Assembly: GCA_003225555.1 (NCBI GenBank)
Contig: QIAM01000006.1
Location: 62,001-126,000, forward strand
Reading direction: 5' to 3'
From: Acidobacteriota bacterium
GTDB lineage: Bacteria > Acidobacteriota > Terriglobia > Terriglobales > Acidobacteriaceae
Length of the DNA: 64,000 nucleotides
The notes below the pieces were generated by a model. That model ran no database searches. It was not told where the DNA came from and saw nothing but the letters and a program-made list of their open reading frames with translations. Each line of letters begins with the position of its first letter. The stretch's first letter is position 1. The translations under genes and the position numbers were made by a program. This document shows positions 1-64,000 of the stretch, in pieces.

Positions 1-699
1 GAAGCCCTGTTGGCTTTTTCTCAGCACGGAGCCTTGTACGTAGGCGGCGAGTGGGTGCTCCTCAGTTCCGACGGAAACACGATGTATGGACTGCCCGGCA
101 CGTTTCGCATGTGGGAATGGCAGCGGCGCGAGCTTTCTCACCCGCAACCCATGGGGGGCAGTGCTGGGACATTTCGCCTTATCCGTTTCCTGGACTCCGT
201 GCAACGGGCCGTCCCGCAGCGTTTGCTCTGTTTCGGGCCATTGAAACTTCTGCGGGAGGGCATGCCGGCGCTGCGCCGTAAACTCAATTTCAGAATTGAA
301 CCGAAAGCAATCTTCGGTGACCGATGCGGCAGCCTTACGGGCCGTCCTGACAAGATCTTTATCGGAATGGTGCATTCCGACAAGAGGATTCTGATCGAAT
401 CTGCCGAAGCCGCCAAGGTAGCTGATCAACTGGCGTGTGCCATGGAGTTTGAACTCACGTCGCTCATGTCTCACTATCGCGCGTTCAAATTCGCATTTCC
501 TGGAATGCGGAATGAATACTTGGAGAAAGTGCACGATGTGCTTCGCGATGCACTTCGTAAAGCGCTTGCAACCAAAGAGATTTACATGCTCTATCACCCT
601 TATCCTGTTTCGTTTGATGGCCTATATCAGGCAATGCAAGACCTGGTGGGAACCCCAGCAACGCTACCGGTACGCGATCACGTGGAAATGCCAGCGTAG
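1..699 (+). CDS. HprK-like P-loop kinase family protein, C-terminal part (5' cut by window edge)
   Basis: The reading frame is open to the first base, so the true start and any N-terminal P-loop lie outside the window; about 233 residues are seen. The segment around LYVGGEWVLLSSDG followed by a hydrophobic MYGLPGTFRMW stretch resembles the region after the Walker motifs in HPr kinase/PEP-carboxykinase-like proteins found in lasso-peptide and other peptide clusters. That match is from memory of the family, and no catalytic motif is visible here. It lies 87 bp upstream of an NRPS-type gene on the same strand and probably belongs to the same cluster. A purely hypothetical protein is the alternative. 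Confidence 0.4.
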   Translation, partial: EALLAFSQHGALYVGGEWVLLSSDGNTMYGLPGTFRMWEWQRRELSHPQPMGGSAGTFRLIRFLDSVQRAVPQRLLCFGPLKLLREGMPALRRKLNFRIEPKAIFGDRCGSLTGRPDKIFIGMVHSDKRILIESAEAAKVADQLACAMEFELTSLMSHYRAFKFAFPGMRNEYLEKVHDVLRDALRKALATKEIYMLYHPYPVSFDGLYQAMQDLVGTPATLPVRDHVEMPA

Positions 700-786
700 A
701 CCTATTCACATCGGTACTCTGTCGGGAGCAAGCTGCACGATTGCGATCAGCTTCGCTCCAACCATTTGGAACCAGATAACGAGACC

Positions 787-3324
787 ATGATCGAACCTCT
801 ACAAAACCAATTCGGTCTAGACGCGGAGGACTCATTTCCTGCGCCGAAGTGGTATTTTCAACAAAACGCGTGGGTGCAGAATCCCTCGGATCCGGAAAAC
901 TTTGCCTACAACTATCCACTGGCGCTGCGCATGCGCGGTGCCTTAGACCGGAATGCACTGGAACGGGGTATTCACGAAATTGTGAGGCGGCATCAGCCTC
1001 TTCGGTCAGTGTTTCGCATCGTGGAGGGCCGCCTCATCCAGCTCGTACTGCGGCCGCAACCTCTGTCATTGCCGCTTGTAGATCTGAGCAACGTATGGGA
1101 GCCTGAGAGGGAAGCAGAGGCACTGCGGCTTGCGATAAATGATGCCGTTCGGCCGTTCGACTTGAGTCATGGTCCCTTATTGCGAGCCAAGTTGTGGTGT
1201 CTCGGGTCTGAAGATCACTTGCTGCTGCTGACCACGCATCATCTCGTCTCCGACAATTTGTCGATGGCAATTCTGCTTCGGGAACTTTCGATAGTGTATG
1301 AGGCTTTTTCAGCAAGACAACTATCTCCTCTTACCGAGATTTCTCCCCAATACGGAGACTTCGTGCGACGGCAGCAGAAACGATTCGAGCACAAAGAATC
1401 GGAGTACGTTGCCTTCTGGAAGCAGCAATTGGCAGGCGGAGACGGTTTCCGCCATTTGCATCCTGACCACATCGCGCCGGAGGGCCAGACGTATCACGGC
1501 GCGCACGAGCGACTGACTCTGGACGAGAGCTTGACGAACTCCCTGAAGATATTGGGTGTGAAAGAAAAAGTTAGTCCATTCATGGTGCTTCTCTCTGCTC
1601 TCCAATGCCTACTGTGCCGATATTCTGGTCAGAAAGACATAGGGGTTGCATCCTGCGTTGCAAATCGGCAGCCCGCTCAAGTAGAGAAGCTGGTAGGTCA
1701 TTTCAGCAATCATGTGATTTTTCGCACGAGTCTGGCCGACGATCCAACGTTTCGTGATGTCCTTCGTCAGGTTCGCAAGATAGCCCTTACGGTCTATTCG
1801 TATCAGGAATTGCCATTTGGGAGCCTGATAGAACAACTAGAGACCACCTCTGGCGCCAGCCGCAACAACCTCTTTCAGGTGCTCTTGGTCTTAACTGAGG
1901 CCCCAAGAGCAGAATGGAGCTTTTCTGGGCTGAATGTAAGCGTGCTTCCGCTGGATGTTGGAACGACGGCATATCCCTTCATCGTATGGCTAAAGCTGGA
2001 AGACAGACTCGAAGTCGACCTGCAATACAACTCTGACCTGTTTGCAGCGGCTACTATACGTCAGATTCTGGCAGACTATGGTGCAGTGCTGGGCGTGATG
2101 TCGAAAAACCCGGAAGTGCGGGTCGGTGATCTCGAAATTGGAAGGCCGCAAGCAGAAAGCCATAACCATCAGCAGCCCGAATATCCGATCCAAGACTACA
2201 TGGGACCGAAAGACACCATCGAATCACAACTGGTTCAGCTCTGGGAAGCAGTTTTCGACGGGCCTGTCGGTGTCGACGACGATTTCTTTGAATTAGGCGG
2301 AACCTCTCTCCTTGCCGCGCGGCTGTTTGCACAAGTCGAGGAAATCTTCGAACTGAGTATCCCTTTAGTCACTCTGATCCAGGCTCCAACCATAGAGAAG
2401 TTAGCCAAACTCATTCGCGCGTCCGATTCATTGCACTCACGTGACTCCTTGGTGGCAATTCAGGTGGGCGGGGTTCGTCCGCCTCTCTTCTGCCTCCACG
2501 GCGAATCGGGAAACCTGCTGATGTATCGCAGCCTGGCGCGGCAGTTGGGCCCGGATCAGCCAGTCTATGGGCTGCAGCCGCAAGGACTGGACGGCAAGCC
2601 TGCCCCTCTGACCAGCATCGAAGATATGGCGGCTCGCTATATTAAGGAAATACAAGTCATTCAGCCGGAGGGGCCTTACTTCCTGGCGGGGTACTGCATG
2701 GGTGGGACTATAGCCTTCGAGATGGCCCAACAACTCAGCCAGCGCGGGCAAAGGGTGGATTTGTTAGCGTTGTTGGACACTTATAACTGGAGCATGACAA
2801 AGCGAACGTTCCTGCATGACCTTTATTTCGATATTCAGAAATGGTGGTTCAGTTGCCACCATTTCTTTTCCACGAGTCCTAGAAAAAAGCTGAGTTCGCT
2901 GCGAACTAGATTCCAAGAATTCTGCAATGCATCGGAACTCTCTGAATGTAACAGACATGCGGCATGCGCTTATATTCCGAAGGCGTACCCAGGACGAATG
3001 TTACACGTCCGTCCCATGCGGCAATTCGCCAGGTACAGCAGGCCCGAAATGGGTTGGGATGAGTTGGTTGCTGGCGGTCTGGAAGTTTTCCTTGTGCCCT
3101 CCTCCTATCCTGCCCAAGTTGTCGAAGAGCCGTTTGTCCGGGATTTGGCAAGCAAGTTGAGATCCTGTATGAGCGAAGCCACCGCAAGAGGAGTCTCAAT
3201 TCCCGGGATGGACGGCCGCGAGTGCGAGCATGAATCCGCGAGTTTCTCGCCCCGATCAACGACCGCGTCGCCCAAGGCCCTTTGCCCCCCGATCGCGGTG
3301 GGGACTCTGAAAGCATGCCAGTAA
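787..3324 (+). CDS. Stand-alone NRPS protein: condensation - peptidyl carrier - thioesterase, no adenylation domain
   Basis: About 845 residues. Residues ~15-450 are a condensation domain with the catalytic HHxxxD motif (HHLVSD, H151-D156). Residues ~470-540 are a carrier domain with the phosphopantetheine serine in FFELGGTSLLAARLF (S507). Residues ~560-800 are a thioesterase-type alpha/beta hydrolase with the nucleophile elbow GYCMGG (Cys637 instead of Ser) and a likely acid Asp664 (LLDTYNW). The usual C-terminal catalytic His is not evident: the matching place reads VPSSYPAQVVEEP. A ~45-residue low-complexity tail follows. With no A domain, the carrier must be loaded in trans. The start is ATG 787; TTG 766 is also possible. 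An asparagine-synthase gene follows 56 bp downstream. The protein probably joins an amine or peptide to an acyl chain and releases it, but the product is unknown. Confidence 0.85.
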   Translation: MIEPLQNQFGLDAEDSFPAPKWYFQQNAWVQNPSDPENFAYNYPLALRMRGALDRNALERGIHEIVRRHQPLRSVFRIVEGRLIQLVLRPQPLSLPLVDLSNVWEPEREAEALRLAINDAVRPFDLSHGPLLRAKLWCLGSEDHLLLLTTHHLVSDNLSMAILLRELSIVYEAFSARQLSPLTEISPQYGDFVRRQQKRFEHKESEYVAFWKQQLAGGDGFRHLHPDHIAPEGQTYHGAHERLTLDESLTNSLKILGVKEKVSPFMVLLSALQCLLCRYSGQKDIGVASCVANRQPAQVEKLVGHFSNHVIFRTSLADDPTFRDVLRQVRKIALTVYSYQELPFGSLIEQLETTSGASRNNLFQVLLVLTEAPRAEWSFSGLNVSVLPLDVGTTAYPFIVWLKLEDRLEVDLQYNSDLFAAATIRQILADYGAVLGVMSKNPEVRVGDLEIGRPQAESHNHQQPEYPIQDYMGPKDTIESQLVQLWEAVFDGPVGVDDDFFELGGTSLLAARLFAQVEEIFELSIPLVTLIQAPTIEKLAKLIRASDSLHSRDSLVAIQVGGVRPPLFCLHGESGNLLMYRSLARQLGPDQPVYGLQPQGLDGKPAPLTSIEDMAARYIKEIQVIQPEGPYFLAGYCMGGTIAFEMAQQLSQRGQRVDLLALLDTYNWSMTKRTFLHDLYFDIQKWWFSCHHFFSTSPRKKLSSLRTRFQEFCNASELSECNRHAACAYIPKAYPGRMLHVRPMRQFARYSRPEMGWDELVAGGLEVFLVPSSYPAQVVEEPFVRDLASKLRSCMSEATARGVSIPGMDGRECEHESASFSPRSTTASPKALCPPIAVGTLKACQ

Positions 3325-3380
3325 CGGCACCGTTTCACCTCAGCAAGCGTCATATCAGCACCCCATAGAAGAGGCACGAA

Positions 3381-5288
3381 GTGTGCGGAATTTTTGGAGC
3401 CATTAACACAACCGGATTCTTTGACGGGCCGGATTTTGACCGTTTTGTGGCGCTCACCAATTTGGTGGCGTACCGCGGACCTGATGATTGCGGTCACGTT
3501 GCTCTCATTCTCAAGGAGTCGGACTCGCGGCAAGAGCGGCGATTTGACGTATTCTTCGGCCACCGCCGCTTGTCCATCATTGACCTGTCTTCGGCCGGGC
3601 ACCAGCCGATGTCGGACGGCAAGGGATGCTGGATCACCTACAACGGCGAAATCTTTAATTACCTCGAACTACGCCGCGAGCTGGAAGCCCGTGGGCATGC
3701 ATTCGAGACTGGAACTGACACAGAGGTCATACTGCGTGTTTACCGCGAATATGGTGAGAGGGGATTCGATCGCCTGAATGGCATGTGGGCATTTGCCATC
3801 GTGGATAGCCGGGCACGCAAGGTCGTACTGAGCCGGGACCGTTTTTCTATCAAACCTCTGTATCTCTTCAAGTCGAATAGCGCACTTTATTTCGGCAGCG
3901 AGATCAAGCAACTGTTGCCGCTCCTGCCTTCGCGCGAACTCAATGCAAGCGTCATGACCGCCTATTTGGCGCAAGGTCTGCTCGATCATGATGTCGAGAC
4001 GTTTTTCCGGGGCATCACTCGAGTTCCGCCGGGCACAAATGTGATCGTCTCACTAGATTCGGGCGCTGTCGAAGAAAGAAATTACTGGTCCTTCGAATCA
4101 CGGGGGAAGACTTCTGCCTCATCGAAAGACCTGGTGGAAGAGTTCCGTTCTTTGTTCTTCGACAGTGTTCGCATTCGCCTCAGGAGCGACGTCAAGGTCG
4201 GGGTCTTGCTCAGCGGTGGACTGGACTCTTCGGCTGTCACCACTGCGGTGAAACTTGTGTGCGGAGAGCAATTGCAAACGTATTCGATCGTCTCAGACGA
4301 GGGCTACGATGAGCGGCGCTTTATCGACATGATGGCTGCAACCGGCGTCCCTAATCGCAAGGTCACGTTTCGCGTGGGCAACGTCCTGGATTGTCTCGAA
4401 CAGGTGCTTTACTACAGTGATGAGCCCTTTGCCGGGTTCAGCGTGATCGCACAGCACCAATTGTTCGCAGCTATCAAACACGACAGTGACGTTACTGTCC
4501 TTTTAAGCGGGCAGGGTGGAGACGAAACCTTGCTGGGATATCTGAAGTTCTTCTTCTTCCACGTCCAACTCTTGCTCAAGGCCGGGAAATATCTCGATGC
4601 CATGTTGCTGCTTGCCAGGAGCAGTTTGCATCGCACTGCGGTGACACAGTTCCAAATGTCAGAGGCGCGCCGGTACATGCAGCGCAATCGCAGGGGCATC
4701 TGGCAGACGATGTTGCGCAAAAGCGAGCCGGTGCCGGTGTGGCAATGCGGCGACATGCGGTCGCGACAAATCGCCGACATACGCAACTATTCAGTGCCCG
4801 CGTTAACCCATTACGAGGATCGCAATTCCGGCGCCCATTCCCTCGAAGTTCGGCATCCGTTTCTGGACCACCGCTTGGTTAACTTTGTCGTGAACCTGCC
4901 CACGGAGCTAAAGATCCATCAGGGCTGGACAAAATACATTCTGCGTGCGGCACTCCCCGAAATGCCTGCCGCCCTGCGCTGGCGGCGTGATAAGCAAGGG
5001 TTCCTGGTGCCCGAACAACTCTGGCTGAAACGTGAACTGGTCCAGGTAATCCAGCAAAGATTTCAGGGAAGTACGCTGGCCGCACTGGATATCTTGAACG
5101 ACAAAAAGTTTCTCCTATATTACGACCAATTTCTGACCCGCAACTCGATTACGTCATCGGACATCGCACGAGTGTTGATCGCGGAGATTTGGGCGGAAAA
5201 GGTCTTCCACTCTGCGGTTGTCCCTCCTCTTTATATTAGGTCTCAGACCTGCCAACCGCCGCTGGTTCGCAACGTCGTAACGGCCTAG
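3381..5288 (+). CDS. asnB: Asparagine synthase (glutamine-hydrolysing) family protein
   Basis: 635 residues from a GTG start (AGAAGAGGC just upstream) that places Cys at position 2, the class II glutamine amidotransferase nucleophile after Met removal. The N-terminal half shows RGPDD, FGHRRLSIIDLS and YNGEIFNY. The C-terminal synthase half has the pyrophosphate loop LLSGGLDSS and SGQGGDETLLGY. The family uses ATP and glutamine to amidate a carboxylate: free aspartate in housekeeping enzymes, or a peptide carboxyl in natural-product clusters, including lasso cyclases. Its place directly after a condensation-carrier-thioesterase gene and an HprK-like gene favours a natural-product role, as an inference. 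A housekeeping asparagine synthetase remains possible. Confidence 0.85.
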   Translation: MCGIFGAINTTGFFDGPDFDRFVALTNLVAYRGPDDCGHVALILKESDSRQERRFDVFFGHRRLSIIDLSSAGHQPMSDGKGCWITYNGEIFNYLELRRELEARGHAFETGTDTEVILRVYREYGERGFDRLNGMWAFAIVDSRARKVVLSRDRFSIKPLYLFKSNSALYFGSEIKQLLPLLPSRELNASVMTAYLAQGLLDHDVETFFRGITRVPPGTNVIVSLDSGAVEERNYWSFESRGKTSASSKDLVEEFRSLFFDSVRIRLRSDVKVGVLLSGGLDSSAVTTAVKLVCGEQLQTYSIVSDEGYDERRFIDMMAATGVPNRKVTFRVGNVLDCLEQVLYYSDEPFAGFSVIAQHQLFAAIKHDSDVTVLLSGQGGDETLLGYLKFFFFHVQLLLKAGKYLDAMLLLARSSLHRTAVTQFQMSEARRYMQRNRRGIWQTMLRKSEPVPVWQCGDMRSRQIADIRNYSVPALTHYEDRNSGAHSLEVRHPFLDHRLVNFVVNLPTELKIHQGWTKYILRAALPEMPAALRWRRDKQGFLVPEQLWLKRELVQVIQQRFQGSTLAALDILNDKKFLLYYDQFLTRNSITSSDIARVLIAEIWAEKVFHSAVVPPLYIRSQTCQPPLVRNVVTA

Positions 5289-5716
5289 ACGCTTCTGCCC
5301 GGGAACCTGCCTCACCCCTGGCACTTCCTTCCTTCCTGCCCGACACTGGCTCTTTCTCCGTTTCCGTAAAGCCCGCCGGTTTTCGCGACAGTGTCGAGAG
5401 GCTGCCTGCGCGGCCGAAATACACCAATGTAGGCGCGCCGCTCGGCGAACGTGGGCTCGGGAACTGGCGGCTCGTCAGCCGCTGGCCCGGGCCCGCATGT
5501 TTCTGGCGGATGAGGTAGTCATCGCCGTCGTCTCTCATGTCTCTTCGTCGAGTGGACCAGCGGAGCCAGCAAGATCCTGAGGGTTGATCTTCTCAACGTT
5601 GATACTTCGGTACCCGGTCGCGCATTGTCTTCAGAACATCTTCGAGAGGCGGAGGGTTGCCTTTGAGTCCAGGATCGGGCTTGCCCATTATCGAGTCGTT
5701 CGGCGGACTCGTGCTT
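5289..5716. other. Intergenic gap, nothing recognised
   Basis: 428 bp between the convergent asparagine synthase and helicase genes. Open frames on either strand here look like chance frames: proline/arginine-rich, without a recognisable domain or convincing ribosome site. No clear terminator hairpin or RNA gene was seen. Confidence 0.6.
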
Positions 5717-6910
5717 CTATACGAAAACTTCTCCCGGTAAGGCCGTCAGGGTCCGCGTCGCCAGAGTGTTTTCCACGAAGCGGATTGGCTGCCCTGAGGC
5801 TGACGCATCCATCTGCTTGCGTTCGATGCGCAACTTCAGGGTGCGCTCGATGTTGCGCAATTCCAGAATTTCCGCACCTGCGACCAAGGAGGACGCACGG
5901 CCCTGTGATCCGGCACGCCCGGTGCGCCCGACACGATGAATGAAGTCCTCGGCCATCTTCGGCAGATCGTAGTTGATCACGTGAGCCACGTCGTCCACAT
6001 GCAAGCCGCGCGAAGCGATATCGGTCGCGACCAGCACCTGGTATCGGCCTTCCTGAAACCCGCTCAGCGCTCCATTGCGCTGCGCTTGGGTCCGGTCGCC
6101 ATGAATCATTGCGGCGTTGAAACCGTCTCGGACCAATTCCTTGACCAATCGTTGCGTGCCACGCTTGGTGCGCGTGAAGACCAGGGTTTGACCCTTCTCT
6201 TCATTCAACAATTGCCGGAGGACTCCCAGCTTCTCGCCGGGACGTACTTCGTATGCCTTTAGCTCCACGCTTTCCGCAGGCTTCAGGACCGAGCCCAACG
6301 CTACTCGCAGCGGCTGATACATGTACTGATTTACCAGCGAAGCAACAGATTGCTCCAGCGTAGCTGAGAAACACAGCGTCTGCCGGCGTGCGGGCAGGCA
6401 CGAGAGGATGCGCCGGATGGATGGGAGAAAACCCATGTCCAGCATCCGGTCGGCTTCGTCGAGTACGAGCAGCTTCACGTGACGGAGGTCAACGATTTTT
6501 CGGTCGAGAAAATCTTCCAGCCGTCCCGGAGTCGCGAAGATCACCTGAGCATTGCGGAGGTCCCGCATTTGCCCGCCTTCCGCAACCCCGCCAATCACCA
6601 GCGCAGCCTTCGGCAGAGCCTTGGTGCGAAGTCTTTCGTACTCCTCGTTTACCTGCATGGCCAGTTCACGCGTAGGCAGGAGAACCAGCACGTTGAGTTG
6701 CCGCGAGGGCTGTTGGCTCAACATTTCGATCATCGGGATCAGAAACGCCAGCGTCTTTCCGGTACCGGTCTGCGCCGTGGCGAGTACATCCTTGCGCTCG
6801 AGTGCAGGCGGAATCGCCTGAATCTGGATAGGGGTTGGAATAGTGAATTGAGCTGCTGCCAGCTTCTGCTGCAATGCAGAAGACAGGGGTAGCTCGGTAA
6901 ATGTTGTCAT
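5717..6910 (-). CDS. rhlE: DEAD-box ATP-dependent RNA helicase (RhlE-like)
   Basis: 397 residues from the start encoding MTTFTELPLSS; a longer frame to 6949 adds 13 residues outside the family core. All core motifs are present: the Q-motif region PTPIQIQAIPPAL, motif I ATAQTGTGKT, PTRELA, TPGRLEDFLDR, DEAD in VLDEADRMLDMGF, SATL, then in the second RecA lobe VFTRTKRG, VATDIASRGL and HRVGRTGRAG. The protein ends soon after the helicase core, with no long basic tail. The family unwinds short RNA duplexes in ribosome assembly and cold adaptation. Nothing in the flanks indicates an operon partner. Confidence 0.93.
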   Translation of the reverse strand: MTTFTELPLSSALQQKLAAAQFTIPTPIQIQAIPPALERKDVLATAQTGTGKTLAFLIPMIEMLSQQPSRQLNVLVLLPTRELAMQVNEEYERLRTKALPKAALVIGGVAEGGQMRDLRNAQVIFATPGRLEDFLDRKIVDLRHVKLLVLDEADRMLDMGFLPSIRRILSCLPARRQTLCFSATLEQSVASLVNQYMYQPLRVALGSVLKPAESVELKAYEVRPGEKLGVLRQLLNEEKGQTLVFTRTKRGTQRLVKELVRDGFNAAMIHGDRTQAQRNGALSGFQEGRYQVLVATDIASRGLHVDDVAHVINYDLPKMAEDFIHRVGRTGRAGSQGRASSLVAGAEILELRNIERTLKLRIERKQMDASASGQPIRFVENTLATRTLTALPGEVFV

Positions 6911-7178
6911 TCGAGAGTGTTCTTTCTGGAGGGGCTTGTCATCACACACTCAGACACACGTGGAGATCTTCCATGCCGCTCTCATCAATTTAGATTGGCG
7001 CTGAAATAAACGGCGGGCAGGAAAGGCGGAGATGAATCTGATCCAACGTGGGACCACCGCGTCACGAGCAAACCGTGGCAAAAGCGTCTTGTTTAGTATA
7101 GCAGAGCTCGCGTGATTCCCCGCTAGTAACGAAGGTACTGCAGCCATATCGAACGCCAACCGCAAGATTCGAGACGGG

Positions 7179-8174
7179 TTACGATTCAGGCGCGAGGCCG
7201 ATTTGCGAACACAATGCGGCGCCGCCAGCGATTCCCGCATCAGCGCCGTAATGCGCAATCAGCAACGGAATCTCAGAGACGCGGGAATTGATGCACCAGC
7301 TCGGCAGGCGATCCTTAATCTCCCCGAAGAACGGCTGGAGCATGGCTGCCACTCCGCCGCCCATAACAATGACGTCGGGATCGAGTAGGTCGACAATGTT
7401 GCCCAGCCACGCCGAAAGCAGTTCAACCGTCTCTTGGAGAATCTCGCGGGCGAGCGGATCGCCGGTGGCGTGAGCCTGCCCAACCAGTTCGCTTGCCACC
7501 GCGTCGATGTTTCCCTTGGCAAGATCCAGGATGGTGGAATGGCGAGAGCGGTCTGCAGAGAGCCTCGCTCGCGCCCGCGCGCCGATTGCCGGGCCGGCCG
7601 CAAGCACCTCGATGCATCCGAGCTTGCCGCATGGGCAGCGCGGCCCGCGATAGTCGATGCTGACGTGGCCTCCCTCTCCTGCGGCTCCGGTGCGGCCGTG
7701 ATAGATGCGGCCATCGAAGACGATTCCCGTGCCGATGCCCGTGCCGACCGTGGCATAAAAGACATAGCGATAGCCACGAGCGGCTCCCCAGCGAGTCTCG
7801 GCGAGGGCTGCGGCGTTAGCGTCGTTATCGAGCTTGACCGGCACTCGGTACACGTCAGCCATCCGTGAAGCCAGCGGGAAGTTTCTCCAGCAGGGAAGGT
7901 TCGGTGGATTGATCACTAAGCCGGTCACCGGATCGAGCGGCCCAGGCGCGCAGATGCCGATTCCGTGGGGCGATGCCGAACCTTCTTCCCCCGCCAAGGA
8001 ATCGATCGCCGCGGTCACGGCCTCAAGAGCGGCTTCAGGCTTGCCATTCGCGACCATGGGCTTTCGCAGCTGGCTGATTATCTTGCCGGTCGCGTCGACC
8101 AATCCGACGGCCACCTTCGTGCCGCCGATATCCACTCCGATCACTGGACCTCGCCGATTCGAATTTGGCGTCAT
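7179..8174 (-). CDS. ROK family sugar kinase (glucokinase-like)
   Basis: About 331 residues. It shows the ATP-binding motif VIGVDIGGTKVAVG at the N terminus, the catalytic Asp region KLDNDANAAA, EGGHVSIDYRG, and the ROK zinc motif CPCGKLGCIE. The family phosphorylates glucose or related hexoses; ROK repressors are excluded because there is no N-terminal helix-turn-helix. I chose the ATG at 8174; an upstream GTG at 8195 adds seven residues. Glucokinase is the likeliest activity, but N-acetylmannosamine or other sugar kinases share these motifs. Confidence 0.88.
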   Translation of the reverse strand: MTPNSNRRGPVIGVDIGGTKVAVGLVDATGKIISQLRKPMVANGKPEAALEAVTAAIDSLAGEEGSASPHGIGICAPGPLDPVTGLVINPPNLPCWRNFPLASRMADVYRVPVKLDNDANAAALAETRWGAARGYRYVFYATVGTGIGTGIVFDGRIYHGRTGAAGEGGHVSIDYRGPRCPCGKLGCIEVLAAGPAIGARARARLSADRSRHSTILDLAKGNIDAVASELVGQAHATGDPLAREILQETVELLSAWLGNIVDLLDPDVIVMGGGVAAMLQPFFGEIKDRLPSWCINSRVSEIPLLIAHYGADAGIAGGAALCSQIGLAPES

Positions 8175-8414
8175 TGAGTTCGCTTTAAAATCCACGGAAG
8201 ATTATGACCTAAAAGGTTCTTCTGTGCTCGACCACTGGAAACAGGTCTGGCATGTGTTTGATACCGCAGGCAGAGCGAGCATCACAAAGGTCGCCGATCT
8301 GCCGAGGAGAGGTAAATGGTTGATTTCATTGATGAACGCGGATCTTAATTTCCAGCCCGAAATTTCTGATGCCCATCATCGAAATTATTCATCCAAGGCA
8401 TTACGTAAGTTTGG

Positions 8415-8443
8415 TTGACGGCACGACCAGATCAACCTAGAAT
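8415..8443 (+). promoter_or_regulatory. Sigma-70-type promoter of the cysteine-leader/sulfite reductase operon
   Basis: TTGACG at 8415-8420 and TAGAAT at 8438-8443 are separated by exactly 17 bp, a near-consensus -35/-10 pair. Transcription should start near 8450, about 32 nt before the leader ORF, so the leader peptide, terminator and operon share one transcript. Confidence 0.7.
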
Positions 8444-8481
8444 GCCAAATAGAAATGTCAAGTAGCCAAACCCTTCGCGCG

Positions 8482-8547
8482 ATGTGCATGTGTACTTGTT
8501 GTTGTTGTGCATGCGTGTGCACTGGCGCGGGGAGGCTGCTGACCTAA
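8482..8547 (+). CDS. Cysteine-rich leader peptide of the sulfur assimilation operon
   Basis: A 21-codon ORF (ATG 8482 to TAA 8545-8547), too short for ordinary gene calling. It begins MCMCTCCCCACVC and ends TGAGRLLT, with 8 Cys codons among residues 2-13, four of them in a row (8497-8508). Such a run is far outside chance composition and directly precedes an intrinsic terminator and the sulfite reductase gene. By analogy with amino-acid leader peptides, ribosome stalling on Cys codons when Cys-tRNA is scarce would alter downstream RNA folding. The ribosome site before ATG 8482 is weak; ATG 8488 is an alternative start. Polycysteine upstream ORFs are known for sulfur genes in mycobacteria; I know of no description in Acidobacteriota. 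Confidence 0.88.
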   Translation: MCMCTCCCCACVCTGAGRLLT

Positions 8548-8588
8548 GAGATTCTTCTTAATAAAGGCACTGATCACCCACCGCCAGT
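8521..8588 (+). promoter_or_regulatory. Candidate antiterminator of the cysteine attenuator
   Basis: The codons just after the last Cys codon (8521-8532, ACTGGCGCGGGG) can pair with the terminator 5' arm and first loop base (8577-8588): 7 bp, a 2x2 mismatch, then 3 bp. A ribosome stalled on the four-Cys run leaves 8521-8532 free to form this structure and blocks the terminator. A ribosome reaching the stop codon at 8545-8547 would cover or disrupt it. Pairing was checked by hand; no energies were calculated. Confidence 0.7.
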
Positions 8589-8611
8589 CTAAAGCTGGCG
8601 GTGGGTTTTTT
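8576..8611 (+). terminator. Intrinsic terminator (attenuator) before sulfite reductase
   Basis: A perfect 12-bp stem, ACCCACCGCCAG (8576-8587) with CTGGCGGTGGGT (8595-8606), has a 7-nt loop and runs into TTTTTTATTTT. It ends only ~17 bp before the sulfite reductase start codon. The gene on the left is on the other strand, so this cannot be its terminator; it is a conditional terminator inside the operon leader. The same stem recurs at 14024-14054. Confidence 0.92.
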
Positions 8612-8627
8612 ATTTTCCAATCAACTT

Positions 8628-10346
8628 ATGACAGCTGCACCCAAAGAAACGAAGGCACAACGGGTCGAGCGCCTGAAGCGCGAGAAGAATCCCTGGGAAG
8701 GCCTCGAGGAGATTCGCCGCTTCGCGCGCGAAGGATTCGACTCGATTCCTCCCGAGTGGCTGGGAACATATTTCCGCTGGTGGGGCGTGTACACCCAAGG
8801 CGATGGCGCCGGTGTGACGGGCGGGCAGAACGGCGAGGGCAAGGCCCTAAAGCGCTTCATGGTGCGGCTCCGAATTCCCAACGGACTTCTTCGATCGGAA
8901 CAGCTGCGAACGATCGCCGATCTTACCCATCGCTACGCTCACGGAACTGCCGACATCACCGTACGCCAGAACATTCAACTGCACTGGGTCACCATCGAAG
9001 ATCTTCCGGATTTACTCGAGTCGCTTGAGCGAGTCGGCCTTAGTCCGATCAGCGCTTGCGGCGACGTCACGCGCAACGTCACGGGCTGCCCGGTTGCTGG
9101 AGTCGATGCAGATGAGATCTGCGATGCCTCTCCGCTCGTGGTTGAGGCTTCGCGAATGCTGGCCGGGAATGTTGAGTTCTACAACCTTCCCCGCAAATTC
9201 AAGATTTCAATCACGGGATGCAAAGTCTGGTGCCCGTATCCGGAGATCAATGATGTTGGGTTAACGGCCATCACCCGAGGCGTGGGCGCGTCGAGGGAGA
9301 CCGGCTTCTCGCTACGTGTAGCCGGTGGGCTCTCCACTGAACCTTATTTGGGCGAGCGGCTGAACGCATTTGTGCAATGGAATCAGGCTCTGCCGGTGAT
9401 CAAGGGCATTGCCGAGTTGTTCCGCGAGTCCGACGTGCTGCGCGAACATCGCGAGCGCGCACGGCTGAAGTTTCTCTTCCTGCGCCATGGATGGACTGCC
9501 GGCCGTTTCCTGGAAGAACTGCAGGGGAGGATTGGATTTCAGCTCGATCCCGCCGTTCCCGAGCAGCCTCCCGCGGACGTCTATCGCGATCACGTCGGCA
9601 TTCATCCGCAACACCAGCCTGGATATTGCTACGTGGGAGCAGCCGTGCTGCGCGGGCGCATCTCCGCCGAGCAGATGCATGCTGCTGCCGATCTCGCCGA
9701 ACGGTTCGCCGGCGGCGAGTTGCGAACCACCAACATGCAAAACCTGCTCATCGTCAACGTGCCGCAGATCAATGCGGATTCGTTGGCGAAAGAGCTCGAC
9801 GCGATCGGCTTGCGCGTCGGCGGTTCCTCCTTCTTCCGCGGCACCATCGCGTGCAGCGGAACGGAATTCTGCAAGCTGGCGATCACCGAGACCAAGAGTT
9901 TTTCCCGCTGGCTGGTCGAAGAACTCGAAGAGCGCCTGCCCGGTTTCGATCAGCACCTGAAGCTGCACGTCACAGGATGCCCGAACAGCTGCGGCCAGCA
10001 TTGGATTGCCGACATCGGCATTGAAGGCAAAAAGATCAAAGTTCAGGACCGCCTCGTCGACGCTTACTACTTCTGCGTAGGTGGAGCCTTGGGGCTGCAT
10101 CAGGCGACCGCGCGGCCTATCGGCTATCGCTGCGCCGCGACCGAGGTTCCAGACGCGATCGAGCGGTTACTGCGCCAGTACCTGGCGGAGCGCGAGCCAG
10201 CCGAAAACTTGCGTCAGTTCTTTGCCCGGCACAGCGATACCCAGTTGCGGGGACTGCTGGCTGGCGAACTGGTGGAAGCAGTCGCTCGAGATTTACCCGG
10301 CACGACCGGCAACCTCGCACACGCGGCAGGAGGAGACGGTGACTAG
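8628..10346 (+). CDS. sir: Sulfite reductase (ferredoxin-type, siroheme and 4Fe-4S), nitrite/sulfite reductase family
   Basis: 572 residues. Two pseudo-symmetric halves are visible, each with a ferredoxin-like segment. The siroheme/4Fe-4S ligands are the four Cys of CSGTEFC (C409, C415) and GCPNSCG (C451, C455). The N-terminal half carries CGDVTRNVTGCP and GCKVWCPYPEIND. The enzyme reduces sulfite to sulfide with six electrons; sequence alone does not exclude nitrite reductase, but the APS reductase and siroheme genes in the operon and the Cys leader support sulfite. The start ATG 8628 has no clear Shine-Dalgarno; a GTG at 8601 lies inside the terminator and is unlikely. It overlaps the next gene by 8 bp. 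Confidence 0.9.
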   Translation: MTAAPKETKAQRVERLKREKNPWEGLEEIRRFAREGFDSIPPEWLGTYFRWWGVYTQGDGAGVTGGQNGEGKALKRFMVRLRIPNGLLRSEQLRTIADLTHRYAHGTADITVRQNIQLHWVTIEDLPDLLESLERVGLSPISACGDVTRNVTGCPVAGVDADEICDASPLVVEASRMLAGNVEFYNLPRKFKISITGCKVWCPYPEINDVGLTAITRGVGASRETGFSLRVAGGLSTEPYLGERLNAFVQWNQALPVIKGIAELFRESDVLREHRERARLKFLFLRHGWTAGRFLEELQGRIGFQLDPAVPEQPPADVYRDHVGIHPQHQPGYCYVGAAVLRGRISAEQMHAAADLAERFAGGELRTTNMQNLLIVNVPQINADSLAKELDAIGLRVGGSSFFRGTIACSGTEFCKLAITETKSFSRWLVEELEERLPGFDQHLKLHVTGCPNSCGQHWIADIGIEGKKIKVQDRLVDAYYFCVGGALGLHQATARPIGYRCAATEVPDAIERLLRQYLAEREPAENLRQFFARHSDTQLRGLLAGELVEAVARDLPGTTGNLAHAAGGDGD

Positions 10347-10959
10347 CCTGTTTCCCATGTTCGTGAAGCTGGCCGGACGCCAATGCCTGGTCGTTGGCGC
10401 GGGCAAGGTCGGTGAGCCCAAGATTGGCGGGCTGATCGATACGGGGGCGCGCATTCGCGTAGTTGCGATAGAAGCGTCACCGGCTGTTCGCGAGTGGGCG
10501 CGCGACGGGAAGGTCGAGCTGGAGCTCCGGCCTTTCTCGGCGGACGACCTCGACGGAGTATTCCTCACAGTCGTGGCCACGACCTCGAGCAGGTTGAACG
10601 AGTCAATTTATCGCGAAGCGCAGCGGCGCGGCATGCTCTGCAACGTGGTCGATGTCCCCGATTACTGCGACTTCTTCTATCCGGCAGTGGTTCGACGGGG
10701 AGACCTGCAGATCGCCATTTCCACGGCGGGGCAAAGTCCCTCGCTCGCGCAGAAGCTGCGGCAACAACTCGAAAAACAATTTGGCGACGGGTACGCCGCC
10801 TGGGTGACCGAACTGGGAGAAACAAGAAAACTCATCCTCGCCAGCGATCTCGATAAGGAACGCAAGCTCGAGTTGCTGCATTCGCTGGCCAGCAGGGAAG
10901 CGGTTGAAGCGGCGCTGGAAGACGCGCCAGTCCTGGCCGCAAAAGGAGAGGGCGCGTGA
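10339..10959 (+). CDS. Siroheme synthase, precorrin-2 dehydrogenase/ferrochelatase domain
   Basis: 206 residues from a GTG start preceded by AGGAGG and overlapping the end of the sulfite reductase gene by 8 bp; an upstream open frame to 10081 is only an extension. The N terminus reads FPMFVKLAGRQCLVVGAGKVG, the NAD-binding fold of the CysG N-terminal/Met8p domain, followed by NVVDVPDYCDFFYPA and ISTAGQSPSLAQKLRQ, all hallmarks of this family. It oxidises precorrin-2 to sirohydrochlorin and inserts iron, making siroheme for the sulfite reductase encoded just upstream. The methyltransferase half of CysG is a separate gene here. Confidence 0.9.
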   Translation: MTSLFPMFVKLAGRQCLVVGAGKVGEPKIGGLIDTGARIRVVAIEASPAVREWARDGKVELELRPFSADDLDGVFLTVVATTSSRLNESIYREAQRRGMLCNVVDVPDYCDFFYPAVVRRGDLQIAISTAGQSPSLAQKLRQQLEKQFGDGYAAWVTELGETRKLILASDLDKERKLELLHSLASREAVEAALEDAPVLAAKGEGA

Positions 10960-11798
10960 AGGGAAAAGTCTATCTGGTGGGCGCAGGACCGGGTGATCCG
11001 GAGTTGCTGACGTTGAAGGCCTTGCGCCTGCTACGGACCGCCGACGCCGTGTTGCATGACGACCTCGTCGCGCCTGAGATCCTGAATCTGATTCCGCCCA
11101 CAGCGCAGATTCACAACGTCGGCAAGCGCTGCGGGAAGAAGAAAATTCTTCAAGGCGAGATCAATTATTTGATGGTCGCCTTGGCAGCCTCGGGTCTGCG
11201 TGTCGTACGCCTGAAGGGCGGCGATCCTTTGATCTTTGGACGGGCGGGAGAAGAGATCGAATCCCTGCGCCGCGCCAACATTCCATACGAAATCGTTCCC
11301 GGTGTAACTTCCGCACTCGGCGCTGCTGCCGCTGCGCAGATTCCGCTGACCCACCGGCGTGCCTCGTCCGCTCTGGTGCTGATCACTGCTCATCATGCGT
11401 CGGAAAACGGCACAGCGGACTGGAGCAAGTTTGTGGGAAGCGGTGCCACTCTAGTCATTTACATGCCAGGCCAGAACCATTCGGATGTTGCGAGGAAACT
11501 GACATCGGCGGGGCTCGCGGGAGAGACCCCATGCGCCGTGATTTCGCGAGCCACTACCAAACATCAACGAACTCATCGCACGACCGTAGCGAAGCTGCAT
11601 CGAGCGCCGCAGCTCCCCGCGCCAACGCTGCTGGTAGTTGGTGAGGTTGTACGTCTTGCTGATCCGGTGGCCGTGGTCGACGATTTTGTTGTACCGCACA
11701 TGTCGGATGCGAACAGCAGTTCGTATCCTCTGCAACTTTTTGAGACTGTCCCGCTGCAAGCCTCGCGCTCGACAGCGGATGAGGAGCCAATCGCGTGA
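10956..11798 (+). CDS. cobA: Uroporphyrinogen-III C-methyltransferase
   Basis: 280 residues; the GTG start overlaps the preceding TGA (GTGA), indicating translational coupling. Family motifs are VYLVGAGPGDPELLT at the N terminus, VRLKGGDPLIFGRAGEE, the SAM-site segment VPGVTSALGAAA, and PLTHR. The enzyme methylates uroporphyrinogen III twice with S-adenosylmethionine to precorrin-2, the substrate of the upstream gene product. A ~35-residue tail beyond the usual end carries no recognised motif. With the preceding gene it forms a split CysG dedicated to siroheme supply. Confidence 0.92.
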   Translation: MKGKVYLVGAGPGDPELLTLKALRLLRTADAVLHDDLVAPEILNLIPPTAQIHNVGKRCGKKKILQGEINYLMVALAASGLRVVRLKGGDPLIFGRAGEEIESLRRANIPYEIVPGVTSALGAAAAAQIPLTHRRASSALVLITAHHASENGTADWSKFVGSGATLVIYMPGQNHSDVARKLTSAGLAGETPCAVISRATTKHQRTHRTTVAKLHRAPQLPAPTLLVVGEVVRLADPVAVVDDFVVPHMSDANSSSYPLQLFETVPLQASRSTADEEPIA

Positions 11799-12511
11799 AA
11801 CAACAGATTGCACAAATACAGCTGGCGGCGGAGAGTTGGAATCCGCGCCAGGTTCTTGCCTGGGCCTTCGGAAAATTCGGAAACGAAGTGGCGATCTCTT
11901 CGGCATTTGGGGCCGAAGGCATGGCGCTGATTGACATGGCTTCCCGCGTCCAGAAAGATTTCCGCCTCTTCACCATCGACACCGAGTTCCTGTTCCCGGA
12001 AACGTACAATCTGATGGACCGGATTGAAGAACGCTATGGAATCACGATCGAGCGGGTCTATTCCTTGCTCTCGCCGGAAACGCAGGAGCGCGTTCATGGC
12101 GGCGCTCTCTGGAGCCGCAATCCGGACGAGTGTTGCAACCTAAGAAAGGTCGAGCCGCTGCGGCGAAAGCTGACGGATCTGTCTGCATGGATTACGAGTA
12201 TCCGCCGCGACCAAACTTCAGATCGCGCCGGCGCCCGCAAAATCGAGTGGGATGAAAAATTTGGGCTGGTAAAGGTCAATCCGCTCGCCGATTGGTCCTC
12301 GGCGCAGGTGTGGCGTTACATCCGCGAACACGATGTGCCATATAACACTTTGCACGATCAGAACTATCCCAGCATCGGTTGCACGCACTGCACACAGGCC
12401 GTCAAATCCGGAGACGATCCGCGCGCCGGACGTTGGCCGGGCTTTGCCAAGACCGAGTGCGGTCTGCACATGATTGAGCCGGCAGCCACGTTGCCCAAGG
12501 TTCAAGCCTAG
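11795..12511 (+). CDS. cysH: Assimilatory adenylyl-sulfate (APS) reductase
   Basis: 238 residues, GTG start overlapping the previous stop. The PAPS-reductase fold motifs SSAFGAEGMALIDM and FTIDTEFLFPETY are present. The Cys pairs in CCNLRKVEPL and GCTHCT are those that bind a 4Fe-4S cluster in the APS-using subfamily; the E. coli PAPS-type enzyme lacks them. The catalytic Cys lies in TECGLH near the C terminus. It reduces APS to sulfite with thioredoxin, feeding the sulfite reductase of the same operon. No sulfate adenylyltransferase gene lies in the window. The stop codon falls inside a 15-bp tandem duplication. Confidence 0.93.
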   Translation: MKQQIAQIQLAAESWNPRQVLAWAFGKFGNEVAISSAFGAEGMALIDMASRVQKDFRLFTIDTEFLFPETYNLMDRIEERYGITIERVYSLLSPETQERVHGGALWSRNPDECCNLRKVEPLRRKLTDLSAWITSIRRDQTSDRAGARKIEWDEKFGLVKVNPLADWSSAQVWRYIREHDVPYNTLHDQNYPSIGCTHCTQAVKSGDDPRAGRWPGFAKTECGLHMIEPAATLPKVQA

Positions 12512-12528
12512 GAGGTTCAAGCCTAGGA
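12499..12528. repeat. 15-bp tandem duplication over the end of cysH
   Basis: GGTTCAAGCCTAGGA occurs twice back to back (12499-12513, 12514-12528). The first copy encodes the last residues and stop of cysH; the second lies just after. It looks like a recent local slippage duplication without effect on the reading frame. Confidence 0.9.
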
Positions 12529-12538
12529 GCGCGTTCGC

Positions 12539-13984
12539 CTAACTTGCTCGGCAGTAGGCGCTGGGATTTCCACCCCAATCCGCGAGCGGCTCCTGACGTG
12601 GAAAGAACAATCGATGCAGCCGTTGCACCGATTCTTCCACGCGCGATTCTTCCACGAGGAACGAGATGCTCCGGTCCGAAGCGCCCTGGCAGGGGACGCG
12701 AACATCCATGTCTGACACCGCGGCGAAAATACGGCTCGCCACCTCTGGCTGGCGGCGAATGTCTTCCCCAACCAGACATACCAGAGCCTTGTGATTTTCC
12801 CATTGGACGCTGGCGAGGCCCTCCAGATCAGCCGCGATGCGGGGGAGGGCTGCGGTGGAACCGACCAGCAACGAGACGCGGCCAATCGAAGTTGCCATGA
12901 TGTCGACCGGGCAAGCATGCTGGTCAAGGACCGCATAAATCGTCCGCAGCAGTCCTAAGCTCACTCCATGCGGAGCTTCGATTTCCACCGCAGCCACATT
13001 GCGCTTCGCAGTAATCGCGATGACCACAGTGCTAGTATCCGCCTGCGCGACGATCTCAGTTCCGGCGCCTTCCGGGTATCTGGAGTTCAGAACGTAAACC
13101 GGGATATTCTCGCGCATCGCGGGAGCTAGAGTCGCAGGATGCAGAACTTTGGCTCCGAAGTGAGCCAACTCGGCAGCCTCGTCAAAACTCATCTTGCGGA
13201 TCACCTTCGCGTCCGCGCAGAGCTTGGGATCCGTAGTCATGATGCCGTCGACGTCGGTCCAGATTTCCACGCGAGAAGCGTGCAGAACCGCCCCAACGAT
13301 CGCTGCGCTGAAGTCAGAGCCTCCGCGACCGAGAGTCGTGGGGATGCCCTCGGCGGTGGCGCCGATGAACCCGCCCATCACTGGAACCTGTCGCAGCCGA
13401 AGCAGAGGCTCGACCGCCCGCCGAAGCCGTTCACTGGTCAGGCTCCAGACAGGAGTTGCTTGCTCGTGGCGCGCGTCGGTAACGATGCAGGAGCGGGCAT
13501 CGATGTGCACCGCACCAACCCCGGCATCGCGCAGAGCAGCGTCCACCAGCTTGCTTGATAGGCATTCGCCAAACCCAAGCAGCCGGTCGTGTGCCGGGGG
13601 ACTCAGTTGACGGCATGACGCTACATCGGAGAGCAGAGACTCCAAATCGCGGAATTCGGCTTGCAGTTCACAACCGAGTTTGTCCGGTGGTTCATTGTTA
13701 AGCAATTCTGCCGCGAGTAACTCATGCCGAATGTAAAGATCACGTGCCATCGCCAGGGCCGAGCCGAGATGTCCACTGGCTGCGGTGTTTCCCGCTTCCT
13801 GAAGTTGGTCCGTCACCCGCGCGAGGGCGCTGACCACGACCACCGGCTGTGCATGAAGCCGAGTACGAACGATTTCTATGAGGCGGCGAATGGCAGCGGC
13901 GTCTTCCACCGAGGTGCCGCCAAACTTTAGAACCACGAGATCTTCTCCCGTTTCAAATCTACTTCGCGGCTGCAATTGGGTCAT
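12539..13984 (-). CDS. lysC: Aspartate kinase, monofunctional, with C-terminal ACT domains
   Basis: 481 residues from ATG 13984, which has GGAG eight bases upstream; a longer frame to 14029 would begin inside the leader terminator and is rejected. Motifs: VVLKFGGTSVEDAAA at the N terminus, the substrate-binding GFGECLSSKL, TTLGRGGSDFSAA, and EIWTDVDGIMTTDP. Two ACT-type regulatory domains fill residues ~310-460. The enzyme phosphorylates aspartate at the entry to lysine, threonine, methionine and isoleucine synthesis. It is preceded by a Thr/Ile-rich leader peptide and a terminator, so expression is probably attenuated by threonine. It is convergent with cysH. Confidence 0.94.
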   Translation of the reverse strand: MTQLQPRSRFETGEDLVVLKFGGTSVEDAAAIRRLIEIVRTRLHAQPVVVVSALARVTDQLQEAGNTAASGHLGSALAMARDLYIRHELLAAELLNNEPPDKLGCELQAEFRDLESLLSDVASCRQLSPPAHDRLLGFGECLSSKLVDAALRDAGVGAVHIDARSCIVTDARHEQATPVWSLTSERLRRAVEPLLRLRQVPVMGGFIGATAEGIPTTLGRGGSDFSAAIVGAVLHASRVEIWTDVDGIMTTDPKLCADAKVIRKMSFDEAAELAHFGAKVLHPATLAPAMRENIPVYVLNSRYPEGAGTEIVAQADTSTVVIAITAKRNVAAVEIEAPHGVSLGLLRTIYAVLDQHACPVDIMATSIGRVSLLVGSTAALPRIAADLEGLASVQWENHKALVCLVGEDIRRQPEVASRIFAAVSDMDVRVPCQGASDRSISFLVEESRVEESVQRLHRLFFPRQEPLADWGGNPSAYCRAS

Positions 13985-14017
13985 AAGGGCAACTCCAATC
14001 CTGAAATTTGCGGGCAC

Positions 14018-14055
14018 AAAAAAACCCACCGCCAGATTGCTTCTGGCGGTGGGTT
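14018..14055 (-). terminator. Intrinsic terminator (attenuator) before aspartate kinase
   Basis: Read on the minus strand, a 13-bp stem (14043-14055 with 14023-14035) has a 7-nt loop and is followed by seven T. Twelve of the base pairs are identical in sequence to the terminator stem at 8576-8606. It lies 34 bp upstream of the lysC start and downstream of the Thr leader ORF, the position expected for a conditional terminator. Confidence 0.92.
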
Positions 14056-14105
14056 CCGATCTCGGCTATGAGTGCTCTAGCTTATCCGGTCCCGTCCTCC
14101 AGAAG
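14040..14105 (-). promoter_or_regulatory. Candidate antiterminator of the threonine attenuator
   Basis: Minus-strand CTTCTGGAGGACGGG (14105-14091), within the last codons of the leader ORF, can pair with the terminator 5' arm plus part of its loop (14054-14040): 7 bp, a mismatch, 2 bp, a small bulge, then 3 bp. The geometry matches the cysteine attenuator: the antiterminator strand follows the controlling codons and competes with the terminator stem. Pairing was checked by hand only. Confidence 0.65.
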
Positions 14106-14177
14106 ACACGTAATTCGTGTCGACGTTGTTGTGCCTGGCGGTGTAATTCGCGTTGCCTTCTGGATCACGAAGTTCAT
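14082..14177 (-). CDS. Threonine/isoleucine-rich leader peptide of lysC
   Basis: A 31-codon ORF (ATG at 14177, TAA at 14082-14084). Its core reads ATRITPPGTTTSTRIT and in total it holds 8 Thr and 3 Ile. It resembles in style the E. coli thr operon leader peptide and sits directly before a terminator upstream of aspartate kinase, whose pathway makes threonine and isoleucine. Scarcity of charged Thr-tRNA would stall ribosomes on the ACA-ACA-ACG stretch and favour the antiterminator. The ribosome site is weak (AAGAAAAAGC). A chance ORF is unlikely given the composition and position. Confidence 0.85.
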   Translation of the reverse strand: MNFVIQKATRITPPGTTTSTRITCLLEDGTG

Positions 14178-14207
14178 AAAAGTAGAGCTTTTTCTTACAA
14201 CTGCTGA

Positions 14208-14236
14208 ATTCTAGCCAGCATTCCTAACCGTGGGAA
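14208..14236 (-). promoter_or_regulatory. Candidate promoter of the Thr-leader/lysC transcript
   Basis: On the minus strand, TTCCCA (14236-14231) and TAGAAT (14213-14208) are spaced by 17 bp. The -10 is identical to that of the cysteine operon; the -35 is weak. Transcription would start ~25 nt before the leader ATG. Confidence 0.5.
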
Positions 14237-14286
14237 ATCAAAAATCTTGATGCAACCCAGTCAAATTTCGAATCCTAAATCGAACC

Positions 14287-15195
14287 TCAAGCCTGAGCGG
14301 TGGGGTCTGATTTCTTCCCAGCCATTTGCTTCAACAGAGTGATAAACGTAGTGGTCGCGACAGAAAGGGTCCGGTCGCGGCGGTAGGCCAATCCAAGTTC
14401 CCGGAACAATTCCGCATCCTCCACGTCAACCAGCTTCACTCTGCCGGCCTCTACCTCGTCGCGCGCGAATGAAGCGCTGATCAGCGAGACGCCCAGGTCG
14501 GCTGCCACAAAACTCTTGATCATGCCGATACTGGGAAGTTCCATCCGAACCTGCAGTTCCGCGCTATGCGGCCGGAAGAGCTTGTCCAGAAGCCGGCGCG
14601 TATGCCCGGTCTTCGGGAACAGTAGCGGATGTTTCACAATCTCGCGTATGGAGACGGCCTTGTGCTTGGCCAGCGGGTTTTTGGGACTGACCATCAGCAT
14701 TAGCTTGTCGCGGAAGATGGGATGGATCTTCAAGCTCGGACTCTGGATGGGCAGAGTCAGCACTCCGACTTCAACCGATCCGTTCTCCAGCTTTTCTACG
14801 ATTTTGTAGCTGAAGTTGCGGTAAATATTGATCTGCACCGGCGGATAGCGCCTGCAATATTCCCCAAATACCTCCGGAAGCACGTACAGGCAGGTCGCTT
14901 CGTTCGCGCCTACCCGCAATGTGCCGCGCGGAGTGCGGCTATGGTCTGCGACCGCGACCAGCGACTCGTCGCGGAGATTTTTCATTCGCTCCGCATACTC
15001 GAAAAATACCTGTCCTGCGGGGGTCAGCTTTACCGTTTTGCCCGAGCGGTCGAGTAGACGGTCGCCATACTCCTGCTCCAGTTGGCGGATCTGGGCGCTG
15101 ACCGCCGATTGCGAGCGGAAAACCTTTTCTCCGGCGCGCGAGAAACTGCCTTGCCGGGCAACTTCCAGGAACGTGATGAGCTGATCGAAATCCAT
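14287..15195 (-). CDS. LysR-family transcriptional regulator
   Basis: 302 residues. The N-terminal winged helix-turn-helix is clear (FDQLITFLEVARQGSFSRAG, then FRSQSAVSAQIRQLE). The remainder is a LysR effector-binding domain (LRVGANEATCLYVLPEVF, SFVAADLGVSLISA). The gene is transcribed divergently from gltB across ~240 bp, the arrangement of GltC and its gltAB target in Bacillus, so control of glutamate synthase is a fair inference. Control of sulfur or aspartate-family genes nearby is an alternative. The inducer is unknown. Confidence 0.88.
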   Translation of the reverse strand: MDFDQLITFLEVARQGSFSRAGEKVFRSQSAVSAQIRQLEQEYGDRLLDRSGKTVKLTPAGQVFFEYAERMKNLRDESLVAVADHSRTPRGTLRVGANEATCLYVLPEVFGEYCRRYPPVQINIYRNFSYKIVEKLENGSVEVGVLTLPIQSPSLKIHPIFRDKLMLMVSPKNPLAKHKAVSIREIVKHPLLFPKTGHTRRLLDKLFRPHSAELQVRMELPSIGMIKSFVAADLGVSLISASFARDEVEAGRVKLVDVEDAELFRELGLAYRRDRTLSVATTTFITLLKQMAGKKSDPTAQA

Positions 15196-15275
15196 TGGTT
15201 AGTGCGTGATTATAGCGAAGTTGGAGAAGCTGGGGAAAAATACGCCCCAGCCTACAGTCGTGCGGCCGACCCTGA

Positions 15276-15300
15276 AATTTGCATCCCTTGCATCGAAATT
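15276..15300. promoter_or_regulatory. Possible LysR operator between the regulator gene and gltB
   Basis: An interrupted inverted repeat AATTT-N15-AAATT contains a T-N11-A core (T15280, A15292), the loose consensus of LysR sites, in the divergent intergenic region. The motif is short and low in information, so this is only a candidate. Confidence 0.3.
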
Positions 15301-15435
15301 CTGAATTGTACTTTCTTGATCCCTAGGCGGTATCAAATAGAAGCACGAACCTGTTCCTGAGCCGAAGTGTGCGGCGCTTTCTGTTGCCCTCGAAACGCCC
15401 AAGAACAACTGATTCGAAAGAGGTTGCGCTGACGT

Positions 15436-18400
15436 ATGGAGACCATGATGTCTCACCCGAAATCACCGAACGGTCTGCCTCCGGCCCAGGGCCTGTATGA
15501 TCCTGCGCACGAGCACGACGCTTGTGGAATCGGGTTCGTTGCCAGCGTCAGCGGGCAAAAGAGTCACGACATCATTACCAAGGGGATCCAGGTTCTCCTG
15601 AACCTGACGCACCGGGGCGCCTGCGGCTGCGATCCGGAAACTGGCGACGGTGCCGGGGTGTTGATCCAAGTCCCTCACAAGTTCTTTGTCCGAGAGTGCC
15701 GCCAATTGGGATTCGAGCTGCCGGAGCCGGGCAGCTATGGCGTCGGGATGACATTTCTGCCCGTGGAGAAGCATCCGCGCCTGCAGTGCGAAGGAATCCT
15801 GGAACGCATCGTTCGCGAGGAAGGGCTCACCGTTTTGGGCTGGCGGGATATCCCGACCTACGCTTCCACCATCGGGCGAGTAGCGCGCGCATCGCAACCC
15901 TATATCCAGCAAATCTTCGTCGGCCGCGCTGCTTCGATGGACGAAGACGCGTTTGAACGCAAGCTATACGTAGTGCGCAAGCGAGCCGAGAACGAAGTCA
16001 AAGAGTCCGGGATCGAAGATGCGGAAACGTTCTATATCCCTTCGCTTTCATGTCGCACGATTGTCTACAAGGGCCTGCTGCTGGCGCCCCAGATCACCAA
16101 CTTTTATCGCGAACTTTCCGATCCCGACGTCATGAGCGCCTTGTGCCTGGTGCATCAGCGCTTCTCAACCAATACATTCCCCAGTTGGCAGCTGGCGCAT
16201 CCTTACCGCTACGTCGCCCATAACGGAGAGATCAACACTCTCCGGGGCAACGTGAACTGGATGCACGCGCGCCAGTCCCTTCTGAGTTCGCCGCTATTTG
16301 GCGACGACCTGAAGAAGTTGCTGCCCATCATCGCTTCCGGCGGCAGCGACTCGGCAAACTTCGATAACGCCGTGGAATTGCTTTTCCAGGCAGGGCGCGG
16401 TATTCCACACGTCATGGCCATGCTGATCCCCGAGGCATGGGCCGGCAATCCCCACATGCAGGCGGATAAGCGCGCCTTCTACGAGTATCACGCATCGCTG
16501 ATGGAACCATGGGACGGACCCGCCGCAATCGCCTTCACCGACGGTCGCGTCATTGGCGCAACCCTCGATCGCAATGGACTGCGGCCGGGACGCTACGTCG
16601 TGACTCATGATGATTTGGTGATCATGGCGTCGGAAGCCGGCGTGCTTGACGTGCCACCCGAGCAGGTCAAGAAGAAGGGCCGTCTGCAGCCTGGAAAAAT
16701 GTTTCTGGTAGACACAGTCGAAGGACGCATCGTCTCCGACCAGGAAATCAAGCGCAACCTGGCTTCGCGGCAGCCTTACGCGCAGTGGGTCAAAGAGAAT
16801 CAGATCACAATTGATCAACTGCCCGAGCCCTCGCGCATGCACTATCCGGACGCCGAGACGGTTCTTCGCCGACAGCGCGCATTCGGCTACACCGATGAAG
16901 ATGTAAAGATGATTCTCGGTCCCATGGCCTCGGCGGGAGAAGAGCCGGTCGGCTCGATGGGCACAGACACTCCACTGGCGTGCCTTTCCGACCGTCCGCA
17001 GTCCCTCTTTCACTACTTCAAGCAGCTCTTCGCGCAAGTCACCAATCCTCCGATCGACCCGATTCGCGAAGAAATGGTGATGTCGCTGATCAGCTACATC
17101 GGCAGTGAGCGCAACATTCTCGAAGAAGCGCCCGAGAATTGTCACATGCTGAAGCTGGAGCATCCGCTGCTCACCAATCGTGACCTCGAAAAGCTGCGCC
17201 GCGTCTCCAATCGCGATCTGCTGGCGACAACTTTGCCGACGCTGTTCCAGGCAAGCGATGGCGAGGCCGGACTGAAGCGGGCGCTCGATGAGTTGTGCCG
17301 GAGAGCGTCGCATGCAGTTCGAGCGGGATACTCTTTGCTGATCCTCTCCGACCGCGGCGTCGACAAAGACTACGCTCCCATCCCCAGCTTGCTGGCGCTG
17401 GCCGCCGTGCACAACTTGCTCGTACGCGAAGAAACTCGCACACAGGTGGCTCTCATCACCGAGTCGGGCGAGCCGCGCGAGGTTATGCATTTCGCCTTGC
17501 TGAGCGGCTACGGAGCAAGCGCGATCAACCCCTACCTGGCGTTGGAGACAGTCGAAAACCTTGCCTGGCGCGGCGATCTGCCGGATGGCATGACTGCGGA
17601 CTTCGCCGTCAAGTTGTTTATCAAGTCCGTAAAAAAGGGCTTGCTGAAGACTTTTTCAAAGATGGGGATTTCGACGCTACAGAGCTATCAGGGCGCGCAG
17701 GTGTTCGAGGCGATCGGGCTTAATAAAGAATTGATCGATGCCTACTTCGCTGGTACGACCTCGCGATTGGAGGGCATCGGCCTCGACGTCCTCGCTCGCG
17801 AAGCACAGTTGAAACATGAGCATGCCTTCCGCCCCTTGACGGAATCCGAAACCGAGCTGGCAGTCGGCGGAAATTATCATCAGCGCGTCGATGGCGAATA
17901 TCACCTGCTCAATCCGCTGACCATCAGCAAACTACAGCAGGCGGTGCGGCAAGACAGCTTCCAGACATTCCAGGAATACACGGACCTCGTCGACAAGCAG
18001 AGCAGCAACCTGTGCACGCTGCGCGGCCTGATGAAGTTCAAGAAAAGCGAGAACTCCGTTCCCATCGACGAAGTCGAGCCAGCCAAAGAGATTGTGAAGC
18101 GTTTCACGACCGGCGCAATGTCGTTCGGTTCAATCAGTAAAGAAGCCCACGAGACCCTCGCCATCGCCATGAATCGCATCGGCGGCAAGTCGAATACCGG
18201 CGAGGGTGGCGAAGACGAAGAACGCTTCAAGCCGGATGCCAACGGTGATCTCCGGCGCAGCGCGGTGAAGCAGGTTGCGTCGGCACGCTTTGGCGTCACT
18301 GCAAACTATCTAGTAAACGCCGACGAATTGCAGATCAAGATGGCGCAAGGAGCGAAACCGGGCGAGGGTGGACAACTCCCGGGGCACAAGGTGGATGAGG

Positions 18401-20037
18401 TTATCGCGCGAATCAGGCACTCGATCCCCGGCGTCGGCCTGATTTCGCCTCCTCCCCACCACGACATTTACTCGATCGAAGATCTGGCGCAACTGATCTA
18501 CGACCTGAAGAACGTCAATCCGCAAGCCCGCATCGCAGTGAAGCTCGTGGCCGAGGTTGGTGTGGGTACAGTAGCAGCCGGCGTAGCGAAGGCACACGCC
18601 GATGTCGTCTTGATCAGCGGCGATAGCGGCGGGACTGGAGCTTCGCCGTTAAGCTCCATCAAGCATGCCGGCATACCCTGGGAACTAGGTTTGGCAGAGA
18701 CGCAGCAGGTCTTACTGCTGAACGATCTTCGCAGCCGAATCCGCGTTCAGACCGATGGCAAATTGCAAACCGGACGCGATGTCATGATTGCCGCATTGCT
18801 GGGCGCAGAAGAATTCGGCTTTGCCACGACGCCTCTGGTGGCCATGGGTTGCATCATGATGCGCAAGTGCCACCTGAATACTTGCTCGGTAGGAATCGCC
18901 ACCCAGGATCCCGTGCTGCGCAAGCAGTTCCAGGGACAACCCGAGCATGTCATCAACTTCTTTTTCTTCATCGCGGAGCAGGTGCGGCAGTACATGGCGC
19001 AACTGGGTTTCCGCACTGTGGACGAGATGGTCGGGCGCGTTGACCTGCTCGACGTAGAGCCCGCCGTCGATCACTGGAAGGCTCGCGGTTTGGATCTGTC
19101 GGCGATACTGTACAACCCGCCCGTGCCCTCGCGGGTTGCACGCCGCTGCGTGCATCCCCAGGATCATGGCCTGCGTCTGGCGCTTGACCATCAACTGGTT
19201 GAGCACTCGCTCGATGCTCTGCTGAGTCTGAGCCCGGTTGAAATCAATTTGCCGGTGCGCAATGTGCATCGCTCGGTCGGAGCTATGCTGAGCGGTGAGG
19301 TAGCACGCCGTTATGGTTCGGGCGGACTGCCAGATGATACGCTGCGGATCCATTTGAACGGCTCGGCGGGGCAGAGCTTCGGTGCATTTCTGGCAAAAGG
19401 TGTGACGCTTACGCTCGAGGGAGATGCCAACGACTATGTGGGCAAGGGTCTCTCAGGCGGCCGAATCGTCGTGTATCCACCACGAAAGTCTGTCTTCGCT
19501 CCGGAAGAGAATACCCTGATTGGCAATGTTGTACTCTACGGCGCAACCAGCGGCGAAACATTCTTCAACGGAGTCGCCGGTGAGCGCTTTGCAGTTCGCA
19601 ATTCCGGAGCAACCGCAGTGGTGGAAGGCGTCGGCGACCACGGCTGCGAATACATGACGAACGGCCTGGTATTGGTCCTGGGATCGTGCGGACGGAATTT
19701 CGCCGCAGGCATGAGTGGAGGAGTGGCCTACGTCTTCGATGAGAGGCTGGACTTCACCGAGAAGCGATGCAACCGGCAATCGGTCGATCTGGAGCCCGTG
19801 ATTGAAGCGCAAGATGAGGAGTTGGTGAAAGACCTGGTCACGCGCCATCTGGAGTTGACCGGCAGTCGTCGCGCCAAGTGGATTCTGGAAAATTGGGTTG
19901 AGATGCTTCCGCGGTTTATCAAGGTATTTCCGCATGAATTCAAGCGTGTGTTAGGTGTTCCTCGTAGCACTCAGGCGTACATCCCCGGAGAAACCATGGC
20001 TGTTCTCGAAGAAGCCGAGCAGGTACAGCATGGGTAA
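15436..20037 (+). CDS. gltB: Glutamate synthase large subunit
   Basis: 1533 residues, normal for the family. After a ~30-residue propeptide comes the amidotransferase nucleophile in HDACGIGF. The amidotransferase domain runs to ~430 ([11 protein letters not shown]). A central domain follows, then the FMN/synthase barrel ([40 protein letters not shown]). The 3Fe-4S ligands are in [15 protein letters not shown], and the C-terminal GXGXG helix domain contains [14 protein letters not shown]. It makes glutamate from glutamine and 2-oxoglutarate with gltD, whose gene overlaps its end by 8 bp. Confidence 0.97.
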
Positions 20038-21490
20038 AACTACCGGCTTCCTCGAACACTCTCGTGAGCTTGCTCCCCGCCGTCCCGTAACGCAGCGGGT
20101 GAACGACTGGTTTGAAATCTATCTCGATCTTCCCGAGGAAAAACTTCGCAGCCAGGGCGCGCGCTGTATGGATTGCGGAGTACCGTTCTGTCAGACCGGC
20201 TGTCCCGTCAACAATCTGATTCCTGACTGGAACGATCTGGTATATCGCGGCCGCTGGCAGGAGGCCGTACGTCAACTCCACGCGACGAACAATTTTCCAG
20301 AGTTCACGGGCCGGATCTGTCCCGCGCCGTGCGAGGCGTCCTGCGTGTTGGGAATCAACCAGCCACCAGTAACCATCAAGCAAAACGAGAAGAGCATCGT
20401 CGAGCGCGGATTCCAGGAAAGCTGGATTCGTCCCGAGCCGGCTAAGGTGCGCATCGGGAAAAAGGTAGCCATCGTAGGCTCCGGCCCGGCGGGCTTGGCT
20501 GCTGCTCAGCAACTGTGCCGCGCAGGGTACTCGGTCGTAGTCTACGAAAAAGCAGATCGCATCGGCGGTTTGCTCCGCTACGGCATCCCCGAGTTCAAGC
20601 TGGAAAAGCATGTAATCGACCGGCGATTAGAACAGATGTACGCCGAGGGCGTGAAGTTCGTGACCGGCGCGGAAGTTGGCAAGAATGTTTCCGTCGAAAT
20701 GCTCCGAAGCGAGTTCGAGGCAATCGTCCTGGCCGGCGGCGCTGAGCATCCCCGCGACTTGAAAGTCCCAGGACGCGAGCTAAAGGGAATTCACTTCGCG
20801 ATGGAGTATCTCCCGCAACAGAACCGCCGCTGCCTCGGTGACACGCTCGATTTCGAAGTGGAAATTCTTGCCACTGGCAAGCGCGTAGTGATCATCGGCG
20901 GAGGCGACACTGGCGCCGATTGCCTCGGAACCTGCCACCGCCAAAAGCCGCTCTCCGTACACCAATTCGAAATCATGCCCAAGCCACCCGACGAGCGTTC
21001 TCCGCTTACGCCGTGGCCCATGTGGCCGATGCAACTGCGCATCGAGGGTGCTCACGAAGAGGGCGGCATCCGCGACTGGAGCCTCGCGACCACCCAATTC
21101 ACCGGCTCTGCCGACGGCCAGGTCACGCAGTTACATGCCGTGCGAGTTGGACCTCCCTCCAAGTTCGAACCGATCCCAGGCACCGAGTTCACGATGAAAG
21201 CGGATCTGATCCTGATCGCGATGGGCTTCCTCGGTCCAGTTCGCAACGGAATGATCGAACAACTCGGAGTTGCACTCGACCAGCGTGGCAACGTCGCCAC
21301 CGACCAGAATTACATGTCGTCCGTGCCGGGAGTTTTCGCGGCAGGCGACATGCGCCGTGGTCAGTCTCTGGTTGTCTGGGCGATCTCCGAAGGACGCAAA
21401 GCCGCTGCCGCTGTGGACGCCTACCTGCGAGCGACGCCTGTACGAATTGTTCCTTCTGTTGTCTCGGTGGCACAATCAGTAGCCTCCTGA
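20030..21490 (+). CDS. gltD: Glutamate synthase small subunit (NADPH-dependent)
   Basis: 486 residues from the ATG at 20030, which overlaps the gltB stop; the longer open frame upstream lies inside gltB. N-terminal Cys clusters [14 protein letters not shown] and CPAPCEASC bind 4Fe-4S centres. An FAD site ([17 protein letters not shown]), an NADPH site ([15 protein letters not shown]) and the C-terminal FAD motif ([15 protein letters not shown]) follow. It passes electrons from NADPH to the GltB barrel. Overlap with gltB indicates one transcript with coupled translation. Confidence 0.97.
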
Positions 21491-21538
21491 CCATGACAAC
21501 TTGCGCCCGGTTCACGATAAGATGGCTGCGCACCAGTC

Positions 21539-22747
21539 ATGATCGGACTTCCTGACATCCAGACCGCTCTGGGGCGAATTCGCGAATCGATTCGCGTGTC
21601 TCCCTGTACCCGCTCGGAAGCCTTCTCCGTTCTCACTGGCAGTTCGATCTTCCTCAAACTCGACAACCAGCAGCGCACCGGAGCATTCAAAGAGCGCGGA
21701 GCTCTGAACAAGTTGCTCACGCTAAGCCCGGACGAGCGTGCTCGTGGCGTGATCGCAGCATCAGCCGGCAATCACGCTCAGGGCGTGGCCTACCACGCTG
21801 GACGACACGGCATCCAGGCCCGGATTCTCATGCCGCTCCCCACGCCATTGACGAAAGTATCCGCCACTCGCGCCTACGGAGCTGACGTCGTCCTGCACGG
21901 CGCGAATTACGACGAGGCCTACCAGAAAGCCGTCGAGCACAGCCAGCAGGACCGGTTGACGCTCATCCATGCCTTCGATGATGACGCCGTAATTGCGGGG
22001 CAGGGGACTCTAGGCCTCGAAATCCTTCAGCAGCACAGCGACATCGAAGCCATCATTGTGCCCATCGGAGGAGGCGGGCTGATTGGAGGAATTGCCTGCG
22101 CTGCCAAAGAGAGTAACCCCGCAGTTCGTGTTTTCGGAGTGCAGCCCGCGAAGATTCCTTCCATGAAGTCAGCCGTCGCCGCAGGTAAGCCGGTTACGCT
22201 GGATTCAGCAAAAACAATTGCCGATGGCATCGCCGTCCGCCGGGCCGGAGAACGCACCCTTCCGCTGGTACAGAAGTATGTCGATGACATCGTCACCGTG
22301 GAAGAAGAAGAAATTGCCAACGCCATCTTGCTGCTGCTCGAGCGCGAGAAGACCCTTGCAGAAGGAGCCGGCGCGGCCGCGATGGCCGCGGTTCTGAATC
22401 GGAAGTTACCTCTGGCGGGCAAGCGAGTGGCGGTCCTCGTTTGTGGAGGCAACATTGACGTCACCTTGCTCGCCCGCATTATCGAGCGCGGCTTGGTCAA
22501 AGACGGCCGGCTGGTTCGCCTGCGAGTTCATTTGCCTGACTACCCGGGCGCGCTGCATCGATTGACCGGTATTCTCGCCGAGCACCGGGCGAACATCGTG
22601 GAAACGGCCTATGATCGTGCCTACCATGGCGTGAACCTGGGGGATACGGCGATCGACATTACGATGGAGACCCGTGGCCCCGATCACATTGCGGAACTCT
22701 TGGCCGCCTTAGTTGCATCCGGCTATACGCACGAAAGAATCCTGTAA
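21539..22747 (+). CDS. ilvA: Threonine ammonia-lyase with C-terminal ACT domain
   Basis: 402 residues. The pyridoxal-phosphate lysine is in QRTGAFKERGA, the ASAGNHAQGVA motif and the glycine-rich phosphate loop PIGGGGLIGGIA are present, and a short ACT domain covers residues ~325-402 (VHLPDYPGALHRLTGILAE). It deaminates threonine to 2-oxobutyrate, either for isoleucine synthesis or for threonine breakdown; the short single-ACT form is common in both roles. It starts 48 bp after gltD on the same strand and may be co-transcribed. It consumes the product of the pathway started by lysC nearby. Confidence 0.93.
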   Translation: MIGLPDIQTALGRIRESIRVSPCTRSEAFSVLTGSSIFLKLDNQQRTGAFKERGALNKLLTLSPDERARGVIAASAGNHAQGVAYHAGRHGIQARILMPLPTPLTKVSATRAYGADVVLHGANYDEAYQKAVEHSQQDRLTLIHAFDDDAVIAGQGTLGLEILQQHSDIEAIIVPIGGGGLIGGIACAAKESNPAVRVFGVQPAKIPSMKSAVAAGKPVTLDSAKTIADGIAVRRAGERTLPLVQKYVDDIVTVEEEEIANAILLLLEREKTLAEGAGAAAMAAVLNRKLPLAGKRVAVLVCGGNIDVTLLARIIERGLVKDGRLVRLRVHLPDYPGALHRLTGILAEHRANIVETAYDRAYHGVNLGDTAIDITMETRGPDHIAELLAALVASGYTHERIL

Positions 22748-22793
22748 CGAATTGCGCGGCAGCGAGGCTTGCAGAGGCCAGGCTCCCAGCCGG

Positions 22794-23474
22794 CTAGGGT
22801 GACGACGGACTCACCTGAGATGGCTTCTTGCCACTGCAAACCAGCAGGCATAGGACGAGAGCACCGCCAACTCCAGCGCCGATCTCAATCCACTTTGTGT
22901 TGATGGGATTCGCCGCTCCAACCGGTTTTTTGGCGGCGCCGCACACTTCTGATTCATCGCGCGTAGCCTGCTGTCCCTCGTGTACAGTTGCGGATGCGGA
23001 TGCGGTGCTCTCCGGTGACGTCTTCCGTATGGAACTTCCGGCCAGAATATTAACATCCAACTTGAGCGCATCGACTTTGACCTTGCCGTTAACGTCGGTG
23101 ACCTCGTATTGTGTCCATTCATTCGAGACCGGTACCACTCGCAGACAGTCGATGTGCACGCTCATCGACCTGGAAGTTCCCACCGAGACGCTGCCGTGCT
23201 CAAGGGTGAGGGAATCGCCGTTGTATTTCACAATCGACTGCGCCTGAATCAGAATCGTGGAGCCGTCTGTGGTCAGATTCGCCACCGCCCCGGGCTTGGT
23301 CTCCAACAAATCCCCGGGCATGATGGCAGTTGAATCCGCTGCTTCATTGCCATTGACCCACACTCCTCCCTGGGCGTGCAAAATCGCCGGCCCGGCGTCG
23401 TCAGCGAGAAGTGACGCGGGGAAAATGACAATCATCGTCCAACAGACAAGGAAGCGAAAAATAGACACACTCAT
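22794..23474 (-). CDS. FecR-domain-like secreted/anchored protein
   Basis: About 226 residues. A signal peptide (FRFLVCWTMIVIFPASLLA) is followed by a FecR-like beta domain of the iron-dicitrate regulator type (PGDLLETKPGAVANLTTDGS, LEHGSVSVGTS). A Ser/Thr/Ala-rich linker leads to a C-terminal membrane helix (IEIGAGVGGALVLCLLVC) with a charged tail. No sigma factor is adjacent, so it is not a classical FecR-FecI pair; such stand-alone proteins are common in Acidobacteriota and their function is unknown. A GTG at 23498 would add eight residues. It is convergent with ilvA. Confidence 0.6.
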   Translation of the reverse strand: MSVSIFRFLVCWTMIVIFPASLLADDAGPAILHAQGGVWVNGNEAADSTAIMPGDLLETKPGAVANLTTDGSTILIQAQSIVKYNGDSLTLEHGSVSVGTSRSMSVHIDCLRVVPVSNEWTQYEVTDVNGKVKVDALKLDVNILAGSSIRKTSPESTASASATVHEGQQATRDESEVCGAAKKPVGAANPINTKWIEIGAGVGGALVLCLLVCSGKKPSQVSPSSP

Positions 23475-23646
23475 ACCCACAACTGATTTCGACGACACAT
23501 TTGGAAAATGTAACTGGGGCTCTCGCGGTCGTCTATTGGCACTCTGGATGACCCTTCAGCCTGAAGTAACAACGGTGAAGTGGGCGTTCGGCAACTTGTG
23601 AGGCTCTGTGCGCAGCTGCGCTTGCGAACTTGATATGCTGGCTGGC

Positions 23647-24429
23647 ATGCATGGAGAGTCCAGAGACGGCCCTGCGATCGAATTCTGCGGTGTTTCCTAT
23701 GAGCTTCCCAGCGGACGGCGGTTGCTGTCCGACCTGAACCTGCAAGTTCAGCGCGGTGAGACTCTTGTATTTCTCGGCCGCAGCGGCTCGGGAAAAACCA
23801 CGACCCTAAAAATGATCAATCGTCTCCTGACGCCAACCAAAGGCGAAGTGTGCGTGGACGGCGCCACAGCTGCCCAAACCGATGTGATCCGCTTGCGACG
23901 CGGCATCGGCTATGTCATTCAGGAGATCGGACTACTTCCTCACTTCACCGTAGAGCGAAACATCGGCCTTGTTCCCGAAATCGAAGCCTGGCCATCGGAT
24001 AAGATTCGTGCCCGAACGCAAGAGCTCATGCAAATCGTTGGGCTCGACTCGCAGCTAGCTGCACGTTACCCCCATCAGCTTTCCGGAGGCCAGCGCCAGC
24101 GGGTAGGAGTTGCCCGGGCACTGGCTGCCGATCCTGCGATTCTTCTGATGGACGAGCCCTTTGGGGCGCTCGATCCCCTTACCCGCGACGATCTGCAGCG
24201 AGAATTTCTTTCCCTCCAGCAGCGGCTGCACAAGACCGTCGTCTTCGTCACCCATGATTTGAACGAGGCCTTGCGCCTCGCCTCCCGGATCGCTCTGATG
24301 GAAGCGGGAAAACTAATCACCGTTCTCTCTCCGCAAGCGTTTCTGCGTTCCACCGATCCTCTGGCCGCCGCATACGTGAGAGCCTTTCATACAGGATTGG
24401 ATTCCACAGCAAATCGAGGTTCCTCATGA
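23647..24429 (+). CDS. opuCA: Osmoprotectant/glycine betaine ABC transporter, ATP-binding subunit
   Basis: About 260 residues from ATG 23647 (in-frame ATG 23635 also possible). Walker A is GRSGSGKTTTL, the signature is LSGGQRQRVGVARAL, Walker B ILLMDEPFGALDP, and the switch His lies in VFVTHDLNEAL. The N-terminal IEFCGVSYELPSG and overall length fit the quaternary-amine uptake group (OpuCA/OsmV) without the CBS domains of longer members. It energises uptake of compatible solutes such as glycine betaine or choline. The ATGA overlap with the permease gene and then the binding protein shows a three-gene operon. Confidence 0.88.
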   Translation: MHGESRDGPAIEFCGVSYELPSGRRLLSDLNLQVQRGETLVFLGRSGSGKTTTLKMINRLLTPTKGEVCVDGATAAQTDVIRLRRGIGYVIQEIGLLPHFTVERNIGLVPEIEAWPSDKIRARTQELMQIVGLDSQLAARYPHQLSGGQRQRVGVARALAADPAILLMDEPFGALDPLTRDDLQREFLSLQQRLHKTVVFVTHDLNEALRLASRIALMEAGKLITVLSPQAFLRSTDPLAAAYVRAFHTGLDSTANRGSS

Positions 24430-25058
24430 ACCTGTTTCAATTCTTTGCCCAGAACTCCGGACAAGTGGCCCAACTCACCCTCGAGCATCTGTGGATGGTT
24501 GGCATCTCCACATTGCTGGCAGCGCTGATCGGCATACCGCTGGGCATTCTGATTGCGCACCGGCCTCTTTTGAACCGGCCCGTCCTGGGTGCTGCCAATA
24601 TCATTCAAACCATTCCCAGCCTGGCGCTTTTCGGTTTTCTGCTTCCGGTGCCGTGGCTAGGAGACCGTGCTGAACGATTAGCGATCCTCGCGCTCACTCT
24701 GTATGCCCTACTCCCAGTGATTCGCGGCACCTACACCGGAATCCGTGGAGTCGAACCCGCTGTCGTCGAATCGGCCCGAGGCATGGGGATGACCGACAGC
24801 CAACTCCTGTGGCGGGTGGAACTGCCCCTAGCAATGAGCGTGATTCTCTCCGGCGTGCGCGTCGCCGTGGTGATCTCCGTCGGGCTGGCGACGATTGCAG
24901 CCGCGATTGGGGCGGGAGGACTAGGCGAACTTATCTTTCGCGGCCTGGCGATGGTGAACAACCAACTCATTCTGGCCGGAGCAATTCCCGCTGCGCTGCT
25001 GGCCGTTCTTGCCGACTTCAGCCTGGGTTGGGTGGAGAGGCGCCTGCGTCCGCAATGA
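24426..25058 (+). CDS. opuCB: Osmoprotectant ABC transporter permease
   Basis: 210 residues with about five or six membrane helices (VGISTLLAALIGIPLGILIA, LAILALTLYALLPVIRGTY and others). The cytoplasmic coupling motif is ESARGMGMTDSQLLWRVELP, the EAA loop of binding-protein-dependent permeases. Length and sequence match OpuCB/OpuCD/OsmW permeases. Only one permease gene is present, so the pore is probably a homodimer. It overlaps the ATPase gene by 4 bp upstream and the binding-protein gene by 4 bp downstream. Confidence 0.9.
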   Translation: MNLFQFFAQNSGQVAQLTLEHLWMVGISTLLAALIGIPLGILIAHRPLLNRPVLGAANIIQTIPSLALFGFLLPVPWLGDRAERLAILALTLYALLPVIRGTYTGIRGVEPAVVESARGMGMTDSQLLWRVELPLAMSVILSGVRVAVVISVGLATIAAAIGAGGLGELIFRGLAMVNNQLILAGAIPAALLAVLADFSLGWVERRLRPQ

Positions 25059-26035
25059 CTGTCCCGACAAAAACAACGAGAGAGCCCAGGCAGCGCGTCG
25101 CCTCAGGAATGCAATTCGCTGAACTCACAGACCATGTTGCGTACCTGCGGTTGCTCGTAGCCGTGCTTACGACCTTCCTCTTCTTGTTTTCGTCTTGCTC
25201 GTCCCGCTCCGACCGAATCGTCATCGGCTCCAAGAATTTCACCGAGTCATTGATCCTCGGCGAACTCATGGCACAACAGATCGAAGTCCACACAAATCTG
25301 AAAGTCGAACGCCGCTTTTACCTCGCCGGCAGCTACATCTGTCATCAGGGGATGCTCGCCGGAAGGATTGATATCTACCCGGAATACACCGGCACTGCGT
25401 TGACAGCGATCCTGAAGGAGCTGCCCCAGCGCGAGCGCCAGCAGGTTTACAACCGTGTGAAGACGGATTATGAGAACAGATTCCAACTCACGCTGGCGCC
25501 CGCCTTCGGTTTTAACGATACGTTTGCGATGGAGATCCGCGGAGAAGACGCCCGCCGTCTGGGCATAAAGACGTTGTCACAAGCAGCCGCCTACGCGCCA
25601 AAATGGCGTGCCGGATTCGGCTACGAGTTCATGGAACGCCCCGACGGCTACAAAGGCCTGGCAGCCACATATGGCCTGCACTTTGCGGCGCCACCGCGCA
25701 TTATGGATTTGGGGTTACTGGCTCGCGCTCTGAAAGATCACCAGATCGATCTCGCCGCTGGAAACACGACCGACGGGCTCATTCCAGCTCTCGACCTGTT
25801 TGTGCTCGAGGACGATCGCCACTACTTTCCACCCTACGAAGCCGTTCCAGTGATTCGGGACGAAACCCTGAGCCGGCATCCAGAAGTTCTCTCAGATCTT
25901 GCCCAACTCTCCGGCAAGATTTCCGACCAGGAGATGCAGCAACTCAACTACGCCGTGGATGGCCAGCACCGCGATGCGAAAGAAGTCGTCCGTGAATTCC
26001 TGAGCAAGAAAGGATTGCTCGCAGCAAAAAACTAA
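25055..26035 (+). CDS. Osmoprotectant ABC transporter substrate-binding lipoprotein
   Basis: 326 residues from ATG 25055, overlapping the permease stop; the longer frame to 24809 lies inside the permease. An unusually long N terminus (~40 residues) precedes a hydrophobic segment and a lipobox-like FLFSSC. The mature part IVIGSKNFTESLILGELMAQ followed by IDIYPEYTGTAL is typical of OpuAC/OsmF betaine-choline-binding proteins. It captures the solute outside the membrane and delivers it to the permease. The stop codon overlaps that of the convergent PhzF gene. Confidence 0.88.
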   Translation: MTVPTKTTREPRQRVASGMQFAELTDHVAYLRLLVAVLTTFLFLFSSCSSRSDRIVIGSKNFTESLILGELMAQQIEVHTNLKVERRFYLAGSYICHQGMLAGRIDIYPEYTGTALTAILKELPQRERQQVYNRVKTDYENRFQLTLAPAFGFNDTFAMEIRGEDARRLGIKTLSQAAAYAPKWRAGFGYEFMERPDGYKGLAATYGLHFAAPPRIMDLGLLARALKDHQIDLAAGNTTDGLIPALDLFVLEDDRHYFPPYEAVPVIRDETLSRHPEVLSDLAQLSGKISDQEMQQLNYAVDGQHRDAKEVVREFLSKKGLLAAKN

Positions 26036-26835
26036 ACTGCATTATCGATCAGCAGCGAGCCTTGCAGGGTCAGCACAGCTTTTCCTTTGATGATCACACG
26101 GTCTCCCGCGGGCTCGCACCAGAGTTCTCCCCCGCGCTCCGATACCTGTTGCGCGTGCAGACTGGCCTTTCCCAGAATTCGCGACCAGTAAGGCGCCAGC
26201 GAACAGTGGGTCGACCCCGTCACCGGGTCCTCCGGGATGCCATAACTCGGCGCGAAGTAGCGCGAAACGAAATCAGCATGTCTACCCGGCGCCGTGATCG
26301 CTACTCCCGAGGGATGCAACGCTTCGAGTAATGCAACGTTGGGAACGACTCTCCGAACCTCCTCTTCCGATTCGTAAACCGCAAAATAGTTGTCCTCGAT
26401 CTGCAACACCGAGACGGGAGACAAACCGTGTCCCAATCCAATAATCAACTCCGCCGGTGGCTCTGGACACGCCCACGGCGGGAGAGCCGGGAAGTCCATC
26501 GAGAGCAGGTCTCCCTCACGCTGAACCGTCAGCATGCCGCTGCGGGTCGTGAAGCGAACAACCTCGCACGAAGGTTCGAGAATGGTCAGCAACACGAATG
26601 CCGATGCAAGCGTGGCATGTCCACACAGATTGACCTCGCACTTGGGCGTGAACCACCGCAGCTGGTAATGATCGCCTTCGGGTACGAAAAATGCCGTTTC
26701 CGAAAGGTTATTTTCTGCTGCGACCGCACGCAGTCCGTCGTCATCTAACCAATTCGCAAGCCGACACACTGCCGCCGGATTGCCGCGAAAAGGCTTGTCC
26801 GTAAAGGCATTGACGTGAAACAGTGGTAGGGACAT
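26032..26835 (-). CDS. PhzF family isomerase/epimerase-like protein
   Basis: 267 residues. The N-terminal FHVNAFTDKPFRGNPAAVC, the catalytic-glutamate segment NLSETAFF, the CGHATLASA motif and the C-terminal EDPVTGSTHCSLAPYW are diagnostic of the two-domain diaminopimelate-epimerase-like fold. The family includes the phenazine enzyme PhzF, but no phenazine genes are here, so the substrate is unknown. Its stop codon overlaps by four bases the stop of the convergent transporter gene. Confidence 0.88.
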   Translation of the reverse strand: MSLPLFHVNAFTDKPFRGNPAAVCRLANWLDDDGLRAVAAENNLSETAFFVPEGDHYQLRWFTPKCEVNLCGHATLASAFVLLTILEPSCEVVRFTTRSGMLTVQREGDLLSMDFPALPPWACPEPPAELIIGLGHGLSPVSVLQIEDNYFAVYESEEEVRRVVPNVALLEALHPSGVAITAPGRHADFVSRYFAPSYGIPEDPVTGSTHCSLAPYWSRILGKASLHAQQVSERGGELWCEPAGDRVIIKGKAVLTLQGSLLIDNAV

Positions 26836-26974
26836 TACCCTATTCTGCCATTAATGGAGAATCCGGTAGAATCTTCAAGTTTTGCCCGAACCGGCTTTCT
26901 GCTCGAATTCAACGGGTGACGGTTCGGCTCTGATTGAAGCTACTCTCCCTGAGAAACACGTCGCAGGGGGTACC

Positions 26975-28312
26975 ATGCTCGTTGCCCAAAATCACGAAGT
27001 TACCGTTCCCCAAGACCTGCTCTTACGTCTGGCAGATGCACGCCAGCGTACTGACGAACTCTTCCACCTGGTCAAGTCTGACTCCCTCTATGAGCGTCCG
27101 ATCCCCGAGCGTCATCGCATCATCTTCTATATCGGTCACGTCGAGGCTTTTGACTGGAATCTGCTCGGCAACCGCGTGTTTGGTCTAAAGAGCTTCCACC
27201 CTGAATTCGACCGCCTGTTCGCCTTTGGTATCGATCCAGTCGGCGGCGGTTTGCCAGATGACAAGCCTGCGGATTGGCCGGCCCAAGATCAGGTTTACGG
27301 GTACGCCGCGAAGATCCGGCAACTTCTCGATGGGCATCTGCGCAAAGAGACTTCCCCTGCGGGTCTTGACGAATTTTCTCTGAACACGCTGTTGAATGTG
27401 GCCATTGAGCACCGGCTGATGCACGCCGAAACGCTGGCCTACATGCTTCACCAGTTGCCACTCGATCGGAAGATGGCGCCATCGACGGGTCGCTCCGTGA
27501 TCACCACCGAACCCGTTCGACCGCGAATGATCGAGATTCCCGCTGGGCCGATCACACTCGGACTTGAACGCAGCCGCACTGCCTTCGGCTGGGACAACGA
27601 ATATGACGCACACACCGTCGACGTCCCCGCCTTCGCTATCGATCAGTACAAGGTCACGAATCGTCAATATCTGGAATTCCTGCAAGCCGGAAGTTATCAG
27701 TCGAAAGACCTCTGGCCTGCCGACGGCTGGAACTGGATAACCGCCAACAACGTTTCTCATCCCATTTTCTGGAAGCGTTCCGGCGACTCATGGCTGTACC
27801 GCGGCATGTTCGACGAGGTCCCACTGCCCCTGGACGCTTCGGTCTATGTGAGCCACGCCGAGGCAAAAGCGTATGGCCGCTGGGCGGGCAAAGATCTTCC
27901 CACCGAAGCAGAATGGCAAAGAGCAGCGTACGCCACAGGCGACGGCAACGCCAGCCAGCGTGCTTATCCGTGGGGAAATGCAGCGCCCAACGAGCGCTTG
28001 GGTAACTTCGATTTTTCCGCGTGGGACCCAACTCCGGTGAATTCATTCCCCGATGGCAACAGCGCCTTCGGCGTCGCCGATCTTCTCGGCAACGGATGGG
28101 AGTGGACCTCAACCCCCTTCGCCCCATTCGCTGGATTCGAGCCTTTCCCGTTCTATCGCGGATACTCCGCCGACTTCTTCGATGGCAAACACTTCGTCAT
28201 GAAAGGCGGCTCCGCACGGACAGCCGCGTGTATGTTGCGGAGTTCGTTCCGCAACTGGTTCCAGCCGCATTACCAGTACGTATACGCCGGATTTCGCTGT
28301 GTGAGCCGCTAG
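26975..28312 (+). CDS. egtB: Ergothioneine biosynthesis sulfoxide synthase EgtB
   Basis: 445 residues from ATG 26975, with GCAGGGGG just upstream; a TTG at 26882 opens a longer frame. The N-terminal DinB-like domain carries iron ligands: a His in IFYIGHVEAFDWN and the HxxxHxE set in EHRLMHAETL. The C-terminal formylglycine-enzyme-like domain runs from IPAGPITLG to GGSARTAACMLRSSFRNWF and YAGFRCVS. It couples trimethylhistidine (hercynine) to a thiol substrate and oxygen. No egtA or egtC lies nearby, which fits EgtB types that use cysteine directly, as reported for the acidobacterium Chloracidobacterium. egtD follows 19 bp later. Confidence 0.9.
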   Translation: MLVAQNHEVTVPQDLLLRLADARQRTDELFHLVKSDSLYERPIPERHRIIFYIGHVEAFDWNLLGNRVFGLKSFHPEFDRLFAFGIDPVGGGLPDDKPADWPAQDQVYGYAAKIRQLLDGHLRKETSPAGLDEFSLNTLLNVAIEHRLMHAETLAYMLHQLPLDRKMAPSTGRSVITTEPVRPRMIEIPAGPITLGLERSRTAFGWDNEYDAHTVDVPAFAIDQYKVTNRQYLEFLQAGSYQSKDLWPADGWNWITANNVSHPIFWKRSGDSWLYRGMFDEVPLPLDASVYVSHAEAKAYGRWAGKDLPTEAEWQRAAYATGDGNASQRAYPWGNAAPNERLGNFDFSAWDPTPVNSFPDGNSAFGVADLLGNGWEWTSTPFAPFAGFEPFPFYRGYSADFFDGKHFVMKGGSARTAACMLRSSFRNWFQPHYQYVYAGFRCVSR

Positions 28313-28331
28313 TACTCAGGAGGACACCACC

Positions 28332-29300
28332 ATGCTGACCCAATCCATTGTCGCGAGTCCCACTTATGAATTCGCCGCGGACGTTCGCGCCGGCCTCACC
28401 AGGCCTCAGCAGAAGGAACTTCTCTCCAAGTATCTCTACGACGATGTCGGCTCCGCGCTGTTCGAAGTGATCAGCTTTCTCCCGGAATACGGTCTTACTC
28501 GCGCCGACGAGCGTCTGCTGCGGCGTCACGCCCCCGATGTCGTTGAATTCCTCCCCGCGCCGGTCGCGGTCGCAGAACTCGGCAGCGGCAGCGGCAAGAA
28601 GACTCGCTGGATCCTGGAAGCACTCTGCCGCCGTCAGCGCACTTCGTATTACCCAATCGAAATCTCACATACCGCGCTGGCCATGTGCGCCCGCGAGTTA
28701 GGCGACATTGATTCCATCAGCATTCTGGGCTTCGAGCGCGAATACCTCGATGGCCTCCTCGAAGTTGCCGCGCAACGCCGCCACGGCCAGCATCTTCTGG
28801 TTTTGTTCCTGGGCAGCACGATCGGCAATTTTGATCGTCCCGCTGGAGTGAACTTTCTGCGCGAAGTTCGCCACATCCTCGTTCCCGGGGATGCGATGTT
28901 GCTGGGTACAGATCTCATGAAGTCCAACTCGCAGCTGATCGCTGCCTATGACGATCAGCTCGGCGTCACCGCCGCGTTTAACCTCAACCTGCTGGCTCGC
29001 ATCAATCGCGAGCTCGATGCCGATTTTGATCTCAGCCACTTCAAGCACGTTGCCCGCATCAATCACGAGGCGCGAAGCGTTGAGATGCATTTGCTCTCGA
29101 CCGTCCAGCAAACCGTCACGATTCCGGGCGCCGAACTGCTGGTTGAGTTTCTCGAAGGCGAAACCATCTGGACCGAAAGCAGCCACAAATATTCCGCTGA
29201 CGAAGCCTTCCAGCTGGCGCGGGAGTCCGGCTTCGTTTGCCGCGCGCAGTGGATTGACGAGGAATGGCCCTTCGCCGAGAGCCTGCTGATCGCGGAATAA
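28332..29300 (+). CDS. egtD: L-histidine N-alpha-methyltransferase EgtD
   Basis: 322 residues; AGGAGG precedes ATG 28332. The N-terminal segment KYLYDDVGSALFEVISFLPEYGLTR, here in part, is typical of the DUF2260/EgtD family. The SAM site AELGSGSGKKT, the YYPIEIS strand and FLGSTIGNFDR follow, with the conserved C-terminal region WTESSHKYS. It trimethylates histidine to hercynine, the substrate of EgtB encoded just upstream. The two genes form a compact operon sufficient for the two central steps; the final C-S lyase is not seen in the window. Confidence 0.93.
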   Translation: MLTQSIVASPTYEFAADVRAGLTRPQQKELLSKYLYDDVGSALFEVISFLPEYGLTRADERLLRRHAPDVVEFLPAPVAVAELGSGSGKKTRWILEALCRRQRTSYYPIEISHTALAMCARELGDIDSISILGFEREYLDGLLEVAAQRRHGQHLLVLFLGSTIGNFDRPAGVNFLREVRHILVPGDAMLLGTDLMKSNSQLIAAYDDQLGVTAAFNLNLLARINRELDADFDLSHFKHVARINHEARSVEMHLLSTVQQTVTIPGAELLVEFLEGETIWTESSHKYSADEAFQLARESGFVCRAQWIDEEWPFAESLLIAE

Positions 29301-29440
29301 GAACACGAACGCGCGACCACTCCGAGTTCCCGCATTTTTCTTCTTTGTCCCACCTTTGTAAAGCTTTGTATTCATGCGGGTAAAACTTTGTAAATCGTGG
29401 ACGCTCGCGTGCCCGCCCCATGTAGATTAGAGATGGGAAC

Positions 29441-30661
29441 ATGCACTCCACCAAAACATTAGTGTCGATTGCTCTTTGCCTGGCCAGTTTGCGATTGGCC
29501 GAAGCCTTTGCTTCGCCAATGAATCCGCAAGCGCAGGAAGCAGCGCCGAGCGCCATGGCCAAGCGAATTGGCGCGATCAAAGCCATCGAAGGCAGCACCC
29601 TCACGCTAACGCCAGATTCAGGTTCCGATGTAAATGTGACCGTGTCCGCGGCCACGCGGATCGTAAGAATTGCGCCCGGTGAGAAGAGTCTGAAGAACGC
29701 GACTCCAATCCAAATGTCAGACCTGCAAGTCGGCGATCGCGTTCTCATCGGCGGCAAAGCCTCGGACGACGCCAAATCGCTCGTGGCTGCGTCCATCGTA
29801 GTAATGAAGCATTCCGATCTGGAGGCGCGCAACCAGCAGGCAAGTCAGGACTGGCAAAAGCGCGGCTTCGGCGGGCTGGTCACCGCCGTGGATGTTTCCG
29901 CCGCAACGGTGACCATCTCGGTGACGGGCTTTGCCGGAACAAAGACCATTCTCGTTCGCGCGTCGAAAGATACAGTGATCCGCCGCTACGCTCCCGACTC
30001 CGTGAAGTTCGACGACGCCAAACTCAGCACTTTGCAGGACCTTCATCCTGGCGATCAATTACGTGCGCGCGGGAATCACAGCCCCGACGGCGCCGAGCTG
30101 ACCGCGGAAGAAATTGTCAGCGGCTCGTTCCGCAATGTAGCCGGAATCGTGAGTTCTGTCGACACTAGCGCCAGCACCATCATCGTTCAGGATGTATTGA
30201 GCAAGAAACCGGTACAAGTGAAAGTGACCTCTGAATCGCAACTTCACAAGTTGCCGTCCGAGATGGCGCAACACATCGCCATGCGCTTGAAGGCTACTGT
30301 CGTGGCTCAGCCCAGCAACGGAGCAGCGGCGCCATCGAACTCGACCAGCTCGGAAGCAGGCTCCGGTTCGAGACCGGGCGGCGGAATGGGAGCAGGCTCA
30401 GGAAACGGCATGCGCTCCGGCGCAGCTCCAGATTTCCAGCAAATGCTGAGTCGCCTGCCCCCAGTTACTCTGAAAGATCTGAATAAAGGCGATGCGGTCA
30501 TGATCGTCACCACGCCGGGCACCGCCTCGGGTGCTGGCACCGTGATTACGCTCATAGCAGGGGTTGAGCCAATCCTCCAGGCGGCTCCGAGCGGCAGTCA
30601 GGCCATGATGTTGTCCCCCTGGACGCTCGGAGGCCCCTCGGGTGATTCAGGAAATCAGTAA
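29441..30661 (+). CDS. Secreted DUF5666-like repeat protein
   Basis: 406 residues. The N terminus MHSTKTLVSIALCLASLRLAEAFA is a signal peptide. Then come about four repeats of a ~70-residue beta-rich unit, each ending in a DLQVGDRVLIGG-type motif (also DLHPGDQLRARG and DLNKGDAVMIVT), typical of DUF5666. A flexible Ser/Gly/Met-rich linker (residues ~290-330) divides the last repeat from the rest. A periplasmic or surface location is likely; the biochemical role is unknown. It precedes a TonB-dependent receptor gene by 39 bp and is probably co-transcribed with it. Confidence 0.65.
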   Translation: MHSTKTLVSIALCLASLRLAEAFASPMNPQAQEAAPSAMAKRIGAIKAIEGSTLTLTPDSGSDVNVTVSAATRIVRIAPGEKSLKNATPIQMSDLQVGDRVLIGGKASDDAKSLVAASIVVMKHSDLEARNQQASQDWQKRGFGGLVTAVDVSAATVTISVTGFAGTKTILVRASKDTVIRRYAPDSVKFDDAKLSTLQDLHPGDQLRARGNHSPDGAELTAEEIVSGSFRNVAGIVSSVDTSASTIIVQDVLSKKPVQVKVTSESQLHKLPSEMAQHIAMRLKATVVAQPSNGAAAPSNSTSSEAGSGSRPGGGMGAGSGNGMRSGAAPDFQQMLSRLPPVTLKDLNKGDAVMIVTTPGTASGAGTVITLIAGVEPILQAAPSGSQAMMLSPWTLGGPSGDSGNQ

Positions 30662-30700
30662 GCGCTGCGGATATCTTTTCAATCGAATGGGAAAGGTGGC

Positions 30701-33595
30701 ATGAAGTTTCAGATGTTCTTACGTCGTGCATTTCTATCGCTGTCCTTGTTGTTATTCGCAAGCCTTGCCCTCGCGCAGTCGGGCACAGGAACTCTGCGTG
30801 GCCAAGTCACCGACCCCTCCGGCGCCATCATCACCAATGCCGACGTCGTCATGACGCCAGCCAATGGCTCGCCCATAACCACCCAGACCAACTCTCAAGG
30901 CATGTATGAGTTCAAGAATCTGTCCCCGGGAGAGTACACGCTCAACGTGGTTGCTCCCGGTTTCGCCCTGTATGAGAACCATAAAGTCGTGATTGCCGAC
31001 CAGCCTTTGCGCCTCAATATTCCAATGACCATTGAGGTTCAGGAACAAAAGGTGCAAGTCTCCGACACCGCGCCGACCATCGACGTGAATCCTTCCAGCA
31101 ACGCCGGCGCGATCGTCATCTCCGGCAAAGAACTCGAGGCCCTGCCCGACGATCCCGATGAGCTGCAATCCGATCTAGAAGCCTTGGCCGGACCCTCCGC
31201 CGGGCCGAATGGTGGACAGATGTACATTGACGGCTTCACCGGCGGCCAGCTTCCACCCAAGTCGTCCATTCGCGAGATTCGCATCAATCAGAATCCGTTT
31301 TCCTCCGAGTACGACAAGCTCGGTTACGGCCGCATCGAAATCTTCACCAAGCCCGGCACCGAGAAGTACCACGGCCAGCTGTTTGCCAGCGGCAATGACT
31401 CTGCCTTCAATTCGTCCAACCCCTTTGGCGGGGCCAAACCCGGCTACTACTCGACCCAATACAGCGGCAACCTTGGCGGCCCGCTGGGAAAGAACGCTTC
31501 CTTTTTCGTAAATGTCGAGCACCGCAACATCAACGACATCACCGCGGTCAATGCGCAGACGCTGGACCCGTCCACTCTCCTGCCGCTGTCGACAATCGAA
31601 TCGATCCCGAACCCCCGCCGTCGCACCAACATCAGTCCGCGGCTGGACTACGCTCTGAACAAGAACAACACGCTGACTGCCAGATACCAGTATTACCGCG
31701 ACTCCGACAACAATAATGGCGTCGGCCAGTTCACTCTGCCCTCGCAAGCCTACAACTCAGATTCGTCCGAGCACACACTCCAGGTAAGCGACACGCAGGT
31801 TATCGGGTCGAAGATCATAAACGAGACAAGATTTCAATTTCTCCGCGAGCGCGACAGCCAGAGTGCGCAGAATACAACGCCGGCCGTGAATGTCCTCGGA
31901 GCCTTCGATGCCGGCGGTAACAGTCAGGGCACGATCATCGACCGTCAAGATCACTACGAACTGCAGAACTACACCTCGCTGATTCACGGCAACCACATCT
32001 CCAAATTCGGAGGACGCCTCCGCTCAACGCGCGACGCGGAGAGCACCACATCCGGCTTCAACGGCACTTTCATCTTTTCGTCGCTCACGAATTTTCAGGC
32101 TGTGGAGTGTGCTCTCGCCTCTAGTCCACCCCCGGCGTGCTCGACCTTGCCGCCTGGGCAGACGCCCCAGCAACTTTCGGTCACGACTCCGGCGAAACCA
32201 GGTGCCTCCAGCGCCCAGGTCACCTACTTCGACGCCGGCCTGTATGCCCAGGATGACTGGCGCCTGCGCCCCAACATCACCGTCAGCGGCGGCCTGCGCT
32301 TCGAAACTCAAAATGGCATCCACGATCATGGCGATTGGGCGCCACGGATTGGAATCGCCTGGGGCATCGGAGGCCGCAGTTCACCGCCCAAACTCGTCCT
32401 GCGCGGCGGCTTCGGAATCTTTTACGATCGTTTTCAAACCGCCCAACTCCTGCAGGCACAGTTGCTGAATGGCCTGACGCAGCAGAAGTTCGTCATCAAC
32501 AATCCGACCTGCTTTTCCGGGATCGGCCAGCCTTTCGACCTCTCGGCATGCGGCACGTCCACCGCGACCACGACGTCAGCTGTGTATCAGATAAGCCCCA
32601 GGTTGCGCGCCCCCTACACGTTGCAATCCGCGATCAGCGCCGAGCGCCAACTCACCAAGTCTGCCACTCTGTCTGTGACCTACTTAAACTCGCGTGGCTT
32701 CGACCAGTTGCTGACGCTAAGTCTGAATCCCCTGATGCCCGGAGGGAACCGCACCTACCAGTATGTTTCCGAAGGCAATTTCCTTCAGAACCAGCTCATC
32801 GTAAACAGCAGCGTACGGCTCGGAACCAAGCTCCAGTTGTTCGGCTTCTACACGCTGAATTACGCGAATAGCGATGCTGCGGGCGCCTCCGGCTTTCCCT
32901 CAAATTCCTACAACATCAGCCAGGATTACGGCCGCGCCTCGTTTGACACCCGCCACCGTCTTTTCCTCGGCGGCACAATTGGATTGCCCTACCTGTTTCG
33001 GCTAAGCCCGTTCATGGTCGTGAGCTCCGGTTCGCCCTTCAACATCACTTCGCCCAGCGATCTGAACGGCGATTCCGTGTTCAACGATCGTCCAATTCTC
33101 ACGCCGGGAGCCCCCTGCCCCGCGCCCGGTTCCGGCACGAGTTCGGTGTATTGCACTCCCCTGGGGACGTTTACCGCCGCCCTTCCATCATCCAGTCAGA
33201 GCGTTCTTCCCATTAATTACGCGACCGGGCCTTCGCACTTCGTGCTGAACCTGCGCCTGACGAAGACTTTCGGATTCGGATCCAAGGCGAAGAGTTCCGG
33301 CAATCAGGGTCAGGGAGGTCCCGGTGGCCCCGGCGGAGGCGGTGGGCGCGGCGGAGACCGCCACGGTCCTCTCTTCGGCGGCGGCCCCGTAGGCATGTCT
33401 TCCAACTCCGATCGCCGCTACAACCTGATCCTGGGGGTTAACGTGCGCAACGTATTCAACAAGGTGAACACGGCCAATCCAAGCGGGATTCTGGGATCGA
33501 GCTTCTTCGACATTCCAAACGCGCTGCAAGGCGGACCCTTCTCCAGTTCCTCAGCGCCACGCCGCATCGATGTGCAAGCCACCTTCAGTTTCTGA
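30701..33595 (+). CDS. TonB-dependent receptor-like outer membrane protein (Oar type)
   Basis: 964 residues. A signal peptide (FLSLSLLLFASLALAQ) precedes a carboxypeptidase-regulatory-like domain (GTLRGQVTDPSGAIITNADV, ~28-110). A plug-like region (~130-230) and a long beta-barrel follow, ending in the outer-membrane-type terminus PRRIDVQATFSF. A Gly/Arg-rich insertion lies near residue 870. This architecture is greatly expanded in Acidobacteriota. The family is thought to import large substrates or anchor surface structures; the ligand is unknown. No obvious TonB box was identified. Confidence 0.88.
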   Translation: MKFQMFLRRAFLSLSLLLFASLALAQSGTGTLRGQVTDPSGAIITNADVVMTPANGSPITTQTNSQGMYEFKNLSPGEYTLNVVAPGFALYENHKVVIADQPLRLNIPMTIEVQEQKVQVSDTAPTIDVNPSSNAGAIVISGKELEALPDDPDELQSDLEALAGPSAGPNGGQMYIDGFTGGQLPPKSSIREIRINQNPFSSEYDKLGYGRIEIFTKPGTEKYHGQLFASGNDSAFNSSNPFGGAKPGYYSTQYSGNLGGPLGKNASFFVNVEHRNINDITAVNAQTLDPSTLLPLSTIESIPNPRRRTNISPRLDYALNKNNTLTARYQYYRDSDNNNGVGQFTLPSQAYNSDSSEHTLQVSDTQVIGSKIINETRFQFLRERDSQSAQNTTPAVNVLGAFDAGGNSQGTIIDRQDHYELQNYTSLIHGNHISKFGGRLRSTRDAESTTSGFNGTFIFSSLTNFQAVECALASSPPPACSTLPPGQTPQQLSVTTPAKPGASSAQVTYFDAGLYAQDDWRLRPNITVSGGLRFETQNGIHDHGDWAPRIGIAWGIGGRSSPPKLVLRGGFGIFYDRFQTAQLLQAQLLNGLTQQKFVINNPTCFSGIGQPFDLSACGTSTATTTSAVYQISPRLRAPYTLQSAISAERQLTKSATLSVTYLNSRGFDQLLTLSLNPLMPGGNRTYQYVSEGNFLQNQLIVNSSVRLGTKLQLFGFYTLNYANSDAAGASGFPSNSYNISQDYGRASFDTRHRLFLGGTIGLPYLFRLSPFMVVSSGSPFNITSPSDLNGDSVFNDRPILTPGAPCPAPGSGTSSVYCTPLGTFTAALPSSSQSVLPINYATGPSHFVLNLRLTKTFGFGSKAKSSGNQGQGGPGGPGGGGGRGGDRHGPLFGGGPVGMSSNSDRRYNLILGVNVRNVFNKVNTANPSGILGSSFFDIPNALQGGPFSSSSAPRRIDVQATFSF

Positions 33596-33690
33596 GCAGT
33601 CGCGAACCGCTCCTGTCATAGCAGAAGGTAGCCACTCGGGTTATGCTGAACTACTGAGACTCAACTGCACTGAGTAACGCTCGAAACCAC

Positions 33691-34563
33691 GTGACCCCAC
33701 GCTCGTTCACCAGGCGAAAGTTTCTTGCTCTAGCGGCAACCGCCGGAGTCGCCGCCATTGCTATCGACTCCGCATTGCTCGAGCCCAACCGCCCCCGCGT
33801 AGTACGCCGCGACGTACCACTGCGGCGCTGGCCCGAGCCTCTTGACGGCTTCAAAATCGCGGTGCTCAGCGACTTCCACTACGACCACCGCTTCTCGGTC
33901 CATCCCATTCACGCCGCTGTCAAGATGGTCAATGAGCTCAATCCCGACCTGATTGCTCTGGCGGGCGACTTCGTCTCGATTCCAATCTTCGATGACGACC
34001 AGCGAAGGGCTGCTCTTGCCGCCGAACCTTGTGCCAGATTGCTGCACCAGATGCAAGCTCCCCACGGCTCGTGGGCAGTGATGGGAAATCACGATTACTA
34101 CACCAACCCCGCCCACGTCACCGCTGCTCTGCAGGCCGAGGGAATTCGAGTACTGGCTAACGAATCCGTACCCATTGAGACGAACAGCGTGCGCTTCTGG
34201 CTCGCGGGTGTGAATGACGTCACGGGTGGATCCGCCGACCTCGGCAAGACTCTACACGGAACTCCCGCAGACGAAGTGACCGTCCTGCTAGCGCACGAAC
34301 CCGACTTCGTGGACGAAGCGTCGCGCTTCCCCGTCGACCTGCAGCTTTCCGGACACTCCCATGGCGGCCAGGTACGGATACCCTTTATCGGCCCACTCTA
34401 CTTGCCTCCGTTGGCCAGAAAATACCCTTGGGGGATGTATCGAGTCGGTGCTCTTTCTCTTTACACCAACCCTGGCCTCGGAACCGTCGGTCCTCCCTTT
34501 CGCTGGAACTGTCCGCCCGAAATCACGCTGTTGACCCTGCGGCATGCTCCCGCGTCATCATAA
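33691..34563 (+). CDS. Tat-exported metallophosphoesterase (YkuE/YaeI-like)
   Basis: 290 residues from a GTG start. The N terminus has the twin-arginine signature TRRKFLALAATAGVAA, indicating export as a folded protein. Metal-site motifs come in order: SDFHYD, AGDFV, GNHDYY, LLAHEPDF and GHSHGGQ. Family members hydrolyse phosphodiesters on lipids such as UDP-diacylglucosamine or remain uncharacterised. The Tat signal suggests that it acts at the outer face of the inner membrane. Confidence 0.88.
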   Translation: MTPRSFTRRKFLALAATAGVAAIAIDSALLEPNRPRVVRRDVPLRRWPEPLDGFKIAVLSDFHYDHRFSVHPIHAAVKMVNELNPDLIALAGDFVSIPIFDDDQRRAALAAEPCARLLHQMQAPHGSWAVMGNHDYYTNPAHVTAALQAEGIRVLANESVPIETNSVRFWLAGVNDVTGGSADLGKTLHGTPADEVTVLLAHEPDFVDEASRFPVDLQLSGHSHGGQVRIPFIGPLYLPPLARKYPWGMYRVGALSLYTNPGLGTVGPPFRWNCPPEITLLTLRHAPASS

Positions 34564-34741
34564 GCGGCCTTCAAAATTTCGGGGCTATGTGAAATCACTT
34601 TCCACTTCGGCTTCTCATTCGCCTCATGTATGTCCTGCATGTAACTGAGAACAGGCATGTTATGTAGAGTGCGCAATGGGCGCTCACTTGCCACGCAACA
34701 GGCAGGGATTGGTGTCGCGACCGCAAAGGATCGAACGTTCC

Positions 34742-35176
34742 ATGCTCCGTCTCTGGCCACTCATTCTTGTCGGCATCCCAGTGCTCGCCGCCGTAACCGT
34801 CTCCTCATCAGGTCTGCCGGAGCGCAACAGAGCGTTGCAACAACGCGAGCGCAAGGCATGGAAGGCTCTCACTCACAACTCCCAATTCATCGATGTTCCC
34901 CACCTCAGCACGCGGTCGAGTTGCGAAGAAGTGCAACCGCCGCAGGCCCTCACCACACCTTCCCCGCTGTTAACTACATGGCGCGAGAGAAAGATCAAGG
35001 TCAGCTTCATCATCGGCACCGATGGCCGCGTGCACAGCCCGCTGATTCTCGAAAGCGCCGGTCCGACCGGCGATCGACGCGTTCTGCAGACCGTGCGCAC
35101 GTGGAGATATCGCCCTGCAACCTGCAACGGAGTCCCCACCGAAACTGAGGGCAAAGTCGAGTTTTCCAGCCGTTGA
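34742..35176 (+). CDS. Small TonB C-terminal-domain-like protein
   Basis: About 144 residues from ATG 34742, where a membrane/signal helix (LRLWPLILVGIPVLAAVTV) begins; an upstream ATG at 34676 adds 22 atypical residues. The C-terminal ~65 residues (KIKVSFIIGTDGRVHSPLIL, then TVRTWRYRPATCNGVP) match the fold of the TonB energy-transducer C-terminal domain. No proline-rich spacer is present, so it is probably not a full TonB; many short proteins of this kind are secreted and of unknown role. Its TGA overlaps the possible TTG start of the next gene. Confidence 0.6.
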   Translation: MLRLWPLILVGIPVLAAVTVSSSGLPERNRALQQRERKAWKALTHNSQFIDVPHLSTRSSCEEVQPPQALTTPSPLLTTWRERKIKVSFIIGTDGRVHSPLILESAGPTGDRRVLQTVRTWRYRPATCNGVPTETEGKVEFSSR

Positions 35177-36279
35177 GCAGCAACCGTGGGCTAGAATTAC
35201 GGCAGGTGATTGAGTTCGTGGACAATAAAGACAAAGAAAAAGACAAGAAATTTCCCAAGCCGGCGAGCTTAGCTCCGCCGGACTCCGAATCAGACCTCAG
35301 CACCGACCGTGACGAACTCCATCGCGGGCTGCAGTCTGCGATGCGGCGTCCTAAGCCGAGTAACGATGCCATGGCCGCCGCCCTGGAAGTGGTTCAACGC
35401 ATGGCCGCAGAGATTGACGCCGAGGATGATGCCGACGACCTGGCGGAAGCGACAACGGGTGCCGCCTCCGGTCAAGTATGCCGCGTCTGCGGACACCGGA
35501 ACCGCGAGGGCCATAAATTCTGCAGCATGTGCGGACTCCCAGGGAACTCCGATGACGAACTAGAAGCCGATACTTCGCCAAGAAGCAGTCTTCGATCTCA
35601 GCCCGCGAGTCTTCCGCAACCTGCGTACGAAGAACGCGAGCCCGATCCCAGGTCGATCGCACCGCGAGGGCCCATCCTTGCCGAGACCCACCACTATCAT
35701 CATCACTATCATCACCACTATTTCCCCAGCGGACAGGAGAGCACGGCTCCACGCATCGCCACAGCCGACTCTGAGCGCGAAGCCGACAAACTGCGCGCCT
35801 CCGCGGCCCTGCGCGGAGAATCCATGAGCCGCGCCGAAGCGGCGGTCCGCCGCGTCACGCAGGAATGGGTTCTGGCCTGTAACACCAAACATCTCGACGA
35901 CCTGCTCGACCTCTACGGTGCCGACTCGCTCGTGCTCCGCACCAATTACCCTCCCATCCGGGGCGCGTCTGCCGTTCGCGAATTCTTCTTCGGAGGCCTG
36001 GATGCCGGATTGGGTGAGGCGGAAGTTGAGCCCATCCGCGTCGAGATTGCCGGAGACATGGCCTACGAAGCTGGACGCTGCAAAGCTCTGGTTCCCGGAG
36101 CCGCAGGCAAGCGTCGTGAGGAACGAGGAAAGTACGTCTGGGTTCTAATGAAGCAGAGCAATGGAGAATGGAAAATTGCGGTCGACTGCTGGTCCAGCGA
36201 TCTCACCTTGACCGCTCTCGAATCCGATATCACGCCCACTTCGGCCGCAAAGCCCGGCACGCCTCGAAAAACTACCTGA
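35173..36279 (+). CDS. Zinc-ribbon / histidine-rich / SnoaL-like domain protein
   Basis: Up to 368 residues; the start is uncertain (TTG 35173 overlapping the previous stop, or GTG 35206). A charged N-terminal region is followed by a zinc ribbon (CRVCGHRNREGHKFCSMCG, ~103-121). A disordered stretch contains a striking run HHYHHHYHHHYF (~178-189). The C-terminal ~130 residues (VRRVTQEWVLACNTKHLDDL to WKIAVDCWSSD) form an NTF2/SnoaL-like domain as in DUF4440 proteins. No catalytic motif identifies a reaction. Metal binding by the ribbon and the His run is an inference. Confidence 0.6.
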   Translation: MSSNRGLELRQVIEFVDNKDKEKDKKFPKPASLAPPDSESDLSTDRDELHRGLQSAMRRPKPSNDAMAAALEVVQRMAAEIDAEDDADDLAEATTGAASGQVCRVCGHRNREGHKFCSMCGLPGNSDDELEADTSPRSSLRSQPASLPQPAYEEREPDPRSIAPRGPILAETHHYHHHYHHHYFPSGQESTAPRIATADSEREADKLRASAALRGESMSRAEAAVRRVTQEWVLACNTKHLDDLLDLYGADSLVLRTNYPPIRGASAVREFFFGGLDAGLGEAEVEPIRVEIAGDMAYEAGRCKALVPGAAGKRREERGKYVWVLMKQSNGEWKIAVDCWSSDLTLTALESDITPTSAAKPGTPRKTT

Positions 36280-36285
36280 CGTTCT

Positions 36286-36897
36286 CTACAAGACCACGCC
36301 GATCGCTTCCAAGTCCGTCTTCCACTGATCGAGAGTCTGCATTTCGATCGTCTTCATGCCCAGCCTCGAAGCCTGTTCGAGGTTGAGAGCCCGGTCGTCG
36401 ATGAAAGCGCATTCTTCAGGAGCGATCTGGGTCAGGTCGACAGCCAGGCGATAGATATCGCGCTCCGGCTTGCGGAACCCTACAAAGCACGAGCTTACGA
36501 AAATACGAAAGATCTTCCGCAACCCATACTTCTCGATGCGATAAAGATTCAGTTCCCGCGATTCATTGTTGAGCGTCCCCATGAAATACTTTCTCGAATC
36601 CGCCAAAGATTGCGCGAACCTGAGCACGTCAGGCATCGGCTGCGACAGCGAGAACATGAACTCCTTGAATGCCTCCCGAGTGAACGGCCGCGACCGGTAG
36701 AAAACCGTGCGGTCGAGGTACTCATCGAGTGTGATCTTCCCGCGCTCGAAAGATGACACAACCATCTCGTGACGATCGTGAAACTCTTCTTCATCCAGAT
36801 GAAAATGCTCGAGCGCCTTCATCCGCTGCTCGCGATCCCACGCATTCGAAAGCAATACCCCACCCACATCCCAGAAAAGAGCTCGAATTTCAGGCAA
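36286..36897 (-). CDS. HAD-superfamily hydrolase (YihX/epoxide-hydrolase-N-like)
   Basis: 203 residues. Motif I is FWDVGGVLL with the nucleophilic Asp, motif II Thr is in GTLNNES, motif III Lys in FRKPERDIY, and the acidic motif IV in FIDDRALNLEQA. A four-helix cap lies between residues ~20 and 90. These features fit the class that dephosphorylates sugar phosphates such as alpha-glucose-1-phosphate, but the substrate cannot be read from sequence. The gene is convergent with the zinc-ribbon gene, with a 6-bp gap. Confidence 0.85.
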   Translation of the reverse strand: MPEIRALFWDVGGVLLSNAWDREQRMKALEHFHLDEEEFHDRHEMVVSSFERGKITLDEYLDRTVFYRSRPFTREAFKEFMFSLSQPMPDVLRFAQSLADSRKYFMGTLNNESRELNLYRIEKYGLRKIFRIFVSSCFVGFRKPERDIYRLAVDLTQIAPEECAFIDDRALNLEQASRLGMKTIEMQTLDQWKTDLEAIGVVL

Positions 36898-36985
36898 GAG
36901 GTTCTCCTTACACCGAGATCAACGGACCGGGCGCCGTCTCACAAAGCTGGAAAAGCACGGCCTACTTGAGATTTTGCTTTGAAAG

Positions 36986-37042
36986 GGCGCGGCTTCCAGC
37001 CGCGCCTAAATACCCCCAAAGCAAGCGCGGCTTTAGCCGCTG
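36986..37042. repeat. Pair of REP-like palindromes
   Basis: Two short palindromes, GGCGCGGCTTCCAGCCGCGC (36986-37005, one base longer in full) and GCGCGGCTTTAGCCGC nearby, share the GGCTNNAGCC core with copies at 38420-38550 and 62040-62096. The reverse complement of the first recurs exactly at 62076-62096. They lie between the HAD and DUF3179 genes. Confidence 0.75.
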
Positions 37043-37052
37043 TGGGACATTC

Positions 37053-38267
37053 TTAGTGTTTGTAAAAGGTCGTGTCCGGATGATAATTCCGCCAGTCAAA
37101 CCAGTAATCCTTTAACGCCGGAACCCGGTCCAGACACTTCCCAGACGCCGGCCCGGCCGTCGCGCACCCCTGAAAATTCCACTCGCTTGCCGTCGCCGTA
37201 TCCAGCAAGACCCAATCTTTTGTATCGCCCTTGAGAAAGAATTCCGCATCCTTCCCGTCAATGCGGCTCACGAAGACGCGAAACGATTTCCTGTCCGGCC
37301 CAACCACAATCAGAAGCGGAGTGCCATGCACGTGGTCAACAACCGGCGACTGCTTAACCAGAGTGTCCCAGGGATACGCCCGTGCCATTCCCTCGATCGT
37401 GACTCCCACGACCACATCGCGCGACTTCAACTCCGTTCCCGGAAAGCTGATGACCACCGGCAGCTTGGCCACTTCAGTTTCCCACTTGCTGTCATATTCC
37501 TTCTCGTACTTCGCCACCGGAACCAGCACGCGCCCCGTCGAGACTTCTGACTTCCATTGTCCAAAGCTCAATTCATCGTTCGGCACCAATTCCAGCGACG
37601 CGCCCTTCAGCGGCCCGTACACAGCCTTGCCCGTAATCTGCTGCCACCACGAGCCGGTTTCCTTATCTCGCATGAGAAAGTTCTGGTTATTAATTCCGGC
37701 GAGATAAAAATGCAGCAGCCTTCCGTTCACCGTTCGTTTCCACACCAGACCGGTGTGACAAAGCGTTCAATAGGTGACGGCGACCGGGACTCCTCCCACC
37801 CAGTCATTCAGCACGTGGTGATATGCCATTTCGCTGATGGGATAGGCACGCGCGTCGCTGCCGAAGCGGACCGCCATGATCATTTCGCCAGCATCCAGCT
37901 TGCTCTGTGCCTCGCCGATGAACTGCGCGCTGTCCAGCGGATGAAACATCCACTCGAAGTAGTTCAGCCGCGCCATGACCGCGGTAAAGCCTACAAGCAG
38001 CATCGCAATCGTGAGCACGGTCCGTCCCCACCGCCGTGAGTTTCTCCACAGGAGAAGAGCAAACACCAGGCAGAGGAGCGTGGCAAACAACGTCCACCGA
38101 GGCGCCCGGTCGTGCACCGCCATCGCAAGCCACAATGCGCGCGGCGACTGGTAGCGAAACGGCCGGATGATGAACGCCGGTACGAAAAACAGTCCCGCAC
38201 CCAAGAGCGCGCAGACCGCGAATGTGGCCCACAGCCCACGCGAGCTACGCTGATCCGAATAGTACAT
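37053..38267 (-). CDS. DUF3179 membrane protein, candidate selenoprotein (in-frame UGA read as Sec, UxxC)
   Basis: One frame of 404 residues interrupted only by TGA at 37767-37769 (codon 167). Before it: a membrane region with about three helices (residues ~10-100) and the start of DUF3179 (GEMIMAVRFGSDARAYPISE, VLNDWVGGVPVAVTY). After it: TLCHTGLVWKRTVNG continuing in the same frame with well-conserved DUF3179 sequence (NNQNFLMRDKETGSWWQQIT, ARAYPWDTLVKQSPVVDHV). DUF3179 proteins normally have Cys-x-x-Cys here, so UGA replaces the first Cys. A SECIS-like hairpin lies nine bases downstream. A nonsense mutation, a sequencing error, or two separate proteins (37767-38267 and 37053-37745) are the alternatives. 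Confidence 0.75.
37741..37757 (-). promoter_or_regulatory. SECIS-like hairpin after the in-frame UGA
   Basis: On the minus strand, CACACC-GGTCT-GGTGTG forms a perfect 6-bp stem with a 5-nt GGUCU loop starting 15 nt after the UGA. Below it a U-G pair, one mismatch and UUU-AAA pairs can extend the stem. The E. coli fdhF SECIS has the same GGUCU loop ~18 nt after its UGA, and a G in the first loop positions is required for SelB binding. The short UGA-loop distance is slightly below the usual range. Confidence 0.65.
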
Positions 38268-38419
38268 AGATGTATGAGTAGGATTCTACAACGTATCCGG
38301 CGTCATCCTGAGCGCAGCCGAATTTCAGGCGGAGCGAAGAGCCTGCCCTGAGTGTGCATGGGCCTTTGGCCCACCAAACGAAATGAAACACCTGAAGCCC
38401 GGCCTTCGGCAGAGTAAGG

Positions 38420-38550
38420 TTCGTATCAGGGCATGGCTTTAGCCGTGCCGGACTGGCGCGCGTTCTGATGCGCCTTCAGGCGCTGGCAGGGGCTGAAGCC
38501 CATTCAGTTTCACATCAGTCGGCACGGCTGAAGCCGTGCCCTGATACGAA
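38420..38550. repeat. REPIN-like element (two inverted REP units)
   Basis: Thirty-base ends, 38420-38449 and 38521-38550, are inverted copies of each other at 28 of 30 positions, beginning TTCGTATCAGGGCA. Each contains the GGCT-AGCC palindrome seen elsewhere in the window. The 71-bp middle holds another short palindrome (38489-38501). This is the layout of a REPIN, a non-autonomous element usually mobilised by a RAYT transposase, which is not in this window. Confidence 0.8.
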
Positions 38551-38683
38551 ACCCCTCTGGATAACCAACGCTCACAAGTGGAGTTTCGACAGAGCGAAGT
38601 CGAAGGGATCTCGTGCTAATCGTCCGTGTACTAGAAGCCACGTTCATCGTTCCGCAACCCCGTCACGAACTCCGTGTTACTCC
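38551..38683. repeat. Dispersed-repeat-like fragment downstream of the REPIN
   Basis: GACAGAGCGAAGTCGAAGG (from ~38588), together with GTCATCCTGAGCGCAGCC at ~38302, resembles widely dispersed intergenic repeat fragments seen in many bacterial genomes. No gene is evident between the DUF3179 and pilin genes. Confidence 0.4.
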
Positions 38684-38723
38684 AAAACTAAAACGCCCCG
38701 ATCCGCGGAGCAGGACCGGGGCG
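38684..38723 (-). terminator. Intrinsic terminator of the minor pilin operon
   Basis: Minus strand: CGCCCCG (38717-38723) pairs with CGGGGCG (38694-38700), a 7-bp GC stem, followed by TTTTAGTTTT. It lies 21 bp past the stop of the last pilin-operon gene. Confidence 0.75.
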
Positions 38724-38744
38724 GTTGTTGGTTAGGTTGTGGGT

Positions 38745-41618
38745 TTACTGTGGTGTGAAGTTCTGGTGATAGCTTAGACTCACGACGTCCTGAAACATCG
38801 GTGTGCCCGGAGGCAGGTTGTTCGGGTTCAGGAACTGCGTGTCGAAAAAGTAGTTTCGAGTCGGAGGAGAGTACACCGAAGTACAGCACTTGAATATACC
38901 CGTGTTGTACTGCGAGTAATACATGCTGATGAGCGAGCCGGTGTAGTTCACGCTGGCCCCGTTAGCCCCGCGATTCTCAAGGTAGCGCAGGAAGTTGTGC
39001 ATGCCACCGTCGGTCCCGAAGTCCTTCAAGCCGGCCGCGGTAGCCCAGCCCGGCTCGAGGAATGGAACGCTCTTGCCGGCCGCAATGGCCATTCGATAGT
39101 AGCTGGTATTGCCAGGCCTGTTGTTCTGCAGTGCTGGGTTTGCGAAGCTCTCAGCATCCGTCCAGCCCGTGGTCGGTACCGGAGCTGTATTTCCTGCCGG
39201 TGGGTTGGACAGTAGCGTAACTGCGTCGGCTATGATTGCCGCCGCGGAATGCAACGCTCCACCAGGATTGCCTCCACTGGGCCAGAAGGGATCGGCCGGA
39301 CCGCTGTTGTAGTCTCCCCAAACATAGACTGGCTCTTCCGAAGCGACGGTGAATCCATTTCCAGTGTTTGCCACAGTTGCGGGATGTGGCAGGTAGCTGG
39401 TGGTGCCGTTCATTCCGCCATCGATCAGGCGCAGCGCGTGTCGCGGGCCAGTCACCATGTTCCACTCCGCTTTCGTCGAACAGCTGGTGATCCCGGTGGT
39501 CGTGCCGTTGATGTAATAGGGCTGGTTCATGGTTCCCACTCCGATGCCAAAACCAGCACCCAGATTTGCCTGTCCCCACTTGTCGAGGAAGGGAGGCACC
39601 TTTGCCGCTACATTTTCCGGCGAGTAGGGGTAATAGCTCGCTGGTTCCAGAACGCCGTCGGGTACGCCAGTGGCCGAAGCCGCGTTCACTGTGTCGTTCA
39701 AGCCGGACATTCCAGAGATGTTGTTGTAGAAGCCGGTCAATGGCTTCGCATCGGCCAACATCCCCCGGTGATCCGAGAAATAGAGAATGTAGCCATTCTG
39801 GTTCGTGCTGTTTACCAGGTTGCCTGAGCCGCCAGCATACGGACCCGCCTTTTGCAGCCAGAGCCACAAATTGCCTACGTCAAGTTCCACCGCGTTCATG
39901 ACGCCAATTGGACTGCATGAAGTCATCGGGTCGCCGACGGGCCGGCTGTCTCGCGGCTCGCCTTCGCGCGCGTCGTAGAAGTTGATCGGCAGCCAGTTGT
40001 TCGCTGTAATAGCTGCGCCTGTCGCGGTGGCTGGACCCTTGTTAATTTTTAGCTGCTGAAGGATAAGGATCGCCGGGCTGATCGGGTTGTAGCATTGCCC
40101 CGCTGGGAAGGGACCGGCTGGGAAGGCCGCATAGGTCGGGCAGCTGGGGATTCCGGCTGTCTGGTACGGTGCCGTCGGAGGCGCATTATAGCCCCGGCCG
40201 AATCCATAGCTCAGCCACTGATTCGTCACTCCGACCCAGGCGCCGGCGTTATTCAAATATTCTACTCGTAGCCATGTACCTTGGCACTTCGCCGCGGCCG
40301 TTACTTCTCCATGCAAGGGCCATGCAGCAATTGCGCCGCAGCCCGTCGGAACCACCCAGCTCCCGGTATTATCACTGGCGGCGTAGTACATGTTTCCAGG
40401 AGCAAATGCGTTCGGTACGTTGACGAAGGGGGTAGCGTTCGGAGTCCCGATCTGCACATCGTTTGCATCCAGCGCACCGGCGCCGCGCTCAGGGTGCAGA
40501 TCGGCCAGCGTGTCGGCCAGAAGGATGCGTATCTCCGCCTTGTTATAGAGTCGCGAGCTGCTCAGAAGCGCGGTGTCGCCGGGCGACGGTCTGCGGATGA
40601 TGTCAATCGCACCAACTGGGGACGTCTGCACAAACGGCAACTGCAGCTTGGTAGCGCCGGTCAGTCCATTCGTGATAAACCCGCTGAAAGTAGTCTTCGA
40701 GATGCCCGTCCATCCTGGGTTTGCAATACCGGTGGGCGGGAATCCGCCGGTCCAGCTGCCGGCAGTGAGTTGCACGCAATTTACGCCTGCTCCGGGACCG
40801 GTTGCAGGAGCCGCAGGACAGCCGCTGGCGGCGTTAGGTACCCATATTTTGCCGGTGTAACCGCTGGCGGTGGGCCAGCCATTCTCCAGTTGGTCGGTGA
40901 TGACCTGCCCCACCGCCGCGATCTTGTCGGTGAAGGTCAAGTTGCTGCCCGAAGCCAGAAACAGGTTGCCATTGGTGTGCACCCGGCCTCCGAAGTTAAA
41001 GTTGGGGCCGGCGAAGTAGTCACAATCGCCATCGCAGAACACGCCGAATTCGAAAGCCGGAAGCAGCGCCACTTCCACCACGCGCGTCAAATTCACCGAT
41101 GCGCCCGTTGCCGCGGCTGAGGAATTCGCCGCAATCTGACCCGAAGAGGACTGGCGTGTCGCTGTAACCTGCAACGTGTAGGGAATCAGCGTCGCCACCA
41201 TCCCCTGGTCCGGCCCAGCGCCGACAATGTCCCACGAACCGCACGGGTCGGGAGCATTCGGGCATGGCGTCCCGTTGGTCTGGTTCGCTGGCCACGTGAT
41301 CGTCTCCACGTAATTCATGTACGTGATATTGGAACCACTGATGGCCGTCGGGTAATTCGCGGGGTTGGTCAAAGCCGTGATGGCGGCAGAATTGGGCGTT
41401 TGCGAGGTCTGGTACAGCTGGGAAATTTGCGAAGTCAGGTTCTCAATCCCGGCTTCCGCGCCAAAGTAGGCCACACTGCCTTCCAGATCGTTGCCTCCCA
41501 TCCGCGTTTCATTCGAGACCATGTACAACAATCCCACCGCCAATCCCGACAATAGAACCGTCAGTAGAAGGGCGGCAATCAGTGTGAACCCCCGCGAATC
41601 TCGTGTTCTCTTCCCCAT
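38745..41618 (-). CDS. PilX-like giant pilus-assembly/minor pilin protein
   Basis: 957 residues from ATG 41618 (GAGGGGAAAAAT upstream); the frame extends to 41777 without family sequence. The N terminus RGFTLIAALLLTVLLSGLAVG resembles the PilX N-terminal helix of minor pilins. PilX is normally 150-250 residues; here a long Gly/Asn/Pro-rich extracellular region with several Cys is attached, as is usual for Acidobacteriota and Deltaproteobacteria. It is the last gene of a four-gene operon with PilW-, PilV- and GspH-like genes. It may form the tip or an adhesive part of a type IV pilus. Confidence 0.75.
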   Translation of the reverse strand: MGKRTRDSRGFTLIAALLLTVLLSGLAVGLLYMVSNETRMGGNDLEGSVAYFGAEAGIENLTSQISQLYQTSQTPNSAAITALTNPANYPTAISGSNITYMNYVETITWPANQTNGTPCPNAPDPCGSWDIVGAGPDQGMVATLIPYTLQVTATRQSSSGQIAANSSAAATGASVNLTRVVEVALLPAFEFGVFCDGDCDYFAGPNFNFGGRVHTNGNLFLASGSNLTFTDKIAAVGQVITDQLENGWPTASGYTGKIWVPNAASGCPAAPATGPGAGVNCVQLTAGSWTGGFPPTGIANPGWTGISKTTFSGFITNGLTGATKLQLPFVQTSPVGAIDIIRRPSPGDTALLSSSRLYNKAEIRILLADTLADLHPERGAGALDANDVQIGTPNATPFVNVPNAFAPGNMYYAASDNTGSWVVPTGCGAIAAWPLHGEVTAAAKCQGTWLRVEYLNNAGAWVGVTNQWLSYGFGRGYNAPPTAPYQTAGIPSCPTYAAFPAGPFPAGQCYNPISPAILILQQLKINKGPATATGAAITANNWLPINFYDAREGEPRDSRPVGDPMTSCSPIGVMNAVELDVGNLWLWLQKAGPYAGGSGNLVNSTNQNGYILYFSDHRGMLADAKPLTGFYNNISGMSGLNDTVNAASATGVPDGVLEPASYYPYSPENVAAKVPPFLDKWGQANLGAGFGIGVGTMNQPYYINGTTTGITSCSTKAEWNMVTGPRHALRLIDGGMNGTTSYLPHPATVANTGNGFTVASEEPVYVWGDYNSGPADPFWPSGGNPGGALHSAAAIIADAVTLLSNPPAGNTAPVPTTGWTDAESFANPALQNNRPGNTSYYRMAIAAGKSVPFLEPGWATAAGLKDFGTDGGMHNFLRYLENRGANGASVNYTGSLISMYYSQYNTGIFKCCTSVYSPPTRNYFFDTQFLNPNNLPPGTPMFQDVVSLSYHQNFTPQ

Positions 41619-41647
41619 ATTTTTCCCCTCAAACTCGCAAAGCATCG

Positions 41648-42814
41648 CTACTGGCAAACCGTGGTCGCACTGCTGTATGAATTGCAGAAACTCATATTGC
41701 GGGCGGCCACCGAAGTCGCCAGATACATGCTCTGGGCTTTTCTTCCTGACGTGGTCATACCTTGCCCCATGACCCACAGGTTTACTTTCTGAATCAGTGC
41801 GGGGGAAAGGCCGGCGGCCAGTGGATTGGCCGAATTCGCCGTGACTGTGCCGGCGACCGAATCGATGACGTCGTAGGTGAACTGCATATTGATGATGTTG
41901 TCAGCCACCGGAACCGCGTCCCGTCCATTGACCTGCCTCATCAGCCGGGGCGTCTGCACCGTGCCGCCTGCGACCGGAACCTGCAGGAAATACGAGACCG
42001 CATACAGCCGGCAAGCCGACATTTGTGTGCCCGCACCCGAAGCCGCGATGACCGTAGACAGGTTGTTGCTCGTTCCGGCGCCCGTCTGGTTCATGTTGAG
42101 CGCATCCCCGCTGGCAAAATTGATGGTGGTATTGTTTGGAATCGTAGTGACTTCAGCCACCACTGCGGCATTCTGGATCAGGCTCGTACCATTGTTCCCG
42201 TTGCCGTTGCCCGGCGTGCTCACGGTAAATAGGATCAGGTCGCCCGGATTGAGTCCACCCGCAGCCAGGATGTTATTCGGCTGCACCCCGGCATTGATCA
42301 CGGTGACCGTGGCCTGCGTGGGCCCGCCTGGAAACGTGAAGTTGAAATTGGTGAGCGGAAAATTGTAGTCGCAATAAATGGACGTGATGCTGGAATTGAC
42401 TTGCCCAGGAGCCGCTGTAATCACGGCGCCACCCTGCACTCCAGTGTTGAATCCCGGAATGATCCCGTACATGAAGTTCGGTACACCGCCGCCGCTGGCT
42501 GGGTACGTGCCGGCCGGTACATAACAGGTGCCGGTCTGGTTACATGAAAACTTCGACACCGTGCCGCCAGTTACCAGTTGCAGGCCACCGGAAGGCAGGC
42601 CCGAACCCGCCAAGCTAATGTCCTGCGTCATCAACTCGACCGCCGCGCGCATGTTCTGCTGCGTCTCTGCGCGCTGCGTAACCGTGAACGTAGCGTCCAT
42701 ACCTATCTTGAACAGGCTGGTCATGGCCGCGATCACCACCAGGCCCACAGCCGACGCGATCATCAGCTCCAGAAGGCTAAAGCCACGCTGCGGTTTTCCG
42801 ATTCGTTTCTTCAT
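41648..42814 (-). CDS. pilW: PilW-like minor pilin
   Basis: 388 residues. The prepilin cleavage/methylation motif is RGFSLLELMIASAVGLVVIA near the N terminus, with the Glu at +5 of the cleaved pilin. The pilin body has a long C-terminal beta-rich domain with a MRQVNGRDAVPVADNIINM segment typical of PilW proteins. Minor pilins prime pilus assembly and form the tip complex. It lies between the pilV-like and pilX-like genes, with short gaps of 15 and 29 bp. Confidence 0.82.
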   Translation of the reverse strand: MKKRIGKPQRGFSLLELMIASAVGLVVIAAMTSLFKIGMDATFTVTQRAETQQNMRAAVELMTQDISLAGSGLPSGGLQLVTGGTVSKFSCNQTGTCYVPAGTYPASGGGVPNFMYGIIPGFNTGVQGGAVITAAPGQVNSSITSIYCDYNFPLTNFNFTFPGGPTQATVTVINAGVQPNNILAAGGLNPGDLILFTVSTPGNGNGNNGTSLIQNAAVVAEVTTIPNNTTINFASGDALNMNQTGAGTSNNLSTVIAASGAGTQMSACRLYAVSYFLQVPVAGGTVQTPRLMRQVNGRDAVPVADNIINMQFTYDVIDSVAGTVTANSANPLAAGLSPALIQKVNLWVMGQGMTTSGRKAQSMYLATSVAARNMSFCNSYSSATTVCQ

Positions 42815-42829
42815 AGTTACTGTCCCCGC

Positions 42830-43444
42830 TCAGTGGTAACTCGAGAGCAATCCGTTCACCGTATAGCTTCGAACCGGCCAACCACCCTTGCTGTAAGCCA
42901 CGGTGATCGTGACCGCGATCATGTTGGCGTTGACCCCGCCGCCTTGCGCCGCCGGCAGCAGCACGTTGTTAAAGGCAATTGTGCGCGTGAAGTTCGACAG
43001 ACTTTGCGTCACATCGTCGGCATTTCCCAGAACGCCGTCGGGACCTGGAAGCACCAGGCACTCCACTCCACCCGGACATGCGGTTCCCGTCCCAGGCACC
43101 GTACAGGCCGCATCGTCCCCCGTGCCGATGATCCCGTCCGCCCCTGCACACAACAGCGGTTGAGCTCCGCCCAGAAAGATTCCTCCGCTGGCCGTATTGT
43201 TGATCGACGCGAACGGAATCTGCTGGGCGTTACGCGCCGTGTAGATACTCTCCATCGCGTCCAATGCTTTGTGACGGGCAACCAGATCTTCCTGAGCGGA
43301 CTGCGTCGCTGCCAGCGCCGTGGCAAAGCTGGCGATCACCGCCAGCAGGCCGACAGTCATCACCACCACGGCGATCATCGTCTCAATCAGCGTGAATCCG
43401 CCCTGTGGTTGAACTTCGTGTTTTGCAGTGCTTTTTGAGATCAT
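42830..43444 (-). CDS. pilV: PilV-like minor pilin
   Basis: 204 residues from ATG 43444, which overlaps the stop of the preceding gene. Prepilin motif GGFTLIETMIAVVVMTVGLL follows a ~17-residue leader; the MTVGLLAVIASFATAL continuation is characteristic of PilV. The rest is a compact pilin domain with several Cys (CTVPGTGTACPGG) that may form disulfides. It probably joins the tip complex with the GspH-like, PilW-like and PilX-like products of the same operon. Confidence 0.82.
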   Translation of the reverse strand: MISKSTAKHEVQPQGGFTLIETMIAVVVMTVGLLAVIASFATALAATQSAQEDLVARHKALDAMESIYTARNAQQIPFASINNTASGGIFLGGAQPLLCAGADGIIGTGDDAACTVPGTGTACPGGVECLVLPGPDGVLGNADDVTQSLSNFTRTIAFNNVLLPAAQGGGVNANMIAVTITVAYSKGGWPVRSYTVNGLLSSYH

Positions 43445-44052
43445 TGTTGTACCCAGATTGGTGCTCCAGCTTGCTGATCCAGACGCCAGCCTCGCACCCG
43501 GCCGGTCGCACCCCATACCGTGATCGCGCGCGAAGTGTTGATCGTGTCTGCTGCCCGCGTGATATACACCACGCCACCGTTGTAGTTGCCGAGAGTGTCG
43601 CGAGATGTGCCGTCCGGCATGAACGCGACGTAGTTCAGACTGCCGGCTCCCAGGCCTTGCCCAAAATCCACTGACGCGATGCCGGTTCCGAAACCGTCCG
43701 GCGCGCTCGCGGGAAATCCAGCTCTTACCCCAAAACTCATGTCCGCTGGCAGAGTGTAGGTTTGCACCAACTGAACCGGGGGGAAGACCCCTCCTACCGC
43801 GGGGGGCTGATACTGCACCGTGATGGTCCCGGTCGCATTGTCAAACACAACCAGGTACTCGTGGCTTTGCGTGATGGCCAGATGGCGTGTGTTGCGCAGG
43901 ACCCCCAACGTGGTGGCATAGGCGCCATCAATGTGCCCCTTGTATAGCAGCGGGCGCATCCCCATGTACGTGGCCCCCATCAAGATCAGCGCAATGCTGA
44001 CCGTGATCATCAGTTCTAGCAGCGAGAACCCGCGATGTTTCCTCGATCTCAT
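43441..44052 (-). CDS. FimT/GspH-like pseudopilin
   Basis: 203 residues. Prepilin motif HRGFSLLELMITVSIALILMG is followed by the GspH/FimT core (LLYKGHIDGAYATTLGVLRNTRHLAITQSHEYLVVF). FimT/GspH proteins are minor pilins that start pilus or type II secretion pseudopilus assembly; pilV/W/X-like genes downstream favour a type IV pilus. First gene of the operon, with a divergent PilZ gene 335 bp away. Confidence 0.82.
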   Translation of the reverse strand: MRSRKHRGFSLLELMITVSIALILMGATYMGMRPLLYKGHIDGAYATTLGVLRNTRHLAITQSHEYLVVFDNATGTITVQYQPPAVGGVFPPVQLVQTYTLPADMSFGVRAGFPASAPDGFGTGIASVDFGQGLGAGSLNYVAFMPDGTSRDTLGNYNGGVVYITRAADTINTSRAITVWGATGRVRGWRLDQQAGAPIWVQQ

Positions 44053-44387
44053 AGATTCTTTCGTGGAGGAGAGGCGGTTCGTTGGCGCTTTCTAATGTCA
44101 GTGCCAAAGTCCGAAAGCGGCAATACGGCACCCAATGCGCCTTTCGCGGGATACACAGATTCCGCGACCCTTCACCGCTTCATCTGCATCGTAGGAAGGC
44201 GTTGGAAGCGCGTCAAAGCACTACGGTGTACTGTCCGACGATTGGCCTTTTGGCATCCTGAGCGGTTACTCCTGTCACTCGACTAATGAGACGCAACTTA
44301 GCCAACACAGCACAAGCGAGAACCACGGGCGGATGACTCCGGTAACTTGTCCGCGGAACCGACGTGACCCTACGATGACGGGCAGGT
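44053..44387. other. Divergent intergenic region between the pilin operon and the PilZ gene
   Basis: 335 bp expected to hold the promoters of the pilin operon (minus) and the PilZ gene (plus). I see no convincing -35/-10 pair, operator palindrome, terminator or small gene in it. Confidence 0.5.
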
Positions 44388-45536
44388 ATGACTCTCGCAT
44401 CGCTCCTGGTATGCCTTGATGCAACCGCTGCAGAAGTTCTGTGCCGCGTTCTCTTGGAACTTGGCATTAAGGTCGAGTCTTGCCCTGACCTCGTCCGAGC
44501 CGCGGTCCGCCTGGCGCAGCAGCGCTTCGATGTGGTGATTATCGATTGCGCCTCGCAGAAGGAAGTCAACTCTCTGCTTCGCGAAACCCGCCTTTCCCGT
44601 CTCAATGACTCCACGCTCTCGGTCGCGGTAGTCAGCGGGCAGAACAGTATTCGCGAGATGTTCTCCTTGGGCGTGAACTTCGTGCTCTACAAGCCGGTTT
44701 CCCACGAGCGTGCCCTGAGCAGCTTGCGTGCTGCCCGTGCCGTGATGCGCAAGGAAAAGCGCCGCAAAGCCCGCGCTCCCGTGCATACTCACGCTACCGT
44801 CGACTACGCCAACGTGGAGCAAGAGAAGGCCACGCTCGTGGACCTCGCTGAGGATGGCATGGCGGTCCTGTTCGGCAGGAAGCTTCCGCCCACCAGCAAA
44901 GTCTATTTTCAGTTTCAACTGCCCGGGCAGAAATCCAGCGTGCGTCTCTCTGGACAAGTCTTGTGGCAGGATTGGAATGGGCGAGCGGGAGTTCAATTCG
45001 TGGATGTTCCCAAAACTTCCCGCCGTCTGCTGGACCAATACCTGAACGCGAATCTACCCAATTCTTCGGAACCATTTCCCCTGGTAACCGTGGAACTGGA
45101 AGAACCGCTGCCGCCTGAACCCGTGCCAGTGGGAACCGGCCCGCAACAACAGGCTGCTCCGGCGCAGGCTGCTGCGGGCCAACCCGTTGCACGTCGCCGC
45201 TCGGAACCAGACAACCGCCGCGGGCAGACACGCTACGCCTGCCGCCTCGGAGCCGAAGTCTATCGCACCGGCATTCTCGTTCCCCACTACTGCTGCCTCA
45301 CCGATCTCAATGCGGGTGGCTGCTATCTGGAAGTGCACCTTCCATTTCCAAAAGGCACTTCCGTTGAAATCACGGTGCGCACCTATGAACTGAAGCTCCG
45401 CTTCCGCGGAACTGTCCAGACGTCGCACCCCGGCTTCGGTATGGGGGTTGCTTTCGCGTTAGAGACCCAGGACGAGCGCGACCAGGTCCAGACATTGACC
45501 GATTTCGTCGCCGCCACCCAGGAAGGTTCCAACTAG
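44388..45536 (+). CDS. Receiver-like plus two PilZ domains protein
   Basis: 382 residues. Residues ~1-115 resemble a response-regulator receiver fold (LLVCLDATAAEVLCRVLLEL, VVIIDCAS, VLYKPVS with the conserved Lys). A first PilZ-like domain (~118-230) has RRKARAPVH and a degenerate DLAEDGMAV. A Pro/Gln/Ala linker leads to a second PilZ domain (~272-375) with RRGQTRYACRL and DLNAGGCYLE. PilZ domains usually bind cyclic di-GMP by RxxxR and D/NxSxxG motifs; both copies deviate at the Ser, so binding is uncertain. The divergent pilin operon suggests a role in pilus or surface control. Confidence 0.75.
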   Translation: MTLASLLVCLDATAAEVLCRVLLELGIKVESCPDLVRAAVRLAQQRFDVVIIDCASQKEVNSLLRETRLSRLNDSTLSVAVVSGQNSIREMFSLGVNFVLYKPVSHERALSSLRAARAVMRKEKRRKARAPVHTHATVDYANVEQEKATLVDLAEDGMAVLFGRKLPPTSKVYFQFQLPGQKSSVRLSGQVLWQDWNGRAGVQFVDVPKTSRRLLDQYLNANLPNSSEPFPLVTVELEEPLPPEPVPVGTGPQQQAAPAQAAAGQPVARRRSEPDNRRGQTRYACRLGAEVYRTGILVPHYCCLTDLNAGGCYLEVHLPFPKGTSVEITVRTYELKLRFRGTVQTSHPGFGMGVAFALETQDERDQVQTLTDFVAATQEGSN

Positions 45537-45556
45537 ATTGCTCTGTCCACGAGAAA

Positions 45557-46513
45557 CTATTTCGTCGTTGCTTCTTCGGCTACAGCCTTCTTGAAGTAAT
45601 CCAGCGACATTCGCAAGCCCGCTTCCAGATCAATCTTCGGCTCCCATCCCAGCAGTTGCCGCGCCTTCGTAATATCGGGACACCGTTGCTTCGGATCGTC
45701 CTGCGGCCGCGGCTCGTAACGAATCCGGCTTTTGGATCCTGTCACCTTCAGCACACGCTGGGCGCATTCCAGGATCGTGAATTCATTGGGATTCCCGATA
45801 TTCACCGGTAGGTGTTCGTCCGATTTCGCCAGCCGCATGAAGCCGTCGATCTCCTCGCTCACGTAGCAGAAGCTACGGGTCTGGCTGCCGTCGCCGTACA
45901 CCGTGAGATCCTCTCCGCGCAGCGCCTGCTTCATGAAGTTGGGCACGACGCGGCCATCGTTCAGCTGCATGCGAGGGCCGTAAGTATTGAAGATGCGTAC
46001 GATCCGCGTGTCCAGGTTGTGATAGCGCCGGTACGCCATGGTCACCGCTTCGGTGAAGCGCTTGGCCTCATCGTAGACCGAGCGCGGCCCGATGGGATTC
46101 ACATTTCCCCAGTAAGTTTCCTTTTGCGGATGCTCCAGCGGATCGCCGTAGCACTCCGACGTCGAAGACACGAAGTATTTCGCGTCGTGATTGTGGGCAA
46201 CGTCAAGCGCGTGAAACGTTCCCAACGATCCGACCTTCAGCGTGGGAATCCCGTGGACGCTGTAGTCGACCGGGCTCGCGGGACTTGCGAAGTGGAAGAC
46301 GTAATCGACTTTCCCCACGTCGAACGGTTCGCAGATGTCGAGTTCGACAAACTCGAAGCGCGGATCGTGACTCAGATGTTCGAGATTGGCGCGCCGGCCG
46401 GTAAGCAGGTTGTCGACGACAATTACATTCCAGCCTTCGCCCAGCAAGGCATCCACGAAATGGGATCCCAGGAAACCGGCGCCGCCGGTGACCAGGGCGC
46501 GTTGTAAGCTCAT
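45557..46513 (-). CDS. uxs: UDP-glucuronate decarboxylase (UDP-xylose synthase)
   Basis: 318 residues from ATG 46513, which overlaps the preceding stop; an upstream start to 46573 lies inside the neighbouring gene. NAD motif [13 protein letters not shown], catalytic [10 protein letters not shown] and YDEAKRF (Tyr-x-x-x-Lys), and the family segment [20 protein letters not shown] are present. It converts UDP-glucuronate to UDP-xylose, using the product of the UDP-glucose dehydrogenase encoded just upstream. Together they feed xylose or other pentose sugars into exopolysaccharide or lipopolysaccharide. Confidence 0.9.
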
Positions 46514-47925
46514 GCTTTCTTGGTGTCGCTGCCGTGCTTCAGTGCCGGCGCCGGAACGCCGTCCGGGTGACACGCCGCACGTCCCACGCTGTAATAGCTG
46601 AAGCCGTGCGCCGCCATCGTCTCCGGATCATATAGATTTCGCCCGTCGATCACGATGGGATACTGCAATTCCTGGCTGAGCCGGTCCAGATCGAGGTTCG
46701 CAAACTCTTCCCACTCGGTAAGGATCAGCAACGCGTCCGCCCCGCGCGCCGCCTCGTAAGCGGAATTGGCGAACTTGATGCTCGAGTTGATAATCTCCTG
46801 CGTGTGTTCCATCGCCGCCGGATCGTACGCCGTGATCTTGCACCCTTCCTGCAACAAGGCCTGTACCAGAAAAAGCGCCGGCGACTCGCGAATGTCGTCG
46901 GTGCCGCCCTTGAAGGCCAGTCCGAGGACGCCCAGATGCTTGCCGCGAAGCGTCCACAACGCGCTGCGCACTTTGCGCAGGAAACGCTCGCGCTGGTCTT
47001 CGTTGATGCGAATGACTTCGTCGAGCAGCCGGAAGTCATAGCCGGATTCCCGCGCGACCGCCCGGAATGCCATCACATCCTTCGGAAAGCACGAGCCCCC
47101 GTAACCAATGCCGGGATTCAAAAATCTGCGCCCGATGCGCGAGTCGGTGCCCACGCCGTGCACAACCTGGTTCACATCCGCGCCGACCGATTCGCAAACC
47201 GATGCCACCGCATTGATGAACGAAATCTTCATCGCCAGAAACGCGTTGGACGCGTGCTTGATCAGCTCCGCGCTCTTGCTGGTGGTCACGATGATAGGCG
47301 GAGGAATCGAACTGCGATCCGGCTGCGGGATCGCGTCACCGCGCTGGTAATAGCTGCCGTTAGTCAGCGGAACATAAACTTCGCGGAGCACGTCGGCCGC
47401 GCGCCCGCTGTCGCAGCCGATCACGATCCGGTCGGGAAACAGAAAATCCGTGACCGCCGTGCCTTCGCGTAGAAACTCCGGATTGGAAGCCACGTCGAAC
47501 GATGCCGGATCCGTGCTATTCCGCAAAATGATCTTGCGCACCCACTCGCTGGTGTAAACCGGCACGGTGCTCTTCTCGACGATGATCTTGTAATCATTTA
47601 TCCCGCCAGAGATTTCCCGGGTCACCGACTCGACGTACGACAGATCAGCCTCGCCGCGCTCCATGGGCGGAGTGCCGACCGCGACGAAGATGACGGAACT
47701 GGCACGCACCGCGCCTTGCAGGTCGTCAGAGAACCTGAGCCGCTGTCCGCGATGGCGGCCCAGCAACTCAGGCAAGAACTTTTCGTGGATAGGCACCTGG
47801 CCGTTTTTCAGCGCCGCCAGTTTCTGGTCGTCGTTGTCGACGAGGATGACGTCGTGACCAAGATCAGCGAAACAGGCTCCCGCAACCAAACCCACGTATC
47901 CGGAGCCAACCACAGCGATCCGCAT
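46510..47925 (-). CDS. ugd: UDP-glucose 6-dehydrogenase
   Basis: 471 residues. N-terminal NAD motif [44 protein letters not shown], the NPEFLREG segment, and the catalytic Cys in [13 protein letters not shown] are all intact, followed by the UDP-binding C-terminal domain ([16 protein letters not shown]). It oxidises UDP-glucose to UDP-glucuronate with two NAD+. Its stop overlaps the start of the UDP-xylose synthase gene (ATGA), so the two steps are translationally coupled. Confidence 0.95.
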
Positions 47926-48426
47926 GTTTCAAACTCCCGGCACCAAAATCATCGATTGAGCCGATGAATGAGTCTTAATTTTCCAAAGCAACGCCGAAGC
48001 CTGAGGGGTGGACGCAACACAAGCACTTTGCGACCAGCTGTTATCTTGCCCCACGATGCGCTGATTCTAACAGTTTGAAGAGAATTGAAGAGCAAAAAGC
48101 CTTTGCCCCGTCGGTCGTATTTAGCCTGCTCCTGTCGTTTTGGGACAACGTAAACAACCCGTGGAAGGATGGGACAGAAAACAGCACCGTGGAAGACGCG
48201 GACGACGCCTCCTGCGCGACCGAGAAATCGGGTGCCCCGTCCTTGTCTCTCCGATCTTTGGAGAGACATGGCGGGGTCTTTAGCGGCGAGGGGATTGGTG
48301 CGAGATATCGTGTCGTTTCTTCGCCTGTGTGCACAGCCGCGACGCGGCGGAAGAATGCAGCTCACAGCCTGCCCTGAGCCTGTCGTGCAGCCTCGAGCCG
48401 TAAGCCGCAAAATCAAGGTGGCTCTT
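47926..48426. other. Intergenic region, no gene recognised
   Basis: Open frames on both strands here have no domain-like sequence and atypical composition. A short inverted repeat around TGTCTCTCC/GGAGAGACA (48244-48269) may be a weak hairpin. No other feature was identified. Confidence 0.5.
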
Positions 48427-48549
48427 ACAGTTTGCTGAAAAACTCTGTTTTTGGGTGGCGCAGCTTTTTCAACGCTGCGATAAAGCCTTTCTTTTCTGAT
48501 CAGGGCTTTAGCCCCAGAGGTACTTCGACGGAGTTTTTCAGTAAACTGT
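48427..48549. mobile_element. MITE-like element with 19-bp terminal inverted repeats
   Basis: The ends ACAGTTTGCTGAAAAACTC (48427-48445) and GAGTTTTTCAGTAAACTGT (48531-48549) are inverted copies with one mismatch. The 123-bp unit has no coding capacity and contains an internal palindrome with the AGGGCTTTAGCCC-type core. No clear target-site duplication is visible. It is probably mobilised by a transposase encoded elsewhere. Confidence 0.75.
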
Positions 48550-48601
48550 TTAGCCACTGAGGTCACATCCGACCTGCAAGCGACCTTACATCTGCGGACC
48601 A

Positions 48602-49096
48602 TCACTCTTCTGCCCTGCGTCTCGTCCCCGCACTCGGCACAATGCAAGCCTGTCCGGCATCTTTCAGAGCATCCTCCAGCCGCCTCCCCAGTTCCCCAAG
48701 TTCTTCAGCACCCATCAACTCCTGCATGCGCTCAAAGAGTTGCCTTTCTTCCTTGCGAATGTGCCCCGACAACCGCTGTGCAAAAGCAAGCAGACTTTCA
48801 GCCGACATGCTCCGTGCCTGCGCACTGGCAAAGTCCCCGCGCAGAACCGCATGCTCCGCCCACAACTCTTCCACCAGCGGGCCCAACTCGGCGAACTGCC
48901 TCGCCCCCGGAAACAACACACTCTCCTCCGCTGCAAAATGAAAACGGACCTCCTGCGCGAAGTGTTGCACAATCTCTGATTGCCATGCTGCCAGGTCGTC
49001 TTGCGGAACCGGCGAGGCCCGGTCAATCCGCACGCAAAGCGCCAGCGCATGCTGGTGCTGGCGCGAAAGCGGAATCAGACTTTTGTCACGCAGCAT
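48602..49096 (-). CDS. Hemerythrin-like (HHE domain) protein
   Basis: 164 residues forming a four-helix bundle. Di-iron ligand candidates come in order: His in SRQHQHALALC, His and Glu in HFAQEVRFHFAAEESVLF, Glu-His in WAEHAVLRGDF, and the His of GHIRKEERQLFERMQ. HHE proteins bind a non-haem di-iron centre and sense, store or repair damage from oxygen or nitric oxide. The gene stands alone; two TGTTCC palindromes 160-210 bp upstream may be regulatory. Confidence 0.82.
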   Translation of the reverse strand: MLRDKSLIPLSRQHQHALALCVRIDRASPVPQDDLAAWQSEIVQHFAQEVRFHFAAEESVLFPGARQFAELGPLVEELWAEHAVLRGDFASAQARSMSAESLLAFAQRLSGHIRKEERQLFERMQELMGAEELGELGRRLEDALKDAGQACIVPSAGTRRRAEE

Positions 49097-49218
49097 TTAG
49101 GAATTTGCCACTCGAGAGGCCAATGCTTGTTCTCGAGCGGCCGTTTTCAGCGTGTCTTTTTCTGCCACAAAAACTGCCGACATTTCGGCACTGTTCCTAA
49201 TCACCTGATTGCCAAGCG

Positions 49219-49246
49219 TTTACATCCTATATCTTATGGCTATAAT
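49219..49246 (+). promoter_or_regulatory. Candidate plus-strand promoter
   Basis: TTTACA (49219-49224), a 16-bp spacer and a perfect TATAAT (49241-49246). It reads away from the hemerythrin gene and antisense into the HAD gene, where no plus-strand gene is recognised. It may drive an antisense or small RNA, or be a chance AT-rich match. Confidence 0.4.
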
Positions 49247-49253
49247 TTAGGAA

Positions 49254-49306
49254 GTGTTCCAATTGGAACACTCTAGCGAAATCGTAGTTATGTTCCGGAA
49301 GGAACA
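49254..49306. promoter_or_regulatory. Two operator-like palindromes, TGTTCC-N4-GGAACA
   Basis: GTGTTCCAATTGGAACAC (49254-49271, perfect) and TGTTCCGGAAGGAACA (49291-49306, perfect 6-bp arms) share the same half-sites with centres 36 bp apart. The second overlaps the last codons of the HAD gene. A further half-site CTGTTCC lies at ~49192. They sit next to a TATAAT box and upstream of the hemerythrin gene, so a dimeric regulator is likely. Confidence 0.6.
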
Positions 49307-50163
49307 ATATGCACCTTATCCCCCCGCTCGGCCGGCACGCTCGGCGCCTCCTCCGGCTCGATCGTGGCAGGACGTACCGTCAGCCAATCCGTCCGAACCC
49401 GCTCCCACTCCTGGATCAGCATGCCATTCGCCTCAAAGAAGCCGCGTATGCGGAAGCGCTCCCACCCCGCCACCTCTTCGAGGATCGGAGCGAGCACCGC
49501 CAGCGCGCTCGTGCTCAACACCGTCCGCTTCGCGATCTGCGAAACGTGCGGCGACTCGGACACCGCGATGGTCAAGCCATCCCGCGCATTCACGTGCAGC
49601 ATGACATGAATGTCAGAGCTGCCATCGCCGGTGTAGATCACGTGATCGGGCCCCGCTACGTGTTCCTCCAGCAACTGGTTGAGCACCGCAACCTTTCCGT
49701 AACCCGCGGTCGCGCGCACGATCGTATCGATCTCACCCGTAGGCTTGTAGAGAAACTCAGTCCCAAAGATGTGGTCTTTCGGAACGATGTCTTCGAGCGC
49801 TGAGTGGATCACCTCGACCGGTGCTGCCGACAGCACGAAGAACTCGAAGACGTGTCCATCAATTCCAGATTCAAGAATCTGATAAAGAAGCGGGATGTTG
49901 TCCTTGAGCCGGATGCGCTTGCCCACTTCATACAAGTGTTCCTTGCGCACCTTGGCCTTGAACTCAGGATCATGCAGCAGGAGGTACGCCAGTTCCGCGC
50001 CCTGCTGCACCAGGTTGATCCTGGCCATCCCTTTGGCCTTGCGCTCGAATTCGTCCGTGGAGATGCCGACCAGCTCCGCCAACACATAGCCGGAGTCGTT
50101 GAACGTAAGCGTCTGATCGAAGTCACTAGCAAAAATGTAGCGTCTCAAAGCGTTGTCACCCAT
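49288..50163 (-). CDS. HAD-IB phosphatase (phosphoserine-phosphatase-like)
   Basis: About 291 residues from ATG 50163. Motif I is [11 protein letters not shown] (DxDxT-type), motif II in [12 protein letters not shown], motif III Lys in [12 protein letters not shown], and motif IV in [12 protein letters not shown]. The Asp and Gly pattern matches phosphoserine-phosphatase-like members. The cap domain is helical (~20-95). The substrate is not deducible from sequence. The C-terminal ~40 residues are Pro/Glu-rich and encoded across an operator-like palindrome. Confidence 0.78.
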
Positions 50164-50261
50164 GCCCATTGGATTCGAGCACCCGGGCAATGACCCATTA
50201 AAACAATTGATCGGCGCTATTCTGACACAAGATTCACGCGCTGTTCACAATTCTCTAAATA

Positions 50262-50340
50262 AACCACCAAGGACATGAAGTCACACGAAGGATTCGCTTC
50301 CAGAGGTTTTCCTTGGTGATCTTTCGTGCACTTGGTGGTT
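50262..50340. repeat. Inverted repeat element with AACCACCAAG ends
   Basis: AACCACCAAG (50262-50271) and CTTGGTGGTT (50331-50340) are exact inverted ends of a 79-bp segment with further internal complementarity (CACGAAGGA against TCCTTGGTG region). Segments of the type CACCAAGGACACGAAG are common dispersed repeats in bacterial genomes. It lies between the HAD and small-ORF genes. Confidence 0.6.
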
Positions 50341-50443
50341 GAGAAGTGTTGATCTCTTTACTAAATTCATGGTCACGTCCAAAATAGAACGTTCGGCTTG
50401 CGTCGACGGTTCACGCGGGCCGAAACATTAGACAGGAGCCCTC

Positions 50444-50632
50444 ATGCCAGCGACTGGTGAACTCATTCGTGCGATGAATTATGTGGAAGACATCACCAAC
50501 ACCTTACGCCGTATCAGCATTTACATTCCTGCGATGGCGGCCGACGAGCGCCTGCGGCTGGCGGAGTGCTTGCGAGGAGTGAACAAAGCCATCAACGACG
50601 CGCTCGCGGACCTCGAGAAGGCGGCGAAGTAA
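50444..50632 (+). CDS. Small conserved-looking protein upstream of 3-hydroxyacyl-CoA dehydrogenase
   Basis: 62 residues; AGGAGCCCTC gives a good ribosome site before ATG 50444. The sequence is highly helical and charged (VEDITNTLRRISIYIPAMAA, LAECLRGVNKAINDALADLE) with no domain I recognise. The TAA is followed immediately by the GTG start of the dehydrogenase gene, so the two are translationally coupled. A structural or regulatory partner of the enzyme is possible. Confidence 0.6.
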   Translation: MPATGELIRAMNYVEDITNTLRRISIYIPAMAADERLRLAECLRGVNKAINDALADLEKAAK

Positions 50633-51514
50633 GTGGCGCAGGTGAAGACCATCGCCGTCATCGGCGCCGGCATTATGGGGCGCGGCATCGCGCACGCGGC
50701 GGCGCTGGGCGGCTATCGCACCATCCTCGAAGACTTGCTCCCCGGCGCGCTGCGCAAGGCGGAGAGCGAAATCCGCGTCAATCTGGACAAGGCCGTGGAG
50801 TTGGGCAAAGTCGCCGCAGCCGACGCGGACGCTGCTCTCCAACGCCTCGAGTATGCAGGGTCGGTGGAGCAGGCGGCACGTGAAGCGGATCTGGTCATCG
50901 AAGCAGTGCCGGAAGAGATGGAGTCGAAGGTTGAAATCTTCACTCTGCTCGACAAGATCTGCCGGCCGGGGACAATCCTGGCGTCGAATACTTCTTCACT
51001 CAGCATCACTGAGATTGCGAGCGTTACCTATCGCGCGAAGAAGTGTTTGGGGATGCACTTCTTTAATCCGGTACACAAGATGAAGCTCCTCGAGGTGGTG
51101 CGCGCGCTCGAGACTGATGACGACACGCTGGCCACTGCGGTTGAAGTTGGGAAGCGCATGGGGAAGGAAGTTGTCGTGATCAAGGAGTCACCGGGGTTCA
51201 TTACCAGCCGCATCAACGCGATGATTGGCAACGAAGCGTTCTACATCCTGCAGGAGGGGATTGCTTCGGCGGGGGACATCGACAAGGCGTTGAAGCTGGG
51301 GCTCAACCATCCGATGGGGCCGTTTGAACTGGTGGACCTGGTGGGGCTGGATACGCGTCTGAACATACTGGAGTATCTGCACAAATCGTTAGGAGAGAAA
51401 TATCGTCCGGCGCCGCTGCTGGTGCAGTACGTGAAGGCGGGGCGACTGGGGCGGAAGTCGGGGCGCGGCGTGTACGAGTACCCGGAAGAATCTGTAGCGG
51501 CTAAACGTTCCTGA
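50633..51514 (+). CDS. 3-hydroxyacyl-CoA (3-hydroxybutyryl-CoA) dehydrogenase
   Basis: 293 residues, GTG start. NAD motif IAVIGAGIMGRGIAHAAALGG, the EAVPEEMESK segment, the catalytic His in CLGMHFFNPVHKM, SPGFITSRINAMIGNEAF, and HPMGPFELVDLVGLDTRL are all typical of the single-function FadB2/PaaH group. It oxidises 3-hydroxyacyl-CoA to 3-ketoacyl-CoA (or the reverse) in fatty-acid or butanoate metabolism. No thiolase or hydratase gene lies nearby. A hairpin downstream may end the transcript. Confidence 0.92.
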   Translation: MAQVKTIAVIGAGIMGRGIAHAAALGGYRTILEDLLPGALRKAESEIRVNLDKAVELGKVAAADADAALQRLEYAGSVEQAAREADLVIEAVPEEMESKVEIFTLLDKICRPGTILASNTSSLSITEIASVTYRAKKCLGMHFFNPVHKMKLLEVVRALETDDDTLATAVEVGKRMGKEVVVIKESPGFITSRINAMIGNEAFYILQEGIASAGDIDKALKLGLNHPMGPFELVDLVGLDTRLNILEYLHKSLGEKYRPAPLLVQYVKAGRLGRKSGRGVYEYPEESVAAKRS

Positions 51515-51575
51515 TACCCACGCTTTCGCAATGAACGGGAAAGGATGGGTCGCTTGCGTGTTGAAAGAGCTGGTG

Positions 51576-51598
51576 AACGTCCCGTCCGACGGGACGTT
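51576..51598 (+). terminator. Hairpin after the dehydrogenase gene
   Basis: AACGTCCCGT (51576-51585) and ACGGGACGTT (51589-51598) form a perfect 10-bp stem with a 3-nt loop. The following T-run is short (TTTCCTG), so termination strength is uncertain. Confidence 0.5.
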
Positions 51599-51648
51599 TC
51601 CTGCTTTCGGGTGCCTTCACCGCTCAAACCATTGGGCATTCGCGGTCA

Positions 51649-52506
51649 TCAATGCTCTCTCATCGCCCGCGGCTTCGCATCAGCATCCACCAACCCCAGA
51701 GCCCACTTTAAAGCCCCACCGTACATCTCCCGCAACGCCGGATTATCCCAATTCTCCGTCACATGTCCCAAGCTGGAATAGAACACGCGACCCTTGCCGT
51801 ACCTACGGGCCCAGGCGACTGCGAAGTCGCCGTCGGTGCGATGAACATTCTTGTTTTTCAGGTCGAGCCGAGGTTTTTCCGATTGCGTGTCGAGCCGCAT
51901 CAATACGCGAACTTTGTCGCGCGAGTAGTTCTTGATCTGATACACCTCATCCCGCAGGACGGAGTTGCGCGGCCACTGCTGCATGCCCGGAAACCCCGGA
52001 TCCTCCACCAGAAGCGGCGCATCGAACGTGCCCCAAGGATGCTCGTCGAAGTAGCCTCCAATCATCTCGCCGTACTCCGGCCACGTGGTGAAGGTTATGG
52101 TCGCGCTGTGTACGCCGACAAAGCCTTTGCCGTCCTCGTGGATGAACGACAAAAAATCGGCTTTCTGCTGCGCGTCCATCTCGAGTTCACCACCAGTAAA
52201 GAAGACCACTGCGTCAAAGTCGTTCAGATTTTTCGCGTTGTACTCGAGCTTCTTCTTGGTCAGCGCTTCGGTGTCGGTACGCAGAGTGGTGTCCCACAAG
52301 CCGCTTTCACGTCCCATGCGCTCAATCGTCGCCATGGCGTGGGAAACGGCCTCGTGCCGGTAACCTTTCTGTTCTCCAATCACCAGCAATTGTTTCCTGG
52401 AGGGGGAAGATTGCGCTGCGCTCAGGCACCCGCAAAGAAAGACGAACAAAACAAGCAGCAAGCGAATTCTCAGAGCGAAATTCCGAATGTAATTGGCCAC
52501 AGGCAC
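51649..52506 (-). CDS. Secreted ThuA-domain (trehalose utilisation-like) protein
   Basis: 285 residues. The N-terminal hydrophobic segment (IRLLLVLFVFLCGC) ends in a lipobox-like sequence, so a lipoprotein or secreted form is likely. The ThuA domain follows: QLLVIGEQKGYRHEAVSHA, DAVVFFTGGELEM, FVGVHSATITF, GGYFDEHPW, and RVFYSSLGHVTENWDN near the end. ThuA domains adopt a glutamine-amidotransferase-like fold; the catalytic role is not settled, and they often occur with sugar metabolism genes. None lies here. Confidence 0.8.
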   Translation of the reverse strand: MPVANYIRNFALRIRLLLVLFVFLCGCLSAAQSSPSRKQLLVIGEQKGYRHEAVSHAMATIERMGRESGLWDTTLRTDTEALTKKKLEYNAKNLNDFDAVVFFTGGELEMDAQQKADFLSFIHEDGKGFVGVHSATITFTTWPEYGEMIGGYFDEHPWGTFDAPLLVEDPGFPGMQQWPRNSVLRDEVYQIKNYSRDKVRVLMRLDTQSEKPRLDLKNKNVHRTDGDFAVAWARRYGKGRVFYSSLGHVTENWDNPALREMYGGALKWALGLVDADAKPRAMREH

Positions 52507-52958
52507 GCCCTTGTATAACAGATACGGATCCCAGGTCGCGAGTGTCCTTTCCTTTCAACACTTTAGCGCCGCAGAATCCCCCAGAACACCGCTAAACCCC
52601 AAATTTGCCCCATTCGTTGGGATAAAGATGCACCCGTCCTTTGCCTCCAATAGCATAGCTTCAGCTCAACACCAGGGAAAAGTGTAACGAAACAGGTCAA
52701 CTTCCCAAGGGAGAGCCATTGTTAGCTGGTGATGTCTCAGGTTCAACCGAGGCAAAAGGGTGAGAAGCAAGTACCACGCAGCTCTAAGCTGTTGGTATTA
52801 ACAACCTTTTAGTTCAGGGTTGAGCCCTAAACCTCAAAGACAAAATTGATGGCAAGGGGAGAGGACTAGCCGCTGACGGCTATTCCCCCAAGTTCAGGAT
52901 TTTGATTTCAAGTTTTGATTTTGAAGCAAGAGCTAAAAGCCAGGAGCCTAAAGCGATT
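52507..52958 (+). other. Long leader region before the radical SAM gene
   Basis: About 450 bp between the divergent ThuA and radical SAM genes. The half nearer the radical SAM gene holds several short complementary stretches (TTCCCAAGGGA, GGGTTGAGCCC, AGCCGCTGACGGCT) but no riboswitch class I can identify. No small gene was found. Promoters for both genes should be here. Confidence 0.4.
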
Positions 52959-55172
52959 ATGCGCAAGCCGATCAAGTACGTGGAAAAAGCAGTGACCGTC
53001 GCCGCCAAGGGAGCGTGGGTGGTGTTTGACCGTTTCAACCGGATCAGCCCCAACCCGTCGCCCACTCCGAAGTGGTCCGAAAAGCCGCTGCTCAAGTCTT
53101 ATGAGAAGTCCAAACCACCGCTCGGCTGGCCCCGTTCCACCGATTCGCTCTGCCCGAAGTGTGTCCCGGAAATACGTCAGCAGATTCTCGACGGCAAACT
53201 GCCGCACGAAGTTCTGATGAACGAGAAGGTCGGCGAGATCAAGGCCACCATCATCGAGCGTGACGGCAAGATCCTAATGGTCAAGGACTGCCCCAAGCAC
53301 GGCCACTTCGAAGACGTGATGTCGATCGACACCGAGTTCTCGAAGCACCTCGAAGACGTCTTTCCCGGCCGCGACATCGCCGCCCACAACGACGAGAAGT
53401 TGCATCACCACGGCTCGTCCACGGTGAAGTACGGCCGCGGCTCCGTGCTGACCATCGACCTGACCAACCGCTGCAACATGATGTGCGATCCCTGCTTCAT
53501 GGACGCGAACCAGGTCGGCTTCGTCCACGAACTGCAGTGGGAAGAAATCAAGCAGATGCTCGACAACGCGATCACGATCAAGCCGCGGCGCCAGATGAGC
53601 GTCCAGTTCTCCGGCGGCGAGCCCACGCTGTCCCCATATTTCTTGGACGCAGTCCGCTACGCCCGCAAAGTCGGATACAACTCCGTACAGGCCGCCACCA
53701 ACGGCATCGAATTCGCGAAAAGTTTTGAATTCTGCCAGCAAGCAGTCGAAGCCGGCATGCGCTACGCCTACCTGCAATTCGACGGCATCGGCAACGCCGC
53801 CAACGCCCACCGCATGGTAGGCAACCTCTTCGACGTAAAACTGAAAGCCATCGAAAACCTCCACAACGCCGGCGTAGAAATCGTCCCGGTAGTTACGATA
53901 GTTAACGGCATCAACAACGAACAAGTAGGAAGAATCATCAAGTTCGCCTTAGACAATCCGAAGACGATCAGCTTCCTAAGCTTCCAACCAGTAAGCTTCA
54001 CCGGAAGAGACGAAGCCGTAACCGACGACCGCCGCCAAGCCCAGCGTTACACACTAAGTCATCTCGCCCACGACGTAAAAAACCAAACCGGCCTAGGCGA
54101 ACCCGCCCGCGACTGGTTTCCAATCTCCTTCATGGGCACATTCTCCGACTGGGCCGACCTCATGCACGTAAACGAGCCCAAAAACGACTGGGGCCAACTA
54201 AGCTGTGGCTGTCATCCTAATTGTGGGACGGGGATGGCGGTTATGATTGATAAGGAGACTAAGGAGGCGGTTCCCGTCACTGCTTTCTTGCATGGGGATC
54301 AGTTGGCTAAGGATATTGCCAAGGTCAATGATGCTGCGCGGGGAAAGTTTCTTACTGTGGTGGGGATGGCTCTTTGTTTGATGAAGAATTACGATCCGTT
54401 CCAGTCGCCCACGCATTTCAAGCTGATGGATTTGCTGCGAAAATTCGATAAGAACTTCAATGCTACCGGGAAGAATTATGGGAAGGTGGGGCCGGACCGG
54501 ACTATTGACGACGTTATGAAGCGGCGGCAGGATCGGTGGAACTTCCTGTTTATTGCGGGGATGTGGTTCCAGGATCTGTTCAACTATGACTTCCGGCGGA
54601 CGGAGCAGTGCATTATTCCTTACGCTACCCAGGAAGGGGAGATTTCGTTCTGCGCTTACAACACGGGTGTGGGATGGCGGAACATTATCGAGAAGATGCA
54701 CATGACGGCTACGCTCACGAAGTGGTACGAGGAGCATGGACGGCATGAGATCTTTGCGGGCGGCAAGAAGGTGAAGATGGAAGACGAGACGCACACCCTG
54801 CTGCTGCGCGAGAATATTGTGACCACCGAACTCCAGCACGATCTGGATAATCTGGGGATCGCAAAGAACGCGCGCGAGGAGAAGACGCGGGCAAGGGATG
54901 CGAAACAGCGGGCGTTGGCAACTCCCCTACTTCTCGCAAGAGAGGCGAGAAATGAGGCACCCGCACTGGAAGGTGAACATCGGGGGCCGCAGAAGAATGA
55001 TGAGGCTTACAATGCGCGGATGGCTTCGCTGTATCGGGAAGTCGTGCTGAAGGAGAAGCCGGTGCAGTCGCAGGATGGATTCATTCCGCTGGGAGCGCTG
55101 GTGAAGCCGAATGGGAATGGGGCGGCGCACGCTTCCAAACCGGAAGTCGGTGAGCCGGTGGCGGGGGATTAG
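52959..55172 (+). CDS. Radical SAM enzyme related to tetraether/membrane-spanning lipid synthases
   Basis: 737 residues from ATG 52959; AGGAG lies ~12 bases upstream. An N-terminal CPKC pair (C65, C68) is followed by the radical SAM cluster motif CNMMCDPCF (C172, C176, C179), FSGGEPTLSP, and further Cys in SCGCHPNCGTG (~415-425). A conserved-looking region to ~640 is followed by a charged, lower-complexity tail. The layout, with multiple cluster sites, resembles Tes, which joins lipid tails into membrane-spanning tetraethers, and its bacterial homologues proposed to make iso-diabolic acid in Acidobacteriota. That role is an inference from recalled similarity. Third-base usage shifts abruptly near 54,200, and a dispersed repeat lies inside the coding sequence. 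Confidence 0.72.
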   Translation: MRKPIKYVEKAVTVAAKGAWVVFDRFNRISPNPSPTPKWSEKPLLKSYEKSKPPLGWPRSTDSLCPKCVPEIRQQILDGKLPHEVLMNEKVGEIKATIIERDGKILMVKDCPKHGHFEDVMSIDTEFSKHLEDVFPGRDIAAHNDEKLHHHGSSTVKYGRGSVLTIDLTNRCNMMCDPCFMDANQVGFVHELQWEEIKQMLDNAITIKPRRQMSVQFSGGEPTLSPYFLDAVRYARKVGYNSVQAATNGIEFAKSFEFCQQAVEAGMRYAYLQFDGIGNAANAHRMVGNLFDVKLKAIENLHNAGVEIVPVVTIVNGINNEQVGRIIKFALDNPKTISFLSFQPVSFTGRDEAVTDDRRQAQRYTLSHLAHDVKNQTGLGEPARDWFPISFMGTFSDWADLMHVNEPKNDWGQLSCGCHPNCGTGMAVMIDKETKEAVPVTAFLHGDQLAKDIAKVNDAARGKFLTVVGMALCLMKNYDPFQSPTHFKLMDLLRKFDKNFNATGKNYGKVGPDRTIDDVMKRRQDRWNFLFIAGMWFQDLFNYDFRRTEQCIIPYATQEGEISFCAYNTGVGWRNIIEKMHMTATLTKWYEEHGRHEIFAGGKKVKMEDETHTLLLRENIVTTELQHDLDNLGIAKNAREEKTRARDAKQRALATPLLLAREARNEAPALEGEHRGPQKNDEAYNARMASLYREVVLKEKPVQSQDGFIPLGALVKPNGNGAAHASKPEVGEPVAGD
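54924..54963. repeat. Dispersed repeat copy inside the radical SAM coding region
   Basis: The segment beginning CCCCTACTTCTCGCAAGAGA and ending GAGGCACCCGC matches, with about four differences in 40, the intergenic copy at 55300-55339. It encodes residues PLLLAREARNEAPA in frame, near the C terminus of the protein. Confidence 0.8.
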
Positions 55173-55217
55173 TTCGGGCTTCGGCAATCGGGCTTCAGGC
55201 TTCAGATGAGAGACATA

Positions 55218-55247
55218 AGGGCCGCCTTCGGGCGGCCCTAGTTATTT
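55218..55247 (+). terminator. Intrinsic terminator of the radical SAM gene
   Basis: AGGGCCGCC-TTCG-GGCGGCCCT, a 9-bp stem with a stable UUCG-type loop, is followed by AGTTATTTTC. It starts 46 bp after the stop codon. Confidence 0.85.
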
Positions 55248-55299
55248 TCCGCCGAGTGGAGACCTTGAGGAATTCGAGGACACCGGAGCGGTTAAGATA

Positions 55300-55339
55300 C
55301 CCCACTTCTCGCAAAAGAGGCGAGAAATGGGGCACCCGC
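55300..55339. repeat. Dispersed repeat, CCCACTTCTCGC family, intergenic copy
   Basis: CCCCACTTCTCGCAAAAGAG followed by GCGAGAAATGGGG can fold into a hairpin and is followed by GCACCCGCGTTCCCGCTCGC. A second copy is in the radical SAM gene (54924-54963); shorter relatives occur at 55854-55881 and ~58510-58560. Confidence 0.75.
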
Positions 55340-55425
55340 GTTCCCGCTCGCGGGCAAAAACTTGATCGCAGAGGACGCTGAGAACGGCCGCACAGAGCGC
55401 GGAGAAAGCTGTTATTCCGAGACGT

Positions 55426-55680
55426 CTATTGCAATCTCTTCATGCGGCGATTCGGCGGGTAAACTTGCGTAGCTTTTTTCCTAATGCTGGGTTGAGCCAC
55501 TGGAACGCTTGCCTCCCAGTGTTCTTCGACTCCCATCAGCGCGGCCAGTTCCGGGGCGGGCACACCCTTTGACTCAGCGTAGGGCGCCATTTGTCTGCGG
55601 TTTCGCAGGTGATTGATTCCGTTGTAGAGGAAGTATCCGCAGAACAGAAGGCGGCCGATCAGGAAAGGGACTTTCGTTGA
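55426..55680 (-). pseudogene. DoxX-family fragment
   Basis: An open minus-strand stretch ends at TAG 55426-55428 and contains PFLIGRLLFCGYFLYNGINH followed by MAPYAESKGVPAPELAALM, which resembles the first helix and loop of DoxX membrane proteins. No ATG, GTG or TTG start precedes this part in frame, and the downstream portion (EEHWEASVPVAQPSIRKK) has no DoxX helices. It appears to be a truncated remnant. The resemblance is from memory. Confidence 0.4.
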
Positions 55681-55940
55681 TGCTCTTCGTGAGGTTGATT
55701 GGTTTCTTTTCGATCCGCGAATGAACGGGGTGGTTGTCTGGGAAAGGGTCTTAGTTCTTAATCGGCAGAGGAATCACATGGTTGACAGGTTGAGTCCGCG
55801 GCCACTTCAAGCCGCCGTGGTTTGACGGAGACAGACATGGCGGGCCACAGGTACCCACTTCTCGCTTCCTTCCTTTGCGAGAAGTGGGCTTCGGCGATGA
55901 CCCGGCGTCACTCACTTTTCCCAACCCGAGACTCTCCCCC

Positions 55941-55970
55941 AAAAGAAAAAGTCCCGGCCAAAGCCGGGAC
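55941..55970 (-). terminator. Intrinsic terminator of the GQ-rich small gene
   Basis: On the minus strand GTCCCGGC-TTTG-GCCGGGAC (8-bp stem) is followed by TTTTTCTTTT. It begins 25 bp after the stop codon of the gene ending at 55995. Confidence 0.85.
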
Positions 55971-55994
55971 TCTCCGCACCATACGAAGCATCCA

Positions 55995-56210
55995 CTATGA
56001 GGCTCGCCGCTGGCGATCCCGATTCTCATCCTCTTCGTTCTCTCCCTGCCCGCCCTTCTTCTGCGGTTGCGGCTGTCCAGTCTGTCCGGTCTGGCCACCC
56101 TGCTGACCCGAGCGCTGTCCAGATTGGCCACTCTGCTGACCAGACTGTCCCTGCTGGCCCTGACCCGATTGTCCACCTTGCTGACGGTTCTTTTCCATAT
56201 CGTCTGCCAT
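55995..56210 (-). CDS. Small Gly/Gln-rich disordered protein
   Basis: 71 residues from ATG 56210 with GAGGAG ~9 bases upstream. After MADDMEKNRQQ come repeated GQ units (GGQSGQGQQGQSGQQSGQSG and similar), then a charged tail (NEEDENRDRQRRAS). No domain is recognised; the protein should be disordered, hydrophilic and cytoplasmic, since no signal peptide is seen. The good ribosome site and a dedicated terminator support a real gene. It resembles hydrophilin- or stress-type proteins only in composition. Confidence 0.65.
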   Translation of the reverse strand: MADDMEKNRQQGGQSGQGQQGQSGQQSGQSGQRSGQQGGQTGQTGQPQPQKKGGQGENEEDENRDRQRRAS

Positions 56211-56371
56211 GAATACACTCCTCATTCCTTGCAGACGCGGTCTCCCGCGCCCGCGATTTTCGTGATATCTGTATAGTTAGTTGCCGTGGCAGAGCACAAG
56301 GTTGGGACACGATGTGCAAGCGATTGACGCATCTAGGATTACAATCATCATTTAACAGAATTGGTATTCCG

Positions 56372-58081
56372 TCAGTGGAGCAGTCCGAAGACTCCAACTC
56401 TCGTGTCGTGGGCCACAATGACTCGCCCCTCCGCGACCACCGGCGTGGCAAAGCCGATCCCTGTGCCCAACGCGTCCCGCCCGGCATTCATGTTGCTGTT
56501 CCAAAGCTCCTTCGATACCGAATTAGCGTCGTAGGCGTGCAGTATGCCCTGTCCCGTCGCGCTCTTCTCATACGCCCACAGGATTCCGTTCTGGTTGCCC
56601 TGGGCAGAAACGACTGTGTTCGCTCCGCGTAACCCGTACGCCGAGGGCGACGTTGCCACCGGAGTCGGATTCAGCAAGCCATTCGCAAATCGATATTGCC
56701 TCAACTGCAGACTCGAAGGTGCGGCGTACAGGTTCCCGTTCCAATACGACGGAGTTCCGTACAGCCGGTCCCAGTCCGGCCCCTCGGCAACATCGCCGGT
56801 AGTAGAGTCCGAACAAGTGTCTTCTCCGATCATGAATTCCTGCGGAATCTGGTCAGCGCCAGAATTGAACTTCCCCAGCCCGTCGGTATCGACCAGAAAA
56901 AGTCGCCCTTCTTTACTGTAAGTAGCCGCGAGTTTGCGCCCGTTCGTGAAATCGGTCGGCAACACCGCGACTCCGCCCGAACCCAGCTCCAAATCGTTCA
57001 GATCGATGCAGTCGACATTCGAAGGCGTAAACCAATCCACCACTTGAAAACTGTTTCCGTTCAGACGCAGCTTCAACAGCGAATCGCCATAGTTACTTCC
57101 ACCCTTGTCCGCATTGAAACTGCCATCCGCGGCATCGATATAGATGTTCCCGGCGCCATCCGTCGCAGGCGCAGCCCCGCCCTGCCAAAACGCGCCGCCC
57201 CCGCCGTAATCGGACGGCCCGCTCGCTGAATCGTACGATTGGAACTGCGGCGTGGGATTGAACACCGCCATTAACTTCAGAGTCGCTGGATCGAATGCCA
57301 TCAGCCACCCGTGATAAACGCCCCAATCGGAGAACGATCCCCACGCCACCACAATGGCTCTGGCCACCTTCGTCAGCGCCGCGCGCTGGTTCTGGTTGGA
57401 AGGGTCAAAAGCGATCTGCCCGTTGACACTGCCCCTCCCATCGCCCGCCACGCTGGCTTGAATCTGTACGCTTCCCGGCCCGAAATCATTACCGGTGTGG
57501 ATATCGAGCGCCCGCAGCCACTGCTCCGGCACTCCATTCCGAGAAAGGGTAGTTACGAAATAAAGGACTCCCGTCTGGCCATCGATGTAAGGAGTCCCCG
57601 TGATTCCGACTTCGCCACCCAGGGTAGTCCGTCCCCCAAAACTGTCCGGCATCGTCGTAACGCGATTGGCAGGATCGACATAATGCCGTTCCCACAGCGG
57701 ACCGCTTCCCGGATTGTCCGCATCGATCGCGTAGACGCTGTCATGCTCCGTGGTCAGAATGATCACGTTGCGCGTGCCTGCCGCAGCCACGTCCAATTCG
57801 GACACATAAAGCGGCTGCCCCATCACAATTCCGTCAGCCTGAAAACTCCCCAGCCTGCCAAACTGCCCGGCGTTCACATTCGCCGGTGTCAGCTTCACTT
57901 CGTTCAAGTAGGCCCCTGTTCCGGAAGGATCCCCCTTCCACATGAGCGCTCCCTGAAACTTGGCATTCGGGCCTAGGGCAACCGGCGCCGCCCGCTGCAC
58001 CCCCTGGCAATTCACAAAGTAAGCGGCAATTGTTAGCAGAAAGCACAGTCGTACCACCGGAGACAGCGGACGCTCCCTCAT
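56372..58081 (-). CDS. Secreted PQQ-like beta-propeller lipoprotein
   Basis: 569 residues from ATG 58081. The N-terminal hydrophobic segment ends at a lipobox-like YFVNC, so it is probably membrane-anchored on the outside. The rest is repeated beta-propeller blades with motifs of the quinoprotein type (VYAIDADNPGSGPLWERHYV, GTPYIDGQTGVLYFVTT, GILHAYDANSVSKELWNSN, GVFGLLH at the end). No PQQ or dehydrogenase active-site residues are identifiable, so an enzyme function is not implied; it may bind proteins or polysaccharides. Confidence 0.75.
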   Translation of the reverse strand: MRERPLSPVVRLCFLLTIAAYFVNCQGVQRAAPVALGPNAKFQGALMWKGDPSGTGAYLNEVKLTPANVNAGQFGRLGSFQADGIVMGQPLYVSELDVAAAGTRNVIILTTEHDSVYAIDADNPGSGPLWERHYVDPANRVTTMPDSFGGRTTLGGEVGITGTPYIDGQTGVLYFVTTLSRNGVPEQWLRALDIHTGNDFGPGSVQIQASVAGDGRGSVNGQIAFDPSNQNQRAALTKVARAIVVAWGSFSDWGVYHGWLMAFDPATLKLMAVFNPTPQFQSYDSASGPSDYGGGGAFWQGGAAPATDGAGNIYIDAADGSFNADKGGSNYGDSLLKLRLNGNSFQVVDWFTPSNVDCIDLNDLELGSGGVAVLPTDFTNGRKLAATYSKEGRLFLVDTDGLGKFNSGADQIPQEFMIGEDTCSDSTTGDVAEGPDWDRLYGTPSYWNGNLYAAPSSLQLRQYRFANGLLNPTPVATSPSAYGLRGANTVVSAQGNQNGILWAYEKSATGQGILHAYDANSVSKELWNSNMNAGRDALGTGIGFATPVVAEGRVIVAHDTRVGVFGLLH

Positions 58082-58606
58082 TGGCGACCTTCCCACTCCC
58101 GAGATGTTGGCCGAGCTTCGATGACGGAAGGCGCAAAAAATGTTGTCCAAACCCGCCCCGCCCGGCGGGTGATCCATCCTTCAAAATCCCCGTCCAGCCT
58201 GCCTCCATGCCTGGTCACATTCCCTGCCACCGGCGCAAGTCCCGCCGATGGTGTCAGTTACACCGGGGCAGCCCTCCCGTCCCAAAGTCTTCCTCTCAAG
58301 CTGCCAAAGCCGCTCCTACGCTGGTGGCGATTTATTGTTGAATTGAGACTTAGAACTTTCCAGTAGGCGCAACTACATTCTTCGCTTGGAGAAAATACAG
58401 GTTTTCTGGTATTCTCCCTTCAATCTTTTCAGCCCTTCCGTTCCAGGCAATCCCAGGCCGCCATTTGCTGGATTCAAGCCTTCGGAACTTACCGGGTGTG
58501 AAACAGCCACGACCTAGCCACTTCTCGCGATGCTGCCGTGCGTTCCCGCTCACGCAGAGGGATAGTTTCGCGCTGCGGTCCCCCGTAAGTCGCAAGTAAA
58601 CAAAAA
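58082..58606. other. Divergent intergenic region
   Basis: 525 bp between the PQQ-like lipoprotein and the Ig-like protein. It contains a degraded copy of the CACTTCTCGC / CGTTCCCGCTC repeat (~58517-58557). No gene, riboswitch or strong promoter was recognised. Confidence 0.5.
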
Positions 58607-58621
58607 ATGGAGAAGTGTTGC

Positions 58622-59917
58622 ATGCATAAGTGTGCCCTGTTAATTGTGTGTCTTCTGACTCTTGTGTCCTCCCTGTTCGCGGGCGTCAATGTTACCTCCC
58701 CGTCCAACGGTTCGACCGTACCATCGCCGGTGCATTTCGCTGCCACGGCCGGCTGGACGTCGTGCTCCAAAGGTGTGGCTTCCATGGGTGTTTATACCGC
58801 TCCCGGTGTCTTGGCCTACGTGTCGAACGGAACCACCCTGAGCGCGGATCTCACCCTCAGTGCCGGAACTTATGACACTACGGTTGAACAATGGGACTAC
58901 TGCGGCGCTGCATCCACCACTGCCATCACCATCACCGTAAGTACTAGCTCGGGCGTGTCCGTCACCTCGCCTACCAACAACAGCACCGTCGGCTCACCCG
59001 TGCACTTCGCGGCCACCGGCACCACGACCTGCTCCAAAGGCGTCGCTTCGATGGGCATCTACACCGCCCCCTACCAGAAGGCGTACACCGTCAACGGGGC
59101 CAGCCTCAGCACCGACTTAACTCTGAGTGCCGGCACCTACAACACGACGGTCACGGAGTGGGACAACTGCGGTGGCGCTTCCTCCACTCCCGTCACCATC
59201 ACCGTCAGTGGCAGCAGTGGCAAAACCTTCTCCGCTATGCAGGCCGCCAGCGGATGGAACGGCTACGGTGAGTTGCCTCCGAAATATGACATCTGCTCCA
59301 GCTGCGGGCCCGGCGTTACCTGGTCCATGGGCCAGAAGATCAGTAACCCATCGCTCAGCGGCAAGGCGACAAAGTACACCATCGGCGGAACTACACCCTA
59401 CGCCGACGTCTTGTGGAACAACCATCTAATCGGCGATGGCTCCACGCAAGGCTTGCCCGACAAAGACCACTCCCTCACCAAATCCATCCACAATTTCACG
59501 TACGACGCCTACTTCTACGGCACCGACCTCAGTCTCTCGGAAAACATCGAGTTCGATATCGCTCAGTTCCTCGACAATACCGGCTATTACTTTGGCACCC
59601 AGTGCCAGATCGTGAACGGCAAGGTGTGGGGAGTCTGGGATAACGTCAACGCGAAGTGGATTTCCACCAGCATCCCGTGCAATCCAGCCAGCAACACCTG
59701 GAACCACGTCGTCATTCAGTTCCAGCGCACTTCCGACAACAAAGTGCTGTACCAATCGTTCACGCTTAACGGGGTGACCAAAACACTCAACTGGAAATAT
59801 CCTCCATACTCCGCTCCGGGCTGGAACGGAATTGTGTTGAACTTCCAGCTCGATGGAAACTACAAGCAGTCGCCGTACAGCGTCTACCTCGACAACCTGA
59901 ACGTTACCTACTGGTGA
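58622..59917 (+). CDS. Secreted protein with two Ig-like repeats and a C-terminal lectin/glucanase-like region
   Basis: About 431 residues from ATG 58622 (GGAGAAG nine bases upstream; ATG 58607 also in frame). A signal peptide (CALLIVCLLTLVSSLFAG) precedes two ~90-residue Ig-like units, each starting VNVTSPSNGSTVPSPVHFAA or its close variant and containing a conserved SCSKGVASMG and WDxCGG pattern with paired Cys. The C-terminal ~220 residues form a beta-rich domain (YDAYFYGTDLSLSENIEFDI, NTWNHVVIQFQR, VYLDNLNVTYW) like a jelly-roll carbohydrate-binding domain. No catalytic residues are assigned. Confidence 0.65.
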   Translation: MHKCALLIVCLLTLVSSLFAGVNVTSPSNGSTVPSPVHFAATAGWTSCSKGVASMGVYTAPGVLAYVSNGTTLSADLTLSAGTYDTTVEQWDYCGAASTTAITITVSTSSGVSVTSPTNNSTVGSPVHFAATGTTTCSKGVASMGIYTAPYQKAYTVNGASLSTDLTLSAGTYNTTVTEWDNCGGASSTPVTITVSGSSGKTFSAMQAASGWNGYGELPPKYDICSSCGPGVTWSMGQKISNPSLSGKATKYTIGGTTPYADVLWNNHLIGDGSTQGLPDKDHSLTKSIHNFTYDAYFYGTDLSLSENIEFDIAQFLDNTGYYFGTQCQIVNGKVWGVWDNVNAKWISTSIPCNPASNTWNHVVIQFQRTSDNKVLYQSFTLNGVTKTLNWKYPPYSAPGWNGIVLNFQLDGNYKQSPYSVYLDNLNVTYW

Positions 59918-60242
59918 TCTGCAGTTCTGCCAACGTGTGACAAGGCCCCATAGGCGAACGATGAAAATCGGACGCTCTCACCTTTCGGGAAGAAGGGGGT
60001 ACCCGGGGGGCAACCCACCGTGTGTATCTCCCTACGCCGTGTGTATCCCCACTTCTTTTCTTTGCGCATTGGCATATTGGGGAGAGATAAGAGTGCAAAG
60101 TGGTGACAGTGTGGTGACAAATTGAGGATTTCGTCCACGTAGCATCCTGAGATCGCGGGTCAGCGAAAGTGTGTCCCAGCCTGCTGTGTACAGCGGTTTC
60201 TGACACTCCCCCTGCTCCTGGCCTTCCGAAGGAGAAATGTTT
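59918..60242. other. Intergenic region, nothing firm
   Basis: 325 bp with a duplicated CGTGTGTAT-C-CCC stretch (60019-60055: CCGTGTGTATCTCCCTACGC and CCGTGTGTATCCCC). No gene was recognised. The promoter of the TIGR03118 gene should lie here. Confidence 0.4.
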
Positions 60243-61295
60243 ATGCAGCGTCGCACGTTCGCACTCGCTTGCCTCGGACTCGCCATGATGACGGTGTCGA
60301 GCATGGCCTTGGCACAATATAAGCTCAAGAATTTGGATTCGAATCAGATACGCCAGGCTGCCAACACGGATCCGCTAATCGTGAACGCCTGGGGATTGGT
60401 GCATGGCCCCGGTTCGCCATGGTGGGTTAGTGATGCCGGTTCAGGATGGTCGACTTTGTACGAGGGATCCGGAAAGCCGGTTACGTCGCTCAAGGTCTTG
60501 GTTCCTACGGCTGGAAACGGACCGAGTTCGCCCACGGGATTAAACGGGCCGGGCACGCCCACTGGAATCGTCTTCAATGGATCGAGCGATTTTCAAGTGC
60601 AGGGCTGGTCAGCGATTTTCCTGTTTGCGACGCTGGACGGAACCATCAGCGGATGGGCGCCGCAATCGAATTTCAATCAGGCGCTTATCGGGGTGGACAA
60701 TTCGTCGAGTGGGGCAGTCTACACAGGACTCGCGATCACGAGCCGTACGTCGGGGAACTTTCTTTACGCAGCGGATGTGGCGAACAACAAGGTCGACATG
60801 TATGACGGCACGTTTACGCTGGTGAAATCTTTCACGGACTCGGCGTTGCCGGCGGGCTTTACACCCTTTGGAATTCAGGATATCAACGGGTTGCTGTACG
60901 TCGCATTTGCCAGCGTCACGGGAGGAGATGGCGGCTTCATCGATGTCTTCCAGGAAGACGGCATGTTCGTGAAGACGTTGATTCAAGGGTCGCCGCTCAA
61001 TCAGCCGTGGGGAATCGCGGCGGCACCGAGAAGCTTTGGACCATTGAGCAACACGCTGCTGGTTTCGAACAACACGGATACGGGCACGATCAATGGCTTC
61101 AATCCGACTACCGGGAAGTTCGTTGCAAGGATCAAAGACACAAAAGGAAAGCCGATCGTGATCGACCAGTTATGGGGAATCGGCTTCGGCGACGGGCTGG
61201 GGGACAATGGAATACCGAACCACCTTTACTTCACGGCGGGACCGAGCAACAATCTGGCCGGCACGTTCGGAGTAATCGTCTTCGACCAAGATTGA
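60243..61295 (+). CDS. TIGR03118 family secreted beta-propeller protein
   Basis: 350 residues from ATG 60243, with GGAG at a good distance (ATG 60237 is too close). Signal peptide ACLGLAMMTVSSMALAQ. The mature part shows the family pattern: an N-terminal LIVNAWGLVHGPGSPWWVSD, GTPTGIVFNGSSDF, FATLDGTISGWAP, AADVANNKVDMYDGTF, PFGIQDINGLLYVAFA, LNQPWGIAAAP and LWGIGFGDGLG. The repeats build a propeller of NHL-like type. Members are exported and their function is unknown. A terminator follows 22 bp downstream. Confidence 0.8.
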   Translation: MQRRTFALACLGLAMMTVSSMALAQYKLKNLDSNQIRQAANTDPLIVNAWGLVHGPGSPWWVSDAGSGWSTLYEGSGKPVTSLKVLVPTAGNGPSSPTGLNGPGTPTGIVFNGSSDFQVQGWSAIFLFATLDGTISGWAPQSNFNQALIGVDNSSSGAVYTGLAITSRTSGNFLYAADVANNKVDMYDGTFTLVKSFTDSALPAGFTPFGIQDINGLLYVAFASVTGGDGGFIDVFQEDGMFVKTLIQGSPLNQPWGIAAAPRSFGPLSNTLLVSNNTDTGTINGFNPTTGKFVARIKDTKGKPIVIDQLWGIGFGDGLGDNGIPNHLYFTAGPSNNLAGTFGVIVFDQD

Positions 61296-61316
61296 CCTCT
61301 GGAGAATGTGCACAGA

Positions 61317-61341
61317 GCCGCCTGCGAAGGCGGCCTTTGTG
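61317..61341 (+). terminator. Intrinsic terminator after the TIGR03118 gene
   Basis: GCCGCCT-GCGA-AGGCGGC, a 7-bp stem with a 4-base loop, is followed by CTTTGTGTTTC. Confidence 0.7.
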
Positions 61342-61448
61342 TTTCTAGGGGATTTGTGGTGTTTTTCAGCGGCAACTCCAGCTGGGAGAGCGCATCTTAA
61401 ATTCTGCCGTCGAATACTTGCGTCGGATACTTGGAGCAGGAGGAGACT

Positions 61449-62018
61449 ATGCAGAGTAGGGTGGGTATTTTCCGGTCGCGAAGTGACGCCGAACAGGCAG
61501 TGCGAGGGTTGGTGAATCGGGGCATCCAGCGGGATTGCATTATCTTGCTCAGCACAGAGTCACTGGTGAACTCTACAGCCAGCGAGAGCGCGGAGAGAAA
61601 ATTAGAGAAGATTCCCACGACGGACGCGGAGGCCGATGGCATGGGCGCGGGCATGGGTGCGGTTGTGGGCGGAGGAGTAGGTGCAAGCGCGGGGCTAGCG
61701 GGCGGAGCCGCGGTGGCGAGCTGGCTGGTGCCGGGGGTGGGCACGATTTTTGCGATTGGGCTGGGCGCCGCGGCGGTCCTGGGATTGGGCGGGGCGGTGG
61801 CAGGAGCGAAGGCTGGAGATGTAGCCGAGCATAAGCTGGACATCGGAGTGCCGAAAGATGATGTGTTTTTCTACCGGGAGCTGTTGCGGCGGGGACGTTC
61901 GCTGGTGATTGTGAATCTGGAGAGCGAGGCTATGGCTCCAGCGGCGAACGATGCAATAGAGCAACAGGGCGGGGAAGACGTCGAGACGGCGCGCAGGGAA
62001 TTGCGGCCGGCGGCGTAA
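61449..62018 (+). CDS. DUF1269/GsiB-like glycine-zipper stress-type protein
   Basis: 189 residues from ATG 61449 preceded by CAGGAGGAGAC. The N terminus VGIFRSRSDAEQAVRGLVNRG matches the general-stress 17M-like / DUF1269 fold. A long Gly/Ala-rich hydrophobic stretch (~65-125, GAGMGAVVGGGVGASAGLAG and more) looks like a glycine-zipper membrane segment. The C terminus VPKDDVFFYRELLRRGRSLV completes the domain. It probably associates with membranes; no reaction is known. It is not clearly in an operon. Confidence 0.65.
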   Translation: MQSRVGIFRSRSDAEQAVRGLVNRGIQRDCIILLSTESLVNSTASESAERKLEKIPTTDAEADGMGAGMGAVVGGGVGASAGLAGGAAVASWLVPGVGTIFAIGLGAAAVLGLGGAVAGAKAGDVAEHKLDIGVPKDDVFFYRELLRRGRSLVIVNLESEAMAPAANDAIEQQGGEDVETARRELRPAA

Positions 62019-62039
62019 CGTTCGCCGGGCAGCGCCCTC

Positions 62040-62096
62040 AGTGGCTGAAGCCACGTTTGATCTTGCGGCACTTACGGCGCGGCTGGAAGCCGCGCC
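62040..62096. repeat. REP-like palindromes
   Basis: AGTGGCTGAAGCCACG (62040-62055) and GGCGCGGCTGGAAGCCGCGC (62076-62095, plus C) share the GGCTNNAGCC core of other copies in the window; the second is the exact reverse complement of 36986-37006. Confidence 0.8.
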
Positions 62097-62101
62097 CTTT
62101 C

Positions 62102-62177
62102 AAAACAGAACCGCAATCGAGCGTTTCAAAACAACCGCAATCGAGCCCGTTCGAAACAGAATCGCAATCGAGCGTTT
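62102..62177. repeat. Three imperfect 25-bp tandem repeats upstream of the Rieske gene
   Basis: Units at 62102-62127, 62128-62152 and 62153-62177 share CGCAATCGAGC flanked by AAAACA and GTTTC/GTTC. They end ~160 bp before the Rieske oxygenase start. They could be slippage products or clustered protein-binding sites. Confidence 0.75.
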
Positions 62178-62336
62178 CAGCAAGAGGCGAGCGTCAGCCC
62201 GGTTAGAATCGTTGCATTGTAGGGACCTGATTCCAGGACACGATGAGGGGATCGCCGGAAGCATCCATCCGCGCCAGTTTTCGCATTACAATAGCAGGCG
62301 ATTATAAAATTCTTTCGTACGCATGAGAGTGTGAAC

Positions 62337-63464
62337 ATGCAAGTTTCCCTGAAGAAGGTCCTGGCCAGTTACGACGATCGCGCTCCACTGGCGGAGGCGT
62401 CGACAATTCCGGCTCCCTGGTACGTGGATCCTCGCATTGCAGAACTCGAGCGCCAGAATGTGTTCGGACGAACCTGGCAGTTGGTGGCGCGTACGGATCA
62501 GTTGCGGAAGCCGGGCGAGTTCGTCTCGACCCTTATCGCGGGAGAGCCGGTCGTTGTTGTGCGCGGAAATGATGGTGAACTGCGCGCGTTCTACAACGTG
62601 TGCCGGCATCATGCGGCGGCTGTTGTGACGCAACCGTGTGGGCAGGCGGCGATGCTGCAGTGTCCGTATCACGGCTGGAGGTACGGGCTGGATGGATCTC
62701 TGAAGGGAATGCCGGAGTTCGATGGCGTGCAGAACTTCGACCGTGCGCAAAACGGCCTGGTGCCGGTTCGAGTGGGCACTTGGGAGTGCTTTGTTTTCGC
62801 GAACCTTGATCCGCAGGCGATGCCGCTGGAGCAATTCCTTGGCGGACTGATCCAGCGCGGGGCGCCTCTGGGGATCAGCAAGCTGCACTTCTTCGATCGC
62901 CGGAGCTACAACATTCATTGCAACTGGAAGGTTTTTGTCGACAACTATCTCGATGGCGGATACCACGTGCCCCATCTTCACAAGGGGCTGAATTCGGTGC
63001 TCGATTACAAGCAGTACACCATCGAAAACGAAGACCGGTATTGTCTGCAGTCCAGTCCCATGGTCTCCTCCAGCGAGGATGCGGCCACGGGAGCTACGCG
63101 CAAGGGAGATCGCGCGTGGTATTTCTGGCAGTATCCTAATCTGATGATCAACTGTTACGAGGGATACATGGATACGAATTACGTGATCCCGGTGGATGTG
63201 GACCATTGCAGTGTCGTTTTCGATTTCTACTTCAGCGATGTAAGCGAGGAGCGGCTCGCATACAACACGGAGTCGGTCAACGTGGGCAATCGCGTGCAGG
63301 ATGAAGATCTCGGGATATGTGAAGACGTGCAGCGTGGGTTGAAGTCGCGGGCCTACGGGGCCGGGCGCCTTTCTGTGCGGCGCGAGGCGGGTGAGCAACT
63401 GTTTCATCGGCTGCTGGCAGCGGATTTGAGAGGTGGAATCGCCGCCCTTGTTGCCGCCGACTGA
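62337..63464 (+). CDS. Rieske non-haem iron oxygenase, alpha subunit (choline-monooxygenase-like)
   Basis: 375 residues from ATG 62337 (GTG 62331 is in frame). The Rieske cluster ligands are in CRHH (C-x-H) and CPYHGW (C-x2-H). The catalytic iron site is DNYLDGGYHVPHLH with its Asp/His set; a bridging acidic residue is in that segment. Overall order and length match ring-hydroxylating or choline monooxygenase-type alpha subunits, which need a separate reductase, not seen here. The substrate cannot be read from sequence; glycine betaine or aromatic substrates are possible. Confidence 0.85.
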   Translation: MQVSLKKVLASYDDRAPLAEASTIPAPWYVDPRIAELERQNVFGRTWQLVARTDQLRKPGEFVSTLIAGEPVVVVRGNDGELRAFYNVCRHHAAAVVTQPCGQAAMLQCPYHGWRYGLDGSLKGMPEFDGVQNFDRAQNGLVPVRVGTWECFVFANLDPQAMPLEQFLGGLIQRGAPLGISKLHFFDRRSYNIHCNWKVFVDNYLDGGYHVPHLHKGLNSVLDYKQYTIENEDRYCLQSSPMVSSSEDAATGATRKGDRAWYFWQYPNLMINCYEGYMDTNYVIPVDVDHCSVVFDFYFSDVSEERLAYNTESVNVGNRVQDEDLGICEDVQRGLKSRAYGAGRLSVRREAGEQLFHRLLAADLRGGIAALVAAD

Positions 63465-63476
63465 CTTCTCTACGAA

Positions 63477-64000
63477 TCACTGATGGTCGCGGGGAATTGT
63501 CTCCTGCCAGGTCTTCGATTTGATCAGCTGACCGTTCTTCAATAGCTCACGCGTGTATTTGTAATAGAAATTCTTCTGGTCGGCCGTGACCAGAAGGTGT
63601 CCGCGCCAGGTCAGCGTGCGGCCATTTAGCGTGAAGATGCTTTCCGCCTCGCCACGGACCGAGCAGGTCTCGGGGTGAGCGTCGTCGGCTTCGTAGGTCA
63701 TGCTCTCGAAGTCGTCTTCTTTTCCCCACGGGAACTCGTAAGAATCCTTGCCTTTCCAGTGAACGGTGGCCTTCTGGCGCGCTTCGTCTCGCTCGACTGT
63801 CCACTCGCCTGGGAAGGGAAATCCTTCCTCCTTCATATCGGGTCGTTCATCGGAGGGCTGGGGCGGTGAAAATGTCGGCGGAGTTGTGCCCTGGACTGGG
63901 ACAACCGGAAGCACCAACCGCGAACCGTTGTTTCCTCCGAGTTCGAGTGATGTTGTCATGGCGTACGGAGTTGGCAGCATCATCGGCCATAGTGCGTTTG
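63477..64000 (-). CDS. Probable X-Pro dipeptidyl-peptidase/CocE-type hydrolase, C-terminal part (cut by window edge)
   Basis: The minus-strand frame is open to the last base, so the N terminus lies outside; an ATG at 63983 would give 168 residues, but sequence continues upstream in frame (WPMMLPTPYAM). The part GNNGSRLVLPVVPVQG resembles the C-terminal jelly-roll of S15/CocE hydrolases; the remainder (YEFPWGKEDDFESMTYEADD, FTLNGRTLTWRGHLLV) is an added beta-rich domain I do not recognise. No catalytic residue lies in this fragment, so the call is tentative. Confidence 0.4.
   Translation of the reverse strand, partial: NALWPMMLPTPYAMTTSLELGGNNGSRLVLPVVPVQGTTPPTFSPPQPSDERPDMKEEGFPFPGEWTVERDEARQKATVHWKGKDSYEFPWGKEDDFESMTYEADDAHPETCSVRGEAESIFTLNGRTLTWRGHLLVTADQKNFYYKYTRELLKNGQLIKSKTWQETIPRDHQ

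Follow-up and report, generated by a model that had tools for sequence, protein, structure and literature searches.

A candidate cysteine-responsive transcription attenuator upstream of a sulfite reductase operon in Acidobacteriota

Upstream of a sulfite reductase operon in a 64,000-nt stretch of an Acidobacteriota genome (hereafter the window) lies a short open reading frame dense in cysteine codons, followed by a predicted intrinsic terminator whose 5′ arm can alternatively pair with the end of that reading frame. On sequence evidence, we assign a probability of about 0.9 to the reading that this element is a cysteine-responsive, ribosome-mediated transcription attenuator. A Cys-tRNA-sensing attenuator in Acidobacteriota had been put forward in the original prediction, and the conservation of leader, terminator and alternative pairing supports that proposal. 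The attenuator class is already known, and what is new is the use of cysteine together with an intrinsic terminator, in Acidobacteriota: a classic type of switch, here in a form of which there are few descriptions with cysteine or from soil Acidobacteria.

Architecture of the leader and its competing pairings

The features of the locus, all on the + strand, are as follows.

8415..8443, +, sigma-70-type promoter, TTGACG-N17-TAGAAT, with 10/12 consensus matches
8455..8547, +, leader ORF of 30 codons plus TAA, peptide MSSSQTLRAMCMCTCCCCACVCTGAGRLLT (ORF reading, comparison with relatives)
8470..8480 (about), +, region 1, protector strand, predicted to pair with region 2 if ribosome-free (MFE fold, 1:2 duplex test)
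8485..8520, +, Cys block, in which codons 11, 13, 15-18, 20 and 22 are Cys (codon comparison)
8521..8532, +, region 2, antiterminator 5′ strand, within the end of the leader ORF (duplex tests, alignment)
8567..8574, +, GCACTGAT, a form of the GCAC(T)CAT box (comparison of leaders)
8576..8588, +, region 3, terminator 5′ arm and first loop base, partner of region 2 or 4 (terminator scan, duplex tests, alignment)
8595..8611, +, region 4, terminator 3′ arm, with T-tract (terminator scan, alignment)
8628..10346, +, sir, haemoprotein of the sulfite/nitrite reductase family (PF01077, PF03460)
10378..10959, +, siroheme precorrin-2 dehydrogenase/ferrochelatase, whose true start may be slightly upstream (PF13241, PF14824)
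10956..11798, +, uroporphyrinogen-III methyltransferase type, cobA/sumT (PF00590)
11795..12511, +, APS/PAPS reductase, cysH (PF01507; TIGR00434 above its cut-off)

The downstream genes had been described as a four-gene sulfite reductase/siroheme/APS reductase operon, and Pfam concurs, giving NIR_SIR reductase, siroheme dehydrogenase/ferrochelatase, tetrapyrrole methylase and PAPS reductase. Against NCBIfam, every score of the sir protein falls under the respective curated cut-off, and we call it a sulfite rather than a nitrite reductase because of the content of the operon. The Cys codons of the leader match the end product of this sulfur-assimilation operon.

The leader was originally delimited as a 21-codon ORF, MCMCTCCCCACVC, starting at 8482. 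This frame reads as described, and its eight Cys codons are confirmed, all within 12 codons, but the conserved start is the ATG at 8455, making the 21-codon ORF the in-frame tail of a 30-codon leader that ends with TAA at 8545-8547; an ATG exactly 30 codons upstream of the stop is found in 22 of 54 leaders. The promoter, too, was found where it had been claimed, although chance would give 0.8 sites of that quality over the 1 kb scanned, which leaves the call with little meaning on its own. Its -10 box lies 11 nt before the ATG, and in 50 of the 54 leaders the best-scoring promoter-like site upstream of the Cys codons likewise ends, at its -10 box, 6-12 nt before the leader start. The leader AUG may therefore be located at or within a few nucleotides of the 5′ end of the transcript.

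Between the leader ORF and the first structural gene, an intrinsic terminator is predicted from the sequence at 8576-8611 (ACCCACCGCCAG / CTGGCGGTGGGT plus a T-tract), with 0.9 terminator-like sites expected by chance. All pairs of the perfect 12-bp stem noted originally are Watson-Crick, and our scan counts 13 pairs around a loop of 5. The antiterminator of 7 + 3 bp was also recovered, ACTGGCG (8521-8527) pairing with CGCCAGT (8582-8588) and GGG with CCC, and the 5′ part of GCACTGAT adds further pairs to this 2:3 hairpin. The 2:3 duplex has a predicted energy of -19.8 kcal/mol versus a shuffle mean of -13.6 (p = 0.025), and the fold of the whole leader yields z = -5.74. A third pairing, 1:2, which spans the regulatory codons and was absent from the original prediction, appears in the MFE fold of this leader (duplex p = 0.033). 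The predicted pairings, which include mutually exclusive ones, thus follow the textbook 1:2, 2:3, 3:4 layout of an attenuator.

Among the leaders compared, the 2:3 duplex beats shuffles at p<=0.05 in 64 of 99, the other 35 falling short of this threshold, and it passes also where the terminator stem has diverged (L046, L063, L109, L111, L122). The 1:2 duplex reaches p<=0.05 in 28 of 54 leaders and does not in the remaining 26. Within alignment A1, a set selected by the terminator pattern, 98.6% of the 3:4 cells and 91.6% of the 2:3 cells are paired. Pairs changed on both sides number two in 3:4 and one in 2:3, low counts that reflect the choice of a set which hardly varies, and the covariation score of 2:3 in A1 does not exceed that of slid controls, four of six of which score higher than the true register. 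In diverged members, regions 2 and 3 change jointly.

The competition between pairings was explored by folding the leader with a ribosome of assumed footprint whose A site was placed at one of seven Cys codons or at the stop codon; these folds address thermodynamics only. If Cys 11, 13, 15, 16, 18 or 20 occupies the A site, the free RNA preceding region 4 folds into 2:3 at -20.4 to -28.5 kcal/mol, whereas 2:3 cannot form if Cys 22 or the stop codon does. Once region 4 is present, 3:4 is more stable than 2:3 at every stall position compared, and antitermination would therefore need 2:3 to form first. In classical attenuators, the antiterminator likewise must form before the 3′ arm of the terminator.

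From these parts, their conservation and their mutually exclusive pairings, we infer the following course of events, from initiation through stalling to termination, and with it the response to cysteine. A transcript initiated from the promoter at 8415-8443 would be translated almost from its 5′ end, as the promoter spacing suggests. When Cys-tRNA is ample, the ribosome would reach the stop codon at 8545 and cover or pass region 2; with region 2 masked or passed, 3:4 would pair and transcription would stop at the T-tract. Under a shortage of Cys-tRNA, it would stall at Cys 11, Cys 13 or the run of four Cys codons, on or near region 1, and leave region 2 free; the 2:3 hairpin would then form ahead of the synthesis of region 4, and RNA polymerase would continue into the sir-siroheme-cysH genes. 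In the absence of translation, 1:2 would form and the terminator would win as well. Stalling had been assigned to the four consecutive Cys codons, which we retain as a possible site; Cys 11 and Cys 13 come earlier and adjoin region 1, and by position they, rather than the run alone, are probably the first sensing codons.

Distribution among relatives and further targets

Within the genus, the Cys leader is present in all 39 readable sir upstream regions (41 in the set). The terminator pattern occurs in 32 of 45 genus genomes. All but one of its matches lie at sir or, some 5.5 kb from it on the same contig, at the place of lysC; the exception is on another contig (G016:C805) and has a lysC-type loop. 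When sir upstream regions of the genus and the family are compared, the leader is found again together with its terminator and its alternative pairing, and the interpretation survived this comparison with respect to Cys codons and competing pairing in homologous leaders. Among 181 upstream regions examined, 27 carry a Cys ORF without a terminator call and 55 are without a dense Cys ORF; leaders with a sir identity of about 64% or less mostly show no clear antiterminator. No Cys-dense ORF was present upstream of six distant sir homologues from other Acidobacteriota families (L223-L228), nor upstream of any of 16 from outside the phylum (Rokubacteria, Rokuibacteriota, Methylomirabilota).

A covariance model built from sir leaders only (R1) has matches in 160 of 398 family genomes; since the letters of the Cys codons are part of the model, these matches are in part selected for their Cys content. 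It also matches in eight genomes of other families of the phylum, two of which have a clear poly-Cys ORF (L403, L404); the best-scoring match there (L395, E 8e-9) has none. In the genome under study, R1 gave no second Cys attenuator, matching just sir, lysC and the reverse strands of both hairpins.

Sixty further R1 matches were read, of which 50 are Cys-type, and 47 of these 50 precede sulfur or cysteine genes. Targets in relatives include siroheme/cysH, a NirA-type reductase, cysK, cysDN, sulfonate uptake, rhodanese together with family 2A encapsulin, and tRNA-Cys. The last is the target of a Cys leader in four cases; the 60 loci hold five tRNA genes, all tRNA-Cys, and four stand directly behind the terminator. 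For one such leader-tRNA pair (L388), a search of 40 genomes of its genus gave one other full-length match (G571), most other matches spanning just the tRNA or part of it. An apparent desulfurase target (L356) was discarded, as the match is without a complete terminator and enters the gene at model residue 427, which probably marks an assembly break.

The same architecture is found with Thr codons before lysC in the window and with His codons before hisI (hisI-hisG) in the same genome; the box shared with the Thr leader led to the His leader. The GCAC(T)CAT box is common to the Cys, Thr and His leaders of this genome. A looser search for GCAYTYAT gave five matches in this genome versus three for a reversed control and was set aside as mostly chance.

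Because relatives carry the element before many sulfur operons and tRNA-Cys, the sir attenuator is probably a member of a regulon. We consider it reasonably likely that Terriglobia, and perhaps other Acidobacteriota, possess a cysteine attenuation regulon for sulfur assimilation and cysteine use, in which a single modular, near-leaderless attenuator of 1-2-3-4 layout, carrying Cys codons, has been copied or has evolved anew in front of sir, sulfurtransferases, the operon of the family 2A encapsulin (sulfur nanocompartment) and the other targets listed above, tRNA-Cys among them, the module with Thr or His codons controlling lysC and hisI and sharing the GCAC(T)CAT box. If so, a phylum common in soil would have the ribosome read cysteine supply at many of its sulfur operons, the nanocompartment operon and tRNA-Cys genes included; when charged tRNA-Cys runs short, cysteine synthesis would rise, and so would the very tRNA that is sensed. 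The box and the repeated GCCAG / CTGGC cores offer a handle for finding further attenuators, and the promoter, being so near the start, makes leaderless leader peptides testable outside Actinobacteria.

Alternative readings

That the Cys codons are a compositional artefact, a TTG/TGT/GTT repeat happening to read as Cys, is suggested by the run TTGTTGTTGTTGTG, which gives Leu or Val in the other frames. Frame +1 is interrupted by a stop in 52 of 54 leaders and frame +2 in 18 of 54 (last 28 codons), and codons 11 (Cys in 20 of 22 leaders) and 13 (Cys in 21 of 22) swap between TGT and TGC; a poly-Leu or poly-Val reading was rejected on these grounds. Moreover, 3000 dinucleotide shuffles of the 250 nt upstream of sir reached five or fewer Cys codons in 12, as opposed to the eight present, and six in 12 were reached by 0 of 3720 shuffles. 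Such an artefact, of negligible probability, is already refuted by these sequence comparisons. Differences in the Cys block fall mostly on the third codon position (973 versus 596 and 488). The Cys-rich peptide is conserved, as would be expected of a functional product, for example a metal- or redox-binding one, with a terminator that just separates two genes. Codons 2-10, by contrast, differ about equally over the three positions (1191, 1081, 959), so that there is no coding conservation there; peptides vary freely from one operon to the next, with Cys density, region 2 and the terminator all kept; and the conserved C-terminal GAGRLLT corresponds to region 2 RNA. A functional peptide is accordingly very improbable. 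Stalling by the nascent Cys-rich chain itself, through oxidation or metal rather than Cys-tRNA supply, might be hinted at by family leaders that precede a peroxiredoxin-like ORF (L399, L401, L409; by eye), yet Cys spacing and flanks vary, and the Thr/lysC and His/hisI leaders, together with the Cys leaders before tRNA-Cys, favour tRNA sensing and leave a nascent-chain sensor rather improbable.

Short polycysteine leaderless ORFs have been described before several mycobacterial operons, with a cysteine response proposed (Canestrari 2020, cited in PMC9031893, PMC9094748 and PMC13236596) and translation attenuation cited (PMC13236596); mycobacterial Cys leaders had been noted earlier (Seliverstov 2005, PMC1262725). 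Under translational control of this kind, a ribosome on the sir leader would alter how accessible the sir start is, the hairpin being incidental. The Cys-rich, predicted near-leaderless ORF resembles the mycobacterial ones in its Cys run, its place before cys/sulfur genes and its recurrence at several operons, and the sir start (8628) lies close behind the terminator. We nevertheless regard this reading as unlikely: the strong hairpin and T-tract are conserved in leaders, the terminator 5′ arm alternatively pairs with the end of the leader ORF, no Shine-Dalgarno-like sequence to sequester is seen by eye within 8612-8627, and the element also precedes tRNA-Cys genes, which are untranslated. For the mycobacterial cys leaders, moreover, the Cys runs are reported to lie close to the stop codon, and conserved terminator hairpins to be absent (PMC1262725), whereas the sir leader has eight sense codons after its last Cys, region 2 following the Cys block inside the ORF, and an intrinsic terminator.

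Relation to known attenuators

No known Rfam riboswitch or leader was matched: Rfam 15 gives no match in the window at the gathering score, the best below it being NsiR1 (24.6 bits versus 39). The trp/his-type attenuators of Proteobacteria combine a leader ORF rich in the pathway amino acid, 1:2/2:3/3:4 pairings and an intrinsic terminator before the operon, and the predicted sir attenuator shares pathway-matched codons, pairings and terminator with them. It differs in its predicted sensing of cysteine, in its phylum, in a leader start probably at or within a few nucleotides of the transcript end, in the GCCAG / CTGGC cores shared by regions 1/3 and 2/4 in many aligned leaders, and in that some targets of Cys leaders are tRNA-Cys genes.

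Family 2A encapsulin/cysteine desulfurase operons, in which SrpI is reported to be upregulated under sulfur starvation (PMC8049743), contain the same kind of shell gene that lies behind some Cys leaders, here in relatives rather than in the window; the strings 'attenuat', 'leader' and 'acidobacteri' do not occur in the main text of that paper. The ilvB attenuators of Corynebacterium and Mycobacterium, as outlined in PMC13236596 and PMC11857589, pair a leader ORF with an intrinsic terminator in a non-proteobacterial phylum and respond to branched-chain amino acids; the sir leader, with its Cys codons, is like them in layout.

Cysteine codons and the start of the leader

Sequence inspection and motif scanning recovered all of the elements that the original prediction had placed at window positions 8415–8628 (promoter, Cys-rich ORF, antiterminator and terminator), ahead of the sulfite/nitrite-reductase-family gene sir. 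Comparison of leaders, however, replaces the proposed start at 8482 with an ATG at 8455. An ATG lies exactly 30 codons ahead of the stop in 22 of 54 non-redundant leaders, and the others are 26–34 codons long. In 50 of the 54, the start falls 6–12 nt past the −10 element of the best-scoring promoter-like site; the exceptions are two TTG starts at 3 nt and one start at 31 nt, and the same scan of the 54 leaders gave no convincing promoter for L047. This spacing argues that the leader is read from the transcript 5′ end, or nearly so. No Shine-Dalgarno-like sequence was seen by eye in window 8612–8627, ahead of the sir ATG at 8628.

The density of Cys codons is not due to chance. The densest window among the ORFs upstream of this sir contains 8 Cys in 12 codons, compared with a maximum of 5 in 3000 dinucleotide shuffles. 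At least 6 Cys per 12 codons occurred in 0 of 3720 shuffles of 186 upstream regions (the same genome may occur twice) and in 81 of the 107 upstream regions with sir identity of at least 70%. The reductase is matched in 42 of 45 genomes of the genus, one of them weakly (4e-4). Among 41 genus sir upstream regions compared, one is truncated and one masked, and all 39 readable ones have a leader ORF with at least three Cys including CC, although L014 and L015 carry a single CCC run only. Differences within the Cys block peak at third codon positions (973, versus 596 and 488), with codon 11 encoding Cys in 20 of 22 leaders (TGT:TGC 8:12) and codon 13 in 21 of 22 (10:11). Codons 2–10 vary roughly equally at all codon positions, and the peptide as such is therefore not conserved.

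Competing pairings in the leader

Four regions define the putative switch:
8470–8480 (+), region 1, which mimics region 3 and covers region 2
8521–8532 (+), region 2
8576–8588 (+), region 3
8595–8611 (+), region 4, with the T-tract

The proposed competition between a 2:3 antiterminator and a 3:4 terminator is supported, but region 1 and its pairing with region 2 had been missed. The terminator is paired in 98.6% of cells in leader alignment A1 and the antiterminator in 91.6% of alignment cells, although low variation in A1 and its companion A2 says little because both sets were selected by terminator pattern. Against shuffles, the 2:3 duplex gives p=0.025 in this leader and p≤0.05 at 64 of 99 loci; for 2:3 covariation, four of six slid controls score above the true register. 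The putative 2:3 pairing is better supported by leaders found without the pattern (L046, L063, L109, L111 and L122), in which regions 2 and 3 have changed jointly, than by A1 or A2. The 1:2 pairing reaches p≤0.05 in 28 of 54 leaders, and is formed by CGCCAGAGCAC with GTGCTCTGGTG in L047, by CCAGAAG with CTTCTGG in L102 and L103, and by GCCAGT or GCCAGTG with its own complement in L049, L050, L051, L056, L059 and L060.

Folds of this leader were modeled around a ribosome of assumed footprint. Placed at Cys 11, 13, 15, 16, 18 or 20, the ribosome would leave free RNA in which 2:3 pairs before region 4 exists; placed at Cys 22 or on the stop codon, it would make 2:3 impossible. With no ribosome, 1:2 is predicted to form (−42 kcal/mol). 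Because 3:4 is predicted to be more stable at every position compared once region 4 has been made, the order of synthesis would have to matter.

Target genes and the probable sensed signal

The reductase is present at E≤1e-100 in 74 of 120 family genomes. R1, a covariance model built from sir leaders alone, has matches at E≤0.01 in 160 of 398 genomes of the family, spread over 54 of 79 genera; lysC-type leaders and hairpins read on the reverse strand are counted among them. From the matches listed, we took 60 loci outside the genus and not already among the sir leaders; targets were read from translations, proteins of 37 loci were searched for family matches, and all 60 loci were scanned for tRNA genes.

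Targets of the 60 R1 loci, among the matches listed
Rhodanese and family 2A encapsulin shell: 16 (L339, L340, L343–L348, L351–L353, L359, L372, L376, L381, L387)
Siroheme/cysH: 11
lysC: 9
NirA-type reductase: 7
cysK: 4
tRNA-Cys: 4 (L341, L367, L386, L388)
Sulfonate-binding protein: 2
No clear target: 2 (L337, L382)
cysDN: 1
sir: 1
Homoserine dehydrogenase: 1
Sulfurtransferase: 1 (rhodanese by Pfam, under the NCBIfam cut-off)
Broken locus: 1 (L356)

Sulfur or cysteine genes lie behind 47 of the 50 Cys-type loci among the matches listed. Their leaders have at least 4 Cys per 12 codons in 46 cases and 3 in three, a contig end cutting the last, although this content is partly selected because R1 includes Cys-codon letters; the downstream genes are independent evidence, the Cys content not fully so. 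With their Cys leader and terminator, the 16 rhodanese/encapsulin loci would place a sulfur nanocompartment operon under cysteine attenuation; the part of the ORF behind the shell tested in L339 and L345 gave no family match. L356 was rejected as a desulfurase target: its Cys leader lacks a complete terminator and continues into the C-terminal portion of a cysteine desulfurase of the encapsulin-cargo type, probably because of an assembly break. Phylum-wide, R1 matched 20 of 297 genomes, 8 of them outside the family. Clear poly-Cys ORFs with terminators precede cysH (L403) and a tetrapyrrole methylase gene (L404) in Acidobacteriota outside the family; none was clear in L395, the top-scoring of the eight.

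The scan found five tRNA genes in the 60 loci among the matches listed, all tRNA-Cys(GCA):
L341:356–430 (+), right behind a Cys-leader attenuator
L367:344–420 (+), right behind a Cys-leader attenuator
L386:397–472 (+), right behind a Cys-leader attenuator, YeiH-type transporter next
L388:384–459 (+), right behind a Cys-leader attenuator, YeiH-type transporter next
L346:824–899, between rhodanese and encapsulin genes

Four start ~10 to 70 nt past the attenuator T-tract; the L388 leader-tRNA pair recurs full-length in one other genome among 40 searched of its genus. The sensed tRNA may itself be under attenuator control. At L399, L401 and L409, a poly-Cys ORF (e.g., MPTLCCCCCCSPVWVCG) and a hairpin with a T-tract stand ahead of an ORF judged peroxiredoxin-like by eye, which suggests a redox link. 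Sensing of Cys-tRNA is nevertheless more likely than redox sensing, because tRNA-Cys genes sit behind the attenuators.

The finding is real, and its interpretation as an attenuator is very probably right in kind. Mycobacterial Cys-rich leaders were noted in 2005 without terminators (PMC1262725), in contrast to the intrinsic terminator of the Acidobacteriota leader. Other papers cite them as leaderless attenuators that respond to cysteine and act at the level of translation (PMC9031893, PMC13236596; also PMC9094748, earlier PMC4633059). A 2010 survey reports hardly any predicted Acidobacteria attenuator with an associated function (PMC2965389), and another paper refers to short leader genes of Acidobacteria in a different context (PMC4833913). 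Our literature search found no published work on cysteine attenuation with sulfite reductase and almost none on cysteine attenuation in Acidobacteria. The mechanism class is old; this variant is new in its phylum, in joining cysteine to an intrinsic terminator, in a leader that is probably near-leaderless, in its use at multiple operons and in its tRNA-Cys targets.

Related leaders and neighboring regulators

Further leaders in this genome carry, like the sir leader, a GCAC(T)CAT box that lies after the leader stop codon and ahead of the terminator:
14018–14177 (−), second attenuator, before lysC (12539–14029, −)
14082–14177 (−), Thr-rich leader MNFVIQKATRITPPGTTTSTRITCLLEDGTG, before lysC
8567–8574 (+), box in the sir leader, as GCACTGAT
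14068–14075 (−), box in the Thr leader
G000:C62:16068–16122 and upstream (−; L262, L264), His leader MSLVHHHRHHHHHAMSVSAEESG and terminator before hisI-hisG (assigned by Pfam)
G000:C62:16115–16122 (−), box in the His leader

The lysC attenuator, which also occurs at lysC of relatives, has a terminator identical in sequence to that of the Cys attenuator and repeats CCAGAAG/CTTCTGG/CCAGAAG. Because Cys and Thr leaders have the box in common, a pattern search of this genome led to the His leader, which has a promoter-like TTGACT-N17-TAGCAT. Similar His-rich leaders, known from leader sequences alone, occur at six other fetched genus loci; the genus search for box plus T-tract also returns chance hits (5 in 45 genomes in the reversed control). 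The box adds pairs to 2:3 in the Cys leader, and no pairing partner common to the Thr and His leaders was seen.

A LysR-type regulator gene lies near the operon (window 14287–15195, −), and a similar LysR start follows cysH in another genus (L330:2018–2326, by eye). From these neighbors, promoter-level control may act on top of attenuation.
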